DNA of 64,000 nt from positions 11,054,001-11,118,000 of the forward strand of contig CM069875.1 in NCBI GenBank assembly GCA_036172665.1, read 5' to 3'. The DNA comes from Prosopocoilus inquinatus. Lineage: Eukaryota; Arthropoda; Insecta; Coleoptera; Lucanidae. Under the pieces are notes generated by a model. That model was not told where the DNA came from. It made no database searches and saw nothing but the letters and a program-made list of their open reading frames with translations. Shown here piece after piece: positions 1 through 64,000 of the stretch. Position 1 is the first letter of the stretch; the number at the start of each line of letters is the position of its first letter. Position numbers and translations under genes: made by a program.

Positions 1-436
1 TAAAACTGATATTAAAACTGACCTTTGCAGCCCTGAAACAACGATTGTTTCAAATGAAACATAAGCACTTTTAATAATATTTAATTTAATGCATTTGCGT
101 TGAATTGTTTCGTTTTTTCTTTTGCAGATGAAGACACGTTGAAGATATGTTGTGCCGCTCAATGTCAATTGTTACAGTTTACTAAATATTTGTTGATGAT
201 AACAATTTTCTATTTTTAGAGAGTATGTGTGCGCGGTTCCAGATTACAACACAGCACAATTGAGATATAACGACGTTTCTATATTATTCTTTCATCTTTT
301 TAGATAAAAGACCTTAAATACATAAACAGAAATTTGACTTTTCAAAAGAAAGAGTAATATACGGAACAGTTGATAAAATTTCATAATTTTCAACGAGACT
401 ACAACTTTTTAACAAAAAAATTTATTTCTAAGTGTA

Positions 437-1684
437 CAGTGATCGCCAAAAAGTTCGCACCATATGGGAAAATTTTTTATTATTAATTTTTTTTAACTTT
501 TTGCGGCAATAATTTGTGCATGTTCGATAACCAAATATAAGTAGGACAATGCTGGTGAGCAACTTTTAGTGTTGCTAAAAATAGCACTTATTTAACATAC
601 GAAAATTGTTGTAATTTGGAATTGCTGGACATATAGACAAAATTTTGGTAGGATTCAATAGTTATTTACAAAATGTGTGTCTTAATTGCCAGACAAAATT
701 TCCTACGGTCTAGTATTTCGAAGAAAGAAAGATTTTCGATATTCTCAGTTTTGCTCAAGATGTGAAGAAGTAAATGGACGTTTGGTACTTATCTTTTATG
801 CATGGTTAACTTATTCATTTATATCCCTAAGCAGTATTTACAACAATCACATTTGCTTTTGGGTTTTTAACTGTTACATGCAAAGAAAATTTGAAACGAT
901 TTTCCACGTCTCTGGTGCCAGGCTCTTTTTACGGAAAATTTTATGTTATTACTTTTGATTTTTTGATTACACAAATCTTCTAACCCGAACTTAGCCTAAT
1001 CAGTAAATACGATTTCATGGCTACCACGAAAAATATAGATTTTATAAGTACAGATATTAAACGGGTCCAAACCGAAAAATAGATGCAATTTTTGCAATTT
1101 TCGGTCTGCTTAGACTAAATTGGGATTCTGAGAAACGTATTATGAAGAAATTAAAAACATTCACACGAAACCGTATGTAAAAGAGGCCTTGCACCAGAAA
1201 CGTGAAAAATTGTTTCAAATTTTCTTGTACATGCAACAATTCGGAGCCCAAGAGGAAGATTTATTTTATTAACTTTTTTATGAATATGAATGAATAAGCT
1301 AACCACTCGTAAGAGTTAAATGCCAGATGACCATTGACTGCTTCACATCTTGACCAAAACTGAGAATATCGAAAATCTTCCTTTTTTTCGAAATACTAGA
1401 CCGCAGGAAAATTTGCCTGGCAATCAAAATACACATTTGGTAAATACCTATTGAATCGTCCTAAAATTTTGTCTAATACGTCCAGCAATTCCAAATTATA
1501 ACAATTTTTTAATATTCGTATCTTAAATAAGTGCTATTTTTAGCAACACAAAGAGTTGCTCACCAGCATTGTCCTACTTATATTTGGTTATCGAACATGC
1601 ACAAACTATTGCCGCAAAAAGTTAAAAAAAAAAATCGATAATAAAAAATTTTTCCATATGGTACGAACTTTTTGGCGATCACTG
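437..1684. mobile_element. Tc1/mariner-type foldback element, copy A
   Basis: The two halves are near-complete inverted repeats of each other. The left end starts CAGTGATCGCCAAAAAGTTC and the right end is its inverse. A TA dinucleotide lies just outside both ends (435-436 and 1685-1686), as in Tc1/mariner insertions. The arms meet near the middle with a short unpaired loop. No transposase is encoded and the short open frames inside are incidental. A second copy lies at 14771-16093 and a solo end at 10583-10654. Seen directly: ends, inverted arms and TA. Inferred: mobilisation by a Tc1/mariner transposase encoded elsewhere. Confidence 0.85.
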
Positions 1685-1845
1685 TATATAAACATTTATT
1701 TGTGTAGAATTTCGTATAAAAGCTTCAACGTAATGGTACAGTGATACAGTGTGTGCCCAGATTTACTTAACAGAGGGTAGTTTTTTATTTTCGTTTTTAT
1801 TTTTTCGGAAAAATAATTTCGTAGAAAGTTTCGCTTCAAAATTTA

Positions 1846-2845
1846 TACCGGGTGGAAAGTTTCAAACCCGAACATAGCAAACTTGTATTGAAAACTATGT
1901 TTTTGTGAATTGCTGCTCGCCATTTTAAGATACAAAAATGGCAATGGTGTTATAGAAAAGAGAAAATTATGGACAATATTATGGACAAAATTATTCCTAA
2001 ATATTAATACTTTCGGAATATAAATAAAATTCTCAAATTTTAAACGAAAAATTTAGTCGCCTATGTCAGGTTTCAAACTTTGAGTTGTTTCAATGAATGG
2101 AAAATAATTTATACGTCAGTCAAAAAGTATTATGAATTATTGTACAGAGCAAATAAGAGATAGGTATTCTTATCGTTTAAATTACACCAATTCTTTCTTT
2201 ATTAGAATGATAAATCTATTCTACATCATTGCGTACAAAAATACTGTTGTTTCTGATACTATCAATAAACTTGAAATGATGCCATGGGCAATCAATGCCG
2301 ACACATGTCGATACTAAATCAGTTTTAAATTCAATTGTACTAAGAATTAAATAAGTTTCACACTGTTTAAAAATAGGTAGCACACAACTGTAAATAATAT
2401 TAAAAAAAAAACAGTTTCACAAATCCAGTTGCCATCAACATTATATTGAAATTAACAAGAATAGTAGGAAAGTATTTTGTGAAGTAATGCAAGAGCAAAG
2501 AAATAAATCCTAACAGTTTTTTATCGTCAGTATGCTACACAGATGAATGGAATTTTATTTTGAATAAGAAGCATATTGTACAAAATTCTGGTTATTGAAT
2601 TGCAAACTTCAAATCTGACATACCAAGGCGACTACATTTTTCAATTGAAATTTAAAAATTTAATTTCTATTTCAAAAATATTAACAGAATAGGAATAATT
2701 TTAACACGATAACATTGGCCTTAATTTTATCTTTCATTTAATACCATTACCATTTTTGTATCTTTAAATGGCGAGCAGTAATCTACAGAAACGTAGTTCT
2801 CAGTGGAACTTTGCTATGTTCGGGTTTGAAACTTTCCACCCGGTA
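1846..2845. mobile_element. Foldback element with TACCGGGTGG ends
   Basis: About 1 kb with long imperfect inverted arms. The left arm begins TACCGGGTGGAAAGTTTCAA and the right arm ends with its inverse at 2845. Pairing continues inward (the 2060 region, with 'cgcctatgtcaggtttcaaa', matches the inverse of 2600-2630). TA flanks are present on both sides. No coding sequence is seen. A solo end of the same family lies at 45655-45730. Exact ends are uncertain by a few bases because the flank is itself TATA. Confidence 0.7.
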
Positions 2846-2849
2846 TATC

Positions 2850-4210
2850 AGAAAAATCAAGACCAAGAATAAATTGTAAGCGACTCAAACAACAATTATT
2901 AATTTTAATTAAATAGGTAAAGGGTCATTTTTAAAATTTGAATTGCAGTAAGCCATGATTTTAGATTGTTAGCAATTCTGAAGAGACAACTGAAACTTTG
3001 ATTTAGATCATCAGATAGTCAGGTAATTGGAATTAAACTAATTAATTGTTTCATTGCTAGTACAACAATAATCTAAAAAGTTAAAGTTAACTTGTGATTA
3101 ATCGGACGAATCTGATTAACTGTCAGACAATCAATGTTGTCAACTAAAATAAAAAGTCATAAAATAAGAATATCAAAAATCATCCGGTGTTTTACTATGA
3201 ATAAATTCTTTCTAACACAAAATTAGAACTATTGAATCAAACTATGTATTTAAATTATGAGCTGAGTAAAAAGTTTCTTAGCATTGTGAATATCGAAGGT
3301 ATTGTGAAATAATTACGATCCAGCAAATAGATAGAATTTATCTTAAACGACAATGTGAACTTGAACTTTGGACTTTACACTTATATTCACCTTGTAATGT
3401 TAACAAAGCAAAAATAAGGATGAACATACGCTTTGAAAAAATTATAACGCACTGAACAGATATTCAATTAAAGTGAAGTAATTTTTAAAACAGTAATATC
3501 CTTGTTAAGTAATTGTGAAGCAAATATTAAAAATACATCAAATTGAAAATGTACTGTTTTTAAGGCACCTGCCCTTGACATTTTATAAGTGAACGACAAT
3601 CGACCATTTAATAGTACAGTTTTTTTTTTTAATACGGCCATAAGGATTTGCAGGGCAAAAGTTTTGCCTCATACTAACTTATATTGTGCTCAAAATTTTA
3701 ATCAAATTTCAGGTTCAATAAATCATTTACACAATTTATTCTAATTTTTTTCTGACGTCGACACTCTCAGTTAATATTCTTCATTGGCGCGTTATTCCGA
3801 TAATGTGTATTTGCTAATAAATTACAAACTAAAGTTTACTTAAATTGTTTAGCATAAGATGAATTAACACGAGGCAAAATTTTTGCTAAGTAAGTTCTTA
3901 AGGCCACAGTTTAAAAAAAGGTCGGTTGTGATTCACTTAGAAAAGATTCTCTGTTTCAAAAACATGCCAAATAGGTAAGTATAAATAAGTACATTCTCAA
4001 TTTGATGCATTTTTAATATTTGATGCATAATAATTACTTAATAATTTGAAGGGCTTAGAATAAAAGGGGTATAAGTGGAATTATTCGTATATCGAAATAT
4101 TTGCATCTAAAATTAAGTGAGTAATAGGAAGTAACGAAGAAATAGTATTTCTAATTGCTAATTGCTCGCACTAAAAGCCAGAAATAGCTTCAATCTCTTT
4201 TATACTAAAC
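2850..4210. other. AT-rich stretch without recognised features
   Basis: No long open frame, no recognised protein fragment and no clear inverted repeat, apart from a short weak hairpin near 3548-3625 (two 'tactgttttt'-like arms). Probably old, decayed repeat or intergenic DNA. Confidence 0.4.
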
Positions 4211-4215
4211 AGATA

Positions 4216-4777
4216 TTCAGGACTATTCTGTAACATTGATATGCATATCAATTGATATGCTCTTCAAATATTGATATGATATTGATAATTATTGATATGG
4301 TATTGATACCATCCATTATTGGTATACAATTTCACAACAATTCAAGTGGATTGCCGGCCGCCAATTGAAGAGAGACACATAATGGGGTCTATTCTGTAGC
4401 ATTGATATTTACTTGATACGTAACAATTATTGCTATGAATCAAGTGACCTTGCAAAATCGTTATTCTGTAAACAGTTTCGTAACAATTTGCAATCCGTAT
4501 TAAGTGTGATATCGAGTTAATATGCATCTCTCTTCAATTGGCAGTCGACAATCGACTTGAATTATTATGAAATCGATTAAATTCTCTTCAATTATTGAAG
4601 ACCACTCAATTGATATGCACATCAATGTTACAGAATAGCCCTGATTTACTCGGTATCATACTTGATACGGATTGCAAATTGTTACGAAATTGTTTACAGA
4701 ATACCGATTTTGCAGGGTCACTTGATTCATAGCAATAATGTTACGTACCAAGTTCAATGCTACAGAATGGACCCCAT
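4216..4777. repeat. Two interleaved inverted-repeat pairs (MITE-like)
   Basis: Pair 1: 4216-4265 ('actattctgtaacattgata') is the inverse of 4596-4644. Pair 2: 4384-4510 ('ggggtctattctgtagcatt') is the inverse of 4650-4777. The left arm of pair 2 sits inside pair 1 and its right arm outside, so the pairs cross rather than nest. Both pairs share the end motif TATTCTGTA...TACAGAATA, also seen in the small element at 54328-54475. Two related MITEs that inserted into or recombined with each other is the simplest reading. Confidence 0.65.
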
Positions 4778-4789
4778 TAACTTAAGGTG

Positions 4790-5510
4790 AGGAGTCAAAA
4801 ATACATATAAAATTTTGTTCAAAAAGCACTGATACCTCTTTTATTCTAGACCCCTCAATTACTTAACTTACTTTAAGAAATGATAAAGAAATCAATTACT
4901 TGGCCTTTACTTGACTAATTAAAAAGGAATTTATTTATGACACTTATTAAAATGTTATGTACGTGAAAAACTTACCGAATCATTTTTTCCAGCAAGGAAA
5001 TAATAAACGTCAAGAACTTGAAACGCATGTTTGTAATTAAGAATAAATTAATTTTTATAAAGTAGTTATCCTTTGTAACTCGTACAAGTGATGTGATCAC
5101 TATAAACGAAAGACTGACGGTGGTAACCAAATTTTAAGCATGCTAATATTAATGAATATTTCAAGGTTTTCCACTAAATGCTTTCAAAGACAAACAAGAT
5201 TTTTATAGTAGGTACATTAATTTGGAAAATAAAAACGTGAATTTGATAGACCTGGAAAATAAAAATTAATAATAAATTCAATTTTAAAGTCACATACGTA
5301 AAAAATATACCGAGTGTCTCATAACGTGTGAAGGCGATTGAGATTGAAAAGGCAACTACAGCAGATCAAAATAATTTTTTTTCTTAATTTGCTTTTGACC
5401 CGTACCAAATGCCTAACAAGAAAGTCACAGCAGTTTAAATTTCTTTTCAATTTAACACCAATTTCTGATTAATCAATAAAATGTGTATCACAAACTAAGG
5501 TTTCATTAAA
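4790..5510. other. AT-rich stretch without recognised features
   Basis: No coding potential or repeat structure that I could recognise on either strand. Confidence 0.35.
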
Positions 5511-5511
5511 A

Positions 5512-5820
5512 AAAATTGTTGCAAACCGTTTTTGATTGCAGTGAAACCCTCGAGCAGCGTCTATACAGCTGTTTCAGCCCTATCTGGGGCTTCTTCAGCA
5601 GAAGCGTAGCTTGGGAGTTCCAGCGCAAAGCAAAACGATTCAACCAAGGATAGTAATAAATAGTTTAAACAGTGACATCCTAAGATCGCTTTTTGACCTA
5701 ACATTGCACTAGGATTGACAAATTGAAGCCAGTTTGCTACATAATAAGTCATCTCATGCAAGGCGGCCATGCTTGCTGTCATTATGCTTTGACAGAAAGC
5801 ATGGCCGCCTTACTTATAAT
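5512..5820 (-). mobile_element. Hammerhead-bearing repeat, divergent copy
   Basis: From 5512 to about 5783 this follows, on the minus strand, the 311-bp monomer seen twice at 46 kb: the 'tttttgattgcagtgaaa' block, the hammerhead segment, 'gacatcctaagatcgctttttgacct', and 'gcaaggcggccatgcttgctgtca'. It then turns around (5784-5812, 'ttatgctttgacag'...'gcatggccgcctta' in plus sense), giving a short inverted tail. There is no open frame of note. Internal inversions occur in other copies of this family too. Confidence 0.7.
5550..5614 (-). ncRNA. Type I hammerhead ribozyme, copy 1
   Basis: Minus strand: core CTGAAGA (comp. 5592-5598), stem II AGCCC/GGGCT with loop CAGATA, then GAAA (comp. 5572-5575) running into the palindrome ACAGCTGT (5565-5572) as a loopless stem III. 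Predicted cleavage follows the A at comp. 5564. Stem I next to the core is weaker than in the 46 kb copies (G-T, T-A, C-G, T-A) and the outer stem I is partly decayed. All core residues (C3, U4, G5, A6, G8, A9, G12, A13, A14) are present. Confidence 0.65.
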
Positions 5821-6003
5821 AAGCCATTATTAAATTTATTTTTATTGTTACAGGTGATCACGATAATTCGAGAAAATCAACAACCAAGAGATGTTGCTTT
5901 TAAAAAGGAAAACAAAGAGTTGTCATTCATGTTATTCAGTATAACATAATATAAGTTCTTGTTACTTTTATTATTATTACAAGTAAGGATTTTTAAACGC
6001 TAA

Positions 6004-6157
6004 CCGGCCAGAATTACAACTAGAGAAGCACTCAACGTTTCACTAGCGATTGATGTTTTCGACAGGAGTGAAAAAAGTATCTAAACACTCCTGACGAAGC
6101 TACCTCAATCGATAGTGAAACGTTGGGTGCTTTTCCAATTATAATTCTGGCTTCCGG
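6004..6157. repeat. Palindromic MITE (about 154 bp)
   Basis: The left arm 'ccggccagaattacaactag' through 'cactcaacgtttcacta' is the inverse of the right arm ending 'ataattctggcttccgg'. A partial second copy ('cattcaacgtttcactatcg') lies at 37345-37445. Non-coding. Confidence 0.6.
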
Positions 6158-6397
6158 AGTTCAAGAACAGTTCACTTACAATTTTCATCGGACAAGAGTC
6201 GACTTCAATTATTATTACAAACCACGGTGGACAATACAACGGGGGTGCGTTCAAAAATTAATACATGTGTGAGGTGCGGTTGGGCAAGGTGTGATGACGT
6301 TTTATAGTGGAGTGCACACTCAACTCTGTTTGTGTATGAACACAGAAGGAACAAGTATTGTGAACATGTGACGTTTTAGGAACGGCAAAGTTATTAG

Positions 6398-8649
6398 TAA
6401 AGAGCGGATTCTATGCTAAATGCATATTGCATGCATATTTTGCATATTTGAGCATTTTGTTCAATTTTCGCATATTTCTTAAAAACGTGCATATATATGC
6501 ATATTTGAAAGAATTTGTGTCGAAGTGAGTAAATTTTTTCCTGAATTCTTAATTCGTCAGAACATGTTGTTGCATTAATTAGGGTCTAGTTTGCACCCTT
6601 CTTGGGCTTAAGCAGGCAGAATTTTCCAAGTAGTGAATTAGGGATTTCCAAGTACTTTCTTAACGATGCGGTGGGGCGTTCATGTTTGCAATATTGTTTC
6701 ATCACTTCTTCACGGATTATTAGTCGGTTATTGCTGCGAACGTTTAGTTCTTCCGTAAAAGTATTTTTGTTTGTGAGAAGTGCAATATGCCGAAAGACAA
6801 TTCGAGCCTGGTTAATTCCTGGATCAGCCCGAGCTTGCTTACACCAATGGAAGCGTATTCTGTAAAGCCTGTAGTAAAATGGTAAGTTTTAAGTTTGTTT
6901 TCTTCCTCCTTAGGTAAATATTTGCTTGGTTCTTGAATATTGAAAGTTCAGACAGTTTAAAAAAATTCAAGTTCTTGTTGTAGATACCAACCCAACGAAA
7001 ATTTTCGGTCACACAACATGTCGGGACAGAACTACACAAGTCAAAATGCAAGAAGATGAATGAATCGAAAACATTTCAATTACCCTTAGACAGTGGACCG
7101 TCGTTGATGACTTCATCTAATGAACAACAAGAATTTAATGCTGATTTATGCGAGGGGATGATTTGTGCAAACATACCTTTGAAAAAACTGCAAAATTCTA
7201 TTTTTAAAAGTTTTTTGGAAAAATATACCAAGAAAAATGTTCCCGATGAAAGTACGTTAAGAAAAAATTACGTGCCTCGCATCTACAACGATACTCTAAA
7301 AGAAGTCAAGAAAATCGTAGAAAAATCAATATACTTATTTTATTGTGGATGAAACTACTGATTCTTGTGGGCGTTACATTGTAAATTTGTTAATAGGGTC
7401 TTTGCGGGAAGATAAACCTAGTGAATCTTATTTAATAGCCTGTACACAGTTAGACAAAACTAATCATTTAAGTATTTTAAGATCTGTTAATGAATGTTTT
7501 ATGAAATTTTTCTCACCTAATGTAGTTCCTACTGAAAAAATTTTACTTGTGGTATCAGATGCTGCCCCTTACATGGTTCAAGCCGGGCAGCAATTTAAAA
7601 CAATTTATAAAAATTTAGTTCACGTGAGTTGTTTAGCTCATGGATGTAACAAAGTAGCTGAACATATTAGATGTGAATTTTCTGATGTAAATCTACTAAT
7701 TAGTACCATTAAAAAAATATTTGACAAAAGTCCCCTACGAGTTCAGTTGTACAGGGAAAAATTGCCGAATGTACCTTTACCTCCCGAACCAGTGTTGACT
7801 AGGTGGGGAACTTGGTTGGAAGCGGCAATGTTTTATGCTGAACATTTTGTAGCAATTAAGGAATTGGTTGTAGAGTTTAATGCCTAAGATAGTGCTGCTA
7901 TTGCAAAGGCACAAAATATTGTAACAAAAACTTCATTGGCAAATCAACTGAACTTCATCAAAATGCATTACAGTTTTGTAATTCAAACTATAAACAATTT
8001 AGAAAAACCGAAAATGTCTTTAATAGAATCCGTTAAAATTGTTAAAGAATTTAAAGAGAATATTTCAAAAATTCCAGGTAAAATCGGCAGTACAGTAAAT
8101 AAAAAATGTTTATCCGTTTTAGATAAAAATAGCGGCTTCAAAACCCTTGAGGAAATTTACGAAATTTTGAATGGAAACTTTGAAATTGACTTAAGTGTAG
8201 AATTTTCAGCTATGAGTCACTTTAAATATGCCCGAATTACCTCCGTGGATGTTGAAAGGAGTTTTTCAATTTATAAAAATATTTTGTCAGATAAAAAGCA
8301 AAATTTCCTGGTAGAGAACTTGGAAAAACACATTGTTGTAAATTATAATCGAAATTTTTTAGTCGTTATAATATTTACTTAATAATGTACATACATAATA
8401 TACATACTTCCTTCATATAAGCGTTTACAAATAAATGTAAATAAATTGTATAAAATATAATGTTTTTTATTTGAATAAGAATGCCCATAAAACACAGTAG
8501 ACCAGTTATTGCATTATTTGAAGTGTTCGGCCTATCTTGCACATATTTCGCCATTTTTAGTGCATATATATGTGCATATTTCATCATTTTTTAGTGCATA
8601 TATATGCGCATATTTCATCAAAATTACTCGCATATAAATCCGCTCTCTA
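6398..8649 (+). mobile_element. hAT-superfamily DNA transposon, full-length, inactive
   Basis: The ends are TAAAGAGCGGATT (left) and the inverse TAGAGAGCGGATT (right), flanked by a perfect 8-bp duplication GTTATTAG (6390-6397 and 8650-8657). Eight-bp duplications and TA..G-type ends are hallmarks of hAT elements. Subterminal regions are packed with GCATAT/ATATGC motifs (6416-6510 and 8538-8630), plausible transposase-binding repeats. The 2252-bp element holds a single broken transposase gene. Confidence 0.9.
6787..8382 (+). pseudogene. hAT transposase with BED zinc finger, frameshifted
   Basis: Encodes, in pieces, a hAT transposase. Exon 1 (ATG 6787 to about 6881) contains the start of a BED finger (VFCKACSKM) but needs a one-base shift near 6838. 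A GTAAGT donor at 6882 and an acceptor AG at 6982-6983 bound a roughly 102-bp intron, after which the finger's histidines follow (QHVGTELH). From 7056 the frame stays open to about 7325. A one-base shift then leads to the catalytic region: YFIVDETTDS (first Asp, about 7348), VVSDAAPYM (second Asp), CLAHGCN and TRWGTWLEAA. A TAA at 7885 interrupts the same frame, which resumes to the C-terminal dimerisation region VDVERSFSIYKNILSDK (catalytic Glu) and stops at 8380-8382. At least two frameshifts and one nonsense codon mean it is inactive. Seen: motifs and breaks. Known: hAT D-D-E arrangement. Confidence 0.85.
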
Positions 8650-8660
8650 GTTATTAGCTT

Positions 8661-8814
8661 TGTTCCAACACAGATTCTGACTGGTTCGAAACTGTCAAAT
8701 ATATTCGCCCATCGAATTAGTCACCGCTTTCAAGAGCTGCAATATATATATGAAACTTTGATTGGCGCATGTTTCTGACAGTTTCGAACTAGTCACAGGC
8801 TGTTGTTGTAACAG
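8661..8814. repeat. Palindromic MITE next to the hAT element
   Basis: 'tgttccaacacagattctga' with 'ctggttcgaaactgtc' is the approximate inverse of 'gacagtttcgaactagtcac' followed by 'aggctgttgttgtaaca'. About 150 bp, non-coding, four bases beyond the hAT target duplication. Confidence 0.55.
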
Positions 8815-9084
8815 GCCTATTATTGACGCACTTTCTATTTCACGAAAATATGATGTATTTGGTATCAACGTACTCAGAAAGATATGTTCTATTGAAGTAA
8901 GCTAGGAAAGTAAGGACCTAATGAAAATTTCAAATGAAATAGAAATGTTAAAAAACAAATTACAATCAAAGGAGTGATTTTTTTCGAAACACTTGATCGC
9001 ATTAGATCGAAAAAATGCGATTCATAGCTTTCTAGATTGAAAAATAAAAAAGTTTTTTTCGTTGTCATGGAAACCAAAATAATC

Positions 9085-9225
9085 AATTAATACGTATTCG
9101 AACTCGTAATGATCCGTAGATTTGAAATATGTAAAAATTATAGGATGTTCCATTTAAAATAAGAAAGTTGATATCACTTCCGGCGAAACCGGTCCTACGG
9201 TGCCTGGCTGTATGTCGAAAAATTC
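9085..9225 (-). repeat. Dispersed repeat, uninterrupted copy
   Basis: On the minus strand this matches the sequence split at 46 kb by the hammerhead insertion. 'caactttcttattttaaatg' reads straight through here (comp. about 9155-9175), whereas at 46 kb the two halves are separated by 752 bp. It therefore shows the pre-insertion arrangement of that target. Function unknown; probably part of an older mobile element. Confidence 0.65.
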
Positions 9226-9435
9226 CATCTTTTGTTTAATTTATTGTCTCCAAAATTCAAGTTAATCGATTAATAAATAAAGATTCTAGAAGGGTGAGCA
9301 CATGGCGCGGGACACCCGGTATAAACTTAAAACGATAAGGACTCGCAAGGGCGAGTTTTATTATGAGTTTTTAATTCCTTAACAGTAAATATGTCAGAAA
9401 ATGATAACACACTTGCATAATAAATAGCTATAATC

Positions 9436-9540
9436 AAACGGAGGATCTAAGAAAGTGCATTTGAATCAACCGATTTCAGACAGCGGCAGCCCAGCACGGA
9501 ATCTGCGTTACGTTGTTAGCCGCGCTCATATCTCATTATA
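9436..9540 (+). repeat. Dispersed repeat 'cggaggatctaag', copy 1
   Basis: About 105 bp strongly matching 17512-17612 in direct orientation (shared blocks 'cggaggatctaagaaagtg', 'gacagcggcagccc', 'cgcgctcatatctcat'). Both copies follow the same flank 'taatca(gc)aa'. Family not recognised. Confidence 0.6.
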
Positions 9541-10582
9541 CAGGGTGCCCCAGAGCTCCGTAAAAGTTCCGTAACTTTGTTGCTACTCCAGGTATCGATT
9601 CATTTTTTTTGCATAATTGAAGCCCATTGCACATTTTAAAATTATTTTCGTTTATATACAAGCTGTCCAAGTATTATAAAAATATTACAGTTACGTTTTT
9701 TTTTTAAATTGAAACATCCCATTTTGACTTCATTTTTGAATTCTGCACTAAATTTTGCATTAAATTTATTTGAGTCATTTTTACGTATCAATCATATTTC
9801 TTGATGTGAGTCAATTTTTTCTTGAAAATTCCCGGATGCAAGGTTCCATTCAAAAATTCATAACCTCTAAACCACTAAAGATAACGCAACCGATTTTTTT
9901 TAAGTCAGTGCCAAGGCTATGGCCAATCATTCGAGATCAAACCAAGTCGTGAAGGGATGTTCCAAGGCTTACTACGATTTTTTGAAGATGAATAATTATT
10001 AAATTAAATATGCTCACTCCCAATATGACTGACATTAAATTTACAATTTCTATTAATCAATTATGAAATTCGGCCAAGTAAAGCATTTTTAACGCGCTTG
10101 CATTGCAAATTCCAAAATTTACAAAATGATTAATATCTTAAAGTATTTTCGCATGCATTCGATAAAGTCGCAGTTTCGCATTTCTTTTGATGCTTTTTAT
10201 AACGGCAATTTTTTGTGTTTTTACAACGGCGGCCGCTGTAACGCGTTTACGGTGGGGCAGTATTGCATTAGCGTTCTGCAGTTACGAAAAATTTGACAAA
10301 CGAAGATAGATTTTTGATGCGTAGAAACGCATATTAAGATCGTACTGGCATTTACAAATAACGAAAAACAGATGTTACTCTTGTACGGTGAAGTCCGCAG
10401 AAAAGCACGTATGGCCCGGGCCCGCATTTGCACTGGATATTTGATAAGGAGAGGATTCTCCGAGGAAAATAAAGGTACTTTACTCTTATATCTATTCCAA
10501 ATATTTTGATTTCCTCGGTATATGACACGAGGTATTCAAACTTTGACACGTGCATCTTAAGTTTGGAAAGATGCAGGAGCTT

Positions 10583-10654
10583 ATATAAAGAATATTTTTT
10601 TCTGAGAAATCAATAATAAACAATTTTCCCCTATGTAGCCAACTTTCTGCCGGT
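10583..10654 (-). repeat. Solo end of the Tc1-type foldback family
   Basis: Read on the minus strand it starts 'cagtgaccggcagaaagttg', then 'gggaaaattgtttattattg', the terminal pattern of the foldbacks at 437 and 14771, with a TA just outside. I did not find the partner end. Confidence 0.55.
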
Positions 10655-10764
10655 CACTGTATATCTTTTAGGATGATAGATTGTTGTGAGTTTTAACATT
10701 TTTATGATTTTATTAGGATGATTAGGTTGCTTTTTGATCTTTTTTAGTGCTTTTAAGTTGGTAG

Positions 10765-10799
10765 CGTACTGAAGATGGCAGCTTTGCTGCCGAAATACG
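10765..10799 (+). ncRNA. Hammerhead-core-like hairpin without stem III
   Basis: CGTA, then CTGAAGA, then a 6-bp stem GGCAGC/GCTGCC with loop TTT, then GAAA, then TACG pairing with CGTA. CTGANGA and GAAA are the two halves of a hammerhead core, but they are joined by only two helices, so there is no stem III and no cleavage triplet. It could be a degenerate ribozyme, a structural hairpin of a retroelement 3' region, or chance. Low confidence in any function. Confidence 0.3.
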
Positions 10800-10977
10800 T
10801 GGAAATATTGTGGGCGGAGGTTAATTTCAATTAACGATATTAGTGATTTTTATTACGAAACGCTGGAGAATAAGTTTAAATGCGGGACTCTTTTTATGAT
10901 CGGCGCTGTGTGTGGGCACACCCACTGACTACAAACGAAGGCGTCATTGACCTTGCTGAATGTTTCTCTCTCGCACA

Positions 10978-11126
10978 CATTTCAGCAGTTTCAAACAAAT
11001 GGAACTTCCGAATTTTTTTGGCTATGATTCGGTGGCCACCCGAAAATACGCGCAGAAGTTAGCATTTCGTGTACTTATACTGAGTTTTTTTTTTATTTGC
11101 ACACAGTAAAAGCACACCCTGTACAT
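10978..11126 (+). repeat. Solo right end of the 844-bp TA-flanked element family
   Basis: Matches the right part of the element at 42888-43731 over about 150 bp ('ttggctatgattcggtggcc', 'gcatttcgtgtactta') and ends with 'acagtaaaagcacaccctg' followed by TA. The left end is absent. Confidence 0.6.
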
Positions 11127-11159
11127 ATTTCAATGTCGCTCGTTGGGCTGGAGTACATT

Positions 11160-11230
11160 TTTGCTGAAATATGACGGAACAAATGAAAATCCACGTCATT
11201 CTGTCAGACTCTTACTAGAGGGTCTCTACA
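11160..11230 (+). repeat. Dispersed repeat 'ctagagRgtctY', copy 1
   Basis: Conserved block ending 'ctgtcagactcttactagag'. Related direct copies occur at 16841-16915 and, more diverged, 54751-54820. Function unknown. Confidence 0.5.
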
Positions 11231-11590
11231 ATAAACTATATTTTCAAAATTGAAGTTGACTCTTGTTCGATGAGATTTGTGAGGTAACGTTTCATTATCG
11301 TTTGATAGCTTTGTTAGGACGTAGAGCGTTCTTCGCAATTTTCAGTATCCGGTAAAGGAAAAGATTACCCCGCAGTTTCAAAAATACTACTTAATGACTA
11401 TTCATTTATCAGCGTGATTAAAGCCTGTGATTGGTTGGCTAAAACAGTATAATTGGTTGTTTCAAATCTATTGTTAACTTTGTCCAATGACGTTCTTTAT
11501 TCAGAGAATTAAATTAATCGCGGATTAACAATTTTTTTTGTGAAACCAAATTTGTTTAGTTCATGACTACAGAACGGATCTTGGTACAAG

Positions 11591-11729
11591 TACCGGTGGA
11601 AGGGAGAAGTAGGAGCGAGCGGCCATGCCTTCGCGTCCTGCGTTGTTTAAACATAACAGGACTGCGATTCAAATCAACGCAGGACGCGAAGGAGCGACCG
11701 CCCGCTCCTACTCCTCCGTTCCACCGGTA
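11591..11729. mobile_element. GC-rich palindromic MITE (139 bp)
   Basis: TACCGGTGGAA...GCGTCCTGCGTTG is mirrored by CAACGCAGGACGC...TTCCACCGGTA, leaving a loop of about 27 bp. The arms are strikingly GC-rich against an AT-rich background. No transposase. No clear target duplication was recognised (TACCGG ends preclude a simple choice). Confidence 0.65.
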
Positions 11730-11944
11730 TATGTACACTTCTGCTATAAAGTTTTCGGAGTACGAGACATGCCACTGGCAGTAAGAAATTTTATGCTTTG
11801 CAATTATGAACCTTATAGCTTTTACAACCGTACCTGCTACCCCGATAATAAAACCGGTCATCGCAAACACAGCGATTTAACACAGATGCGAACTTATTCG
11901 ACCAACTTGAATAATCTGCTAGAAAGACTTTCATTGTAGTTGGA

Positions 11945-12690
11945 TGGATAAGAAATTTAACAAAATTTATTTTCTAAATATTATAACATGTGTAGTAAAT
12001 AATGTGCGCATTATGAAATTAAAATTTTTGAAACTTTGGCAATTGAAATTAAATAAGTCAATAAAATAAAATCTGTTATTTTTCGTTAATTAAATTTAAC
12101 TTTCTAGTTTCATTAAATACACATATGTTTTGCAACTAATTAATAGCTTTGTTGAGCAGAACTTCTTAGCATTTATATTATTATAATAAGAAACAAATTT
12201 AAATAATCTAGCTCATTCTATATATTTTTTCAAATACTCAAAAATCATTCACATATTTTCTCAAAATAAATGTTATACGATTTAATAATTTTCTCTTAAC
12301 TTCTAGATTAATGAAAACTTGCCAAACTTTGTGGATGAACTTTTCAACTTATTTTACTGATGTCAGATTTGGGAAGAAACTAAAAAGAAGAATATTATTT
12401 TTTCCTCTGTGGCGTAGAATGAAATATGTATATTATTTTTAACGCAAGTATTGCAATTTTTAAGTATTACACATATCATTCTATATTCTAGGAGTTTAAT
12501 ACTATATTTGTTAAGTTTCCTAAATTTGTATGATTCTGAATAATTTTAATGAGTTAATTATTCGATCAATAAGTATCATCAGTAAACTTATTATTTAAAT
12601 GAAATTAAGTTATTTTAAATTTAGTTCACTGTAAATTCTTACAATATTATATGATACCGTATAAAAAAGAATAACATACACTGGAAAAAG
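11945..12690. other. AT-rich stretch without recognised features
   Basis: Low-complexity A+T sequence; no coding or repeat structure recognised. Confidence 0.35.
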
Positions 12691-12698
12691 TATTCAAG

Positions 12699-12847
12699 AC
12701 TTTATTATTGAGAACAACGAAAAACTTATTACAAGTAAAAACAAAACTAAAGTAAAAAGTAATTTCTCAATAATAAATTAGTAGACTCTATTATTGAGAA
12801 TAACGAAAAACTTATTACAAGTAAAAACAAAACTAAAGTAAAAATTA
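12699..12847 (+). repeat. Tandem duplication, period 86 bp
   Basis: 'tattattgagaacaacgaaa' at 12703 recurs as 'tattattgagaataacgaaa' at 12789, followed in both by 'cttattacaagtaaaaacaa'. Two copies, nearly identical over about 60 bp, so the duplication is recent. Confidence 0.8.
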
Positions 12848-12859
12848 GCAAAACAATAA

Positions 12860-13590
12860 TTCCCTCATACTAAAACCCTCATCTTAAACAGGGATTTCCG
12901 ATACATTTATTTTACTTGTTTCCAATAATCAACACAATTTTTGTTTTATGCATACTTGATATATAAAATTGTTTTAGATTTTTTTTTATATATTGTGCAT
13001 CCTATACCATGAGTTTTTTTTACTCTGAACATGCAATGTAAATATCCCTATGGTCAATTTTAGAAAAAATAATAACACTTATTTTTAGTAAAAACATTTT
13101 AACTGTTTCAAATGTCCTTCACTTTTTAAATACTAATGCCAAACGATTATGAAATTCTTTCATAGTATTTTTTTAAATATTTCAGACATAATTCATGACA
13201 TTCATAACTGACATTAACATCATATTTGTTTTATTGAAACTTGTTTGGATATTCTGCCATGCATTGACATGTTTTTTTTTATAACTGAACCTGGGAATAT
13301 TTACCTTTTATGTTTAGAGTTAATAAAATAAGTCACGGTATGTATAGATGCTTCATTTTAGGATCTCTTTATCACAAAGAACAAAAGGGTATCATAAAGC
13401 AGCGGTTCTGTAAAATGAAACATAATTTTTCTTGATGTCGAAAATATTTTACATGAATAGGTTTCTTGACATGTGAATAAGACGTGTATGATAAAATTGA
13501 ATTGAAAATATCAATATATTAACATTTATAAAATAAAGATGACGTGAAAAAATGTAAAATATAACGGAAATGCTTAAATAGCATAATAGA
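12860..13590. other. AT-rich stretch without recognised features
   Basis: No open frame or clear repeat on either strand. Confidence 0.35.
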
Positions 13591-13621
13591 AACCGCTTAA
13601 ATAGCGACATCCTGCGATCGC

Positions 13622-13666
13622 TTCTGCTGACGAAGTCCCAAATAGGACTGAAACAGCTGTACAGAG
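13622..13666 (+). ncRNA. Type I hammerhead ribozyme, copy 2
   Basis: CTGACGA (13627-13633), stem II AGTCC/GGACT with loop CAAATA, GAAA (13650-13653), palindromic stem III ACAGCTGT (13653-13660), predicted cleavage after A13661. Stem I pairs TTCTG (13622-13626) with CAGAG (13662-13666), including a T-G at its end. All core residues are intact. The preceding 'aaatagcgacatcctgcgatcg' (13600-13620) belongs to the same repeat in opposite orientation, so this copy also has an internal inversion. Confidence 0.7.
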
Positions 13667-13669
13667 GAA

Positions 13670-14470
13670 CGGGACAAAATAACTAGAATCAAAATTGTGA
13701 GGTATTCTATTTACTTAAAAATAAAAAAAATCGAACATATGTCCTAATTGTTATTATTTTCTTAAAATTATGTGAGCTTTCCGTATGGCAAAGCTTGTCG
13801 GTGAGCTAATAAATCACCCTGTATTTCATATTTACTAAAAGCTATTTATGTATTTCTCGTAATGAAAATTTTAGAATCCACAGAAAAACATACACAAACT
13901 ACAAACGAATAAAAGTTTTGTGAAGTCAAACAAACCAGAAGTGTATAAAGGCAGAAATTTGGTATAATTATAATTTTTCAGATTAATTAACATCGTCGAT
14001 CCTTTATAGCAATTTAACATTTATATGTCTTTATAATATGATCTGAAATCCTGTTATTTAACAATATAAAATATTCTAATTAAAAAAAAACATTTTTTGT
14101 TCAATTTTTAAGTTAAAGCAAAAGAGAACAAACAAATTCGCCACCGCGTCCGCGTTCGCAACCGCGCGTCGCCTCAATAAATACTCGGAACCAAATACTG
14201 GCAACGAAATTCAACAAACCATAAACATCTGCACCGGCCGGGGTTTAATAGGACCTAAGTAAACAACCCTCCTATCGGGGTGCGGAGAAAGTGTCTCTGT
14301 TCCTTAAGGTTCGAAATATATTAGGCCCGTTTCAATAAGGTTCAAATTCGAACGATTTTATTGCTTTTCATTTCGAAACTTTTAAGCATTAGTGTACCAA
14401 GTTCCGTTCAATATTCATGACTTAGAACGCAAGACGGCGTATAATTTTAAAGCCAATATGGCCGCATCCT
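13670..14470. other. Non-coding stretch with a GC-richer patch
   Basis: Mostly AT-rich. A patch at 14140-14290 is richer in CG ('ccgcgtccgcgttcgcaac') without any recognisable gene. Confidence 0.3.
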
Positions 14471-14479
14471 TGGATTATG

Positions 14480-14768
14480 TAAGAGAGAGGATAAAGCACA
14501 AGCGAGGTACATCTGATATTAAAAGGGTCCATATCAAGGACACTTCTTTTTACCCGTGAAATGTTATTCCGGGCTCTTTCTTCTCCGGCCGGCTTTGCTA
14601 CACATTGCACATTGTTTCTATAAATTATCGGTATCTGTTTCATTTGCTATTTTAACAAAAACACCGAAATTCACGCGTTTGTGCAATGCGAAGTGTCCTT
14701 GATTTGGTCTTTTCTGGTAACAGTTGTCGCTCATCCGTTAAATAAGGCGTAACGTATCCTCTCTCTTA
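14480..14768. mobile_element. MITE with TAAGAGAGAGGATA ends, copy 1
   Basis: Starts TAAGAGAGAGGATA at 14480 and ends with the inverse at 14768. The interior closely matches the element at 45110-45383 ('gcacattgtttctataaatt', 'gtgcaatgcgaagtgt'). The Tc1-type foldback copy B begins three bases later, so the two are effectively abutting. Confidence 0.75.
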
Positions 14769-14770
14769 TA

Positions 14771-16093
14771 CAGTGATCGCTAAAAAGTTCGCACCATATG
14801 GGAAAATTTTTTATTATTGATTTTTTTTTAATGTTTTTGTGCCAATAGTTTGTGCATGTTCGATGACCAAGTGTAAGTATAAGAATGCTGCTGAGCAATT
14901 TTTAGTGTTGCTAAAAATAGCATTTATTTAAGATACGAAAATTAAAAAATTGTTGTAATTCGGAATTGCTGGACGTATTAGACAAAATTTTAGTATGATT
15001 CAATAGGTATTTACCAAATGTATATTTTGATTGCCAGGCAAATTTTCCTGCGGTCTAGTATTTCGAAAAAAAGAAGATTTTCGATATTCTCAGTTTTGCT
15101 CAAGATGTGAAGCAGTCAATGGTCATCTGGCATTTAACTCTTACGAGTGGTTAGATTATTCATTAATATTCATAAAAAATATTTAATAGAATAAATTTTC
15201 CTCTTGGGTTCCGAATTGTTGCACGCACAAGAAAATTTTTCACGTTTCTGGTGCAAGGCATGATTTCGTGTTAATATTTTTTATTTGTTCATAATATGTT
15301 TCTGAAAAACCCAATTTAATTTAAGCCGACCTAAAATTGCAAGAATTGCATCTACTTTTCGGTTTGGAGTCGTTTAATATCCGTACTTATAAAATCGATA
15401 TTTTTCATGGTAGCCATGAAATCGTATATACTGTTTGTACTAATGTCGATTTTATAAGTACGGATTTAAACGGATCAAAACCAAGAAGTAGATGCAATTC
15501 TTGCAATTTTCGGTCTGCTTAGGCTAAGTTAGGGTTAGAAGATTTGTGTAATCAAGAAATCAAAAGTAATAACACATAATTTTATGTAGAAAAAGCCTTG
15601 CACAAAAAACGTGAAAAATCGTTTCAAATTTTCTTGTGCATGTAACAGTTAAAAACCCAAGAGCAAATTTGATTGTTTTAATTACTGGTTGTGGATATAA
15701 ATGAATAAGCTAATCACTCGTAAGAGGTAAGTACCAAATGCCCATTTATTTCTTCACATCTTGAGCAAAACTGAGAATATCGAAAATCTTCATTTTTTCG
15801 AAATACTAGACCGAAGGAAATTTTGTCTGGCAATTAACACACACATTTAGTAAGTAACTATTGAATCCTACAAAAATTTTGTCTAATATGTCAAGCAATT
15901 CCAAATTACAACAATTTTTTAATTTTCGTATCTTAAATAAGCGCTATTTTTAGCAACACTAAAAGTTGCTCACCAGCATTGTCCTACTTATATTTGGTTT
16001 ACGAACATGCACAAACTATTGGCGCAAAAAGTTTTTTTTTTAAAAATCAATAAAAAATGTTCCCATATGGTGCGAACTTTTTGGCGGTCACTG
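14771..16093. mobile_element. Tc1/mariner-type foldback element, copy B
   Basis: Same family as 437-1684: left end CAGTGATCGCTAAAAAGTTC, right end its inverse, TA on both sides (14769-14770 and 16094-16095). The interior shares long blocks with copy A ('cggtctagtatttcgaa', 'tattctcagttttgctcaag'). No coding capacity. Confidence 0.85.
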
Positions 16094-16572
16094 TATATTC
16101 TAAGGCCGCATCACGTCTATTTTTAGGTTATCTGCGGTACATCATTAACACGTTACGCTACCTTCTTGTAAATTTCCACTTTACTTACTTTAAATGCGGA
16201 AAAGTACTATTACAGAGTATTATTTCTTTTTTATATATATTAAAGACCTACGTCAAATTTTGCTTTGACCTAAACTTTATCCAGTAGCTTAAATAATCAT
16301 AAAAGTAAAAAGTACCTATATAAATAATTAACGAAAGTGTTACCTCAAAATCCGAGTAGTCTGCATCTTAAACATTAAGTTAAACATTTTAGAAAAATAT
16401 TTTTCTACGTATTATCTTCTGAGCTAGCTAAAGGTGTTAACACTTCAATTCTGCACAGATTCTGCAGAATGACGGATGAAAGTTTCGTAATATTTATTGA
16501 CGTTACTTAGCAATTTTAACTCAAACTTCGTTCCAATCTGTGGTTTAATAAAGTTTTGCCATCTAGAGTCCT

Positions 16573-16701
16573 GCTCTTTCAAGGCATGTTCATTTGTTGT
16601 ACTAGTACATACTCAAAGCATCTTTATCTCATATTAATATATGAGGTTAGAACAAGATACAAATACTGTGAGTGCACACTAGTGCAACAAACGAACAGAG
16701 C
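16573..16701. repeat. Palindromic MITE (about 130 bp)
   Basis: 'gttcatttgttgtactagt' at 16588 is the near inverse of 'actagtgcaacaaacgaac' ending 16696, with paired AT-rich sequence between. Style resembles the element at 26029-26155. Confidence 0.5.
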
Positions 16702-16705
16702 CAAC

Positions 16706-16830
16706 GTCAAATTTCAGCAAAAGAAAGTCCCGCCAGTGTCAAGTTGACAATATTATCTAAAATTACTTGCTTACTTTCAATGTCAAATTCAGGTGTTGGC
16801 GCTGAACTGCACTTCCATTCTTTCTGATGA
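16706..16830 (+). repeat. Dispersed repeat shared with 49824-49950
   Basis: Shared blocks 'aaatttcagcaaaa', 'caagtgttggcgc'-like and 'actgcactt..cattctttc' in the same order and orientation as at 49824-49950. Followed at 16841-16915 by the 'ctagagagtctt' repeat. Confidence 0.5.
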
Positions 16831-16907
16831 TTGGCTGAAATGCATTTTTGCTGAAGTAAGGCGAAACCAATTAAAAATGTACGCCTTTCTGCCAGACTCT
16901 AACTAGA

Positions 16908-17322
16908 GAGTCTTTAGTTGTGAATAAAGTCCGTAGACCTAACAAAGTAACGCAATTGATAAGGACAATGAATTAAAGACAGAACAATTGGTAAAGATCA
17001 TTAGTTTCACACATTATTCACTTAAGGACTTTATGGTTCATTAATTTAGTAAACGACTGCAAGAAGCTTTAAGCTGTTATTTGAAGTTGGCGGGCAATAG
17101 GGAATCAATCGCCGCGTTGACCAGACGACTGAACCTGCAATCAGCTTGGAAGCTGCTTATGATTATTTTAAGCGTAGTTAATGAAAGGTAATTATAGCAT
17201 TCACTAAAAAATCGCAAGCAGCTTGCAAACTGATTGCAAGCTAATTCACGCGGCCACTGTGGCGGCAAGTTTGCGTTACTTTGATAGATCTAGGGACTTT
17301 AGCTGTTAACTAAAGACCCTAT
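16908..17322. mobile_element. MITE with AGRGTCTTTAGTT ends
   Basis: The left end 'agagtctttagttgtgaata' through 'aacaaagtaacgcaa' is the near inverse of the right end 'ttgcgttactttgat'...'aactaaagaccct'. About 50-bp arms around a 300-bp non-coding core. Confidence 0.6.
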
Positions 17323-17511
17323 CCAAATAACTATTACTTTTTCTTAAGTTATTCAGGAGTGCGTTAATAAATGCCACTCGAGCGACACTCTGAGTGAACA
17401 TTCACACAAATGTCGTTCATAAATACTCTTGGAACACTCGGAATGTAACAAAATCGCCGGTGTCAAAATCCCGGCGATAAAACACTCGGCATGCGCATTA
17501 ATAATCAGCAA

Positions 17512-17612
17512 ACGGAGGATCTAAGAAAGTGAACTGGAATCAATCGGTTTTAGACAGCGGCAGCCCCAGCACGGAACCTGCGTTACGTTGTTACCCGCGC
17601 TCATATCTCATC
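17512..17612 (+). repeat. Dispersed repeat 'cggaggatctaag', copy 2
   Basis: Direct match to 9436-9540. It marks the left side of a roughly 490-bp insertion that interrupts the foldback arm; 'taatcag' is found at both borders (about 17502 and 18002), a possible target duplication. Confidence 0.55.
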
Positions 17613-18040
17613 ATATATAATTCTCGGGCTTTCGCGCAGTTAGGTATCCTCAGAATATTCACAATTGCAAATTCCAATAGATAACAATAACTCTTCGCTG
17701 TTTTTGAATATGTAAGATATAATAAATTATTATACAAATTTGTATTTAAAATCCGCGGCGCCCGACCGCTACTGACATCGAGGTTTCTCGCGCGCATCTC
17801 AGGGCGGACATCCATTTACCAGTACAATACTGTGAGTAACGCCGCTTCCATGAATGCACTACTTCTCTGACTCGCCGATTGCTCAATATTGCTAGTCGCG
17901 TGAAGCCGGCAAATACGTTGAGCCGCCAAGATGTTGTATTTATATCTCGCCACTTCATTGTAATAATAACCCGTACCACTTTTTCCAATCCTTTCAGTGG
18001 TAATCAGTAAGAAAATATGTGGGTTTTGCTTGTGGTTGTG

Positions 18041-19339
18041 CGTGGGCTGCTCGAAAATTTTCTGGATTCTAGTAGGTCTAAAATTGTTAGCGTTTATCAA
18101 CTGTCATATTTGAAAAATTTGACGTTTTTCGCCTATAATTCTATTGACAGTTCCTATCCAAGAGAACTAGTTTTGTTTGTACAGCATTTGGGAAAAAGTA
18201 ATTTTGTGTAAACATGGAAATCTCGCGTGAAAATTTTCGTGCCATGATTTTTTACGATTTCAAATGTGGTCTAACGCCGAAACAATGCCTCGATCGGCTT
18301 CATTTGGCTTTTGGAGATGAAGCACCATCAAAGAGCAGTGTTTATAATTGGTTTGCCGAATTCCAGCGTGGACGTACCTCTCTCAGTGACGAATTTCGTG
18401 AAGGTCGTCCATCAACATCTATTGTTGCCACTAATGTAGATGCTGTGCGTGAAATGCTTGAGCGAGATCGACATGTGACATACCGTGAGATTCAAACATC
18501 CTTACGCATTGACATGAAAGCAATACACCAGATTTTGCATGATCATTTGAACGTACGAAAGCTTTGCAGTCGTTGGATCCCACACAATTTAACAGAAGCG
18601 CAAAAGCGGGGTCGTGTCAAACGGTGCGAGGAAATGCTCAAGAAATTCAATGGAGGTCATTCAAATTTAGTTTATAACATCGTTACTAGTGACGAAACGT
18701 GGATCTATTCGTACGAGCCAGAAAGTAAACAACAATCTACCGTTTGGGTATTTCAAAATTAACCAAAACCAACAAAAGTAGTCCGTTCACGCAGTACTGC
18801 GAAGCAAATGATTGCTTGTTTCTTTGGTTTAACTGGACATGTAGCAACCGTGGCTCTAGAGGATCGAAGAACCGTGAATGCTGATTGGTATACTACAATT
18901 TGTTTGCCGGAAGTAATCGATCAAATAAGAAGAAACAATCGAAATCGACGAATTGTTCTCCATCATGACAACGCCAGCTCTCACTCAGCCCGTCAAACAG
19001 TTGATTTTTGTCCAACAAATATGTTGAATTAATGACTCATTGTCCATATTCACCTGATTTATCACCTAATGATTTCTTTTTGTTCCCAAATATCAAAAAT
19101 AAAATTCGAGGTGAGCGATTTTCGTCTGCTGAAGCAGCGGTTGAAACATTCCGGACACTGGTTCCTGAGGTACCATCTTTAGAGTGGAAAACGTGCTTTA
19201 GAAATTGGTTTGAGCGTATGCAAAAATGTATTGACGTCAAAGGCGAATACTTCGAAAAGTAATGATACCGTTTACCAAATTTCATATGCGTTTTTTCGTA
19301 CTGTTTCCAGAAACTTTTCCAGCAGCCCACGTAGTTTGG
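18041..19339 (+). mobile_element. mariner transposon, decayed
   Basis: Candidate inverted ends: 'gtgggctgctcgaaaatttt' at the left and its near inverse 'cttttccagcagcccac' at the right, about 1.3 kb apart, the normal size of a mariner. I do not see a clean TA duplication at these points, so the exact termini are tentative. Confidence 0.65.
18214..19262 (+). pseudogene. mariner transposase, one nonsense and one frameshift
   Basis: Roughly 350 codons, the usual mariner length. The N-terminal half holds the paired helix-turn-helix region (SVYNWFAEFQRG near residue 40, GRPSTS). The catalytic triad is visible: TSDETWIY (first Asp), VLHHDNASSHSA (second Asp), YSPDLSPNDFF (third Asp). Thirty-four residues separate the last two, the D34D signature of mariner. 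A TAA at 18760-18762 interrupts the frame after STVWVFQN, and a one-base deletion near 19013 shifts the frame before SNKYVELMTHCPYSPD. The reading otherwise runs to the stop at 19260-19262. Seen: motifs and lesions. Inferred: inactive copy inserted inside a foldback. Confidence 0.9.
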
Positions 19340-19726
19340 ACCTGAATTTCGTAGTTGTTGCAACAAAACACCTGACTTGAATTTTTGATTAACATTCCCG
19401 ATTTCTCCCGCAAATTTGTATATCCCGCAAAATTCCCACCACCATTTTTCCCAAAATTCAAGAAATTTCCCGGCCATTGGCAGCACTGTAATCGGCATAA
19501 CCGCAAGCAAAACCCACTTACTTTCTTGCTGATTACTAATGCGCATGCCGAATGTTTTATCGCCGGGCTTTTGAGACCGGCGATTTTGTTGTACTCCGAG
19601 TGTTCCAAGAGCGTAATTTATGAACGTTGGAACAAGTAACTCCTTGGGCAGAGTGTGTGTTTATGAACGACTTTTGTGTGAATGTTCGCTTAGAGCGTCC
19701 CTCGAGTGTTATTTATGAACGCACTC

Positions 19727-19813
19727 CAGAGGCCGCTCGAGGTTTTCACTGCAGTCAAAGACGATTTGCAACAAAATTTTTATATAGATAAAAACAGCGA
19801 CATCCTACGATTA
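19727..19813 (+). mobile_element. Hammerhead-repeat fragment starting at the cleavage site
   Basis: Begins CAGAGG, the first bases downstream of the predicted ribozyme cut, follows the monomer through 'cgctcgaggttttcactgca' and 'aacaaaattttt', then switches to the opposite-sense end 'gataaaaacagcgacatcct'. The catalytic core is absent. It abuts the outer end of the foldback that finishes at 19727. Confidence 0.6.
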
Positions 19814-19814
19814 T

Positions 19815-20885
19815 TATTATTATAATTTATTTATTTAAGAGATAATAATTTTTTAATTCTCAAATAATTTCCCGTTTACAGGCAACAAAGTCCAAACTTG
19901 TCTTGAATGTTTGAATGGAACCAAAATAAAAATATCACTTTATTTTTAAATAGTGAAAACTCTAATAGACCAATGTCATCTTATTGCAAATAAGATCCTG
20001 TTTGTTATGTCGTATTACCGAACACATATCGCACAGAAATGTATTATTATTTGAGCAATTAGTGTAGAACAAATATTATGTTATTCTTATTTATAAATAA
20101 GTAAGTATTAATTAACATCAATGCTTGATGTTTCTACTTTCGATTAGAAAATTTTAAAATTCAGTAAAGCTGATGTCTACTAGAAGTCTGCCTGCTTGAT
20201 TTAAACTGTGGAATTGAAAAAATAAATAATTTTCCTTTTAATTCTGAAAGCCTGTGTTTTTTTTTAAACGTACTAAAGATAGTCTTTATTACTGCATAAC
20301 CCAAAGTTATATGCCATTTCAATAAGAAAGCAGAAATTTACAATAAATAAAAAGTGCATTTAAATTCTTATGATGCGTAATCAAACCGGTACACAGGAAT
20401 AAAAGAGAGTGCGCTCTGGGTAATATTCTTTCTTTCTCATGTAAATACTTTTATGCATTTTGCTTTCCATTTTAAACGTCCAGTGCTCTCGCTACACAAT
20501 TTCTAAACGCGACCCAGTGTGGAAACTAAGTAGCAGGTAAATTCGATATTTTCAAGACGATCGGTTAAAAAATGTTTAAAGTCGTCAATTTTGTCTAATT
20601 TTTTTACCCTTTCCAGGAAATATTTATCAAATAAATATTAATTAAGTATTTTTAATGCTATAGTATGTTTGCAAAAAGATGGGCGAGGGTTAATTTTACT
20701 ACCTGTTTTTTGTTGTAATTTTGAATTCTGCTCAATACTTTACGTGTTTTTCATACAAATCACCATTTGCCATAAATAAACTGTTTTCGAAATATTGACG
20801 CTTGAAAGTTGCATCTACATTATGAAATAAAACGTGTGAGCTAGAGAATATTTTTTAGTTGATTGTAGAATAAATCGAGTTATAT
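19815..20885. other. AT-rich stretch without recognised features
   Basis: No open frame of interest. The last 190 bp (20690-20830) form the left arm of the older inverted repeat listed next. Confidence 0.35.
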
Positions 20886-20888
20886 AGT

Positions 20889-21022
20889 GTGAGTATCATA
20901 AGAGTACGAGCCTGACGAACCTAAAATGCAACCCAACATACAATTTAGATCTAGATTTCAATGAAAATTATATATTGGGTTGCATTTTAAGTTCGTCAGG
21001 CTCGAACTCTTATACTACTCAC
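20889..21022. repeat. Palindromic MITE (134 bp)
   Basis: 'gtgtgagtatcataagagta' and 'cgagcctgacgaacctaaaa' are mirrored by 'agttcgtcaggctcgaactc' and 'ttatactactcac'. Nearly perfect hairpin, so recent. Confidence 0.7.
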
Positions 21023-21395
21023 GCGGTATTTACTTAAAACTCCTATTGCTGTCAGCTTAACTGTATTGTATACATTAATATCTGACGTATTTCTCTCTCA
21101 TTTATGGCCAACTCAGCGAAGAAAATTTGTGGGTTACATAATAGCATCGTTGTGAAAAACTATGTGAAAACGAGGATATAGCCGTTCTCAAGCCTGGCGC
21201 ATGGTTTTTTTCTTAGTGTGTGAAAGATGTTTGCTGTTGTGGTGGTTGTGGTTTTGTGAATAAATTATTATCATTAATTTTTAATAGAAATACCTATTTA
21301 CCACCTGTTTCTGAGACATTTTAAGCGCTTTTTTTTATTACGGCGCCGGTGTGCGTCGCACACTTCGCACACACCATCCGCCGGCTCTGGCTATA

Positions 21396-22771
21396 CAGGT
21401 GGCCCAACGATGCATATTTCTTCCGTTAGGCCTATGGGAAAAAAATTGGGAAAAAAATTAGGAAAAAATCGATAAAGAATTTTATACTAGACTACACGCG
21501 GCATATTATAAAACTATTTTGAACTATACAGAATGATCAGAAAAATGGCAGTTCGTGTAAACTATTTTTTTTTTAACGGAACACCCCGTATATTTTTAGA
21601 TATTTGGATGCGCCGCAGTAAGCTGATTACAATGGTATAAAGATATATTGATTTCATTGAACTATCTTCGTAAAATAATTTTTTTTTCGTGAAGAATTAT
21701 TCAAAAATCAGTCAAGAATTATGAATTTCTGATTACTGAGATAATACAGACAAACGAAAATATAACACGATATTATTAGGACTGGCCTTTATGAAAATGT
21801 GAACAAAATTAAGATATCTTTTTGACTTATACTGAGCTGAGATATTTACGAAATATTCGGTATCTCATTTTTTTTAATGAAACGCCCTACTTTTTATTTC
21901 AGAAATGAATAGCACTTAAATGCAGCTTTCTGCTGATATCAGGTTATATACCTTTATTTTTAATAATTTCGTCACTAGAAATTTTCTTTTTACAAGTATT
22001 TCAATGATCGGTTTTAAATTATGTTTGGTAAAATAAATCCTATCGTGGGGGTACTCAAATTACAAATCTTTGAAAGTAGAATCAGATGATCGAAAAATGA
22101 CTTCGAATAATTGAACTTAGGTAAGAAAGTTGCAACACTGGGTGTGCAGTTCAAAAAGCCGACCGACCGTTGAAATACTTGTAAAAAGAAAATTTCTAGT
22201 GACTAAATTATTAAAAATAAAAATGTGTAACCTTACATCAGCAGAAAGTTACATTTAAATGCTATCTATTTCTGAAATAAAAAAAAGTAGGTCATTCTAT
22301 TTAAAAAAATGAGATACCGAATGTTTCGTAGGTATCGCTCGCTCGGTATAATGCAAAAAGATATCTTAATTTTGTTCACATTTTTGTAAAGGCCAAAGTC
22401 CTAAAAATATCGTGTTAGGTTTTCGTTCATCTGTGTTATCTTAGTAATCAGAAATTAATATTCAAACTCACTGAATTTTTAAAGAATTCTTCAAGAAAAA
22501 AAAATTATTTTACGAAAATAGTTCAATGAAATCAATATATCTTTATACCGTTGTAATCAGCTCACTGCGGCGCATCCAAATATCTAAAAACACAAAGGGT
22601 GTTCCATTAAAAGAAAACAGTTTACACGAACTGCCATTTTTCTTCTCTGTATTGCTCAAAATAATTTTATAATATGCCGCGTGTTGTTTAGTATAAAATT
22701 CTTTATCGATTTTTTCCTAAGTTTTTTCCCATAGGCCTCACAGAAGAAATATGCATGGTTGGGCCACCCTG
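21396..22771. mobile_element. Foldback element with TA flanks (1376 bp)
   Basis: Left end CAGGTGGCCCAACGATGCAT, right end the inverse ATGCATGGTTGGGCCACCCTG, TA on both sides. The arms pair over almost the whole length (for example 'gatatttggatgcgccgcag' at 21599 with its inverse near 22565). The centre is around 22060-22100. No transposase. Architecture matches the Tc1-type foldbacks at 437 and 14771 but the sequence differs. Confidence 0.8.
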
Positions 22772-23210
22772 TACTGCAAGTTAACAATTTTAACTTTATA
22801 GTCCTCTGAATGTTGAAAATTATCGACTTTCAAGCGTCAATATTTCGAAAATATTTGACTTTGATCAGTGGTAATTTATGTAAAATTTTCAGCAAAATTC
22901 AAAATTACAAAAAGATTGGGGGAGTACCATTTAAAAAACCACATTATTTGCCCTCAAAAACCACTTTATTTTGAAACATTTTTTTACATTTAAGAGTCTA
23001 TAAAGAAAATCAACAGATGAATTAACGTAATTGCTTTTGAACTTTATCAGTAACAATCTAAAATACGAAATAGGATTAGAAAATCCAATGTCAAACATTT
23101 TCTTCAAAAGTTATAATAGGCGTTCAAAAAGTTTCCCTAATTATGTTGATCAGTGTATTTTAGGAAATATTTAAGGTGTTGTAAACTTTTTATCCAAACT
23201 ATACAAGTAC

Positions 23211-23284
23211 GTGCTGCAGGGTGCTGCATTTAAGTTAACAAGGGATTTCCTATGTTGTGTTTCAAAATGCAGCACCCTGCATAC
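23211..23284. repeat. Short hairpin (CAGGGTGCTGCATTT arms)
   Basis: 'gcagggtgctgcattt' mirrored by 'aaatgcagcaccctgc' around a 35-bp loop. Probably a very short MITE. Confidence 0.55.
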
Positions 23285-23407
23285 AAGACTCGGTAGTTGT
23301 GTTTCGAGATCAAGCAAAACAAAACTCAGTTTAGATTGTAGGCATTCATCATAAGAAACATACTAACGCAAAAAGTCAATTTTAATATTTTCTGCAAATA
23401 CCGATTT

Positions 23408-23470
23408 TACAGCTGTTTCAGCCCTGTTTGGGGCTTCATTAGCAGAGACGTAGCTCGATATTCCCACTGC
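23408..23470 (-). ncRNA. Hammerhead ribozyme remnant, core mutation
   Basis: Minus strand: CTAATGA where CTGANGA is expected (core G5 replaced by A), then stem II AGCCC/GGGCT, GAAA and ACAGCTGT. The repeat stops at the predicted cleavage position (23408), and unrelated sequence follows, so the downstream stem I strand is missing. Predicted inactive. Confidence 0.6.
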
Positions 23471-24056
23471 TCTTGTAGGTCATTGCATGGCATAATAGTC
23501 TAAGATCCCACTGCAACTTTTCTACGTTCATCTGATATTTTAACGAAACACGATTTTAATGAAAGATTACACACAGAAGAACACGCCACCGGGTTGCCTT
23601 GAAAAATCTTGCAGCAAGTACCTTTAATTGGCGAAGTTTTTCTTTTCCAATAAATTCGTTCATTTGTTAGGGCAGTGAAAAAAGTGCCATTAAGTGAAGA
23701 ACGATCTTAAGAACTTGGACAAACATTTTGTTGCCGCCTCTCAGCCTGCCGCAAGTCACTTGCAGCCAGTTGTAAAAGGTATCTCTTTCGTCGATCATCT
23801 ACGTTCATCGCGTATGGAAAGAAATTTTATACCAAATTGGAGCTAAATTTGCTCTCTGTACGATAGAGTTTGGTTGCCTGCGCAAAAGCTGCCGCAACTA
23901 AAGGTTTCCAGCATTTATGGTCTCGCTGCAACTTGACATTGCTGAGTCTTTGTAGCAAAAGTGCGAGGTTTGCGCGCAAGAAGTACTAGTATTTTAGGTG
24001 ACTGTAAGCGTGCTATGTTAATAATGTATATAAATAAAGACACTTAATTACTATAA

Positions 24057-24474
24057 TTATTCAGTTCTATTTAATTTTTTAATTATATTGCCGTGAACGT
24101 GCCCCAGAGGCCACCTGTTGGTGGGTATCTGGAATAATGAAGGAGGGGTACCAGGTAAGCGGGATGTGAGAGACACAGTGACTAGTGGAAGGTGCTGCCT
24201 GGTACACCTCCTCTTTTGGGGGACAATAAACTACTTATATAACCGGAGACGGGAGTAATTTTTGGATCCCCCATAGAGAACTGCCGGTAAGTACCCTTTT
24301 CATTGTCACAGGTACCTCGAGCTAGCGCGACGACCCCCCAAAAGAGAGGGCTACGACCCCCCAAATTTCGAACCCTCGGTGGGGTACGTAACAATATTTA
24401 GTAGTCTATGCAATATTTTTTATACAAGCCATAGACCACTAAATAAAATTAAAAATTTCAAATTGATAGAACTG
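24057..24474. mobile_element. GC-rich TIR element with ATTCAGTTCTA ends
   Basis: 'attattcagttctatttaat' at the left is inverted as 'tagaactgaataat' at the right. The interior is unusually GC-rich, with C/G runs ('gaccccccaaaagagag', 'tttgggggac') and a small hairpin near 24395-24440. It does not encode a recognised protein. Origin unknown; it may carry captured sequence. Confidence 0.5.
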
Positions 24475-24484
24475 AATAATTATA

Positions 24485-24932
24485 AAAAAATTTGTGCAGA
24501 TCGTTTTTGATTACAGTGAAAACCTCGAGCAGCCTCTGGACAGCTGTTTCAACCCTGCTTGGGGCTTCGTCAGCAGAGACATAGCTCGACATCCCCACTG
24601 CAAACAAAAACGACTTGTCCAATTTATCCGCAATTGCGATGTAAGAGTGATGAACAGATAAAATATCGACATCTTATGATTGCTTTTTGACCTGACATTG
24701 CAGTAGGATAGCCCCAAGCAGGACTGAAACAGCTGTACAGACGCTGCTCGAGGTTTTCACTGCAATCAAAAACGATTTGCACAAAATTTTTTAAAAACTT
24801 TCATTATGCTTTGACGGCAAGCATGGCCGCCTTGCATGGGGGACTTATTAGGAGCAAATCCGCTTCAATTTGTCTATCCTACTGCAATGTCCGGTCAAAA
24901 AGCGATCGTAAGATGTCGCTACTTTATCTGTA
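24485..24932. mobile_element. Hammerhead-bearing repeat insertion, copy at 24 kb
   Basis: Two pieces of the 311-bp monomer in opposite orientation: minus sense 24485-24709, plus sense 24710-24932. Flanked by the 10-bp direct repeat AATAATTATA (24475-24484 and about 24933-24942). The outer ends are 'gcacaaattttt' (minus sense, left) and 'ctactttatctg' (plus sense, right), the same two ends as in the 46 kb insertion but swapped. The plus-sense piece starts inside stem II, so it holds no complete ribozyme. Confidence 0.75.
24525..24589 (-). ncRNA. Type I hammerhead ribozyme, copy 3 (intact)
   Basis: Minus strand: outer stem I TCGAGC/GCTCGA, inner stem I GTCTCTG/CAGAGG, core CTGACGA, stem II AGCCC/GGGTT with loop CAAGCA, GAAA, palindromic stem III ACAGCTGT (24540-24547), cleavage triplet GTC with the cut between 24539 and 24538. 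The unpaired bases between the two parts of stem I are where type I hammerheads make loop contacts with stem II. Every conserved core base is present. Confidence 0.8.
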
Positions 24933-25048
24933 AATAATTATAGTGTTTTATCTGAAAATCTTTATTTATATACATTATTAACATCGTGTACTTACAGTCC
25001 TCTGTACCTAAAATGCGCGCGAACCTCGCACTTTTGCTACAAAGTTTA

Positions 25049-25584
25049 AAGCCGGCAATACATGTTCCAACAATTTCACGTAAAAATTCATGTGTGTATA
25101 AATTCATGAATTGTAATCTGCAATACACGTTTCAATTAGATTAAAAAAATGTTCTACTAAATAGTAATTTAGAATGATAATGTTGGTGAAAATGGTAACT
25201 CATTAATGCTTTTAACTTCAAGTTATTTTCTTTAAGCAGCTGGTAATGTTGGATTATGTTATCAAGGGATCATCCAAACGGAGAGCACGTAGTCCTCACT
25301 GATTAAACTGTCTTGAAGCTAAAATTATTTATAAACATATTTCCCCATAAACTACCTGAAGTCGTTCTTCATTCATCTGAATCAACAGCCAACAGCAACA
25401 AAGTCACTAGAATTTACTAAAATTTCACGTCAAAAACCTTGAAAAATAGAACTTGCTCTATGTTTTCAATTTTACATGTATAAATTCATGTAATTCTTTT
25501 TTCTCGCTATACACGTTGAAAAATAGGTTTTGTCATAAATTACATATAAATTTCATGAAATTTATGATCGTGTATTGCTGGCTT
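25049..25584. mobile_element. MITE AAGCCGGCAATACATG inserted in a foldback arm
   Basis: Left end AAGCCGGCAATACATG and right end CGTGTATTGCTGGCTT are inverse, with AT-rich paired sequence inside ('tgtataaattcatgaattg'). It splits the right arm of the 23503-26020 foldback and so is younger than it. Confidence 0.65.
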
Positions 25585-26028
25585 CAGAGAAGTGTCAAGT
25601 TGTAGCGAGACCATAAATGCTGGCAACCTTCAGTTGCGCAGTTTTGCGCAGGCAACCAAATTCTGTCGTGCAGAGGGCAAATTTAGCTCCAATTTGGTAT
25701 AAATTTTTTTTCCATACGCGATGAACGTAGATGATTGACGAAAGAAGTACCTTTTACACCTGGCTGCAAGTGACTTGTGGCAAGCTGAGAGGCGGCAACC
25801 AAGTTTTTTCGAGTTCTTCACTTAATGGCACTTTTTCACTGCCCTAACAAATGAACGAATTTATTGGAAAAAAATTTGTTGAAACTTCGCCAATTAAAGG
25901 TACTTGCGGCAAGATTTTTCAAGGGAACCCGGTCGCCTCGTGTTCTTCCATATGTAATCTTCCATTAAAATCGGGTTCGTTAAAATAACAAATGAACGTA
26001 GAAAAGTTGCACTGGGATCTCATACTAT

Positions 26029-26155
26029 AATAGCGTTTTCCGCTGGTTGCACCGGTATGCACTGAGTGTATCTCCATCTCGTTTTATTACATAAAGCTGA
26101 ACCGAGATGGAAATACACTCAGTGCGTACTAGTGCAGCCAGTGGAAAACGCTATT
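26029..26155. repeat. Palindromic MITE (127 bp)
   Basis: 'aatagcgttttccgctggtt' mirrored by 'agccagtggaaaacgctatt', with 'gagatggaaatacactcagt' paired to 'actgagtgtatctccatctc' inside. High arm identity. Confidence 0.75.
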
Positions 26156-26545
26156 AGACAGGTCGGTCAATTAGCATTTAAAAAACTGACAGATAAAAAA
26201 TAATAGTGTGTGGTGAAAACACAGCGCACAAAAACATACACACATCATTTCGTTTGTTTTACAATAAAAAATATATTAAACCTTGGTATACAACAAGCAG
26301 ATTATAAAAGTAAATGAATAATAGATTCATACCCGGTTTCTGAAACGATACATAACTTTATGTAGATATGAACTCAAGATAAACGCACCATAACTTCTAA
26401 AAACCGTTTCTCAAAACTTTATCCTTGGATAAAACGTATACTTAGAAACATAAACAGTTTATACTTTTCATAAAGTTATGTGTCAAAAAAAATCTTTACA
26501 TAAAGTTATTTATCGTTTCAGAAACCGTTATTTGAAATACACTTA

Positions 26546-26736
26546 AGGCCAGTTGTACAATGAAGGTTTAAACTGATGTTCAACTAAACCAGGTTCAAAG
26601 TGAACAATATCGCATCAAATTTTATTCATGAATGCATTATTTGCCACGTGTTCTTACTACGGTCCTAAGCGAATTTGTTTACTTTGAATTTGGTTTAGTT
26701 AATCTTGAGTTTAAACCGCCTTTGTACAACTGGCCC
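26546..26736. mobile_element. PIF/Harbinger-like MITE (191 bp), TTA duplication
   Basis: Ends AGGCCAGTTGTACAA and TTGTACAACTGGCC, flanked on both sides by TTA (26543-26545 and 26737-26739), the 3-bp duplication typical of PIF/Harbinger. The interior pairs around 'gaacctggtttagtt'. Non-coding. Confidence 0.75.
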
Positions 26737-26739
26737 TTA

Positions 26740-27281
26740 GTCTGGGTTGCATAATAGATTTAAACCAGGATTAAATTTTATACTAGGCTAGAGTGTGACA
26801 GATATTATGACTTGTATAACATATTGTGTGTCACATTCTAGATTAGTATTATGGTGGTATTCCGAAATATTTGAATTTAAGGATTCAAAAGTTTTAAGAA
26901 TTTCAATTAAAGAAAATTTAAAAATAAAGAGTTAAATGGTGCTATTCAAAAATCACATTTAAGTAATTGTAACTCTTTAATACTTTAAACTGTCAAATTA
27001 TAAAGGGCCGATTGCATAAAGACTTTAAATTTTAAGTTACTTTAACCTAAAAAAATGCATTTGTTTCCCTATTCTTAAAGTGACTTTAAATTAAAGCTTC
27101 CTTAAAGTGTGATTATGAAAACGGTCATTAAAGCGTTAAGGCGAAAATGCAATTCTCGATTACTCTTTAATTTTAAATTTTTAAGTTTAAAGCGTTAAAG
27201 AGTTTACAGTTACTTAAATTTACTTTCTGAATAGCACCATTAAATTTAATCCAGCCTTAAATCTTTTATGCAACTCAGCCT
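26740..27281. mobile_element. PIF/Harbinger-like MITE with nested inverted repeat
   Basis: 'gtctgggttgcataatagat' is inverted as 'atcttttatgcaactcagcc'. TTA lies on both sides (26737-26739, shared with the previous element, and 27282-27284). Inside, 26935-27241 forms a second inverted pair ('aatggtgctattc' / 'gaatagcaccatt') with a further weaker pair around 27008-27128 ('gattgcataa'). Confidence 0.65.
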
Positions 27282-27340
27282 TTAAGTGATGTACCTGAGC
27301 TACCCTTCACCAATAAAACTGGTTGTTGAGAAATGGCCTA

Positions 27341-28356
27341 TCCGCACTATAATACGATACTTATTTGGTGCTTAAAATTAATCATAAAACGATTATCAAA
27401 ATATTCCCGTTTTACTTAACAGAGTGTCCCAAAAGTGTGTTCTCGGGAAATGACTAGAAAACTACAGAAGCTACAAAAAAAATATGAAGACATTTTTGGT
27501 CAAGTTTTAGAGGTACACAACATACAGTTACTTTCATCTATATAGGATGAATCAAAACAGTGGTGCTAGGTACAATTTTTCTATTTAAAATTAGAAACAG
27601 TGTATGTCAAATTTGAATCACCCATAAAATTCTACAAATTTTTTGTATACCATAATCTATGTCTAAATCTAACTATTCTGGATATATTTAATTTTTTCTA
27701 AAAACTGACGTTTTTAATTTATTTATTCTTATATTTATTTTTAATACTAAAAAAATTACTACAGATGTTGATTATTGTAAGAAATTATTAAATGCATTTT
27801 TATCTTTACAGGGTCTTCACAAAAATTGATTTTTGTAATTTCGAAATTCCTAATATTTTCCTTTTTACAACGATCATGTAACACTGAAACACATTTGTAA
27901 TAGCTTATATCATATCAGCTATATCTCAAACTGTACCAAAAATCTTTCTTTTAAGAGTTAAAAATAAATAGAATACACATAAATGAAATGATAGCTGAAA
28001 ACGATGCAGATAAAGTGTTAGATTTAGACGTAGATTAAGATATACAAAACAATGTGTGGAATTTTATGAGCGAATCAAATTTGACATCATATATACGGTG
28101 TTTTATTTATAGTTTTAAATTAAAAAAGTTGTATCTAGCACCACTGTTTTGATTCATCCATTGATTCATTTGTATAGATGAAAATAATTTTGTTATAGAC
28201 CACTAAAATTTAAAACAAAAATATCTTGAAACTTTCTTGTAGATTATGTAGTAATCGAGATATTGTGTGAGAACGCACTGTTGGGACACTGTACAAAACA
28301 TAAAAGGTTTTATGATTAATTTTAAACACCAAATATTGTAGTATGTTGGTGCGGGT
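27341..28356. mobile_element. Foldback element just 3' of the first ALDH gene
   Basis: 'gcactataatacgatactta' at 27341 pairs with the inverse ending 28356 ('caaatattgtagtatgttgg'). An inner end pair 'agagtgtcccaaaagtgtgt' (27422) is matched at 28292 ('gttgggacactgt'). Diverged fragments of the same family occur at 57478-57590 and 62290-62390. Non-coding. Confidence 0.6.
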
Positions 28357-28473
28357 CTGCCACTTTCCCAACATATATGTGACAGTCATAAGATCCACAT
28401 AAAAAAACCTAGCACTTAAAATTCTCCAAGATGACTGTAATATGTGGTCATGTATTATAATACATACTGAAAA

Positions 28474-29967
28474 CTAAATTAAAGAATTTTGAAAACCCGC
28501 AAACTTTTTAAGACCTATTGCAATCAATATTACTACAGTCACAGTGAAAATATGAGGTAAACACTTAAAATTACGCTTCATTAATAAATGAGTTAAGAAA
28601 GAAATTTTTCCCTCTGAGTAAGGTGGATAGCGTGCTGATGCTATTTTTTCTGCAATAGGGTTGTAATTCTTACATAAGCAAGTTTTCTTATGTGAGAATG
28701 TATCAAATGAATATTTATCATGATATTGTCCCATTCCGCTACATCCAATTCCTCCAAATGGAACACCATCTGTCACGAAATGCATAATGGTATCATTAAT
28801 ACAAACTCCACCACTAGATGTTCTTTTCAAAAACATATCAACAATTTTTGACTTAGAGGAAAATACATACAGAGCCAAAGGCTTCTCTCGATTGCAAATA
28901 AATTCAATTGCATCCTCTGCACTGGTGATGTTCACAATAGGCAAAATAGGACCGAAAATTTCTTCCTGCATAACTGAGTCAGTTGATTTAACATTGATCA
29001 GAACAGTAGGTTCTATAAATTTATCTTTCAGATCAGTATTACCACCAATAGCAATAGTTCCATCTTTAAGATATGCAGAGATTCTTTCAAAATGCCTTTC
29101 ATTTACAATTCGACTGTAATCTGGTGAATTTCGGATATCTCCTTTAAAGAAATCTTGGAGGACTTTTTCTGCACACTTCACAAATTTTTCCTGTACTTCT
29201 TTTGTACACAATAAATAATCAGGAGCGATGCAGGTCTGTCCTGCATTAACACATTTTCCCCAAAGTATGCGACGTACCGCAACTTCAAAATTAACACTGT
29301 CATCAAGATAAACCGGGCTTTTCCCACCCAATTCCAGTGTTGTTGGAGTTAAATATTTATTAGCAGCCGCATGTACTATTCTACCCACTACAGTTGAGCC
29401 TGTATAAAAAATGTAATCAAATCTTTCTTTCAGTAATTCTGTTGTTTCATGAACCCCTCCAAGAACCACCTGATAACAAGTGTTATCTAAGTACTTTGGA
29501 AGAGTTTTTCTTATAAACTCAGCAGTAGCAGGTGCTAATTCTGAAGGTTTTATTATAACACAATTGCCAGCTGCAATAGCTCCAGCTAAAGACACGAAAA
29601 TCAACTGTACAGGATAGTTCCATGGTCCTATGATTAAAACTACTCCAAATGGCTCACTGTACACGAATACACCATCAAATAAATTAGCCAATGCTTTAGC
29701 TGGTCGTTCAGGCTTCATCCAAGCCTTCAGATTGAACAGAATGTTGCGCACATCATTAATTGCAACGTTTAGTTCGGTAACAACAGCTTCCTGTTTACTT
29801 TTACGCAAGTCTGCATGCAACGCTTTTGCAATTTCTTCGACGTTTTCTTCATATAAACGGAGTAAGGCTTGCAACTGCTTCTGACGAAATTCAAATGGTC
29901 TCGTCTTGCCACTGAAGAAGGTTGCTCTAACAGTTTCCATAGTTTTTGTATAATTTGAAGTTGTCAT
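28474..29967 (-). CDS. Aldh-III: Fatty aldehyde dehydrogenase, ALDH3 family, membrane-anchored
   Basis: 497 aa, single exon. Predicted to oxidise long-chain fatty aldehydes to fatty acids with NAD(P)+, tail-anchored in the ER or a related membrane. Visible ALDH motifs: GPWNYP (114-119, oxyanion-hole Asn117), general base Glu212 in [10 protein letters not shown], nucleophile Cys246 in [10 protein letters not shown], cofactor-binding EEIFGP (335-340) and [11 protein letters not shown] (403-413). The final ~25 residues form a hydrophobic helix ([18 protein letters not shown]) like the anchor of ALDH3A2-type enzymes. Start ATG 29967 has A at -3 and leaves a family-typical N-terminus. A paralogue in the same orientation lies at 47904-49349. 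Absence of introns could reflect an old retrocopy or intron loss. Seen: all motifs and the C-terminal helix. Inferred: substrate and location, from family knowledge. Confidence 0.95.
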
Positions 29968-30239
29968 TTTAAATTAGTGCTTTAACATAAAACAAAGTTA
30001 TCAGAATATTTCAATTAACAACTATTTTGCAAAAATTCTTACAAGTAATTAATTCATTGTCATTATTATAAATGTCAACAATTCAATCCAAGTACCAGTG
30101 TTGCCAACATTTGAACTGAACTCAGCCACAAAATCATTAGACCCATTCAGCAGACCCAACTGTTGTGCAACAATTGACTAAATTTTTGCTGAATGGAAGT
30201 GATCACTTTCTGATGAGTTAGAAATCGCCATGTAGCGTA

Positions 30240-31706
30240 AAGCCGGCTACTCATTACGCGGTACTTGGCAAGTGACATAATTTTAGAGTTGTGTCGTTCA
30301 CGAACGATTCAGTTGTTTCGAACGAATCTTTTGAGTAAAGGTTCGTTCATTTCGTTCGTTCGTGAATGAACGAATCTTTTCGAACGATTTGATTCAGAAG
30401 AACGAATCACGATGCACCGCAGCTTCCAATTTTATTCGTGCATATTTCACCTCTTGTTTTCATGTATTTTAATTATGAAAATATCTTATATGAATCATCC
30501 TGTATATTTTTACATTTTCGAAGAAAGAATAAAATTACTTTATCAATAACACAGCACAGTATATTAATCAAAAAGTTTGTAAAATATACGGTTTTCAATG
30601 ACATTTATAATGTTCAAGTAGGCTGTGCGTGAAGATTTTTAAACAATTTAAATTTTCTGTCAAATCTCAGTCAGATTATTTGAAATATATCTGAGCGTAA
30701 AAGAAGTGTTGGTTGGAAATATTTTAGTGTTTTTAATATAAATAAAGGAAAATGTAATTATTGTTTGAAAGAAGTGATTATGGCGGAAATCGATATAACA
30801 TGTATGGCGAGCGACCCGATCCGTTCTTTCATTTACCTCGTTCATTTCGTTCAAATCGTTCATCTCGTTCATATCGTTCACTGACTCAAAGATTCGTTCG
30901 TTCGTTTTTTTAAGAACGAATCTTTTGAGTCGTTGATATTAATAATATGAACGATTCGTTCATGAACGACACAACTCTACTTAACTTGGCAAGTACTCGG
31001 CGAGTATTTGTGCAAGTAAAAGTCGAACCGTACACATTACTTGGCTACTTCTACGTAGCCAGTCCGTTTAAAGCCGGCTACTCATTACGCGGTACTTGGC
31101 AAGTACTTGCCAATACTTAGCAAGTGTCGAGTAATGCGTATTAAAACGCGGCGTGCAACTCGACACTACTTGCCACGTTACTTGTACTTCCCATTCGTTG
31201 TAGGTAAACTATCCAAAGTCAAACGGGCAAGTGTTAAACGGATTGACTACGCAGAAGTAGCTGAGTAATGTGTACTTGGCAAGTGAATTAACTTGGCAAG
31301 TACTCGGCGAGCATTTGTGCAAGTAAAAGTCGAACCGTACACATTACTCAGCTACTTCTACATAGCCAGTCCGTTTAACACTCGCCCGTTTGACTTTGGA
31401 CAGTTTACCGACAACGAACGGGAAGTACAAGTAACGTGGCAAGTAGTGCCGAGTTGCACGCCGCGTCTTAATACACATTACTCGGTACTTGCTAAGTATT
31501 GTCAAGTATTTGCCAAGTACCGCGTAATGAGTAGCCGGCTTAACACTTACCCGTTTGACTTTGAATAGTTTACCGACAACGAACGGGAAGTACAAGTAAC
31601 GTGGCAAGTAATGCCGAGTTGCACGCCGCGTTTTAATACACATTACTCGGCACTGGCTAAGTATTGGCAAGTACTTGCCAAGTACCGCGTAATGAGTAGC
31701 TGGCTT
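30240..31706. mobile_element. Foldback cluster with AAGCCGGCTACTCATTACGC arms
   Basis: The arm 'aagccggctactcattacgc' occurs at 30240 and 31074 in plus orientation and inverted at about 31514 and 31706. Between are many copies of ACTTGGCAAGT and 'gtcgaaccgtacacattact'. At least two overlapping foldback units are present. It ends 170 bp upstream of the UBL4A start, so it could supply or alter that promoter. Confidence 0.7.
30286..30977. mobile_element. Nested element with GAGTTGTGTCGTTC ends and TCGTTC repeats
   Basis: Inverted ends 'gagttgtgtcgttcacgaac' (left) and 'gttcatgaacgacacaactc' (right). Both subterminal regions contain many copies of TCGTTC/GAACGA (30295-30410 and 30822-30970). It interrupts the first arm of the surrounding foldback ('acttggcaagtga' | 'ttaacttggcaagt'), whose uninterrupted version is seen near 31276. 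Confidence 0.7.
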
Positions 31707-31875
31707 AATACGATCTCCATTCATTGCAACGCGTTCTTTTAGATTGGCAACAATGAAGACCGATGACTCAGTATTGACACTAATGACAGTTTTACAATTC
31801 CTAATTCTCATTTAAGAACTGATGTTCTTTAATTATTTAACTATAATTTGAAAGTAATCCTTTGAATCTTTTAAA

Positions 31876-32271
31876 ATGAAAATATTTATAAAAGTTTTGC
31901 GAGGCGAAGGTTGTATTGTGGACGTACAGGACACGACTAAAGTTATAGACGTTAAGAAGCAAGTGGAACTTGAACTAAAAGTTCCTATATCACAGCAAAC
32001 TCTTGTTCTAATGGGGAAAACGTTACTGGATGATAAGACGATAGGATTCTACCCGAAAATTAAAGACGGAACAAAGTTGCATCTAGTAATAAAGAGGCCC
32101 GAATCTTTAAGTGTTGTGTTAATGCGGTTCCTGAAAAATTACTATTCCGAAGACCAAACCAAGCTCATATTAGATGAATTTATGAGAGACTTCCATACCA
32201 AGGTGAATAGTTTAAGTCTGGACGATTTAGAGAGGATAGCAACTTCATATTTAAGCGAAGAAAATGTGTAG
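31876..32271 (+). CDS. UBL4A: Ubiquitin-like protein 4A (Get5 orthologue)
   Basis: 131 aa, single exon. N-terminal ubiquitin fold (1-75: MKIFIKVLRG, ISQQTLVLMGKTLLDD, DGTKLHLVIK) and a C-terminal segment (about 85-128) ending LSLDDLERIATSYL, the TUGS-type helical tail of UBL4A. No di-glycine end, so it is not conjugated. Known role of the family: cytosolic component of the BAG6/GET4 complex, handing tail-anchored membrane proteins to the GET pathway and assisting quality control. The ATG at 31876 has AAA upstream and gives the family's usual N-terminus. A foldback element ends 170 bp upstream. A copy of its 3' end lies at 36931-37160. Function is inferred from family. Confidence 0.92.
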   Translation: MKIFIKVLRGEGCIVDVQDTTKVIDVKKQVELELKVPISQQTLVLMGKTLLDDKTIGFYPKIKDGTKLHLVIKRPESLSVVLMRFLKNYYSEDQTKLILDEFMRDFHTKVNSLSLDDLERIATSYLSEENV

Positions 32272-32279
32272 TGATTAGT

Positions 32280-33470
32280 GACAAATAACTCTTTCATTGA
32301 AGAATTGCATGTCATACTCAATTAATGAAATCGATCATTTCATGAAACGGATATCTACTTTTATCATGAAATGCATCCACTTACTGTATTCACTGCCAGC
32401 ATAAAATATTTCTCCTTTTAATGAAACGGAGCAACTTTCTGTGCTCTTTTTGAAATTAATAACAATTTGGCCGATGTGATTTTTTTCATGTGAGCATCTT
32501 TCTACATGTGTACCTTCTTCATAAACCAAAAAGAAACATGGTCAAAATTGGGGAAATCAGATTTTATTAGAAATAACTGGACTTTTAGCAATTGTACTTA
32601 GTTTTAATTGAGCAGCTTATAACTTGGTGCTGCAGTTTAGTGCAAACTTTTGTCCTGGTTTAGCTTCATAATAGATGTTAATACTATTATAAAATTCTGC
32701 CGCTTCTGTCATATTTCTGATATTGACCTTTTAACAATATCATGAAATGCACAGTTTATAAATGAAAGGTTTTAATAGCCCATCACCTTGATGAAATCAT
32801 AATTAATTTCAGAAAGACCAGATAGTTATTTAATTTCATAAAAGGATAGATAATAATATATACAGTGTGTCCACAGATAGGTGATACAAGAGGAAAAACT
32901 CTTATTACTGATTTCTCAGAAAATTTTATACTTTATAATCATTTTTGCCATATTTGAAAATTGAAACATGAGACATTCAGGTACATATAAATATTTTGTG
33001 CTAGTAGTGAATAAAAATGATATTTACATTAAGTGGATGCATTACGTGAACTGGATATCCGTTTCATGAAATGACTGATTTCACTAAGTGAACATGACAC
33101 AAATATTATTTAAAGTTTACTAGACCTGTAAGTTGTGAACATACTTAGCAAAAACATTTTCATAACTGAGTAGAAACTATTTGTATGTGCTCTTATAATC
33201 CACTAAATCATTTATTCATGATTTTTACAATACTTGTTAATTTTCAATTATAATGTACCTTAACCAAATGTTAAAAATACAGTTTTATGTAATTTAATTT
33301 TAAGTACAATGTCATATCATTTCTTTGAAATTAAATGTAAAAGTTTGGTCAGAATCTGAACCTATGAGTTGCTGAATAATATGTCATTTCAAAATCATTT
33401 AAGTGGAGAGAAACTGAATGCATGTTATTGTTTTCGTGTTAATGAATGGACGAATGACGTTGACGAATGG
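32280..33470. other. UBL4A 3' flank and AT-rich intergenic sequence
   Basis: Contains the UBL4A 3' untranslated region. 'tcatgaaacggatatc' occurs at 32338, and its inverse around 33052 ('ggatatccgtttcatgaaat'), with nearby 'gcatccactt'/'aagtggatgc' also inverted, so 32330-33090 may be another decayed foldback. No other gene recognised. Confidence 0.4.
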
Positions 33471-33479
33471 ATATATACA

Positions 33480-34410
33480 CAGCGTTGTTAAAGATACATT
33501 TCTAATAGTATCTAGATACAGATGCAGATACTTTCTCAAATATGTATCTACACGCAGATACAGATACTTTCTCCGGAAAATATCTTGATGCAGATACAAG
33601 AAAAAGTATCTGCAGTTTATCAAGATACTTGCAAGTGTAAAATTCAATAACCTATACAGTAGTGGAGGTACGGTATTGTTTGCGATCCAAATCGACTCTT
33701 TTTATGAAAATTGACGAAGTTTACGTATGAATATGTGAATAATACTAAAATCTGTGATAATTTTCACAATTTTTTTCAGCAGTATGTCTTTTTAAATAGA
33801 AAATTTATCTTTGTAAATAAGTTGATCAATAAGCTGATAAGTAATTACCTGGCTTTGTATGAAACCAAGTCAAGTCAACGTAAAATATAAAGTTATCAAC
33901 AGAAATGACTCTACTTCCGTATCAGACAAGTTAAATGTCAAATGAATCTAGGATCCTTAGTTGCAACCTTGTTGTAGCTAAGAGAGCGTTCCCATAATCA
34001 AGAAAAGTTGATAAAATCAACAATACAGTCTTTTCCTTTTGATTTTCTCCTTTTGTCAATTATCTTTCCCAATTTTTAAAATAATTTTCAAGTTTCTGAA
34101 CTATCAAATCGCATTTTAAATAGAACAGTCATTTAACAAACTGGAAAACATAATTAACAAGAGGGAAAAAACAAAAGAAGGAAACTGTAAAATCGGAGGT
34201 TGCATTTCCGCCAAGGTCTGCTGTTTTTATGGAAGTTCAAAATGTATCTAAAATGTATCTTAGTATCTCAAATGAATAGATGCACTGTAATTGTATCTAG
34301 ATGCAGATACAGTTACATTTTTTAGTAGTATCAGACATATGTATCTAGATACTGAAAAAGTATTTAGATACTGTATCCAGATACTTGCATCTAGATACTT
34401 AACAACACTG
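33480..34410. mobile_element. Foldback element rich in GATAC/GTATC motifs
   Basis: Ends 'cagcgttgttaaagatac' and 'gatacttaacaacactg' are near inverse. Both subterminal regions (33490-33640 and 34240-34400) are crowded with GTATC/GATAC, often as TATCTAGATAC palindromes. Non-coding. The CAGYGTTG end resembles those of the hAT-like elements at 39099 and 40525. Confidence 0.65.
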
Positions 34411-34435
34411 CATACAGAGTGAATCCGCAAAGTAA

Positions 34436-34563
34436 GGCCTGGTCTTTTCATCTCTGATTAACTTTAACCGTTGATTAATCCCTATAGAAACAATTGTCCC
34501 TATAATTGTAACTATAGGAATAAATCAACGATTAAAGTTAATGAGAGATAAAAAGACCGACCG
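34436..34563. mobile_element. PIF/Harbinger-like MITE GGCCYGGTCTTTT, copy 1
   Basis: Palindromic 128 bp: 'ggcctggtcttttcatctct' with the inverse 'agagataaaaagaccgaccg'. TAA on both sides (34433-34435 and 34564-34566). Strong match to 40390-40516. Confidence 0.75.
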
Positions 34564-35076
34564 TAAGTAGATATAAGTGAGTTCAGGCGAAACTGTATTT
34601 GTCTGGTAAGGGTGGGGTGAATTACAGTATATGAGTACACTGAAACACAAGAACAAACCAACAAATAGAAAAAGAAGAATAACTCAAAACGTTAAATAAA
34701 CGCAATGAGCAATAATCATGAACTGTGATCGACAAAGTTTCACTGAGTGGCTCTACAATATTTTATTGTCTGCATATAGTTCTGTAGAAATTATTATTGA
34801 TATCCTTACAAATAATAAACGGTTATTTCAAATTGAATTAATATGGCTGTATCAAAAATACGTGTGTTAATTTTAAACTATAGAAGATCACGCCAAGCTG
34901 AACAATTTTATTTTGTGGCATTTTGAAAATATCGCAATTTTTTTACCCCTATTTTTGAGCAAACGAGTTGTTTGGTGTTTGAACTGAACCTTCTTTCGAA
35001 AAACCATGACAACCATGGCGGATACAATTATGTATAATGTGTCATACAGTTGTCATTGTCACACAACTTTTCTAAT

Positions 35077-35220
35077 CAAGAATTAACAGATACTCCCATG
35101 GTGTATCATAGAGCTTGTGGAAATGCTGAATGGATGCACGAAGACTACGGTTCATTTCCTAATCGTATTTTACCCAACAGGCATACATTTCAAATCAATT
35201 GTGCAAAATCTCCAGGATAA
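35077..35220 (+). pseudogene. DUF4817-like helix-turn-helix fragment
   Basis: Forty-odd codons reading QELTDTPMVYHRACGNA then FPNRILPNRHTF, ending at a TAA at 35218-35220. The pattern MVY..CGNA....Y..FPNR..P...TF matches the DUF4817 helix-turn-helix domain common in insect transposon-derived proteins. No catalytic part was found nearby, so it is taken as an isolated remnant. Confidence 0.5.
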
Positions 35221-35734
35221 TGACTCATTTTAACTTTTAAGCCCAAGACCATGGCAAATCTCGTACTTGAAAAAAACATTTTGGATTCTGTAACTGTTGC
35301 TATTACAATTACCTGAAGACCACGCACTTCAGCAAGGAGTATCGCATTTGACAGTTTGGCAAATTTTAAAAGTGGAATAGTTACAGTTTTCCTTTGCTGT
35401 GTTTCAAGATTATGGAAACCTATAATAATAAACAACTATTTGTCTCCGACAAGTTATAAACGCATTTTCTGTTCAAATTTGGTAAATGTGACATTACAAC
35501 AATTGACTTTTTTATGTGACTTTTTTCGTTTCTACGACAACATAATTTTCCGGTCTTAACCAGAGGCGGGTATAGATTTTAATATGTAATACATTTCAAC
35601 TTTTAAATCAGTTTCCATTCCGTGTTAAAATTAACATACGTTTTTCTGATACACCTAGTATAATACTTTGAAAATAGAACACCACAAAATCGTGGTCTAA
35701 ACGTGTTTTCATTCAAAAAGTTCTTTTCTTTGAA

Positions 35735-35893
35735 TCTTTTTATTTTTAAAACTTGTTTGGATTGAATTATTGTTATTTACAAATGAATTGTCAATCAAAA
35801 ATTCAAGTCAAGCGTTTTGTTGCAACAACTACGAAATTCAGATCCAAACTACTCGAAACACGATTCAAACTTTGAAGCAAAAAAAGCACCTAA
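35735..35893 (+). repeat. Dispersed repeat shared with 52484-52652
   Basis: Shared blocks in order: 'tggattgaatta', 'gttatttac', 'tgttgcaacaactac', 'aaactactcgaaacac' / 'aaactagtcgaaaacac', 'agcacct'. Direct orientation. At 52 kb it lies inside the element that interrupts a transposase-like gene, so this is probably a second, eroded copy of that element. Confidence 0.5.
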
Positions 35894-36930
35894 AATTTTA
35901 GGGGCAAACCTTTAATCATTGTTGATTGATTTGCTTTTATGACATATTTGGGCAAAATTTTATCTTATCTATATCATTTTTTCGGCATCCTGAGCATATT
36001 TTGTGAAAAAATGCAAATTATATTAGTTAAATTAGTGCACATCTCTGTAATTTTTCAGGTAATATTTTTAAAGTTATTTATTTTCTGGTTGAAACTTTAC
36101 AAGTCTGCATAGTATATTTGCAGATAATAAAACTCATCACCCTTCCCGAAAAAATATATTAGCTAGCTAATTTGGGCAGGTGATTTACCAATTGAAAAAT
36201 AGGTTTACCAATTTTAACGATTTTCGTAGAAAATTTGTTCACAGGCTCTTCCATATTCAAGAGCAATGAACCCTCCCAGAGTAGAAAGAAACACTAGATT
36301 GAACCGAAACTCTAAATCGTTTTTGTTTATGGCTTTCTACGGAAAAAAAATGTATAACACGCAATTTATTCATTCCGACGTGGAACTTGTGTAAGTACAC
36401 GTAAGAAATGAATCAAAGTTTCCATTTTGACTTCAAAGGTTGATATCTGAAATGTTTGATAATTTTTTTTTTCTTGCAATTTCGAACTCGAATGACCTTA
36501 GCAAATACGCACATAACGGGTCGGACACTTATTTTGAATCACCCTGTACTATACTATTTAATTCAAGTAATTAGTAGAAGTATATTTATTATTTATTTTC
36601 CATAAATTAATAAAACTAAGTACTTGATAAAAAAATACCTTATAAATGATCTAATATAAAACAAATTAAGACGAAATACCTAATTAGTAATTATATTCAC
36701 GCAATAATTTTTTGTACATAGATTGACCTAAATTAGGAAAAATTAATTGGAAAATTTTCTGTGTTTTCTTTTAATCCCATTCTGATTTTGCTACTGAATA
36801 AAGCAGCCGGAAGTGGGATGTCGCAGAAGCTATTGGATTTTGAAACAGATATTTATTTATTCTAAATAACTCTGAAACGAACATCAGGTAAATTAAATTC
36901 AACACACAAAACACTTTTGCAACTGTAATT

Positions 36931-37160
36931 ACTAATTTATGAGAAACTTCCATGCCAAGGTGGATAGTTTAAGTCTGGACGATTTAGAGAGGACAGCAAC
37001 TTCATGTTTACACGAAGAAAATGTGTAGTGATTAGTGACAAATAACTCTTTCATTGAAGAAGTGCATGTCATACTGAATTAATAAAATCGATCATTTCAT
37101 GAAACGGATATCTACTTCATGAAATGCATCCACTTACTGTATTCACTGCCAGCATAAATT
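36931..37160 (+). pseudogene. Duplicated 3' end of UBL4A
   Basis: About 225 bp nearly identical to 32183-32408: the last ~30 codons (LSLDDLERxATSxL..ENV), the stop at the same place, and the 3' flank up to 'tcactgccagcataaa'. A few substitutions and a short deletion ('ttttatcatg' reduced to 'ttcatg'). It starts inside the coding region with no start codon and lacks the ubiquitin fold, so no product is expected. Confidence 0.85.
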
Positions 37161-37344
37161 ATTTAATTACTTATTTTCTTCATGTCGCTGTGCTCTGATG
37201 AAAATATTCACTTCACGATCAGTAATACTATAGCTTACACAATTTTTCAGTTTAATTAAGTTTTACTTAAGGAAAGTGTTGTTTCGACAATCTGTTATTA
37301 ACTGTTAATTCATAAAAATAACAACATAGTTTCAAGGTGACACT

Positions 37345-37445
37345 TAAAATTGGAAAGAGCATTCAACGTTTCACTATCGATTGATAGTTTCCTCAGGAGT
37401 TAAGTTTAAAAACTATTTTCTTCCAACTTTCAAGAGACAAAAGTC
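37345..37445 (+). repeat. Partial copy of the 6004-6157 MITE
   Basis: 'cattcaacgtttcactatcgattga', here split as CATTCAACGTTTCACT then ATCGATTGA, matches one arm of that element, followed by 'caggagt' and 'acaaaagtcgatttcaag', which matches 6186-6210. Confidence 0.45.
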
Positions 37446-37449
37446 GATT

Positions 37450-38145
37450 TCAAGCAGAAGAATATTAGGAGGAGAGAATCGAATATGGGTATGAAAGCTT
37501 TAAATAAAAAAAAGTCTAATAGAAAAAGTATTCCATTTAGCTAACTGCACTTGATATGCACTGATACACGCAGTATTATATGTATAATATACAATATATA
37601 ACATTTAATATTTTATTTAGAATACATCGGCAAAATGATAATTGCTTAACCTGTCGGTTAGAAATAAGTTCTTAGTATATTAAAAATTGCTGTCATCATA
37701 CCTTCTAAATAAAATATTTCTCTTATTCTATTATTTTTTTAATTCATGAGATTTTCAATTGGACAAAGCATTTTACATCAAATTTCCAACTTCCACCAAG
37801 AATACAATAATTTTTACTTATTGAAAGTTTCATGTTGTCAAGTCTTATAATCTAGATCAGCTATGCTTGCGGTGCCTTGAAAAGCACTATGCCCACTCTC
37901 CTTTTTTCAGGGAAATGGAGAAGCGTCCGACAAATAAAAACTTAATAAATACAACCATCGCAGCTGTAATGTTTAACATGGCAGGAATACACTTTTCTGC
38001 TATTGAGCATCACTGAATCAGAAGCTTATGATTTATTGTTACTTGAATATGTACCAGTTAGTACATCTACATTACAAGACTTTTGGGATGCATGTTAGAT
38101 AAACACTGTACACCAAATTATAAAACACTATAATTAAAATTTAAA
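37450..38145. other. AT-rich stretch 3' of MRM2
   Basis: No confident feature. A short open segment at 37916-38014 (MEKRPTNKNLINTT) faintly recalls an internal hAT transposase region but is too short to call. Confidence 0.3.
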
Positions 38146-38152
38146 ATTCCTA

Positions 38153-38996
38153 TCAACTAACTTTTAAACCTTTAAAATTCCTCGCAAGGAAATATATTTC
38201 TGCCGAATCACTTCTGCTAGCATTTGGTTTTACAATCTTCACACTTTTGTAAAACCTAGAAATATCATTTTCTAAAGCTTTGCTCTCTCCACACTGCCAC
38301 AACTTCACCACAAAAGTCGCATTGAGCTCTGATATTTTCAAAGCAAACTGCAAAGCTACATAACATAAATTGATCATATTTTCATTATCCAAATATCTGA
38401 TTCCACTTGCTGCAGGTGCCATATCTGAAAGTACAACACTTGCTTTATGTGAAGGGGCCAAAGCATTGATTACTTTCATTTGTGTAATTTCTGATGTAAT
38501 ATCTAAATTACCATATATTTCTGCACCCTGTTTTTGATAAAAGAAAGAGGCAAGTAAGTAACATATTTTTCATTGCATTTAAAATAATTTACCTCAATAG
38601 GATATACATGCTGTTTATCTACAGCTATGACCTTACCCACTAATTTAGTGGAATCTAAACCATTTGCATTAACTCTATTAATAGCAACTTGCGTCCAAGA
38701 TCCTGGAGCTGCTCCTAAATCAATGACGGCTTGACCTGGTTGAAGAAAATGATATTTATCGTCCAATTCTAACAGCTTGAATGCACTCCTGCAACTAAAT
38801 CAGAACAGTAATCGAAGCAAGGTTATCTCTCCATATATGTTTACCGATAATTAAGCACTTTTGCCTTTTCTACATAGGGATCATTTAGCTGACGAGTTAA
38901 CCATTGACTTGAACTGGAGCCCTTTACATTTGCTGGTACAACTTTATGTAACAGTAATGAAGTAGAGAAACACCTTTTAATATTCCTGAAAAACAT
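38153..38996 (-). CDS. MRM2: Mitochondrial 21S/16S rRNA 2'-O-methyltransferase (FtsJ/RrmJ family)
   Basis: Three exons on the minus strand: 38996-38845, 38794-38593, 38527-38153; 242 aa, close to human MRM2. Introns of 50 and 65 bp have GT/AG ends. I chose the acceptor before 38794 because it restores the conserved [11 protein letters not shown]; the AG six bases further in would drop two residues. N-terminus [18 protein letters not shown] is a typical mitochondrial targeting peptide; an upstream in-frame ATG at 39059 is possible. SAM-binding DLGAAPGSW and the K-D-K-E catalytic residues are visible (SAFKL, SDMAP, VVKLW, SAEIY). Known family role: 2'-O-methylation of a uridine in the peptidyl-transferase loop of mitochondrial large-subunit rRNA. 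A hAT-like element ends up about 100 bp upstream of the start. Confidence 0.93.
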
Positions 38997-39098
38997 AGCG
39001 TTTACATTTTGAATTTTAAAATTCATTAAGCAAAATTTTGGTATTTTAAGATAGGTCAATGATCATTTAAAAACTTATAGGTTAAGAAGGGCAACAAT

Positions 39099-39904
39099 CA
39101 GTGTTGCCAAACGATCAAAATTTAAGTCACCAGATTGGCTGACAAAAAGTCACCAGTTACAACTAAAAATCGCCAGTTTATTTTTTTGTACTAATTTATC
39201 GTTCATTAAAATTTTCTCCGTTATTATATTGACGCTTTAAAATTGTTTTATTAAATTTAAGTACAAAATTAAATATTTAAAAAAAAACAAAGCTTCAAAT
39301 ACTTTTCCTAATTAGCTTTAGGCGAATGTACGGTCGAAATCAATGATCTATAGTAGACAATTACAGTTTTCTGTAATTTTTCCTTCTCAAAATGGTATTT
39401 AAATGCGATTGATTTCACAGATCTTGCAAAAGTTGTGAACTTGTCAAATCTGAAAGCCTAGAATTTTTTTAAGTGTCATCTGTGATATCGTGTTTGAGAA
39501 ATTACAGGAAACTGTAATTGCAATGTACTTTTTTGTTTTCGATTGTAAAATGTCGCCTGTGTTTAAATTTTCCAATTCTAACACAACTAAAACATATATG
39601 AATTTGTACAAGAGTTTGCAATTTACGAAGAAAAAGTGCGTTCTTGCTAATATTTTAAAAATGGCGGGAAAAACACTGACGGTTGACATTGTTGACAGAT
39701 GCTCGATATTCGATATCGCAAAAAGACACGTCTCAACTTTTATCATTGAAATTTAAAATCATTTTAATGTTATAAATTTCTTCTTATTTATATTTTATGA
39801 AAAAGCGCCAGATAATTCCGAGTTTTTAAAAATAATCACCAGGTAACTAACGAATAATAAAAATCTCCAGATCTAGTGATAAATCACCACCTCTGGCAAC
39901 ACTG
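39099..39904. mobile_element. hAT-like non-autonomous element (806 bp)
   Basis: Ends CAGTGTTGCCA and TGGCAACACTG, flanked by a perfect 8-bp duplication GCAACAAT (39091-39098 and 39905-39912). Subterminal 'gtcaccag'/'tcgccag' motifs near the left end and related 'caccaggt', 'ctccag', 'tcaccacc' near the right. No transposase. Lies just upstream of MRM2. Confidence 0.85.
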
Positions 39905-39912
39905 GCAACAAT

Positions 39913-40050
39913 GGACGCATTCAAAGACGCTCAGCGACTGAGTTGCTTATTCAGCAATCGTTTGTGATTGGCTCACATTAAGGTAATAGCCAATCACAAA
40001 CAACTGCTGAGTAAGCAACTCAGTCGCAGAGAATCCGCTGAATGCGCCAA
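39913..40050. repeat. Palindromic MITE directly abutting the previous element
   Basis: 'tggacgcattcaaagacgct' with 'cagcgactgagttgctt' is inverted as 'aagcaactcagtcgcaga' with 'gctgaatgcgcca'; centre 'gattggctcacattaaggta'. Confidence 0.65.
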
Positions 40051-40389
40051 ATGTAAATGATTGCGTTTAGGTAGAAATATATTTGCAGCGCTTTAAATTA
40101 CCTGAACCGAGATTCTATTGTAGAGATTATGAACTCATCGTGCTTAATGCAACGCTGGAATGAGCGTAAAAATACCGCGCTTGACTAATGGCGGCCGCTT
40201 CAAGAAAGCGCTGTAAGTAATGACGTCATATGAACCTCGTTCAGGTTTATGCTTTAGAAAAACGCTTCAACGCTGCGGTTACTTAAACGCGACCAATATA
40301 AGCTACTTTCTTTTGCTTAAAAGTTTGAATCAGGGTTGCCATGAAATGTAATGAATGGTGAAAAATTCAAACTAGTTAGAATCAACTTA

Positions 40390-40516
40390 GGCCCGGTCTT
40401 TTTACCTCTGAGTAACTTTAACCTTGATTAATTCCTATAGAAACAATTATCTCTTCAATTGTAAGTATGGGAATAAATCAACGATTAAAGTTACTCAGAG
40501 ATGAAAAGACCGGGCC
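40390..40516. mobile_element. PIF/Harbinger-like MITE GGCCCGGTCTTTT, copy 2
   Basis: 127-bp palindrome with ends GGCCCGGTCTTTT / AAAAGACCGGGCC and TTA on both sides (40387-40389 and 40517-40519). Near-identical in plan to 34436-34563. The 3-bp TTA/TAA duplication and the G-rich end are PIF/Harbinger traits. Confidence 0.8.
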
Positions 40517-40524
40517 TTATTAAT

Positions 40525-41957
40525 AGTATTGTGAGTCGCTAATATTACCACGTTACCTTACGGTAAATTCCATTCATTCAGGTAAACATTCGTTTATTAC
40601 CGTTTGTTAGCTACAATTAGTAATATTACGGTAACATTTTTTTTTATCTGTGGTGTTTTGCCCAACGAGGTCCTAAGTCGAAGGAGCGGGGGAGTGTATT
40701 TTTGTGTGTGTAAAGTGTTCCATGGCTTTGTTACTTCTAAACCTCCTCACCGTTGAAGGGAAAGTAGTGTCGAATTTTCTCCCCAACTCTAAAGGGTACC
40801 TGAAGTGAGTAACAACCCTCGAGAAATATTTCGAGCGGATGCGAATCCACGACCTTACGATTGCAAGGCCGGTCTCTTACCACTGGACCGTTCAGCATTA
40901 AAAATAAATTACCGGTAATTTAACAACACTACTTATTAATATTTATTCTATAATTCTGATCTGTTTTTCAAATGGAATGGTAAAAAGGACACTGTGACCG
41001 ATCAGCAATGATTGAATGTTAAGTCGTTGTTGTTCACAGTGTACTGACTGTACTAGAAACAATTAAATAACTATTTATTTTTTAGAATTTTTTAACTTAG
41101 AACTCGCTCAACTGCAGACGAATGAAAACAAAACTCAGTTATTATCAAATTTAAATTGTGGAGAGCTGATATTATATAAAGCTATTAAAAATTAACAATT
41201 CGGTTTAAAAAATTACCAAAAAATCACATTTATCATATTTTTCAAAGACAAAAGAAAAAGAACGAATCGTGTTAAAAATATTCTGAAATATAAAATATTT
41301 ATTTCCTCTTTCTAGTATTTACGTTTAATCAAAAATATTCTTTGACCATTTCTTTCATTGGTTTACTTGAATTTTGCAAGTGTGTAACTCGAAATTATGT
41401 TATCTTGACGAGAAAGTTAACAAACGGTAACAAATGAATGTTACCTTGTTAACATTGGAAATTTACTAGTGTTGTTAAATTACCGGTCATTTATTTTTAA
41501 TGTTACCTTACCGGTAATGTTACCGTAATATTACCAATTACAGATCAAGTGGCGACATCTCGCGCCGGAGTTACCAATTACTCTTTTAACTAAAAATGTG
41601 ATTTTTACTCAATTTTCTGATTTATTTAATACCGAATGCCGAATATACAATAAATTTTTGGTTTTATAATATTTAATATTATGTATTTCCACTAAATAAA
41701 TTTATCTGTAAACGAAAGTCATTTTAGGTTATGAAATATTTACTTCCTTTTTTTTAGTATTTACGTGTTTCACAAATAATCAAAAATATTCCTTGACCAT
41801 TACTTTGAATTTTGTAAGTTTGTAACTCGAAATTACGTTATCTTGACCACAGAGGTAATAAAGGGTAACAAACGGTAATAAATGAATGTTGTCTTACCGG
41901 TGACATTGGAAATTTACCGTAAGGTAACGTAGTAATTTTAGCGACTCACAACAGTAT
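40525..41957. mobile_element. Foldback cluster with TTGTGAGTCGC ends and GGTAA-rich arms
   Basis: 'ttgtgagtcgctaatattac' at about 40530 is inverted as 'gtaattttagcgactcacaa' at about 41950. Inside are further pairs with 'gtgttgttaaattaccggt' and many GGTAAY/RTTACC motifs. At least two related units are joined or nested. A homologous unit lies within 60544-61025. A SINE interrupts the left part. Confidence 0.6.
40639..40895 (-). mobile_element. tRNA-derived SINE (257 bp)
   Basis: Minus strand: starts CTGAACGGTCCAGTGGTAAG, an RNA polymerase III A box, followed by a B box GGATTCGCATCC (comp. 40837-40848) at tRNA spacing, with an anticodon-like stem CCTTG/TAAGG between. A tRNA-unrelated body follows and ends in a run of A (T 40638-40645 on plus). 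CATT lies on both sides (40635-40638 and 40896-40899). Removing the insert restores the foldback motif 'gtaacattaaaaataaat' seen intact near 41490, which confirms the borders. Confidence 0.75.
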
Positions 41958-42887
41958 TTCATAGACATTTACTGGACATACTTTCCTCATCGTGGGACCC
42001 TTGCCTCTACCTATAATCAGTCTAGGATCCTATAATTGTGGTATGTATCATTTAGTAATAGTCCAGTAAAATAAGTTTAAAAAATGCGGTAGCTTCCGGA
42101 AAAATCCAACCTAGCTGAATTTTTGTATACACCTTTATGTAGCCATTATAAATAACATACCAAAAGTCCCCATCTATATCATGCCGGCTTCACATGTTAT
42201 TCAAGGTCAAAAGTCAAAAAAAGTGGTTTCTCGCTATTATCTCGCTTCCAATAGGGAGCGAGACTAATAAGTCTGACAACAATTCGGGTTATTATAAGAA
42301 TTGGAGATTAGACAATTCCCCACAAAAAAGTTCTTATACATTTTTACATGCGATGAATCGTTTACTCTATATCGCGCTGCGAATAAAACAGGGAGTGTAA
42401 CTCGCTCTTAAATTCATAAGACACGAACTGGAATATACAGAGTAATACCATGGCCTACCAGGGTTTCTATTTAAAAAAAAAACAAGTTTTTGTCATAACT
42501 CGAAAATAACAATTTATGTGGAAAATTTATTTCAATATTTATTTGAACATAATTCAATACAACTTTTGCCTTTACAACTTTTATCTAAAATCAAGAATAA
42601 CCGAGCTATTTGCATTTAACGAAATTGTAAAAAAATCAGTTTTTTCGAAATATCTACCCAGCCATGAACTTTAAGTAAGAAACAAAAGTTGTATTACTGA
42701 CTACCTAAAACTACAAATCTTTCCCCATTTAACCGTCTCTCTAGCTCTGCTAGTTTCCAAGATCCCCATTCTAAACATCGAAAAAAGCTCAACTTTTTTT
42801 TCACATTAAATACGTATCAAAAGTGTGTCTAAAGGGTGGAGTAAACAGTTCACTAGAAAATGGATAGTATTCTAATTATTAAAAATA

Positions 42888-43731
42888 CAGGGTGTTCTTT
42901 TACTGTGTGCAAATAGTTAAACCTGCAATATATCACCATAAATGGCAGCAACGATTGAACTCATGTGTTCTTAACATAAATGTAATAGTTTTCGAGAAAA
43001 ATGCAGTGGCAGATTTTCACTAAACCATTTGAGAACTGCTGGCATAGCTAAAAGTGGAACGCGGACGCCTCTTCAATTACGACCCGCAGCTGAAGTAGGT
43101 CAGGGTCAGTACCTTACTGGATCTTGAGCAAGAATGACGTAAATCAGGTGGTCCGTCAAAACGTTTACAATTTAAATTAACTTCACTGCAAGTAATTACA
43201 AGTTTAAGTATTTTAAATTGAAATCTAGTGCAATTCAAGAAGCTGCGGTTCGTATTTGCCGAACAAATTAAAAGCGAGGGACAAACAAATTGTAATTTCT
43301 CATTCCATATTATTTTTGAGACTTATAAAAATTTTACATTTACTTTGTTTCCGAGGACCGTAAGTAGTAATACTTTAATAGCTACCAGCGAGATTGCAGC
43401 AAAAGTTTATTTACGTAAAAGGGTAAACAAAGAATATTTCTAACGCGCTTGCCTAATTGGTGCATAAATTTTAAACTTCGATAGTAAAACAAATAAATGT
43501 AATATTACTTCGTTCAGTGAATTAAAATAATAAAAATTAAATTATTATTATTAAATTAAAACGAAGTTGACGTTCCTATCTTTTTCGCACATTTCAGCGG
43601 TTCCAAACAAGTGGTCCATCCGAAATTTTTTGGCTATGATACGGTAGCCACAAAAAAATACCCGCAGAAGGTAGCATTTCGTGTACTTACCCTGAGGTCT
43701 TTTTATTTGCATACAGTAAAAGAACACCCTG
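42888..43731. mobile_element. TA-flanked element CAGGGTGTTCTTTTACTGTG (844 bp)
   Basis: Left end CAGGGTGTTCTTTTACTGTG, right end CAGTAAAAGAACACCCTG, TA on both sides (42886-42887 and 43732-43733). Short inverted ends and TA suggest Tc1/mariner-type mobilisation. A solo right end is at 10978-11126. No transposase. Confidence 0.75.
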
Positions 43732-44397
43732 TATATCTTGGAATGTAGTTATTCGGCATTCCATTGTTATGGTATGAGACAGTTTGTACTAGAGGAATTA
43801 TCCACTCATTGTCAGTGTTTTTTATCGTTCTTTATCAGGATTGTTTCAGATCTTACTATCGTACCAGGTTCAGCACTGCTGCCAAAGTTTCAGTACACTA
43901 CGACCTCATTACAATTTCGTTTTCGTCTAAAAATTTAAGGAATATTGAAAAACTGGTCGATTTATTGAAATGATTTCTGTCTAAAAGAAGTATTCAAATT
44001 TGAAAATTGCCGCTCAAATGTCATTGTGGATCACGGAATACGTTTTTTCCTGGCAATGTATGGAGCTCCAGTCTAAGAAGTTTCCACTGATAACTACAGA
44101 TATTGAGCTTCCTAAAATCTACTTTATTTTATTCATCAGTGAAATTTTCGTTACTACCTTCCACAACTGTAGTTGCAAAACATCTATACCGAGTATACTA
44201 CTAAGTTCAAATTAAGTTAAACTATGAATTAAATCCACATCAGTGGTGACAGGTAAAAAAATAATATTATAACATGTAACTACGTTATTATACCTACATC
44301 GGATGTACTGCTGAACACAAGCAGATCGTAGAAGGAGAATATACCCCGACATATTCCCCTCGCCTGATTAGGCCTGCTCTATAGTATATAGCCGTTG

Positions 44398-44600
44398 TCG
44401 TGGAAAATCATACCTCCCTCAATGCTACTTCTGAGGCTGATTCTTCTAACAGTTCTAAAAATAATAATAATACACAAAAAGGTGACGATGATGATGAAAC
44501 ATTCAAGAAAGTTGATGATGCCGAAAAAAAATTATGAGGAAAAAGAAAAAGAAGAGGAGGAAGAAGTACCAGCGAAAGACAGCGACGAAGAAGGATAATA
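44398..44600 (+). pseudogene. Acidic coding-like remnant inside a foldback loop
   Basis: One frame reads VVVENHTSLNATSEADSS then QKGDDDDETFKKVDDAEKK and stops. A one-base shift at the A-run near 44528 gives YEEKEKEEEEEVPAKDSDEEG ending at a TAA. Together they look like one Asp/Glu-rich region of a host protein, broken by a frameshift. Identity not recognised. It could be a captured gene fragment, a decayed retrocopy or simple low-complexity sequence. Confidence 0.35.
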
Positions 44601-45109
44601 ATTTGAAATATGGATTGTTCCTACCTAAAAAAAGATATATAACAAAAGACGCCTCGCATTCTATCTCGAAAATGGTATGGAAATTAATGCATTTTACTGT
44701 TAGTGTATTCTTGACCTTATATCATGAAAACGGTTCATCGCACGTAAAAATATGTAAGAATTTTTTGTGGGGAATTATCTAATCTGCAATTCTTATAATA
44801 ACCCTAATTATTGTCAGTCGATTAGGAAGCGAGCTAGTCGCGAAAACCCATTTCTTTTGACGTTTGACCTTAAATAACACGTGAAGCCGGCATGATATCG
44901 ATGAGGACTTTTAGTATGTTATTTATAATGACTACAAAAAGGTGTATACAAATATTCAGCTAGGTTAGATTTTTTCGGAAGACAAATCCTTATTTCTATT
45001 TCTACTCTATTACAACAAAATGTGTGTGTTTTAGAAGATGTAGTAATGATGTAATGAGAAGCGGTAAATTGTAATGAAATCATTACATTTGTAACGATCG
45101 CGGCAAACT

Positions 45110-45383
45110 TAAGGAAAGAGAGTTGGATTTCAATCAAGGACACCAATTTTTTACCTGTGAAATCTTACAACGGACTCTTCCTTCTCCAGCCGATTTTGCT
45201 TCACGTTGCACATTGCTTCTATAAACTATCAGCATCAGTTTCATTCACTATTACAACAAGACCGAAATTCACTTTGGCTGCAACGTGTTTGTGCAATGCG
45301 AAGTGTTCTTGATTTGGCCCCTTCTAGTAACAGTTTTCGCTCATGCGTTGAATATGGCGCGTGGCATCTCCTCTCTTTCCTTA
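45110..45383. mobile_element. MITE with TAAGGAAAGAGAG ends, copy 2
   Basis: Perfect 13-bp inverted ends TAAGGAAAGAGAG / CTCTCTTTCCTTA. The interior closely follows the element at 14480-14768 in the same orientation. Confidence 0.75.
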
Positions 45384-45654
45384 TCTATGAATATTAGAAA
45401 TAACACTACAAAATCCAGTTAAAAGAAACAAAAAATTCTTTTAAAAAAAGCAAAATAAAAAAAAAAACTTGTATTAAACTTGGGTTACATGAGGATAAGA
45501 TGGAAATAACTTCAGCATTATGTAATTATAAATATAACAATTTATTTAAATTATCAGCAAATTTTAAATGAATGTTCCAACCAAACCTATGCGTCCGCAA
45601 TGTTATAATAACCACTTCATTTGTTGAACAGTGTACTACAAATATAAATACTAT

Positions 45655-45730
45655 TATACTGGGTGGAAAGTTTCAAACCCGAACTTAGCAAAGTTGCATG
45701 GAGAACTACGTTTCTGTAGATTACTGTAGT
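45655..45730 (+). repeat. Solo end of the TACCGGGTGG foldback family
   Basis: 'gggtggaaagtttcaaaccc' followed by 'gaacttagcaaagttgcatg' matches 1848-1920; the partner arm is not present nearby. Confidence 0.6.
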
Positions 45731-45944
45731 GATGTCAGGTAAATCATCTAGTTAGGTAAGTCATCTTTTTTATATGCGGTGTGTTAATAAAATACTTGTT
45801 AGTAGAGATCAAAACAAGAAAAAAATTCTAATAAACATCCAGCACTCAATAAGGCTGTACACGCTACATGTTCACCATTCTAGAATTTCTATTTTTTACA
45901 TAAAATCCGGAATCGATAAATTAAATTAAAAAAACGCAATTTTC

Positions 45945-46010
45945 TGACGTAGCACTGGCCACCGTATGACTTCCGGGTTCGCCGAAAGTGACATCAACTT
46001 TCTTATTTTA
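45945..46010 (+). repeat. Left half of the dispersed repeat split by the hammerhead insertion
   Basis: 'acttccgggttcgccgaaag' and 'caactttcttatttta' match the inverse of 9155-9215. The other half resumes at 46763-46850. Confidence 0.7.
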
Positions 46011-46191
46011 CAGATAAAATAGCGACATCTTACTATCGCTTTTTGACCTGACATTGCGGTAGGATAGACAAATTGAAGCGGGATTTGCTCCTAATAAGTC
46101 CCCCATGCAAGGCGGCCATGCTTGCTGTCAAAGCATAATGAAAATTTTTAGAAAAATTTTGTGCAAATCGTTTTTGATTGCAGTGAAAACC

Positions 46192-46256
46192 TCGAGCAGC
46201 CTCTGGACAGCTGTTTCAGCCCTGCTTGGGGCTTCTTCAGCAGAGACGTAGCTCGA
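46192..46256 (-). ncRNA. Type I hammerhead ribozyme, copy 4 (intact)
   Basis: Minus strand: outer stem I TCGAGC/GCTCGA, inner stem I CTCTG/CAGAG, core CTGAAGA, stem II AGCCC/GGGCT with loop CAAGCA, GAAA, palindromic ACAGCTGT as a loopless 4-bp stem III, cleavage after GTC. Such a short stem III favours action as a dimer or in tandem RNA. Confidence 0.85.
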
Positions 46257-46649
46257 CATTTCCACTGCAAACAAAAACGACTTGCCCAATTTATTCGCAA
46301 TTGCGATGTAAGAGTGATGAACAGATAAAATAGCGACATCTTACTATCGCTTTTTGACCTGACATTGCAGTAGGATAGACAAATTGAAGCGGGATTTGCT
46401 CCTAATAAGTTCCCCATGCAAAAACGATTTGCACAAAATTTTTCTAAAAATTTTCATTATGCTTTGACAGCAAGCATGGCCGCCTTGCATGGGGGACTTA
46501 TTAGGAGCAAATCCCGCTTCAATTTGTCTATCCTACTGCAATGTCAGGTCAAAAAACGATAGTAAGATGTCGCTATTTTATCTGTTCATCACTCTTACAT
46601 CGCAATTGCGAATAAATTGGGCAAGTCGTTTTTGTTTGCAGTGGAAATG

Positions 46650-46714
46650 TCGAGCTACGTCTCTACTGAAGAAGCCCCAAGCAGGGCTGAAACAGCTGTC
46701 CAGAGGCTGCTCGA
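46650..46714 (+). ncRNA. Type I hammerhead ribozyme, copy 5 (intact core)
   Basis: TCGAGC (46650-46655), CTCTA (46661-46665), CTGAAGA (46666-46672), stem II AGCCC/GGGCT, GAAA (46689-46692), ACAGCTGT (46692-46699), C46700, predicted cut 46700/46701, CAGAG and GCTCGA (46709-46714). One difference from copy 4: A instead of G at the base before the core, which breaks the first pair of stem I. Confidence 0.82.
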
Positions 46715-46764
46715 GGTTTTCACTGCAATCAAAAACGATTTGCACAAAATTTTTCTAAAAATTT

Positions 46765-47178
46765 TCTTATTTTAAATGGAATGGCCTGTATATTTTTACA
46801 TATTTGGAATCTACGGATCACTATGAGTCCGAATCTGTATTACTTGGGCATTTTGGTTTTGTGCCAAATCTAAAAAAAATTTTCTTTACAAATTTTTGGT
46901 GAAATATGTAGAAAATAAAAAGTTACGGATATTATACTAAAAGTTACCCCTCAAATTAACCCTTAATAAAAGGGAGGATCTGATAAATATGTTTTTAATA
47001 TGCAGTTAGGTGCCTTTTATCGGAGTTTAAACATTAATTAGTTTGATAACTTAAAGGATACAGAAAATATTGCCAAGAAAAAAAAACAATATTTTGCACC
47101 TCTTTTTCAGGGCTTATAACTCCTTCATTATTATTATAATATTATTATTTATTAACAATTAAGTCTCTTTTTACAAAA
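46765..47178. other. Right half of the split repeat and AT-rich spacer
   Basis: 46775-46850 continues the dispersed repeat ('tttttacatatttggaatct', 'acggatcactatgagtccga'), matching the inverse of 9090-9150. The rest up to 47178 shows nothing recognisable. Confidence 0.5.
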
Positions 47179-47511
47179 GTGAAAGATCCATTTAACAAAT
47201 TCAAACAAATTAATTCTATTTATGAAATTCCTTGTCATGATTGTGATTCTGTTTATATTGGCCAAACATCAAGAACTCTTCATTCGAGAATTATTTCTCA
47301 TAAAAGTTATATTAGACTTAGATCTAATGCTTGTGCTTTATCTGAACAGGCCAATAATGAAGACCATAAGATTAATTTTGAAGATGCAAAAATTTTAGAT
47401 ATTGAACCAATTTTGAGTCAAAGACTCTTTATTGAAATGTGTCATATTTTTTGTAATAAAAAAAGTATCAACAAAAGAACTGATATTGAGAAACTTAGTT
47501 GTATTTGCTAA
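47179..47511 (+). pseudogene. Penelope-like element GIY-YIG endonuclease fragment
   Basis: About 110 codons. The start INSIYEIPCHDCDSVYIGQT is the characteristic GIY-YIG entry of Penelope-like retroelements (Cys pair, then VYIGQTSR), followed by LHSRIISHK and a C-terminal part ending in a stop (TDIEKLSCIC). The reverse transcriptase that should precede it is absent; upstream sequence is AT-rich and unreadable. It is either the 3' remnant of a 5'-truncated insertion, common for these elements, or a decayed copy. Lies 400 bp from the hammerhead insertion and converges on the second ALDH gene. Confidence 0.8.
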
Positions 47512-47903
47512 AAAGAAAGACAATCAAGATGTTGGAAATCAAAATTTACATCGAATTACCTAATAATGAATAAACAATTTTTCTATCGTGATTCAATTTT
47601 CTAAATTCAATTTACAATTTATTCAGCTTTCTATAAGTCCTTGTTGAGCTCACTTAAGTAGATCAGGAAGTATACTGTTCGAAATTTTTCAAAATAAAAA
47701 AAATCATGCATTGAAATCCTAAAAGATCGTATCTTTTATTTTGTACCTACATTACAAAATAATTAAACTGTAAAATATGTTCTATGAAATTATTTCAAAG
47801 CATTTGAAGATGCCATTTAATCAAAAATAGAATTGTACAAAAAATACGTAACTCTTTTAATTCATTATTTTTCTGTTAAGATGACAAATTCAGATTTGAA
47901 AGT

Positions 47904-49349
47904 TTATACATTAACATCCGTTTTGCTCCATTTATGTGTTAATTTTCCAAAAGTTCTTTTCGTCAGCAATTGAGTTAAAAACGTGGTTTTTGCCTTGGAA
48001 TAGGGTGGATATCGAGCAGACCCAATGTTCTCCAAAATGAAATTGTAATTTTTATACAAACATGTTTTTTTGTGGGTGAAGGTGTCGAAAGAAAATTTTC
48101 CATGGTAATGACCCATACCACTATAACCAACGCCTCCGAAGGGAGTGTTACTTGTGGCGAATTGCATGACAGTGTCGTTCACACAAACCGATCCGCTGGA
48201 TGTTTCTTTTAAAAACAAATTTACGATTTCTTTATTCATACTGAAAATATACAGAGCCAAAGGTTTTTCGCGCTCATTAATAAAATGTATGGCTTCTTCT
48301 GCGTTCTTCACGTTTAAAATTGGTAAAATGGGACCGAAAATTTCTTCCTGCATTACTGGCTCTGCTGGATCGACGTCTATTAAAATAGTCGGTTCTACGA
48401 TTCGTTTTTCTTGGTAAACCGTCCCGCCCAATGCGATTTTACCGCATTCTAAAAAAGAAACAATTCGCTCAAAGTGATGATCGTTCACGATTTTGCAAAA
48501 ATCAGGAGTTTCTTGTATTTTATTTTTGTAAAATTGCTTCAAAATTTTGGTCGCTGCTTGAATAAATTTGTCTTGCACATCTTTCGCGCACAAGACATAA
48601 TCCGGGGCTATACAAGTCTGTCCGGCATTGATACATTTTCCCCAAAATATACGCTTGACAGCCACGTTCATGTTAACACTATTGTCTATGTAAACTGGGG
48701 ATTTACCTCCTAGCTCTAACATAACAGGCGTTAGATGTTTATTAGCTGCAGCATGGACTATTCTGGCAACTTCAGTCGAACCAGTGTAAAAAATATAATC
48801 GAATCTTTCATTTAACAGTTCCCCAGCTTCTGAAGCACCGCCGCAGAATACGCGATAGCATTCGGAATCCAAATACTGTGGAATTGTATCTGCCAAAAAT
48901 TTTGCAGAGGCCGGGGCTTGATCAGATGGTTTGATTATCACGCAATTTCCACCTGCAATGGCCCCAGCAAAAGGTAAAAGCGGTAACTGCAAAGGATAAC
49001 TCCAGGAGCTCATAATTAAAACTACCCCATAAGGATCGTTAATAACATACACATCATCGAAAACATTAATCCAGGATTTAGCAGGTTTTGTCGGTTGCGA
49101 CCAACTCTTCAAGTTCATCAAAATGTTCTTCACATCGTTTATCAATAGAATAATTTCCGTGACTATTGTTTCTTGTTTACTCTTATGCAGGTCTGATTCT
49201 ACGGCTTCTACCATTGCCGTGATTTTTTCTTGATACATGCGAAGAAGTGCTAATAGTTGTTTTTCTCGAAATGCCATTGGCTTAGTTTTGCCGTTCATAA
49301 AGGCATTTCGTACAGATGCGACGATTTGCGAAGGGTCTTTGTTACTCAT
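47904..49349 (-). CDS. ALDH3-family paralogue, altered oxyanion motif, no anchor
   Basis: 481 aa, single exon, roughly 60% identical by eye to the gene at 28474 and collinear with it. Catalytic Glu212 ([10 protein letters not shown]) and Cys246 ([10 protein letters not shown]), EEIFGP and [11 protein letters not shown] are kept. However GPWNYP is replaced by SSWSYP (114-119), so the Asn that stabilises the thiohemiacetal oxyanion is Ser. The C-terminus ends in polar residues ([20 protein letters not shown]) instead of a hydrophobic helix, so a soluble protein is predicted. The open frame is intact, arguing for selection. Possible roles: an ALDH with altered activity, an esterase-like or binding protein. 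Gene duplication followed by divergence is the likely origin; both copies lie in the same orientation 18 kb apart. Confidence 0.92.
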
Positions 49350-49519
49350 TTTTCGATTTTTATGACTGTAGAATGGAAAGTTTTGATTTCATTTCTATGC
49401 GGGATTTTTGCCACTTAAAATTTTTGAAGGGTGTTAATTGACAATGACATTTTTCTAATTTCTATCAAGAAGCATATATGAAGTGCAATGCTTGGTAAAG
49501 TCAGATTTATAGTTGGCTG

Positions 49520-49652
49520 ACCTATACTCGATTTCTTCACCTACGGATAAATTTATCTGCCAGCTAGTATCCTCGGAAACTATTATCGGTACAATGGTTT
49601 CCAAGTATAATACCTGGCAGATAAATCTATCCGCAGATGAAGAAATCGGGCC
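49520..49652. mobile_element. PIF-like palindromic MITE (133 bp)
   Basis: 'cgatttcttcacctacggat' with 'aaatttatctgccag' is inverted as 'ctggcagataaatctatccg' with 'cagatgaagaaatcgggcc'. The end GGCCCGATTTCTTCA resembles the GGCCCGGTCTTTT MITEs. TTA follows the right end. Confidence 0.65.
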
Positions 49653-49823
49653 TTATTATTCTGTTATGGACTGATCCGCCATAACGTAAGCTCTGGGGCG
49701 GATGAGACTACTCTGGTTAGAAAATGCTATTAGAAACGTGTTTTATTAATGTGATTCAACTGTACACTTATTTAAAATAATTATTTAAAGGAATTGGGAC
49801 TATAAAACTTAAAAAGACAAAAG

Positions 49824-49950
49824 TGAAATTTCAGCAAAAAAAAAATCCCGTCAGTATCAAATTGACAGTACCTTCTCTTGTTTGTTTGTTGCTTATTTTC
49901 AGTATCAAATTCAAGTGTTGGCGCCAAACTGCACTTACTTTCATTCTTTC
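49824..49950 (+). repeat. Dispersed repeat shared with 16706-16830
   Basis: See 16706; same blocks in the same order ('gaaatttcagcaaaa', 'caagtgttggcgccaaac', 'tgcacttactttcattcttt'). Confidence 0.5.
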
Positions 49951-49954
49951 TTAA

Positions 49955-50950
49955 GGCTAGCCTGACCCAAAACGTTATCTCATAAGCTTGGATTTTCATG
50001 CATAAAGCCGAATACGGGTCGCGCTGGTGGAAGTGTCCGTGCGGTCTCTCGTGACGTCAGACTAGACTGTTTCGATTTCGATTGGTCGCGGTCCACGGCG
50101 CATGCACAGTCGGTGCCGATGCTATAACACAACTATTCTGATGATTTTAAATGGAGCTTCAGCTTGGACAAGTGATGACGTAGTCCTGAGACCCATACGA
50201 AAAATGTCGAATCCGTCCGATATTACATGAGGCAACTTCCCTTATACTAACTTTGACTCTGACCCACCTAAAAAAACTGTTTTTCCTTTTTTTCGGTATT
50301 AAACTTGTTGTTAATGTGTAATATGGCAAAATACGCGCCTTTTAAATCTCTAGGGGGGCTAAACTAACTTTATTAGCGAAAAAAATTGTACTCCGTTGTA
50401 ATTTTGAAACACCTTTTTTTAATTTCTTTTCTCCTATTTTTGGATGTCTAAATAAACAGCAAATTAAAAGAGATTTGTCACAGTACTAAAGGATGTAATT
50501 CTAGAGGTGGCCAAACTAATATTAATGCATATAAAATATAAATTATTTAAATATCGTTGTTAATGTTAATACTCGTATATTTCGAAATTTAACAATTACA
50601 CTAGCCTGCGAAAAAAATATTTTTTTTGCGGATGAGATAGGACTAGGTGTTTTTCAATGATTTCGGCATTACAAAAAAGAATCTGTTATTAGTTTTTTTC
50701 TATATCACGTCAGGATTTCAAAAAAAAAAATAATAATTATGTACAGGGTTTTTGTTTACACATTTTGTTATTAAACATATAAAAAAATATTAATCTCAAA
50801 AGCTTTCCTGATCCGCCAGAATTTACTAAAAAAAAAAGAACAAATGATGATCGGAAACCTAGCAAATGAGAACCAGCTCTGTTATTTTAGATTTGACACA
50901 GAGTATACTTTCTTGAATTAAAAAAGATCATTTTCCCTAATTTACAAAAT
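49955..50950. other. Intergenic stretch, mildly GC-rich then AT-rich
   Basis: 50020-50240 is closer to balanced in composition; the remainder is AT-rich. No gene or repeat recognised. Confidence 0.3.
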
Positions 50951-50955
50951 ATATA

Positions 50956-51124
50956 CAGTCGGACCTCTTTAACTCGTACCTCCACAATCAAAATTTTGTG
51001 TAAATAGAAACTTACTGATGGTCCCTGCACATTGTGTATAACTGCTATCTATATATTTAACTTGAAATCTCTCTTACTCGTAATTTTCCGGTAACCTGAA
51101 GTTTGAATTATGGAGGTTCCACTG
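50956..51124. mobile_element. Tigger/pogo-type MITE (169 bp)
   Basis: Left end CAGTCGGACCTCTTTAACTC and right end GAGGTTCCACTG, inverse of CAGTGGAACCTC, with TA on both sides (50954-50955 and 51125-51126). CAGT..GACCTC ends with TA duplication are typical of pogo/Tigger elements. Non-coding. Confidence 0.75.
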
Positions 51125-51706
51125 TAGTTTGTCTATATTTTCAGTTTGAAATTAAAAAAATTGATTTACTTTGATTAATAAGAATTTTATTATGTGTGAC
51201 AAGTATTAACTACAAACTTAAAAGACTGCTCATCAGGGGCGTTTTATAAAAACGCTGACAGCTAAGATAAATTAATATGTTATATAAAATAAATTTGTAA
51301 AAACATATCAAAACTAATAAATTTCAAATATCGCAAAAAGGACCAAACATAAGAAACTACATATTTTTAGAACTAGAAAAACAATCTTTCTTAATTCCTA
51401 AAAACATACTGAGTGCTCTATTTAAAATAACAAAATTGGTACTCATTTCTTGGGTTACGACGGCCATTTATTTCTTTTTTTTAAATAAATTCTGGCGGTT
51501 TAGGTATAAGCAAAAACTATACAGCGAAGGTCGGCTGCTGTGAACCCGTTCATATCGGTTATAACCTATTAAATATATACTTCGTTTTTATTTACCGGTG
51601 AAAGCCAACTTTGGCTACAGTAAACGTGTTTTGGTGCATTTTTTGGATTCATTATAACCGAATTTTACTGTGTACATTTTTTCAATAATATTGGTATATA
51701 TTTTCC

Positions 51707-53974
51707 TCAATTCTTATTGGTATTAGTTATCGTTGATAGTCCTTTTAATAGATTTTCTCTTATGTTGATATTGTGATGTTTCCGAACTAAAAACCAACAG
51801 TAGTCCGCCATCATGTTCTTGTCCCACCTGCCTTGATATCTTCGCTCCATGTTTTTTATGTCTTGGTGAAATCTTTCTCCCTGTTCTTCGCTGAGATGTC
51901 CTAGGTTTTCCGGAAAATAATTAAGATGGGAAATTAACAAGTGTAGTTTAATATTCATGTTACAGCTCAGTTTATGGAGTTTCTCGAGCATTCTTTGAAC
52001 TATACCTTCATAATTTGGATCTTTGTGATTACCGAGAAATTCTTCTGTCGTCTCCTCGAAGGTAAGCCAAGCTTCCTTTTCTTGAATATTCATGCTTTTT
52101 AGAAAGTCACCGTCATGCCTAAGCTTGCAAATGTCAGACCCGGTAAATATTCCCTCTTTTATTTTTGCTTCTGATAAAGCTGGAAATTTATTACAAAGAC
52201 ATTGGAAACATGCACCCTCCTTATTCAAAGCTTTCACGTATTGCTTCATAATACCTAGCTTGATATGTGAGGCATAGGCGCCGTTTCGTCGGGTGTAAGG
52301 GCCTTGTGCACCTGACAAATGATTTTGTTGGGTGCAAAAATATTAAAGAGCACCCGACAAAGTTGTGTCTTTTGACAAAAAGGTGATCCAAACGCGTTTA
52401 GATTCAAAGACAGACATTCTTTTGTAAACGGATTAATCCCCACTCTCCTTGAAATTTCAGTTCAGATTGGTAATTTCCTTTTCCCTTCGAATCAAACTAT
52501 TTTTATATTTCGTTTTGATTGAATTGCAGTTATTTGCAGGCGAACTATCATATCAATAATTCAAAGCTGAGGTGTTTGTTGCAACAACTACAGAATCCAG
52601 ATTCAAACTAGTCGAAAACACATTAAAACTTTTATGCGAAAGAAAGCACCTGTTATCGAGTTTTTAACTAGGACGCTGTTACCAGTTGTATTTTTCATAA
52701 GGCAATACCGGCAGTGGTCTTTTCATTTGTGAACAAATTATATGTCTTATACATATTATAAACTGATCTATCGACAAAAATTGCACCCGACAATATTTGG
52801 AAAATCCGGCGCCTATGTGTAGAGGAGGCAGTAATACTTTTGTAGGATCAATCAAATTCGGTTCTTTAACATTTTTGACACCTGCTACAAATTTCTTTCT
52901 GGTGGGCCATTCTTTGCGAATCCAGTGTTCGTCTCGATTGCGACTATCCCATTCGCATAAAAAACACGGAAACTTTGTATAACCCCCTTGTAAGCCTAAT
53001 AACATTCCTGAAATTTTAAGGTCTCCACATACGATCCACTGATGCACAGAGTAATTAATTTTTTCCAAGACAAACTTCATGTTACCATATGTTTCTTTCA
53101 ACACAGTAGAATGGGCGATTGGTAATGAAGCATATTTATTCCCATTGTTGAGGAGAACGGCCTTTAGGCTTCTTTTTGAAGAATCTATGAATAAATGCCA
53201 ATGTTTCGCTTGATATACATTTTCTCCTAATTGTTCGATAAGGCCTTTCACATCCTTGCAGTAAACTAAATTATCTTCCTTTTCAAAAAAGCGTATTAAT
53301 TCTTTTTCTCTGTCTCTATACCAGTAAAATGTAGTCCCAGGTGCTAATAAATTTTTCTCTTTTAACCGGGAACCCAATAGTTCACTTTTTTCTTGGATCA
53401 AATTTAAATCGCGAATTAAATCATTTAACTCTTTTCGATTAAAAAGTTGTGGAGCTGTTTCTTCCATGAATAATACCTCTGCCATCCATATTGTTGTCCG
53501 GATTGAAATCACTATTTGATGAATACTCCGAAAGTGCTTTTTCTTCGAGAGAATACGGTGGGAATGGTATTGAAATTTCTGGTCCATGGGCGACAGGTCG
53601 TGTAGCCGAGATCAACTTAGGATAAACGATGGTACCCTTATTTTTTTTTATTGAATCCTGATACATTAACAGCGCAGAAGTAACAGTCTCGAAAGTGATC
53701 TTTTGGTTCACGCCATAACATTGGAACACCAAAGGGCATCGAAGATCGTGCCTTTATAAACCAATATCTCAGTCCTTCTACACAAGTATTACAAATTATT
53801 TGTGGAGCCCAATCTTTATCTTATGTGCAACTTGAAGTAATGAAAATAGGCAAGTTTCACGGATTCGGCAATGCTTCGTCTTTGTTTTTTCAATGTATAA
53901 GAACCACAAATGTAGCAAAAACTGTTGGGATCATTTACACAATGTCTTTTAGTAACATTTACTTTGATATCCAT
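51707..53974 (-). pseudogene. Transposase-like protein of a multi-copy arthropod family, broken
   Basis: From ATG 53974: MDIKVNVTKRHC then FCYICG, a frameshift near 53822, DWAPQIICNTC, FGVPMLWREPKDH, RDCYFC, a shift in an A-run near 53645, YPKLISATRPVAHGPEIS, a shift near 53500, then a long frame with LGSRLKEKN, HLFIDSSKRSLKAVLLNNGN, ETYGNMKFVLEKINY, VCGDLKISGMLLGLQGGY, CFLCEWDSR and LLPPLHI. Here a TIR element interrupts (52269-52817), after which HIKLGIMKQYVKALNKEG, LSEEQGERFHQDIKNMERRY and MMADYCWFL follow. I know this as a highly repeated, uncharacterised insect protein. CxxC pairs suggest zinc fingers; the Asp in FIDSS, Asp in CGDLK and Glu in EQGERFHQD could be a DDE-type triad (inference). 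Confidence 0.7.
52269..52817. mobile_element. TIR element CATAGGCGCCG inside the transposase-like gene
   Basis: Perfect inverted ends CATAGGCGCCG (52273-52283) and CGGCGCCTATG (52807-52817); TGT on the outer side of each (52266-52268 and 52818-52820) fits a 3-bp duplication. Excision would rejoin LLPPLHI with HIKLG in frame. 52484-52652 matches 35735-35893. Confidence 0.7.
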
Positions 53975-54327
53975 TTTTTTCTCACTAGTTGTTTAAATTG
54001 GAACACACTGTATATTACAAACTAATATTTTGTGCGGCACGAAACATATAAACACTTAAGCAATATTAATAAGCACAAATCTGTCAATAATGACAAGTGG
54101 AAATATGCAAACAAGTAAACAACAGTAAGCTTCTCGAAAATTATATTTGAAAAGTGTATTTTGAAATATTGTGTTTAAAAAAAAATGGTACGTGATGAAA
54201 AAATTATTATATATTTTCGAACTCGGGAACACCAAATCTACTACATACACCTAGTTTTATGTCATCCGCAAAACCTTCGTAGGCTAGTGTTATTAGTCCA
54301 AGAAAATACGCTCACTTGAACGACATA

Positions 54328-54475
54328 GGGGCGTATTCTGTAACTTATTAACGGACCGTTAAAATTTAAAGGTCTTTTAAAATTTAAAGTACAGTTCTAT
54401 AATTGGTTGTTACTGTAGCAACAAAATTTAACAGCGCTTTAAAATTAACGCTTTTGGTACAGAATATGTCCCATA
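54328..54475. repeat. Palindromic MITE with TATTCTGTA ends
   Basis: 'ggggcgtattctgtaactta' and 'ttaaaattt' runs are mirrored by 'aaaattaacgc' and 'tacagaatatgtccc'. Same end motif as the 4216-4777 elements. Confidence 0.6.
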
Positions 54476-54750
54476 ATGTACTTAAAACAGTGTACTAAAT
54501 AAGCGATATTAAAAGTCATTTAAATTTTGATTAATTTAGACTTACATTACTCTAAATTGCCGTTTAGTTTATGAGAGTTGCCGGCAGAGGCGCAAGATCG
54601 TTGCCAGATGCAAAATTTCCCTTTCCAGCGATAAATTATACTGCTTTCTATAAGTAAGAATTCCCCAGAGCTAAAAGAAAATTCCTAAACTTGACAACAC
54701 GGGTGTACTTCTGGTAGGGTGCATATTAGGCGCAAATTTCAAAGTGCACG

Positions 54751-54820
54751 CAGCGAAATATAGCAGAACCACCAATTAAGATTGCACGTTATCCTGCCAG
54801 ACCCTAACAAGAGGGTTCTA
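54751..54820 (+). repeat. Dispersed repeat 'ctagagRgtctY', copy 3 (diverged)
   Basis: 'cctgccagaccctaacaaga' corresponds to 'ctgccagactctaactagag' at 16890; direct orientation. Confidence 0.4.
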
Positions 54821-54869
54821 CGGCATACATGCATATTCTGGTCCAGTAAAGAACCAAAGTTGATCCAAA

Positions 54870-56456
54870 AAGATAATTTTTATTGAATACGAAGAAAATT
54901 CTACCAGCTATAATTGGGTATTTGATGCAAGAGCGCCGATTATACGAAGAAACAACGATTACGTTTGCTGATTTGAATCGATCTCACGACGAGTTCGTGA
55001 ATCAAGAAAATGATGTAAGTTACCACGAAGAATTATAAGAAAATCAAGACAAAAACGAAGCCGCTATACAAGATGAAGAAAGAATAGAATAAAAACAAAC
55101 TGTAAACTGTGGAAGCATCAGCAAACAAAAATAACCTCCGTTCAACGAATGAAATGAACGTCCAGATCGATGTTAAGCGAATTTTAGTGAATTGTTGGTA
55201 CCACAACTTATCAGGAAGCCTTACCCAAGCAGCAAGCAGTCGTTTTTATCACGTCATTATTTGGTCAAAATTGGTCAAGGACGTCGAATAACCAGTTTTA
55301 AACGTCATTTTTTCGTAAAAATTTTGTTTAAAATTTGACGTTTATAAATCACATGAATAGAACGTCACTTTAATAACATAAATTTGACACTAATTTTAAA
55401 AGTTTCGTTTCGATAATAAATTTAGTTATAGATTTGACAAGACATTAGATTTTGTAGGAAAGTATAAATTATAAACATGATTGAATTTTATTAATACCAT
55501 TTTAATACATAAGAAATTTACTAGACTTCTATTACGGGGTATGTGACGCATGCGCCGACACTCGACATTGGGACATTGTTCTTGTGTATCGTAGTCGTAG
55601 TGCCCGTGGTGCTTAAGATTAGTTCGATTTGTTTTTGAGCGTTAATTTATTATGTATTAGCTAATTAAAGTATATTCTACTTGTACGTGTACTGGCTATA
55701 GGTATTTAACTGTCTAAAGAAGGTGGGTATTGGTAACTCATATTTCATAACCTGTTATATTATTATTATATATATATAACCGGCCGTATTAATATTTTAA
55801 CGGTCCTTGTGATAGGACTTGGGCACTTAATTCAATTGTTTTATTTCACTATAGAGTAGAATCAAACTGTTTAGTAATAGCTTTTTATGTTATTTTTATT
55901 TGGAATTTTAAAAAATATGTATGAATTTATTAAAAACATTATTTATTTATTCTTCGTAGGTATATGTATACATATGTATAGATATTTGAATAAAAATGAA
56001 AATATGATTTAGTTTCTTGGTACAATTAAACATGACGTCAGAAATACACGATTATTTGACGTACAAAAACGATGTCGCCGGACTGTGACATTTGCCCGTC
56101 ATTTTTACGTCTTTAATACGTCACTGACATTGGTCATTCGACGTAAACGATAACCAATTTTAGACGTGAAAAAGACGACACCTTGCTGCTTGGGTAATAA
56201 GTCCAGAGAAATGGAAGTAAGCCATAAAAGAAGAATTGTCAGGATTGGAAAAGAATGAAATACGCACTACAAGAATTGCCACTAAACAAAAAAATGATCG
56301 GTTCCAAATGGGTGTCCACAAAAGTGGACAAGAAGTAAGACACAAAGCAAGACTATGTGCTAAATGTTTCAGTAAGAAGGCAGGCTACTTCGAAACCTAT
56401 TCACCCACGACGAGATTCGATTCTATCAGAATTCTTTTATCGACGGCAGCTTGATT
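54870..56456 (+). pseudogene. Ty1/copia polyprotein remnant, split by a TIR element
   Basis: Left part 54870-55220: KIIFIEYEENSTSYNWVFD matches the post-integrase segment of copia polyproteins (pattern K-x-I-F-x-x-Y..Y.VFD), followed by acidic linker-like sequence. Right part 56200-56456: SPEKWK, stop, AIKEELSGLEKNE, then after a shift LQELPLNKKMIGSKWVSTK, then EVRHKARLCAKCFSKKAGYF and TRFDSIRILLSTAA, the start of the copia reverse transcriptase. A stop codon and two frameshifts in the right part, several stops in the left. The 55221-56197 element lies between the two parts at the point where SPEKW begins. No LTRs or integrase core were identified. Confidence 0.75.
55221..56197. mobile_element. 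TIR element TTACCCAAGCAGCAAG with ACGTC subterminal repeats
   Basis: Perfect 16-bp inverted ends TTACCCAAGCAGCAAG (55221) and CTTGCTGCTTGGGTAA (56197). Many ACGTC/GACGT motifs near both ends (55240-55370 and 56035-56175), typical transposase-binding repeats. No transposase. It interrupts the copia remnant. Confidence 0.75.
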
Positions 56457-56459
56457 ATC

Positions 56460-57070
56460 ACGTTATGTGACTTGTAAAAAAATAAAATATAATTTTGTAT
56501 GTACTTCTAACCGAGCGATTTAATCGCGTACCGTGTACCAAGCCGTTTAGCAACACAACTGAATCGCGCTGGCAAGCCGCCAGTGTGAAATCGAGCTTTG
56601 ACGTAAACCAACCGGATAAGTCTAAATTTTCAAATTTATTTTTTTTAAAGCCGGCTCTGTAAAACTAAGTTTTTAGTTTTTTATTATTCCTTATTATATT
56701 ATTTAAACAATGACGTTAAACCAAATTAATTTTATTTTATCCTTTAGAAGAAATTCAGTTTATTTCACTTTTCTCGAAAATTAAAAAAATGGACCAACCC
56801 GGTTATTGCACCAAAGTCTTCAATTACTGTCATTGTATTCTTATCATCCTTATGCTTAGACAATTGTTTATGTTACCTACCTACATACCTACCTGTCGTA
56901 ACATGGTGGAGGCACCTAAAATCCCAATTTAATAAGGAACAGAAGGCTGTTTTGATATCATTTAACCACTGTATTTTCAGTTTGACTTGCACCCGTTTCA
57001 AATGTAAACCCTTTTTTGCGAGGGAAAAGTGTAATCCAAACTTTCGCTCGATCTACGAACGGTAAGTCTG
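56460..57070. other. Non-coding stretch between copia remnant and ribozyme-like unit
   Basis: AT-rich; a short CTAC run (56876-56895, 'acctacctacatacctac'). Nothing else recognised. Confidence 0.3.
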
Positions 57071-57075
57071 TAATA

Positions 57076-57475
57076 GCTTCATGGCTCGCTTCAAGCTGTA
57101 GTCTGTTCTTACAGGCTTAAATAAATTGTAAATCGTGCAAGTCGCTTGGATTGCTGTGGAGTTTCTCTAGCTTCTCTTCTCCTGATGAGTTCCAATCAGA
57201 GCCTATAAAGTTATCCGTAGGATGCTTGAGAGCTCCACCACAATCTTAGCTGACTAGCTACAAGTTTTAAAATTGCGATAATACGCCACTGTGTCCGCAT
57301 CGATCGCTTTGTGCTTTACAGCTTATGAGGCGGCAGTGTAGCTGTTATTTGTTGACTTTCGCACAGTAATAGCTGAAACCCCTGACTGCTTTGATGGCGC
57401 GCCTCAAGCTGCAGTCAAAACGCAGTTCTTTGGATTGCGGTGAAGTTTCTCAAGCTCTTCTTCTATGATGCAAAA
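57076..57475 (+). repeat. Tandem unit of a second hammerhead-like family, decayed
   Basis: 'cttcatggctcgcttcaagc' at about 57078 recurs as 'ctttgatggcgcgcctcaag' at about 57391. 'cttggattgctgtggagttt' at 57145 recurs as 'ctttggattgcggtgaagtt' at 57428. Spacing is about 280-315 bp, similar to the 311-bp hammerhead monomers. The second unit is cut off at about 57475 by a foldback fragment. Confidence 0.5.
57149..57245 (+). ncRNA. Degenerate hammerhead-like structure
   Basis: Long stem I: GATTGCTGTGGAGTTTCTC pairs with GAGAGCTCCACCACAATC. CTGATGA (57182-57188), stem II GTTC/GAGC with loop CAATCA (same loop type as the 46 kb ribozymes). GAAA is not present where expected ('ctataaag' instead), so cleavage is unlikely. 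Confidence 0.4.
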
Positions 57476-57834
57476 AAATTATAGAATTTTATGGGTGATC
57501 CAAATTCGATATAAATAAAAAAATAAAAAAGTTGCATCGCTGTTTTGATTCATTTTATACAGAAGAAAATAATTTTCTAAGACATAAAGGATCCAGGTGT
57601 GTAGCACATAGTCAAGTTGCTGGTTTAATGATGTAAGCAAAAAACTCAAATTTGCTCCACAGAAGTTTAATAGAATTGAAAATGTACGCGATACATTTAT
57701 ACAAGGCGAGCCAATAGTGCTTGGGCGGATTATAGTGTTAATACATTGAGTAATTTAAAAATTTGTGTACGCAATAACATACATATCAGTTAGATGCACA
57801 ATCTAAAATTATTTAGACATATGCAAAGTGTTTC

Positions 57835-59070
57835 GTAAGAGTATGACGACCCTAAATATCTCGCTTGTTTCAAGAGATAGACAGCACGTTTAAATTTGGT
57901 AAAGTTAAATGGAACGCCCTCTGAAGCCCGTTTCAAATTCCATTGAAAAAGAGAAAAATTATTTTCTTATTTTGCCTCTATCTTCTTTTATTTAAAGAGT
58001 TTAAATGTTTAATGTGAGATAAGAAAAAGAAGATAGTTTTGCGTTTAAATTACAATGTATTCCTTTAACATTAATTTACTAAATGTTTTTGTTCGTATAA
58101 CAACAAGTGAACGATACTTTGGAACCTATCCGGAGAACAAACAATAGTTTAGCAGATTAGTATTAGATACAATTAGACGTAATTTTGAAAAATGAGAATC
58201 AATTACAATAATACACGAGCAAAAATGACTGTTATGTGTGAAGTTACATGAAATTTGGATAAGTATATACATATGTACCATTTGTTAATTAAAAAATAAC
58301 TTATTAGAGATCTGAAGGTTACGTTACATCAAAGCTAATACATTCAAATTTCGTAGTAAGAATAATAAAAATGTTTTAAAAATCACTTGTTGTAAGTTAA
58401 TTAACCTGAAAATTCACACACATCAATCATTTTTGCTTGTAATTGATTCTCATTCTTCCTCGCATCAATACATTTCAATAATCAGTAACATTCAATATTA
58501 AGCTGTCGTTTGTTCTCTAAATAGATTCGAAAGTACAGTTTTTTGCTATTTTTGTGTTTCTGTTGTACAAATAAAAAATATTTAGTAAATTATTGTCTAA
58601 CCAACAAATTATTTTTAATTCAAATCCAAAATTATCTTCTGTTAACTAGAATTTTTCTTATCTCATATTAAACATTTTTATACAGGCCTTGTTTTAAATT
58701 TTTTTTATAAGATGTGCTATGTTGCCGTAATCAGTATAATGAGTAAATTCTTTTGCCAATTTCAATATGGGCGCCATAAGAAAAAGTGAACTTGATGATG
58801 GTGTTAATTTGACGAAATGTATCACAGAAAAATAGTGTTTACCATTGTGTAGAGAATTTAAAAGTGTCTCATGAAAGTATTATTGTTTTTTTTTTGTTTT
58901 AAAAACAAGAAAATGACAATTTTTCATTTTTGCAATTATTTCGAATAAGAATTAACATAGTTTTCTCTCCGGATTATTAATGCTCATCAAATTTAGCAAC
59001 TTTGCCAAATATAAACCTACCGTCTATCCCTTCAAATTAGCGAGATCCCCTTGATGAGGGTCGAATATGA
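57835..59070. mobile_element. Foldback element (about 1.2 kb)
   Basis: 'cgaccctaaatatctcgctt' (57850) pairs with 'agcgagatccccttgatgag' near 59040. 'aatgtttaatgtgagataag' (58003) pairs with the inverse near 58665. 'gagaatcaattacaa' (58193) pairs with 'ttgtaattgattctc' (58438). Arms cover most of the element; non-coding. Confidence 0.65.
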
Positions 59071-59599
59071 AATAGCCTGTATATTATTGCACGATTAGTT
59101 AGTTCATTATGGTTGGGTGAAAATAATATAGGTTTATGGTTCTCGAGATATTGACAATTTCACTGGTAAAAAATGTAAAATTTTGTTACGCTATAAATTA
59201 GTTATTTTTAAACATTTTGCTTTGAATTTTGGGAAATACGTTATTTAGGTATTGAGAAACAGAAATGTGTGATCAATTCGAAATTCCTCCAGGTAATTTA
59301 CTCAGGGTGATACACAAAACATATTATCATTTTTCTAAAAAAATTAAATAAAACGGCTTGTATATGAACAGTTTAAAACATCTCTTATTAACAAACTCGA
59401 GACATCTTTGGTATATCCAACTTTCACTGGCTTAATTACGAGCAATTTTATTGTGTTGCAAAATTAAAAATATTTAGATAAAGTAGTAATTGTAAACGTT
59501 AATAGATTTAGTGAATAATTTATTCAAAATTTGACACTTTTATTTCCGTTTTCGGTAAATTATTGTATTGAAATAAAATCATCGTAACGTAACTGAAAT

Positions 59600-59978
59600 A
59601 ATGTTCATGCCACTGCCCGTTATTCGTAGGCAACTTGCGCGGTACGATGGTACAGTTGAACAAATGCAAACTAAGCACATGCTCCCTCAATAGTAGCTAG
59701 TAATTATACTATGGCGCGCCACCCAGCTTACTACGTCAAACTGATGGCGTCAAGAAGTCGGTTCGTTATGCGTCATTGGCTACCACGCTACCGGGGCCTA
59801 TACCGAACAAACTAGACTTTTCCGGCGATGGAACAGACGAGAAAGCAGCGTAGAATATAAAATTGTTACAAATAAATTAGATTGTAAGTATTATTAAATT
59901 ACGGTTAAGTTTTTACCGAGTGTTTTATTCAATCAAATTAATTTAAACCCTAGAAACGTAACAATACGGTGATCTGCC
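59600..59978 (+). other. Possible LTR end of a retroelement
   Basis: Ends 'aaaccctagaaacgtaacaatacggtgatc', here noted in two parts: AAACGTAACAATACGG then TGATCTGCCCG. Such an AT-rich tail followed by GGTGATC resembles the 3' end of insect LTRs. No partner LTR, primer-site proof or open frame, so this is a weak call. Confidence 0.25.
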
Positions 59979-60090
59979 CGTACACTCAGGGTTGCAAGTA
60001 TTTCCATAGTACAAGTCCCCATATAGATTAAAAGATGTCGCCCAAATCGCCTACTTTACTAGGATCTTTGCCTTTACAATAGCTGTTTTC

Positions 60091-60730
60091 GCGTTACGCA
60101 ATTTGTGCACCCAAACGAGCCCAAAAGCGCAAAAGAGCGCGAAACTCACGTTCCAGTTAGACAACTTTCCATAAATTTATACATGAAGGTCGCGCGTTTA
60201 AGACCCAAGTGTGCTTGAAACGCAAAATTCAGAGCTAACGGGAAAACACCTAATGAATATACAGGTTACACTACCGATTTTTCGGTAAATTAACCGATTT
60301 GTCAATTTTTTTACTGATCTACTGTTTGACACTAGAATTCTACGGAAAAGCTACGGGACTTTCGATTTTTGTTTGTTCTTTATATTTTAGCCTTTTTCCT
60401 AAACTGAGTGGAAGAGCAGTAAATTGATTTTCAATTTGATTGAACTCCGTCTTTTACTTCTACTTTTAGTATAGGTAGATACATCTGAATTTTATCTCCA
60501 GAGTTTATACCTTAGTAACGATAGAGAAAATGTAAACGTTTTAACAACTGACATTAGTGTTGTGAGTCGGTAATAGGTGTTTTCCCGTTAGCTCTCAATT
60601 TTGCGTTTCAAGTACATTTGGGTTTTAAACGCGTGACCTTCATTTATAAACTTATGGAAAGTTGTCTAACTGGAACGTGCACTTCGCGCTCTTTTGCGCT
60701 TTTGGGCTCGTTTGGGTGCACAAATTGCGA
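60091..60730. mobile_element. Foldback with long conserved arms inside the hAT-like element
   Basis: Left arm 60091-60251 ('gcaatttgtgcacccaaacg' ... 'gctaacgggaaaacacct') is the inverse of 60576-60730. Arms of about 155 bp with high identity surround a 320-bp loop that contains an 'accgatttttcggt' palindrome (60273-60287). Confidence 0.7.
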
Positions 60731-60902
60731 ATTTTTTTAGTGGAAATACATAAAATTAAATACTGGAAACTGATTATCAAAGGACAAAAATATAATGTGT
60801 ATCCGATATCAAATTAATTAGAAAATTTAGTAAATATCACATTTTTAGTTAAAAGTGTAATTGGTAACTGTGCCGTGAGATGTCGCTGCGTGAGCTGTAA
60901 TT

Positions 60903-60963
60903 ATAAGGTCACTAAATCAACACACTTACGTGTGAACACGAAGTGTGTTGATTTAGAACCTGA
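60903..60963. mobile_element. 61-bp micro-MITE with 7-bp target duplication
   Basis: CTAAATCAACACACTT and AAGTGTGTTGATTTAG form a perfect 16-bp hairpin around 'acgtgtgaacacg'. TGTAATT flanks both sides (60896-60902 and 60964-60970). The homologous sequence at 41527-41600, read on the other strand, lacks the insert and has one 'ctgtaatt', which confirms an insertion. Confidence 0.75.
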
Positions 60964-61320
60964 TGTAATTGGTAACCGGTAAGGTAACTTTAAAAATAAA
61001 TTACCGGTAATTTAACAACACTAACAGACATACTCTGAATTGACAATCAGGACTGCCATCGGCACCCTGCACGGCGAGTTGTTAAGTTTCTCACCAACAT
61101 TTAAATAAAAATAATCTTGTGAATTTGATTACACTGAGCATATTTCTGAATTTTTGACTTATTTTAGCAAAATGTAGCCCAAATCGCCTAACTTATTTTT
61201 TATGTAGCCCAAAATGTCGCCTGTCGCCAAAATATATTTTTTGTCGCAAAACAGACGTTAAAGGTAACCCAACTGACAAATCGTCCATACTGACAACCCT
61301 GCGTACACTCTGTCAAGGTA

Positions 61321-61408
61321 TCGGACCACGAACAGCGACGGCTTGTATGCACATGCTGTCGCTGTTCGTGGGCTTGTGTGCACAAACCGTCGCTGTTCGT
61401 GGTCCGTG
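61321..61408. repeat. GC-rich palindrome with three copies of GTCGCTGTTCGTGG
   Basis: GGACCACGAACAGCGACGG (61323) is the exact inverse of CCGTCGCTGTTCGTGGTCC (about 61387-61405). A third copy, TGTCGCTGTTCGTGG, lies between them. Non-coding. Confidence 0.6.
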
Positions 61409-62399
61409 AATTTGGTACGCGGCCGATGTGCGCTGCAATTTTAAATAATTCAATAAAATTAAGTACAGGTCTTAGGACTTTTATATTTTCTTTTTTTAGT
61501 AATAATTTGAATTTTTGTACGATCATGTAAATAACAAGGCATTTTGCGTTGGCATACCCAGTAGGACAATTATTTCACTTCACACTATAAAATAATTACT
61601 GTACTTAATTTTTTTGCACAGGACTTTATATCTGGCGTAAGAAAATTAGTGAAATGAGACGAAAGATTTAGCTAACAACTTAAAATTCTTCCGTAATCTA
61701 TTTATTGCATTAACTAATATTTAAATCATTTTCTAATGTCTAATTGTTGTAAATGTGATGGTACTTCATCGTACTTAAACTACATATTTTAAAATCTATT
61801 TCGGGGAACACTCTGAAAACCTTAGTAAAAGATGTTCTAAACTCTGTGTTTAAATACAGGCCGTACTCTTAGGAATTCTGAATTGATCACACATTTCTGT
61901 TTTTCAATAGTTATATAACGTATCTACCAAAATTCAAAGCAAAATGTTTAAAAATAACTAATTTATAGAGTAGCAACTTTTGGCATTTTTTATTGGTAAA
62001 TTATCAAGATCTCGAAAATCATAAGGCTTAGGTCAATAAAACGCCATGTTATTTTCATCCACTCATAATGAGCTATCTACTCGTACAATAATATACAGGC
62101 TGTTCAATTAAAAAAATATGTATGTTAGTGCGTACTCATACTCAAATACTGCGCAATAGTAACGCAACAATCTTCCGCCCACACACGCTGTTGGTCCAGG
62201 CTGTATATGCATTAACATAGCACATACATTTTCAACTTTATTAACCTCTTGTGGAGCAGATTTGAGTTTCTTCTATACATCAAATAATTTTACGATATAG
62301 ACTTCTAAAATTTAAAATAAAAATATCTTGGAACTTTTTTTGTATCTTCATTAGTTATCGAGATATATTCTAAGAACACAAATGGGATACCTGTATATA

Positions 62400-62810
62400 A
62401 TGTCTTTAAGGAAAAATATTCGCAAGCTGTTGAGAAAGTGTTATTGTTCTATAAAGGAGTACTTGCAGGATAATATCGATATAACTTCCCAGTAGCCTTA
62501 CGTTTTATAATTAAAATAGCATAATTACTGGTTATGGGAAACAATGAAGGACATAATTAAATGAAAGAATTATACGGAGATGCACATATATTGAATAGTA
62601 ACTTAATTTTAGACATTAAATACTGAAAAATAATATAGTTTAGTAAGTTATATACAATTTTTTAATACTTCCTAATAATAAATAATAGACATTTAATATT
62701 CAACTTACATATTACTTAGTTAACAAATTAAAACATTTGTAACTATAGCAATGAGTTATATACAAATAATTATTATTATTATTACCTTACACATTAAATA
62801 AATCACAAAC
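62400..62810. other. AT-rich 3' flank of the last gene
   Basis: Includes an ATT microsatellite (62766-62785). Probably contains the 3' untranslated region of the minus-strand gene that ends at 62815. Nothing else recognised. Confidence 0.35.
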
Positions 62811-62814
62811 TTCA

Positions 62815-63632
62815 TCATCTATTACTGCGTTTACGCCTGTGTCCGAAAATATACGATAGGTCTTCGATTCGGACCTGCCGAAAAAGGGGTTCAGAACGAC
62901 CGCGATTAATATCGCCCAGTGTGAAATTACCCTGACCGGGCATTTTTGAAAATCTTAAGACTAAAGCTTTTTTTGGACTAGATTCTCTCCAAGTTGACGG
63001 CGCTTGCCAGAAATTTTTATCTCGATTTCTGTGGTTGAACGTAAACTTAGAATTGGGTTGTAATCGATCATTCGCAAATTCTGAATTCGTTTCCGAGTGC
63101 CTTTGATTATTTTGGAGCAAATTTGGTTTCTGATTTTGTCTTTGTGGTCGCCTAAATTGATAAGAACTGCCAGAATCTTTACCGTTGTTCTCCAGATAAA
63201 GAGGTTGATCGCTTTCGTCAGGGAATCGAATTCTATGTGAAGGATGTCGTACGTTTTCGGACGTCATCAAATCTCCTAAATCAGAAGAGTATTCGTCTTT
63301 AAATATTACCCTAGAACTATCGTCGTTTACATTTGTACTATCTTGGATTTCAGGTTGATCGTTGTTCATAGTTTCATCTTCAAATTTAATTCGTGAATCG
63401 ATTTTTGGACTATTTTTTGTGTTTTGGACAGGCGGAGGAACTTTAAAGAACAAAGCATGGCCATGGTTTTCATCCGTTTCGGTGAGGAAGGTGGTGGATT
63501 CTGGCGATTCTGTTTGCGTTGTTTCTGAGGGAATCGAGGGCGTTTCATCGCCAAAATTTAAGGTTGTCGAAAATACTGGTTCTGTAGTCGCTTCTGTGAT
63601 TGAGTCGGTTGTTGTGGTTGTTTCCATATCCT
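62815..63632 (-). CDS. Last exon of an unrecognised Ser/Thr- and Asn-rich protein
   Basis: Open frame of 270 codons from ATG 63627 to the stop at 62815, but the sequence before the ATG is a good splice acceptor (TTCTATTACAG | AGGAT), so the exon probably starts at 63632 and the first exons lie outside the window or upstream. An in-frame stop eight codons upstream rules out simple extension. The first ~50 residues are Thr/Ser/Glu-rich (METTTTTDSITEATTEP), as in O-glycosylated extracellular linkers. The middle has repeated I/V-F-x-D-E motifs (IKFEDET, VIFKDEY, IRFPDES). The C-terminal part is basic and Asn/Gln-rich and ends FGHRRKRSNR, with a furin-like RRKR. No domain recognised. An extracellular or secreted protein is a guess. 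Confidence 0.65.
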
Positions 63633-63639
63633 CTGTAAT

Positions 63640-64000
63640 AGAATTTCATACCTTATTTTAATTATAATACTGTAACTGTTCCGGAATATTTGTACCTTTT
63701 TGTTTTTGTCAATTAATTGTATTCACAGTTTAATTTCTACTTATTAAAAAATGTCAGTAAACAAACATTGTTTAAATGTATCTGTACCTTTAAAAAATTG
63801 TGCAAAAAAAGGACTTTTCTTTATTAATTTTTTTATTTTATTTTTTTAATTTTAAAGTCAATTGCGAAATGACTTGCAACTATTTTTTTTGCCTTCCAAA
63901 TTCGCCGCAACGGCGTTATTTAACCATCACGCCGTTTCGTATGTTTCGTGCGGCATCACAATTTTGAGTCAAAAAATTGGCTGCAGGATGACGCGTCTAA
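63640..64000. other. Probable intron and upstream sequence of the last gene
   Basis: AT-rich up to 63890, then CG-richer (63900-63960). No second exon could be defined. Confidence 0.3.

Follow-up and report, generated by a model that had tools for sequence, protein, structure and literature searches.

We consider it likely that the 752-bp insertion described here is a retrozyme-like copy whose two arms were written by a Penelope-type enzyme, which copied a probably circular RNA off both cut strands of the target DNA, starting at one fixed site of the RNA (A) on one strand and at another (B) on the other. It lies in the window, the whole stretch of 64,000 nt of Prosopocoilus inquinatus DNA that was analysed. 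The inversion of its repeat units, mentioned as a mere detail in the preliminary description of this DNA, is its most informative feature.

The insertion occupies positions 46011-46762, is non-coding and is flanked by a 12-bp target duplication, TTTCTTATTTTA, as had been described previously. Its composition of 311-bp units, first in tandem and then inverted, was also confirmed: the direct copies 46010-46110 and 46321-46421 are 98% alike at a spacing of 311, and the inverted arms are 99% complementary over 282 nt. Unit positions (u) are numbered from the predicted hammerhead cut. The features of the insertion are as follows:
45999-46010, left copy of the 12-bp target duplication TTTCTTATTTTA, with AAC directly before it
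46011-46421, minus strand, left arm of 1.3 units, with its outer end at site B (u195) and reaching u96
46141-46160, minus strand, further copy of the site A hairpin AAAATTTTTCTAAAAATTTT
46192-46256, minus strand, left hammerhead, predicted cut between 46206 and 46205
46419-46421, inversion junction, 3 letters common to both arms
46419-46762, plus strand, right arm of 1.1 units, from u30 to its outer end at site A (about u63)
46435-46454, plus strand, further copy of the site A hairpin AAAATTTTTCTAAAAATTTT
46650-46714, plus strand, right hammerhead, predicted cut between 46700 and 46701
46746-46765, plus strand, site A hairpin AAAATTTTTCTAAAAATTTT (u46-65) at the right end of the insertion
46763-46774, right copy of the target duplication, the first letters of which double as element letters

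The ends are ambiguous by a few bases, as the duplication and the element overlap by up to 4 letters on the right and 1 on the left, and the site reads AAC-TTTCTTATTTTA-AAT. No stop-to-stop frame of at least 110 aa lies inside the insert, in agreement with the earlier statement that no protein is encoded, and its frame listing contains neither a reverse transcriptase nor a GIY-YIG frame. The GC content of the 311-bp family is 42%. The circles predicted from the two units of the window fold with -106.2 and -112.8 kcal/mol, compared with -73.0 kcal/mol (sd 5.0, n = 100) for circle folds of the shuffled left unit; in both predicted folds site A forms a hairpin beside the base of the long stem-I arm, and site B lies across that base from site A, partly unpaired.

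The type I hammerhead layout of metazoan retrozymes is present, with three helices and a 35-base core, CTGAAGA-AGCCC-CAAGCA-GGGCT-GAAA-CAGCTGTC, which is exact twice, at 46206-46240 (minus strand) and 46666-46700 (plus strand), and with one mismatch in the stems of the right copy; the mean number of core matches expected from 100 shuffles is 0.00. Direct pairing yields, in both hammerheads, helices I and II together with a helix III of 2 bp that is closed by a palindromic AGCU loop; an internal loop in stem I and a 6-nt loop 2 are found as well. Both had been called intact, which holds for the left one, where all 7 inner stem-I pairs form on direct pairing (one of them T.G), but not for the right one, which has an A.C mismatch at the first inner stem-I pair, beside the cleavage site; at u276, G was called in 140 of 144 units. 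In the predicted free-energy minimum of the hammerhead 65-mer, CUG pairs with CAG and stem III is not formed, and a stem III of 2 bp with a palindromic AGCU loop makes action as a dimer possible. The match to a hammerhead covariance model that had been anticipated was absent, Rfam giving 0 matches across the whole window at its curated gathering cut-off. With loose thresholds, the sole hammerhead match was that of Hammerhead_HH9 to the left copy, with 16.6 bits (E 0.59) against a cut-off of 52; this cut-off is a criterion of the tool and lies outside the published definition of a metazoan non-LTR retrozyme. The top loose matches, to bicoid_3 and miRNA families, were rejected, since the simplest reading of them is a hairpin formed by the inverted repeat, and there was no hammerhead among the 15 loose Rfam matches for the loci L105 and L061. 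Conservation among copies gives no support for the ribozyme, since the hammerhead segment is no less diverged (0.029) than the rest of the unit (0.028), 69 of 144 segments being lower.

Allowing up to 3 mismatches, the core was found 9,086 times on the forward and 9,126 times on the reverse strand of the 650-Mb genome (18,212 in all), compared with 0 and 0 for the control, namely the core pattern read backwards. Long tandem arrays of 311-bp units are present, e.g. at L016, L023 and L025, so that other tandem copies do exist in the genome, as had been predicted. The assignment to a retrozyme-like family proposed earlier is supported by the 311-bp unit, the type I layout, the tandem copies, the GC content, the duplications and the absence of a protein. 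A scan of IMG/VR with a degenerate core gave 0 matches. The window itself contains another recognizable copy:
24475-24942, second insertion of the family, with two arms and an exact repeat

Its minus arm (24473-24711) has the outer end at u67 (A) and its plus arm (24710-24931) at u196 (B), and it includes a third core copy, with 2 mismatches, at 24539-24573 (minus strand), which was missing from the preliminary description. The arms are enclosed by a 10-bp exact repeat, AATAATTATA (24475-24484 and 24933-24942), with AAC before and GTG after it, which by eye extends to 12 letters if one mismatch is allowed. Further pieces of the family, older and diverged (77-92% alike), were noticed at 5506-5811, 13623-13667, 19725-19784 and 23409-23470, with no clear duplications in the three examined.

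Apart from this family, the window contains two related aldehyde dehydrogenase frames, 28474-29973 and 47904-49388, both on the minus strand and coding for 499 and 494 aa, which represent a local gene duplication; their nearest named relatives are insect enzymes, with scarab beetles among the first, the best three being those of Trypoxylus (64%), Anopheles (58%) and Popillia (63%). The frame 18202-18762 (plus strand) contains a Mos1-type HTH_48 domain and is probably a relic of a mariner-like transposon, the frame 7321-7887 (plus strand) contains DUF659 and is probably a relic of a hAT-like transposon, and at 31375-31708 a 165-bp unit is present twice in tandem (93% matches) inside an open frame.

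The unit was mapped onto 104 loci, namely the 8 best matches to the window insertion, 34 further places of the same search, 30 loci around the endonucleases of a Penelope-like family (PLE-1, see below) and 32 of the 72 clusters that were obtained at a 1.2-kb limit from the first 100 exact cores listed on contig C1. After dropping L006, L007 and L043, which repeat other loci, and clusters shorter than 150 bp, 79 clusters were kept, and outer ends were classed as A (u60 ± 16) or B (u199 ± 13). Two arms, with the minus arm on the left and the plus arm on the right, are present in 62 of the 79 clusters, the outer ends corresponding to RNA 3′ ends on both sides, and the strand changes among the 100 listed C1 cores run from minus to plus in 19 cases out of 19. 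The outer ends of the 62 two-armed clusters are A/B in 35, B/A in 20 and B/B in one (L061, which has no duplication), the remaining 6 having an end elsewhere and none of these 6 a duplication of at least 9 bp. All 47 two-armed clusters with a duplication of at least 9 bp are either A/B or B/A. The same was seen in the C1 set, picked solely by the exact core, where A/B or B/A ends were found in 25 of 27 two-armed clusters and in 22 of the 22 with a duplication.

Two divergent arms are thus present in 47 of the 53 sampled insertions with a duplication of at least 9 bp. A duplication is present in 6 of the 17 single-orientation clusters; on inspection by eye, four of these (L025, L038, L085 and L101) show a short opposite arm starting from the other site, L039 has only 3 letters of such an arm and L015 none. 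The end positions are narrow: when the duplication is 11-13 bp long (36 insertions), the A end falls within u53-63 in 33 cases and the B end within u191-201 in 35, the two sites being 138 nt apart on the unit.

The duplication is at least 11 bp long in 44 of the 79 clusters and exactly 12 bp in 24, whereas pairing the left flanks with the right flanks of other loci gave repeats of at least 11 bp in only 6 of 790 combinations. When 21 exact-12-bp sites were placed in the A-left order with no fitting, the three letters before the repeat were A (17), A (12) and C (9), and the three after it G (12), T (19) and T (17). For 42 sites of 11-14 bp with the register fitted, the corresponding counts were A 36, A 29 and C 23 before, and G 17 (with A 14 and C 10), T 31 and T 31 after. 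The retrozyme target consensus is AAC-N12-GTT, which is palindromic. A duplication with cDNA on both of its sides would require 12-nt 3′ overhangs on both strands.

Penelope-like elements are present in the same genome, as would fit the description of metazoan retrozymes given in the accessible part of PMC7229834, and one of them is represented in the window:
47147-47547, plus strand, PLE-1 fragment, the end of an ORF with a GIY-YIG endonuclease (frame 47140-47511; GIY-YIG E 0.0061, below the Pfam cut-off)

This relic adjoins the retrozyme insertion and is no part of it. The PLE-1 family was collected by its endonuclease, and its copies end either at GAATTGATTC or, when tailed, about 30 nt further. 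All 13 two-ended PLE-1 insertions have one short and one tailed end, and 12 of them have duplications of 11-16 bp with one mismatch allowed, L044 having none. Four of these insertions, L049, L052, L053 and L057, share flanks at different places and go back to one insertion that was copied along with the neighbouring DNA, perhaps as part of another mobile element, so that about 10 of the 13 are independent.

The second family, PLE-2, was found by searching the genome for the GIY-YIG family, which gave 150 scored matches. Its frames reach 788 aa (e.g. C2:41411689-41418268), with RVT_1 in a 480-aa part (E 3.5e-14) and GIY-YIG at the frame end (33.4 bits, above the cut-off), and many copies score the same 33.4 bits; judging by sequence, the family looks recently active. 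Among 120 of the 840 relatives of its reverse transcriptase, many are 780-800 aa long with RVT_1, some of them also with GIY-YIG, and the first two named ones come from Aromia and Tribolium. Neighbouring PLE-2 matches within 10 kb are oriented minus then plus in 47 cases, both minus in one and plus then minus in none, and some copies are complete back-to-back pairs. Of 18 divergent pairs inspected, 4 short ones over their full length and the other 14 at their flanks, every one combines a short with a tailed end and shows an exact repeat of 11-17 bp; the tailed end lies 36-38 nt beyond the short one, and a hammerhead core, CTGAAGATGGTAACTTCGTTACCGAAATACGTATTC, precedes the short end by about 48 nt, as counted by eye.

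For a comparison of targets, six flank positions were scored with the retrozyme matrix against 1,000 AT-matched random sets. The 17 PLE-2 sites (the one with the 17-bp repeat was dropped) had a mean of 1.0 compared with -2.25 (sd 0.79) for the random sets, 0 of 1,000 being as high, and the retrozyme sites reached 3.71 on their own matrix, a value which is not independent and lies above that of PLE-2. The 8 PLE-1 sites (L068 dropped; L044 without a repeat) had a mean of -2.46, and 571 of the 1,000 random sets were as high. PLE-1, suspected as a helper since its fragment adjoins the insertion, thus failed the target test. Its 8 sites fit a different palindromic flank, roughly ATA-N12-TAT, and each Penelope family may have a target of its own. 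Of the two families examined, PLE-2 or a relative of it is the more likely helper; given that PLE-2 fits the target more weakly than the retrozyme and PLE-1 does not fit it, the true helper may be another family. The start-site letters of PLE-1 or PLE-2 show no likeness to sites A and B above background, and no mixed retrozyme-PLE insertion was found among 71 loci, the one PLE-1 piece in L083 lying away from the retrozyme. Pieces of the retrozyme were observed in 8 of 29 PLE-1 loci (L044-L072, each about 3.4 kb, that of the window excluded), which is possibly more than expected.

The following course of events is proposed. Multimeric transcripts would be cut by the hammerhead into monomers, which would be joined into circles, as reported for other animals in the accessible part of PMC7229834. 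A dimeric Penelope protein would then hold the RNA at its two start sites and cut both DNA strands, leaving 12-nt 3′ overhangs, each of which would prime one cDNA, the first strand using site A and the second site B, and the two cDNAs would finally be joined in the middle of the insert through short shared letters. Since the retrozyme RNA carries no protein gene, offering two start sites would be all that is required of it. According to the accessible part of PMC11167929, the Anolis Penelope protein, which is predicted to be a dimer, cuts and extends both strands in vitro and has two internal start sites, with no difference in start site observed between the strands. This last observation weighs against the proposed explanation, as do the lack of likeness in letters between sites A and B and the Penelope-like elements, the absence of mixed insertions, the weaker target fit of PLE-2, the hammerhead segment being not less diverged, the result of the subfamily-matched control given below and the loci L015 and L039. 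The more general reading, that Penelope retrotransposition is an obligate two-site, two-strand reaction and that retrozymes are circular RNA parasites carrying both start sites, has in our estimate an even chance of being right; if it were, every complete insertion would record both cDNAs.

The agreement between the arms of a locus, taken over 9 diagnostic sites, averages 0.934 (54 of 59 loci comparable, 40 fully), compared with 0.564 and a maximum of 0.695 in 1,000 permutations of arms between loci, so both arms derive from one kind of RNA. Both arms cover 236 rare variants, and 19 of these occur in the two of them, compared with about 3 expected. Part of the agreement reflects a common subfamily, since a subfamily-matched control shrinks the same-RNA signal to 0.94 vs 0.87 (231 tests), and an origin from one RNA molecule is no more than likely. 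Tandem units within an arm agree at 698 of 760 calls for 13 diagnostic sites (6,668 of 11,425 between loci), as if one circle had been read round, which speaks against the template having been a linear multimer transcribed from a tandem array of the genome, even though a single array would match too. The two strands would still be primed at A and B in that case, and we regard such a template as possible but doubtful. Long arrays do exist, and a multimer would also yield arms that exceed one unit in length, as 23 A arms and 21 B arms do among 57 insertions. According to the accessible part of PMC11167929, the Penelope protein used mainly uncleaved RNA as its template; circles, for their part, are the abundant form in other animals according to PMC7229834, in its accessible part.

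The fixed ends bear on the question of whether LINE-type twin priming moved the retrozyme, with Penelope-like elements only resembling it. In L1 twin priming the outer end is the 3′ end of the RNA, and inversion occurs in only part of the copies. Like the retrozyme, L1 gives inverted 5′ pieces, minus then plus, between target duplications (PMC2837659, accessible part). The retrozyme differs in that its outer ends are two internal fixed sites, one of each in 47 of 47 insertions, and that two arms are the rule; moreover, the duplication is sharply 12 bp with a palindromic target, and both Penelope-like families examined share the anatomy, which makes this an improbable explanation.

The inner junctions vary between copies, and 1-6 letters are shared at 33 of the 57 inner joins. 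Self-priming, in which the inverted arm arises when a cDNA or an antisense RNA folds back, was proposed for the head-to-head copies of rotifer Penelope (PMC3846280, accessible part), and the near-palindrome of site A could fold back in this way; a few junctions, e.g. in L025 and L087, are indeed near the fold-back point. However, junctions within 15 nt of that point are at chance level (5 of 57 against an expectation of 5.7, and 4 of 26 against 2.6 for the C1 set), and the second outer end being always at the other fixed site is left unexplained, so self-priming is very improbable, and priming from both cut strands fits better. Satellites and foldback transposons also show short units in tandem and inverted, but an origin at the DNA level (satellite amplification, a foldback DNA transposon or an assembly artefact) can hardly be reconciled with dispersed insertions that have 12-bp duplications, inner junctions varying by copy and fixed outer ends unlike each other.

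Priming of both cut strands by a Penelope-type enzyme, the explanation preferred here, can finally be set against the known systems. Plant LTR retrozymes resemble the element in being non-autonomous, in possessing hammerheads and in having a circular RNA intermediate, the circles being only predicted in our case; they differ in having type III hammerheads located in LTRs, circles of 600-800 nt and 4-bp duplications (PMC7229834, accessible part). The likeness to metazoan non-LTR retrozymes, as described in the accessible part of Cervera and de la Pena (2020, PMC7229834), extends to non-coding monomers of 170-400 bp in tandem with GC below 50%, duplications of more than 4 bp, copies in the thousands and coexisting Penelope-like elements; the short stem III and its palindromic loop have a counterpart in the retrozymes of salamanders. 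The two-arm A/B insertions, the sharp 12-bp stagger and the palindromic target set the present element apart from that description. Animal retrozymes, their circles and Penelope as a suggested mover have already been published (accessible parts of PMC7229834 and PMC7761336), Penelope-like elements being named there only as likely candidates. Neither a rule of one site per strand nor divergent two-arm retrozymes were found in the PMC literature that was searched, including the accessible part of PMC8490949, subscription papers being mostly outside this literature. The element is a further member of a known retrozyme kind, and the anatomy of its insertions is the new part. Thousands of copies are present in the genome, and those sampled define where copying starts, how wide the stagger is and which target is preferred, and point to a candidate helper with long open frames.

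Unlike the retrozyme, which encodes nothing, Penelope-like elements encode a reverse transcriptase and a GIY-YIG endonuclease, and the end sites of the retrozyme are 138 nt apart compared with 30-38 nt in the Penelope-like elements, their letters being unlike. Nevertheless, divergent arms with two end sites (short and tailed in the Penelope-like elements) are common to the retrozyme's anatomy and that of PLE-1, PLE-2, rotifer Penelope (PMC3846280) and Anolis Poseidon (PMC11167929), the latter two as far as the accessible parts of these papers describe them, and the families of this genome share with the retrozyme the stagger of about 12 bp and, in PLE-2, a hammerhead. Rotifer Penelope copies have head-to-head inverted ends with a tail optional on one of them (PMC3846280, accessible part), and the reaction proposed here suggests why Penelope copies are inverted and have a tail at one end only.
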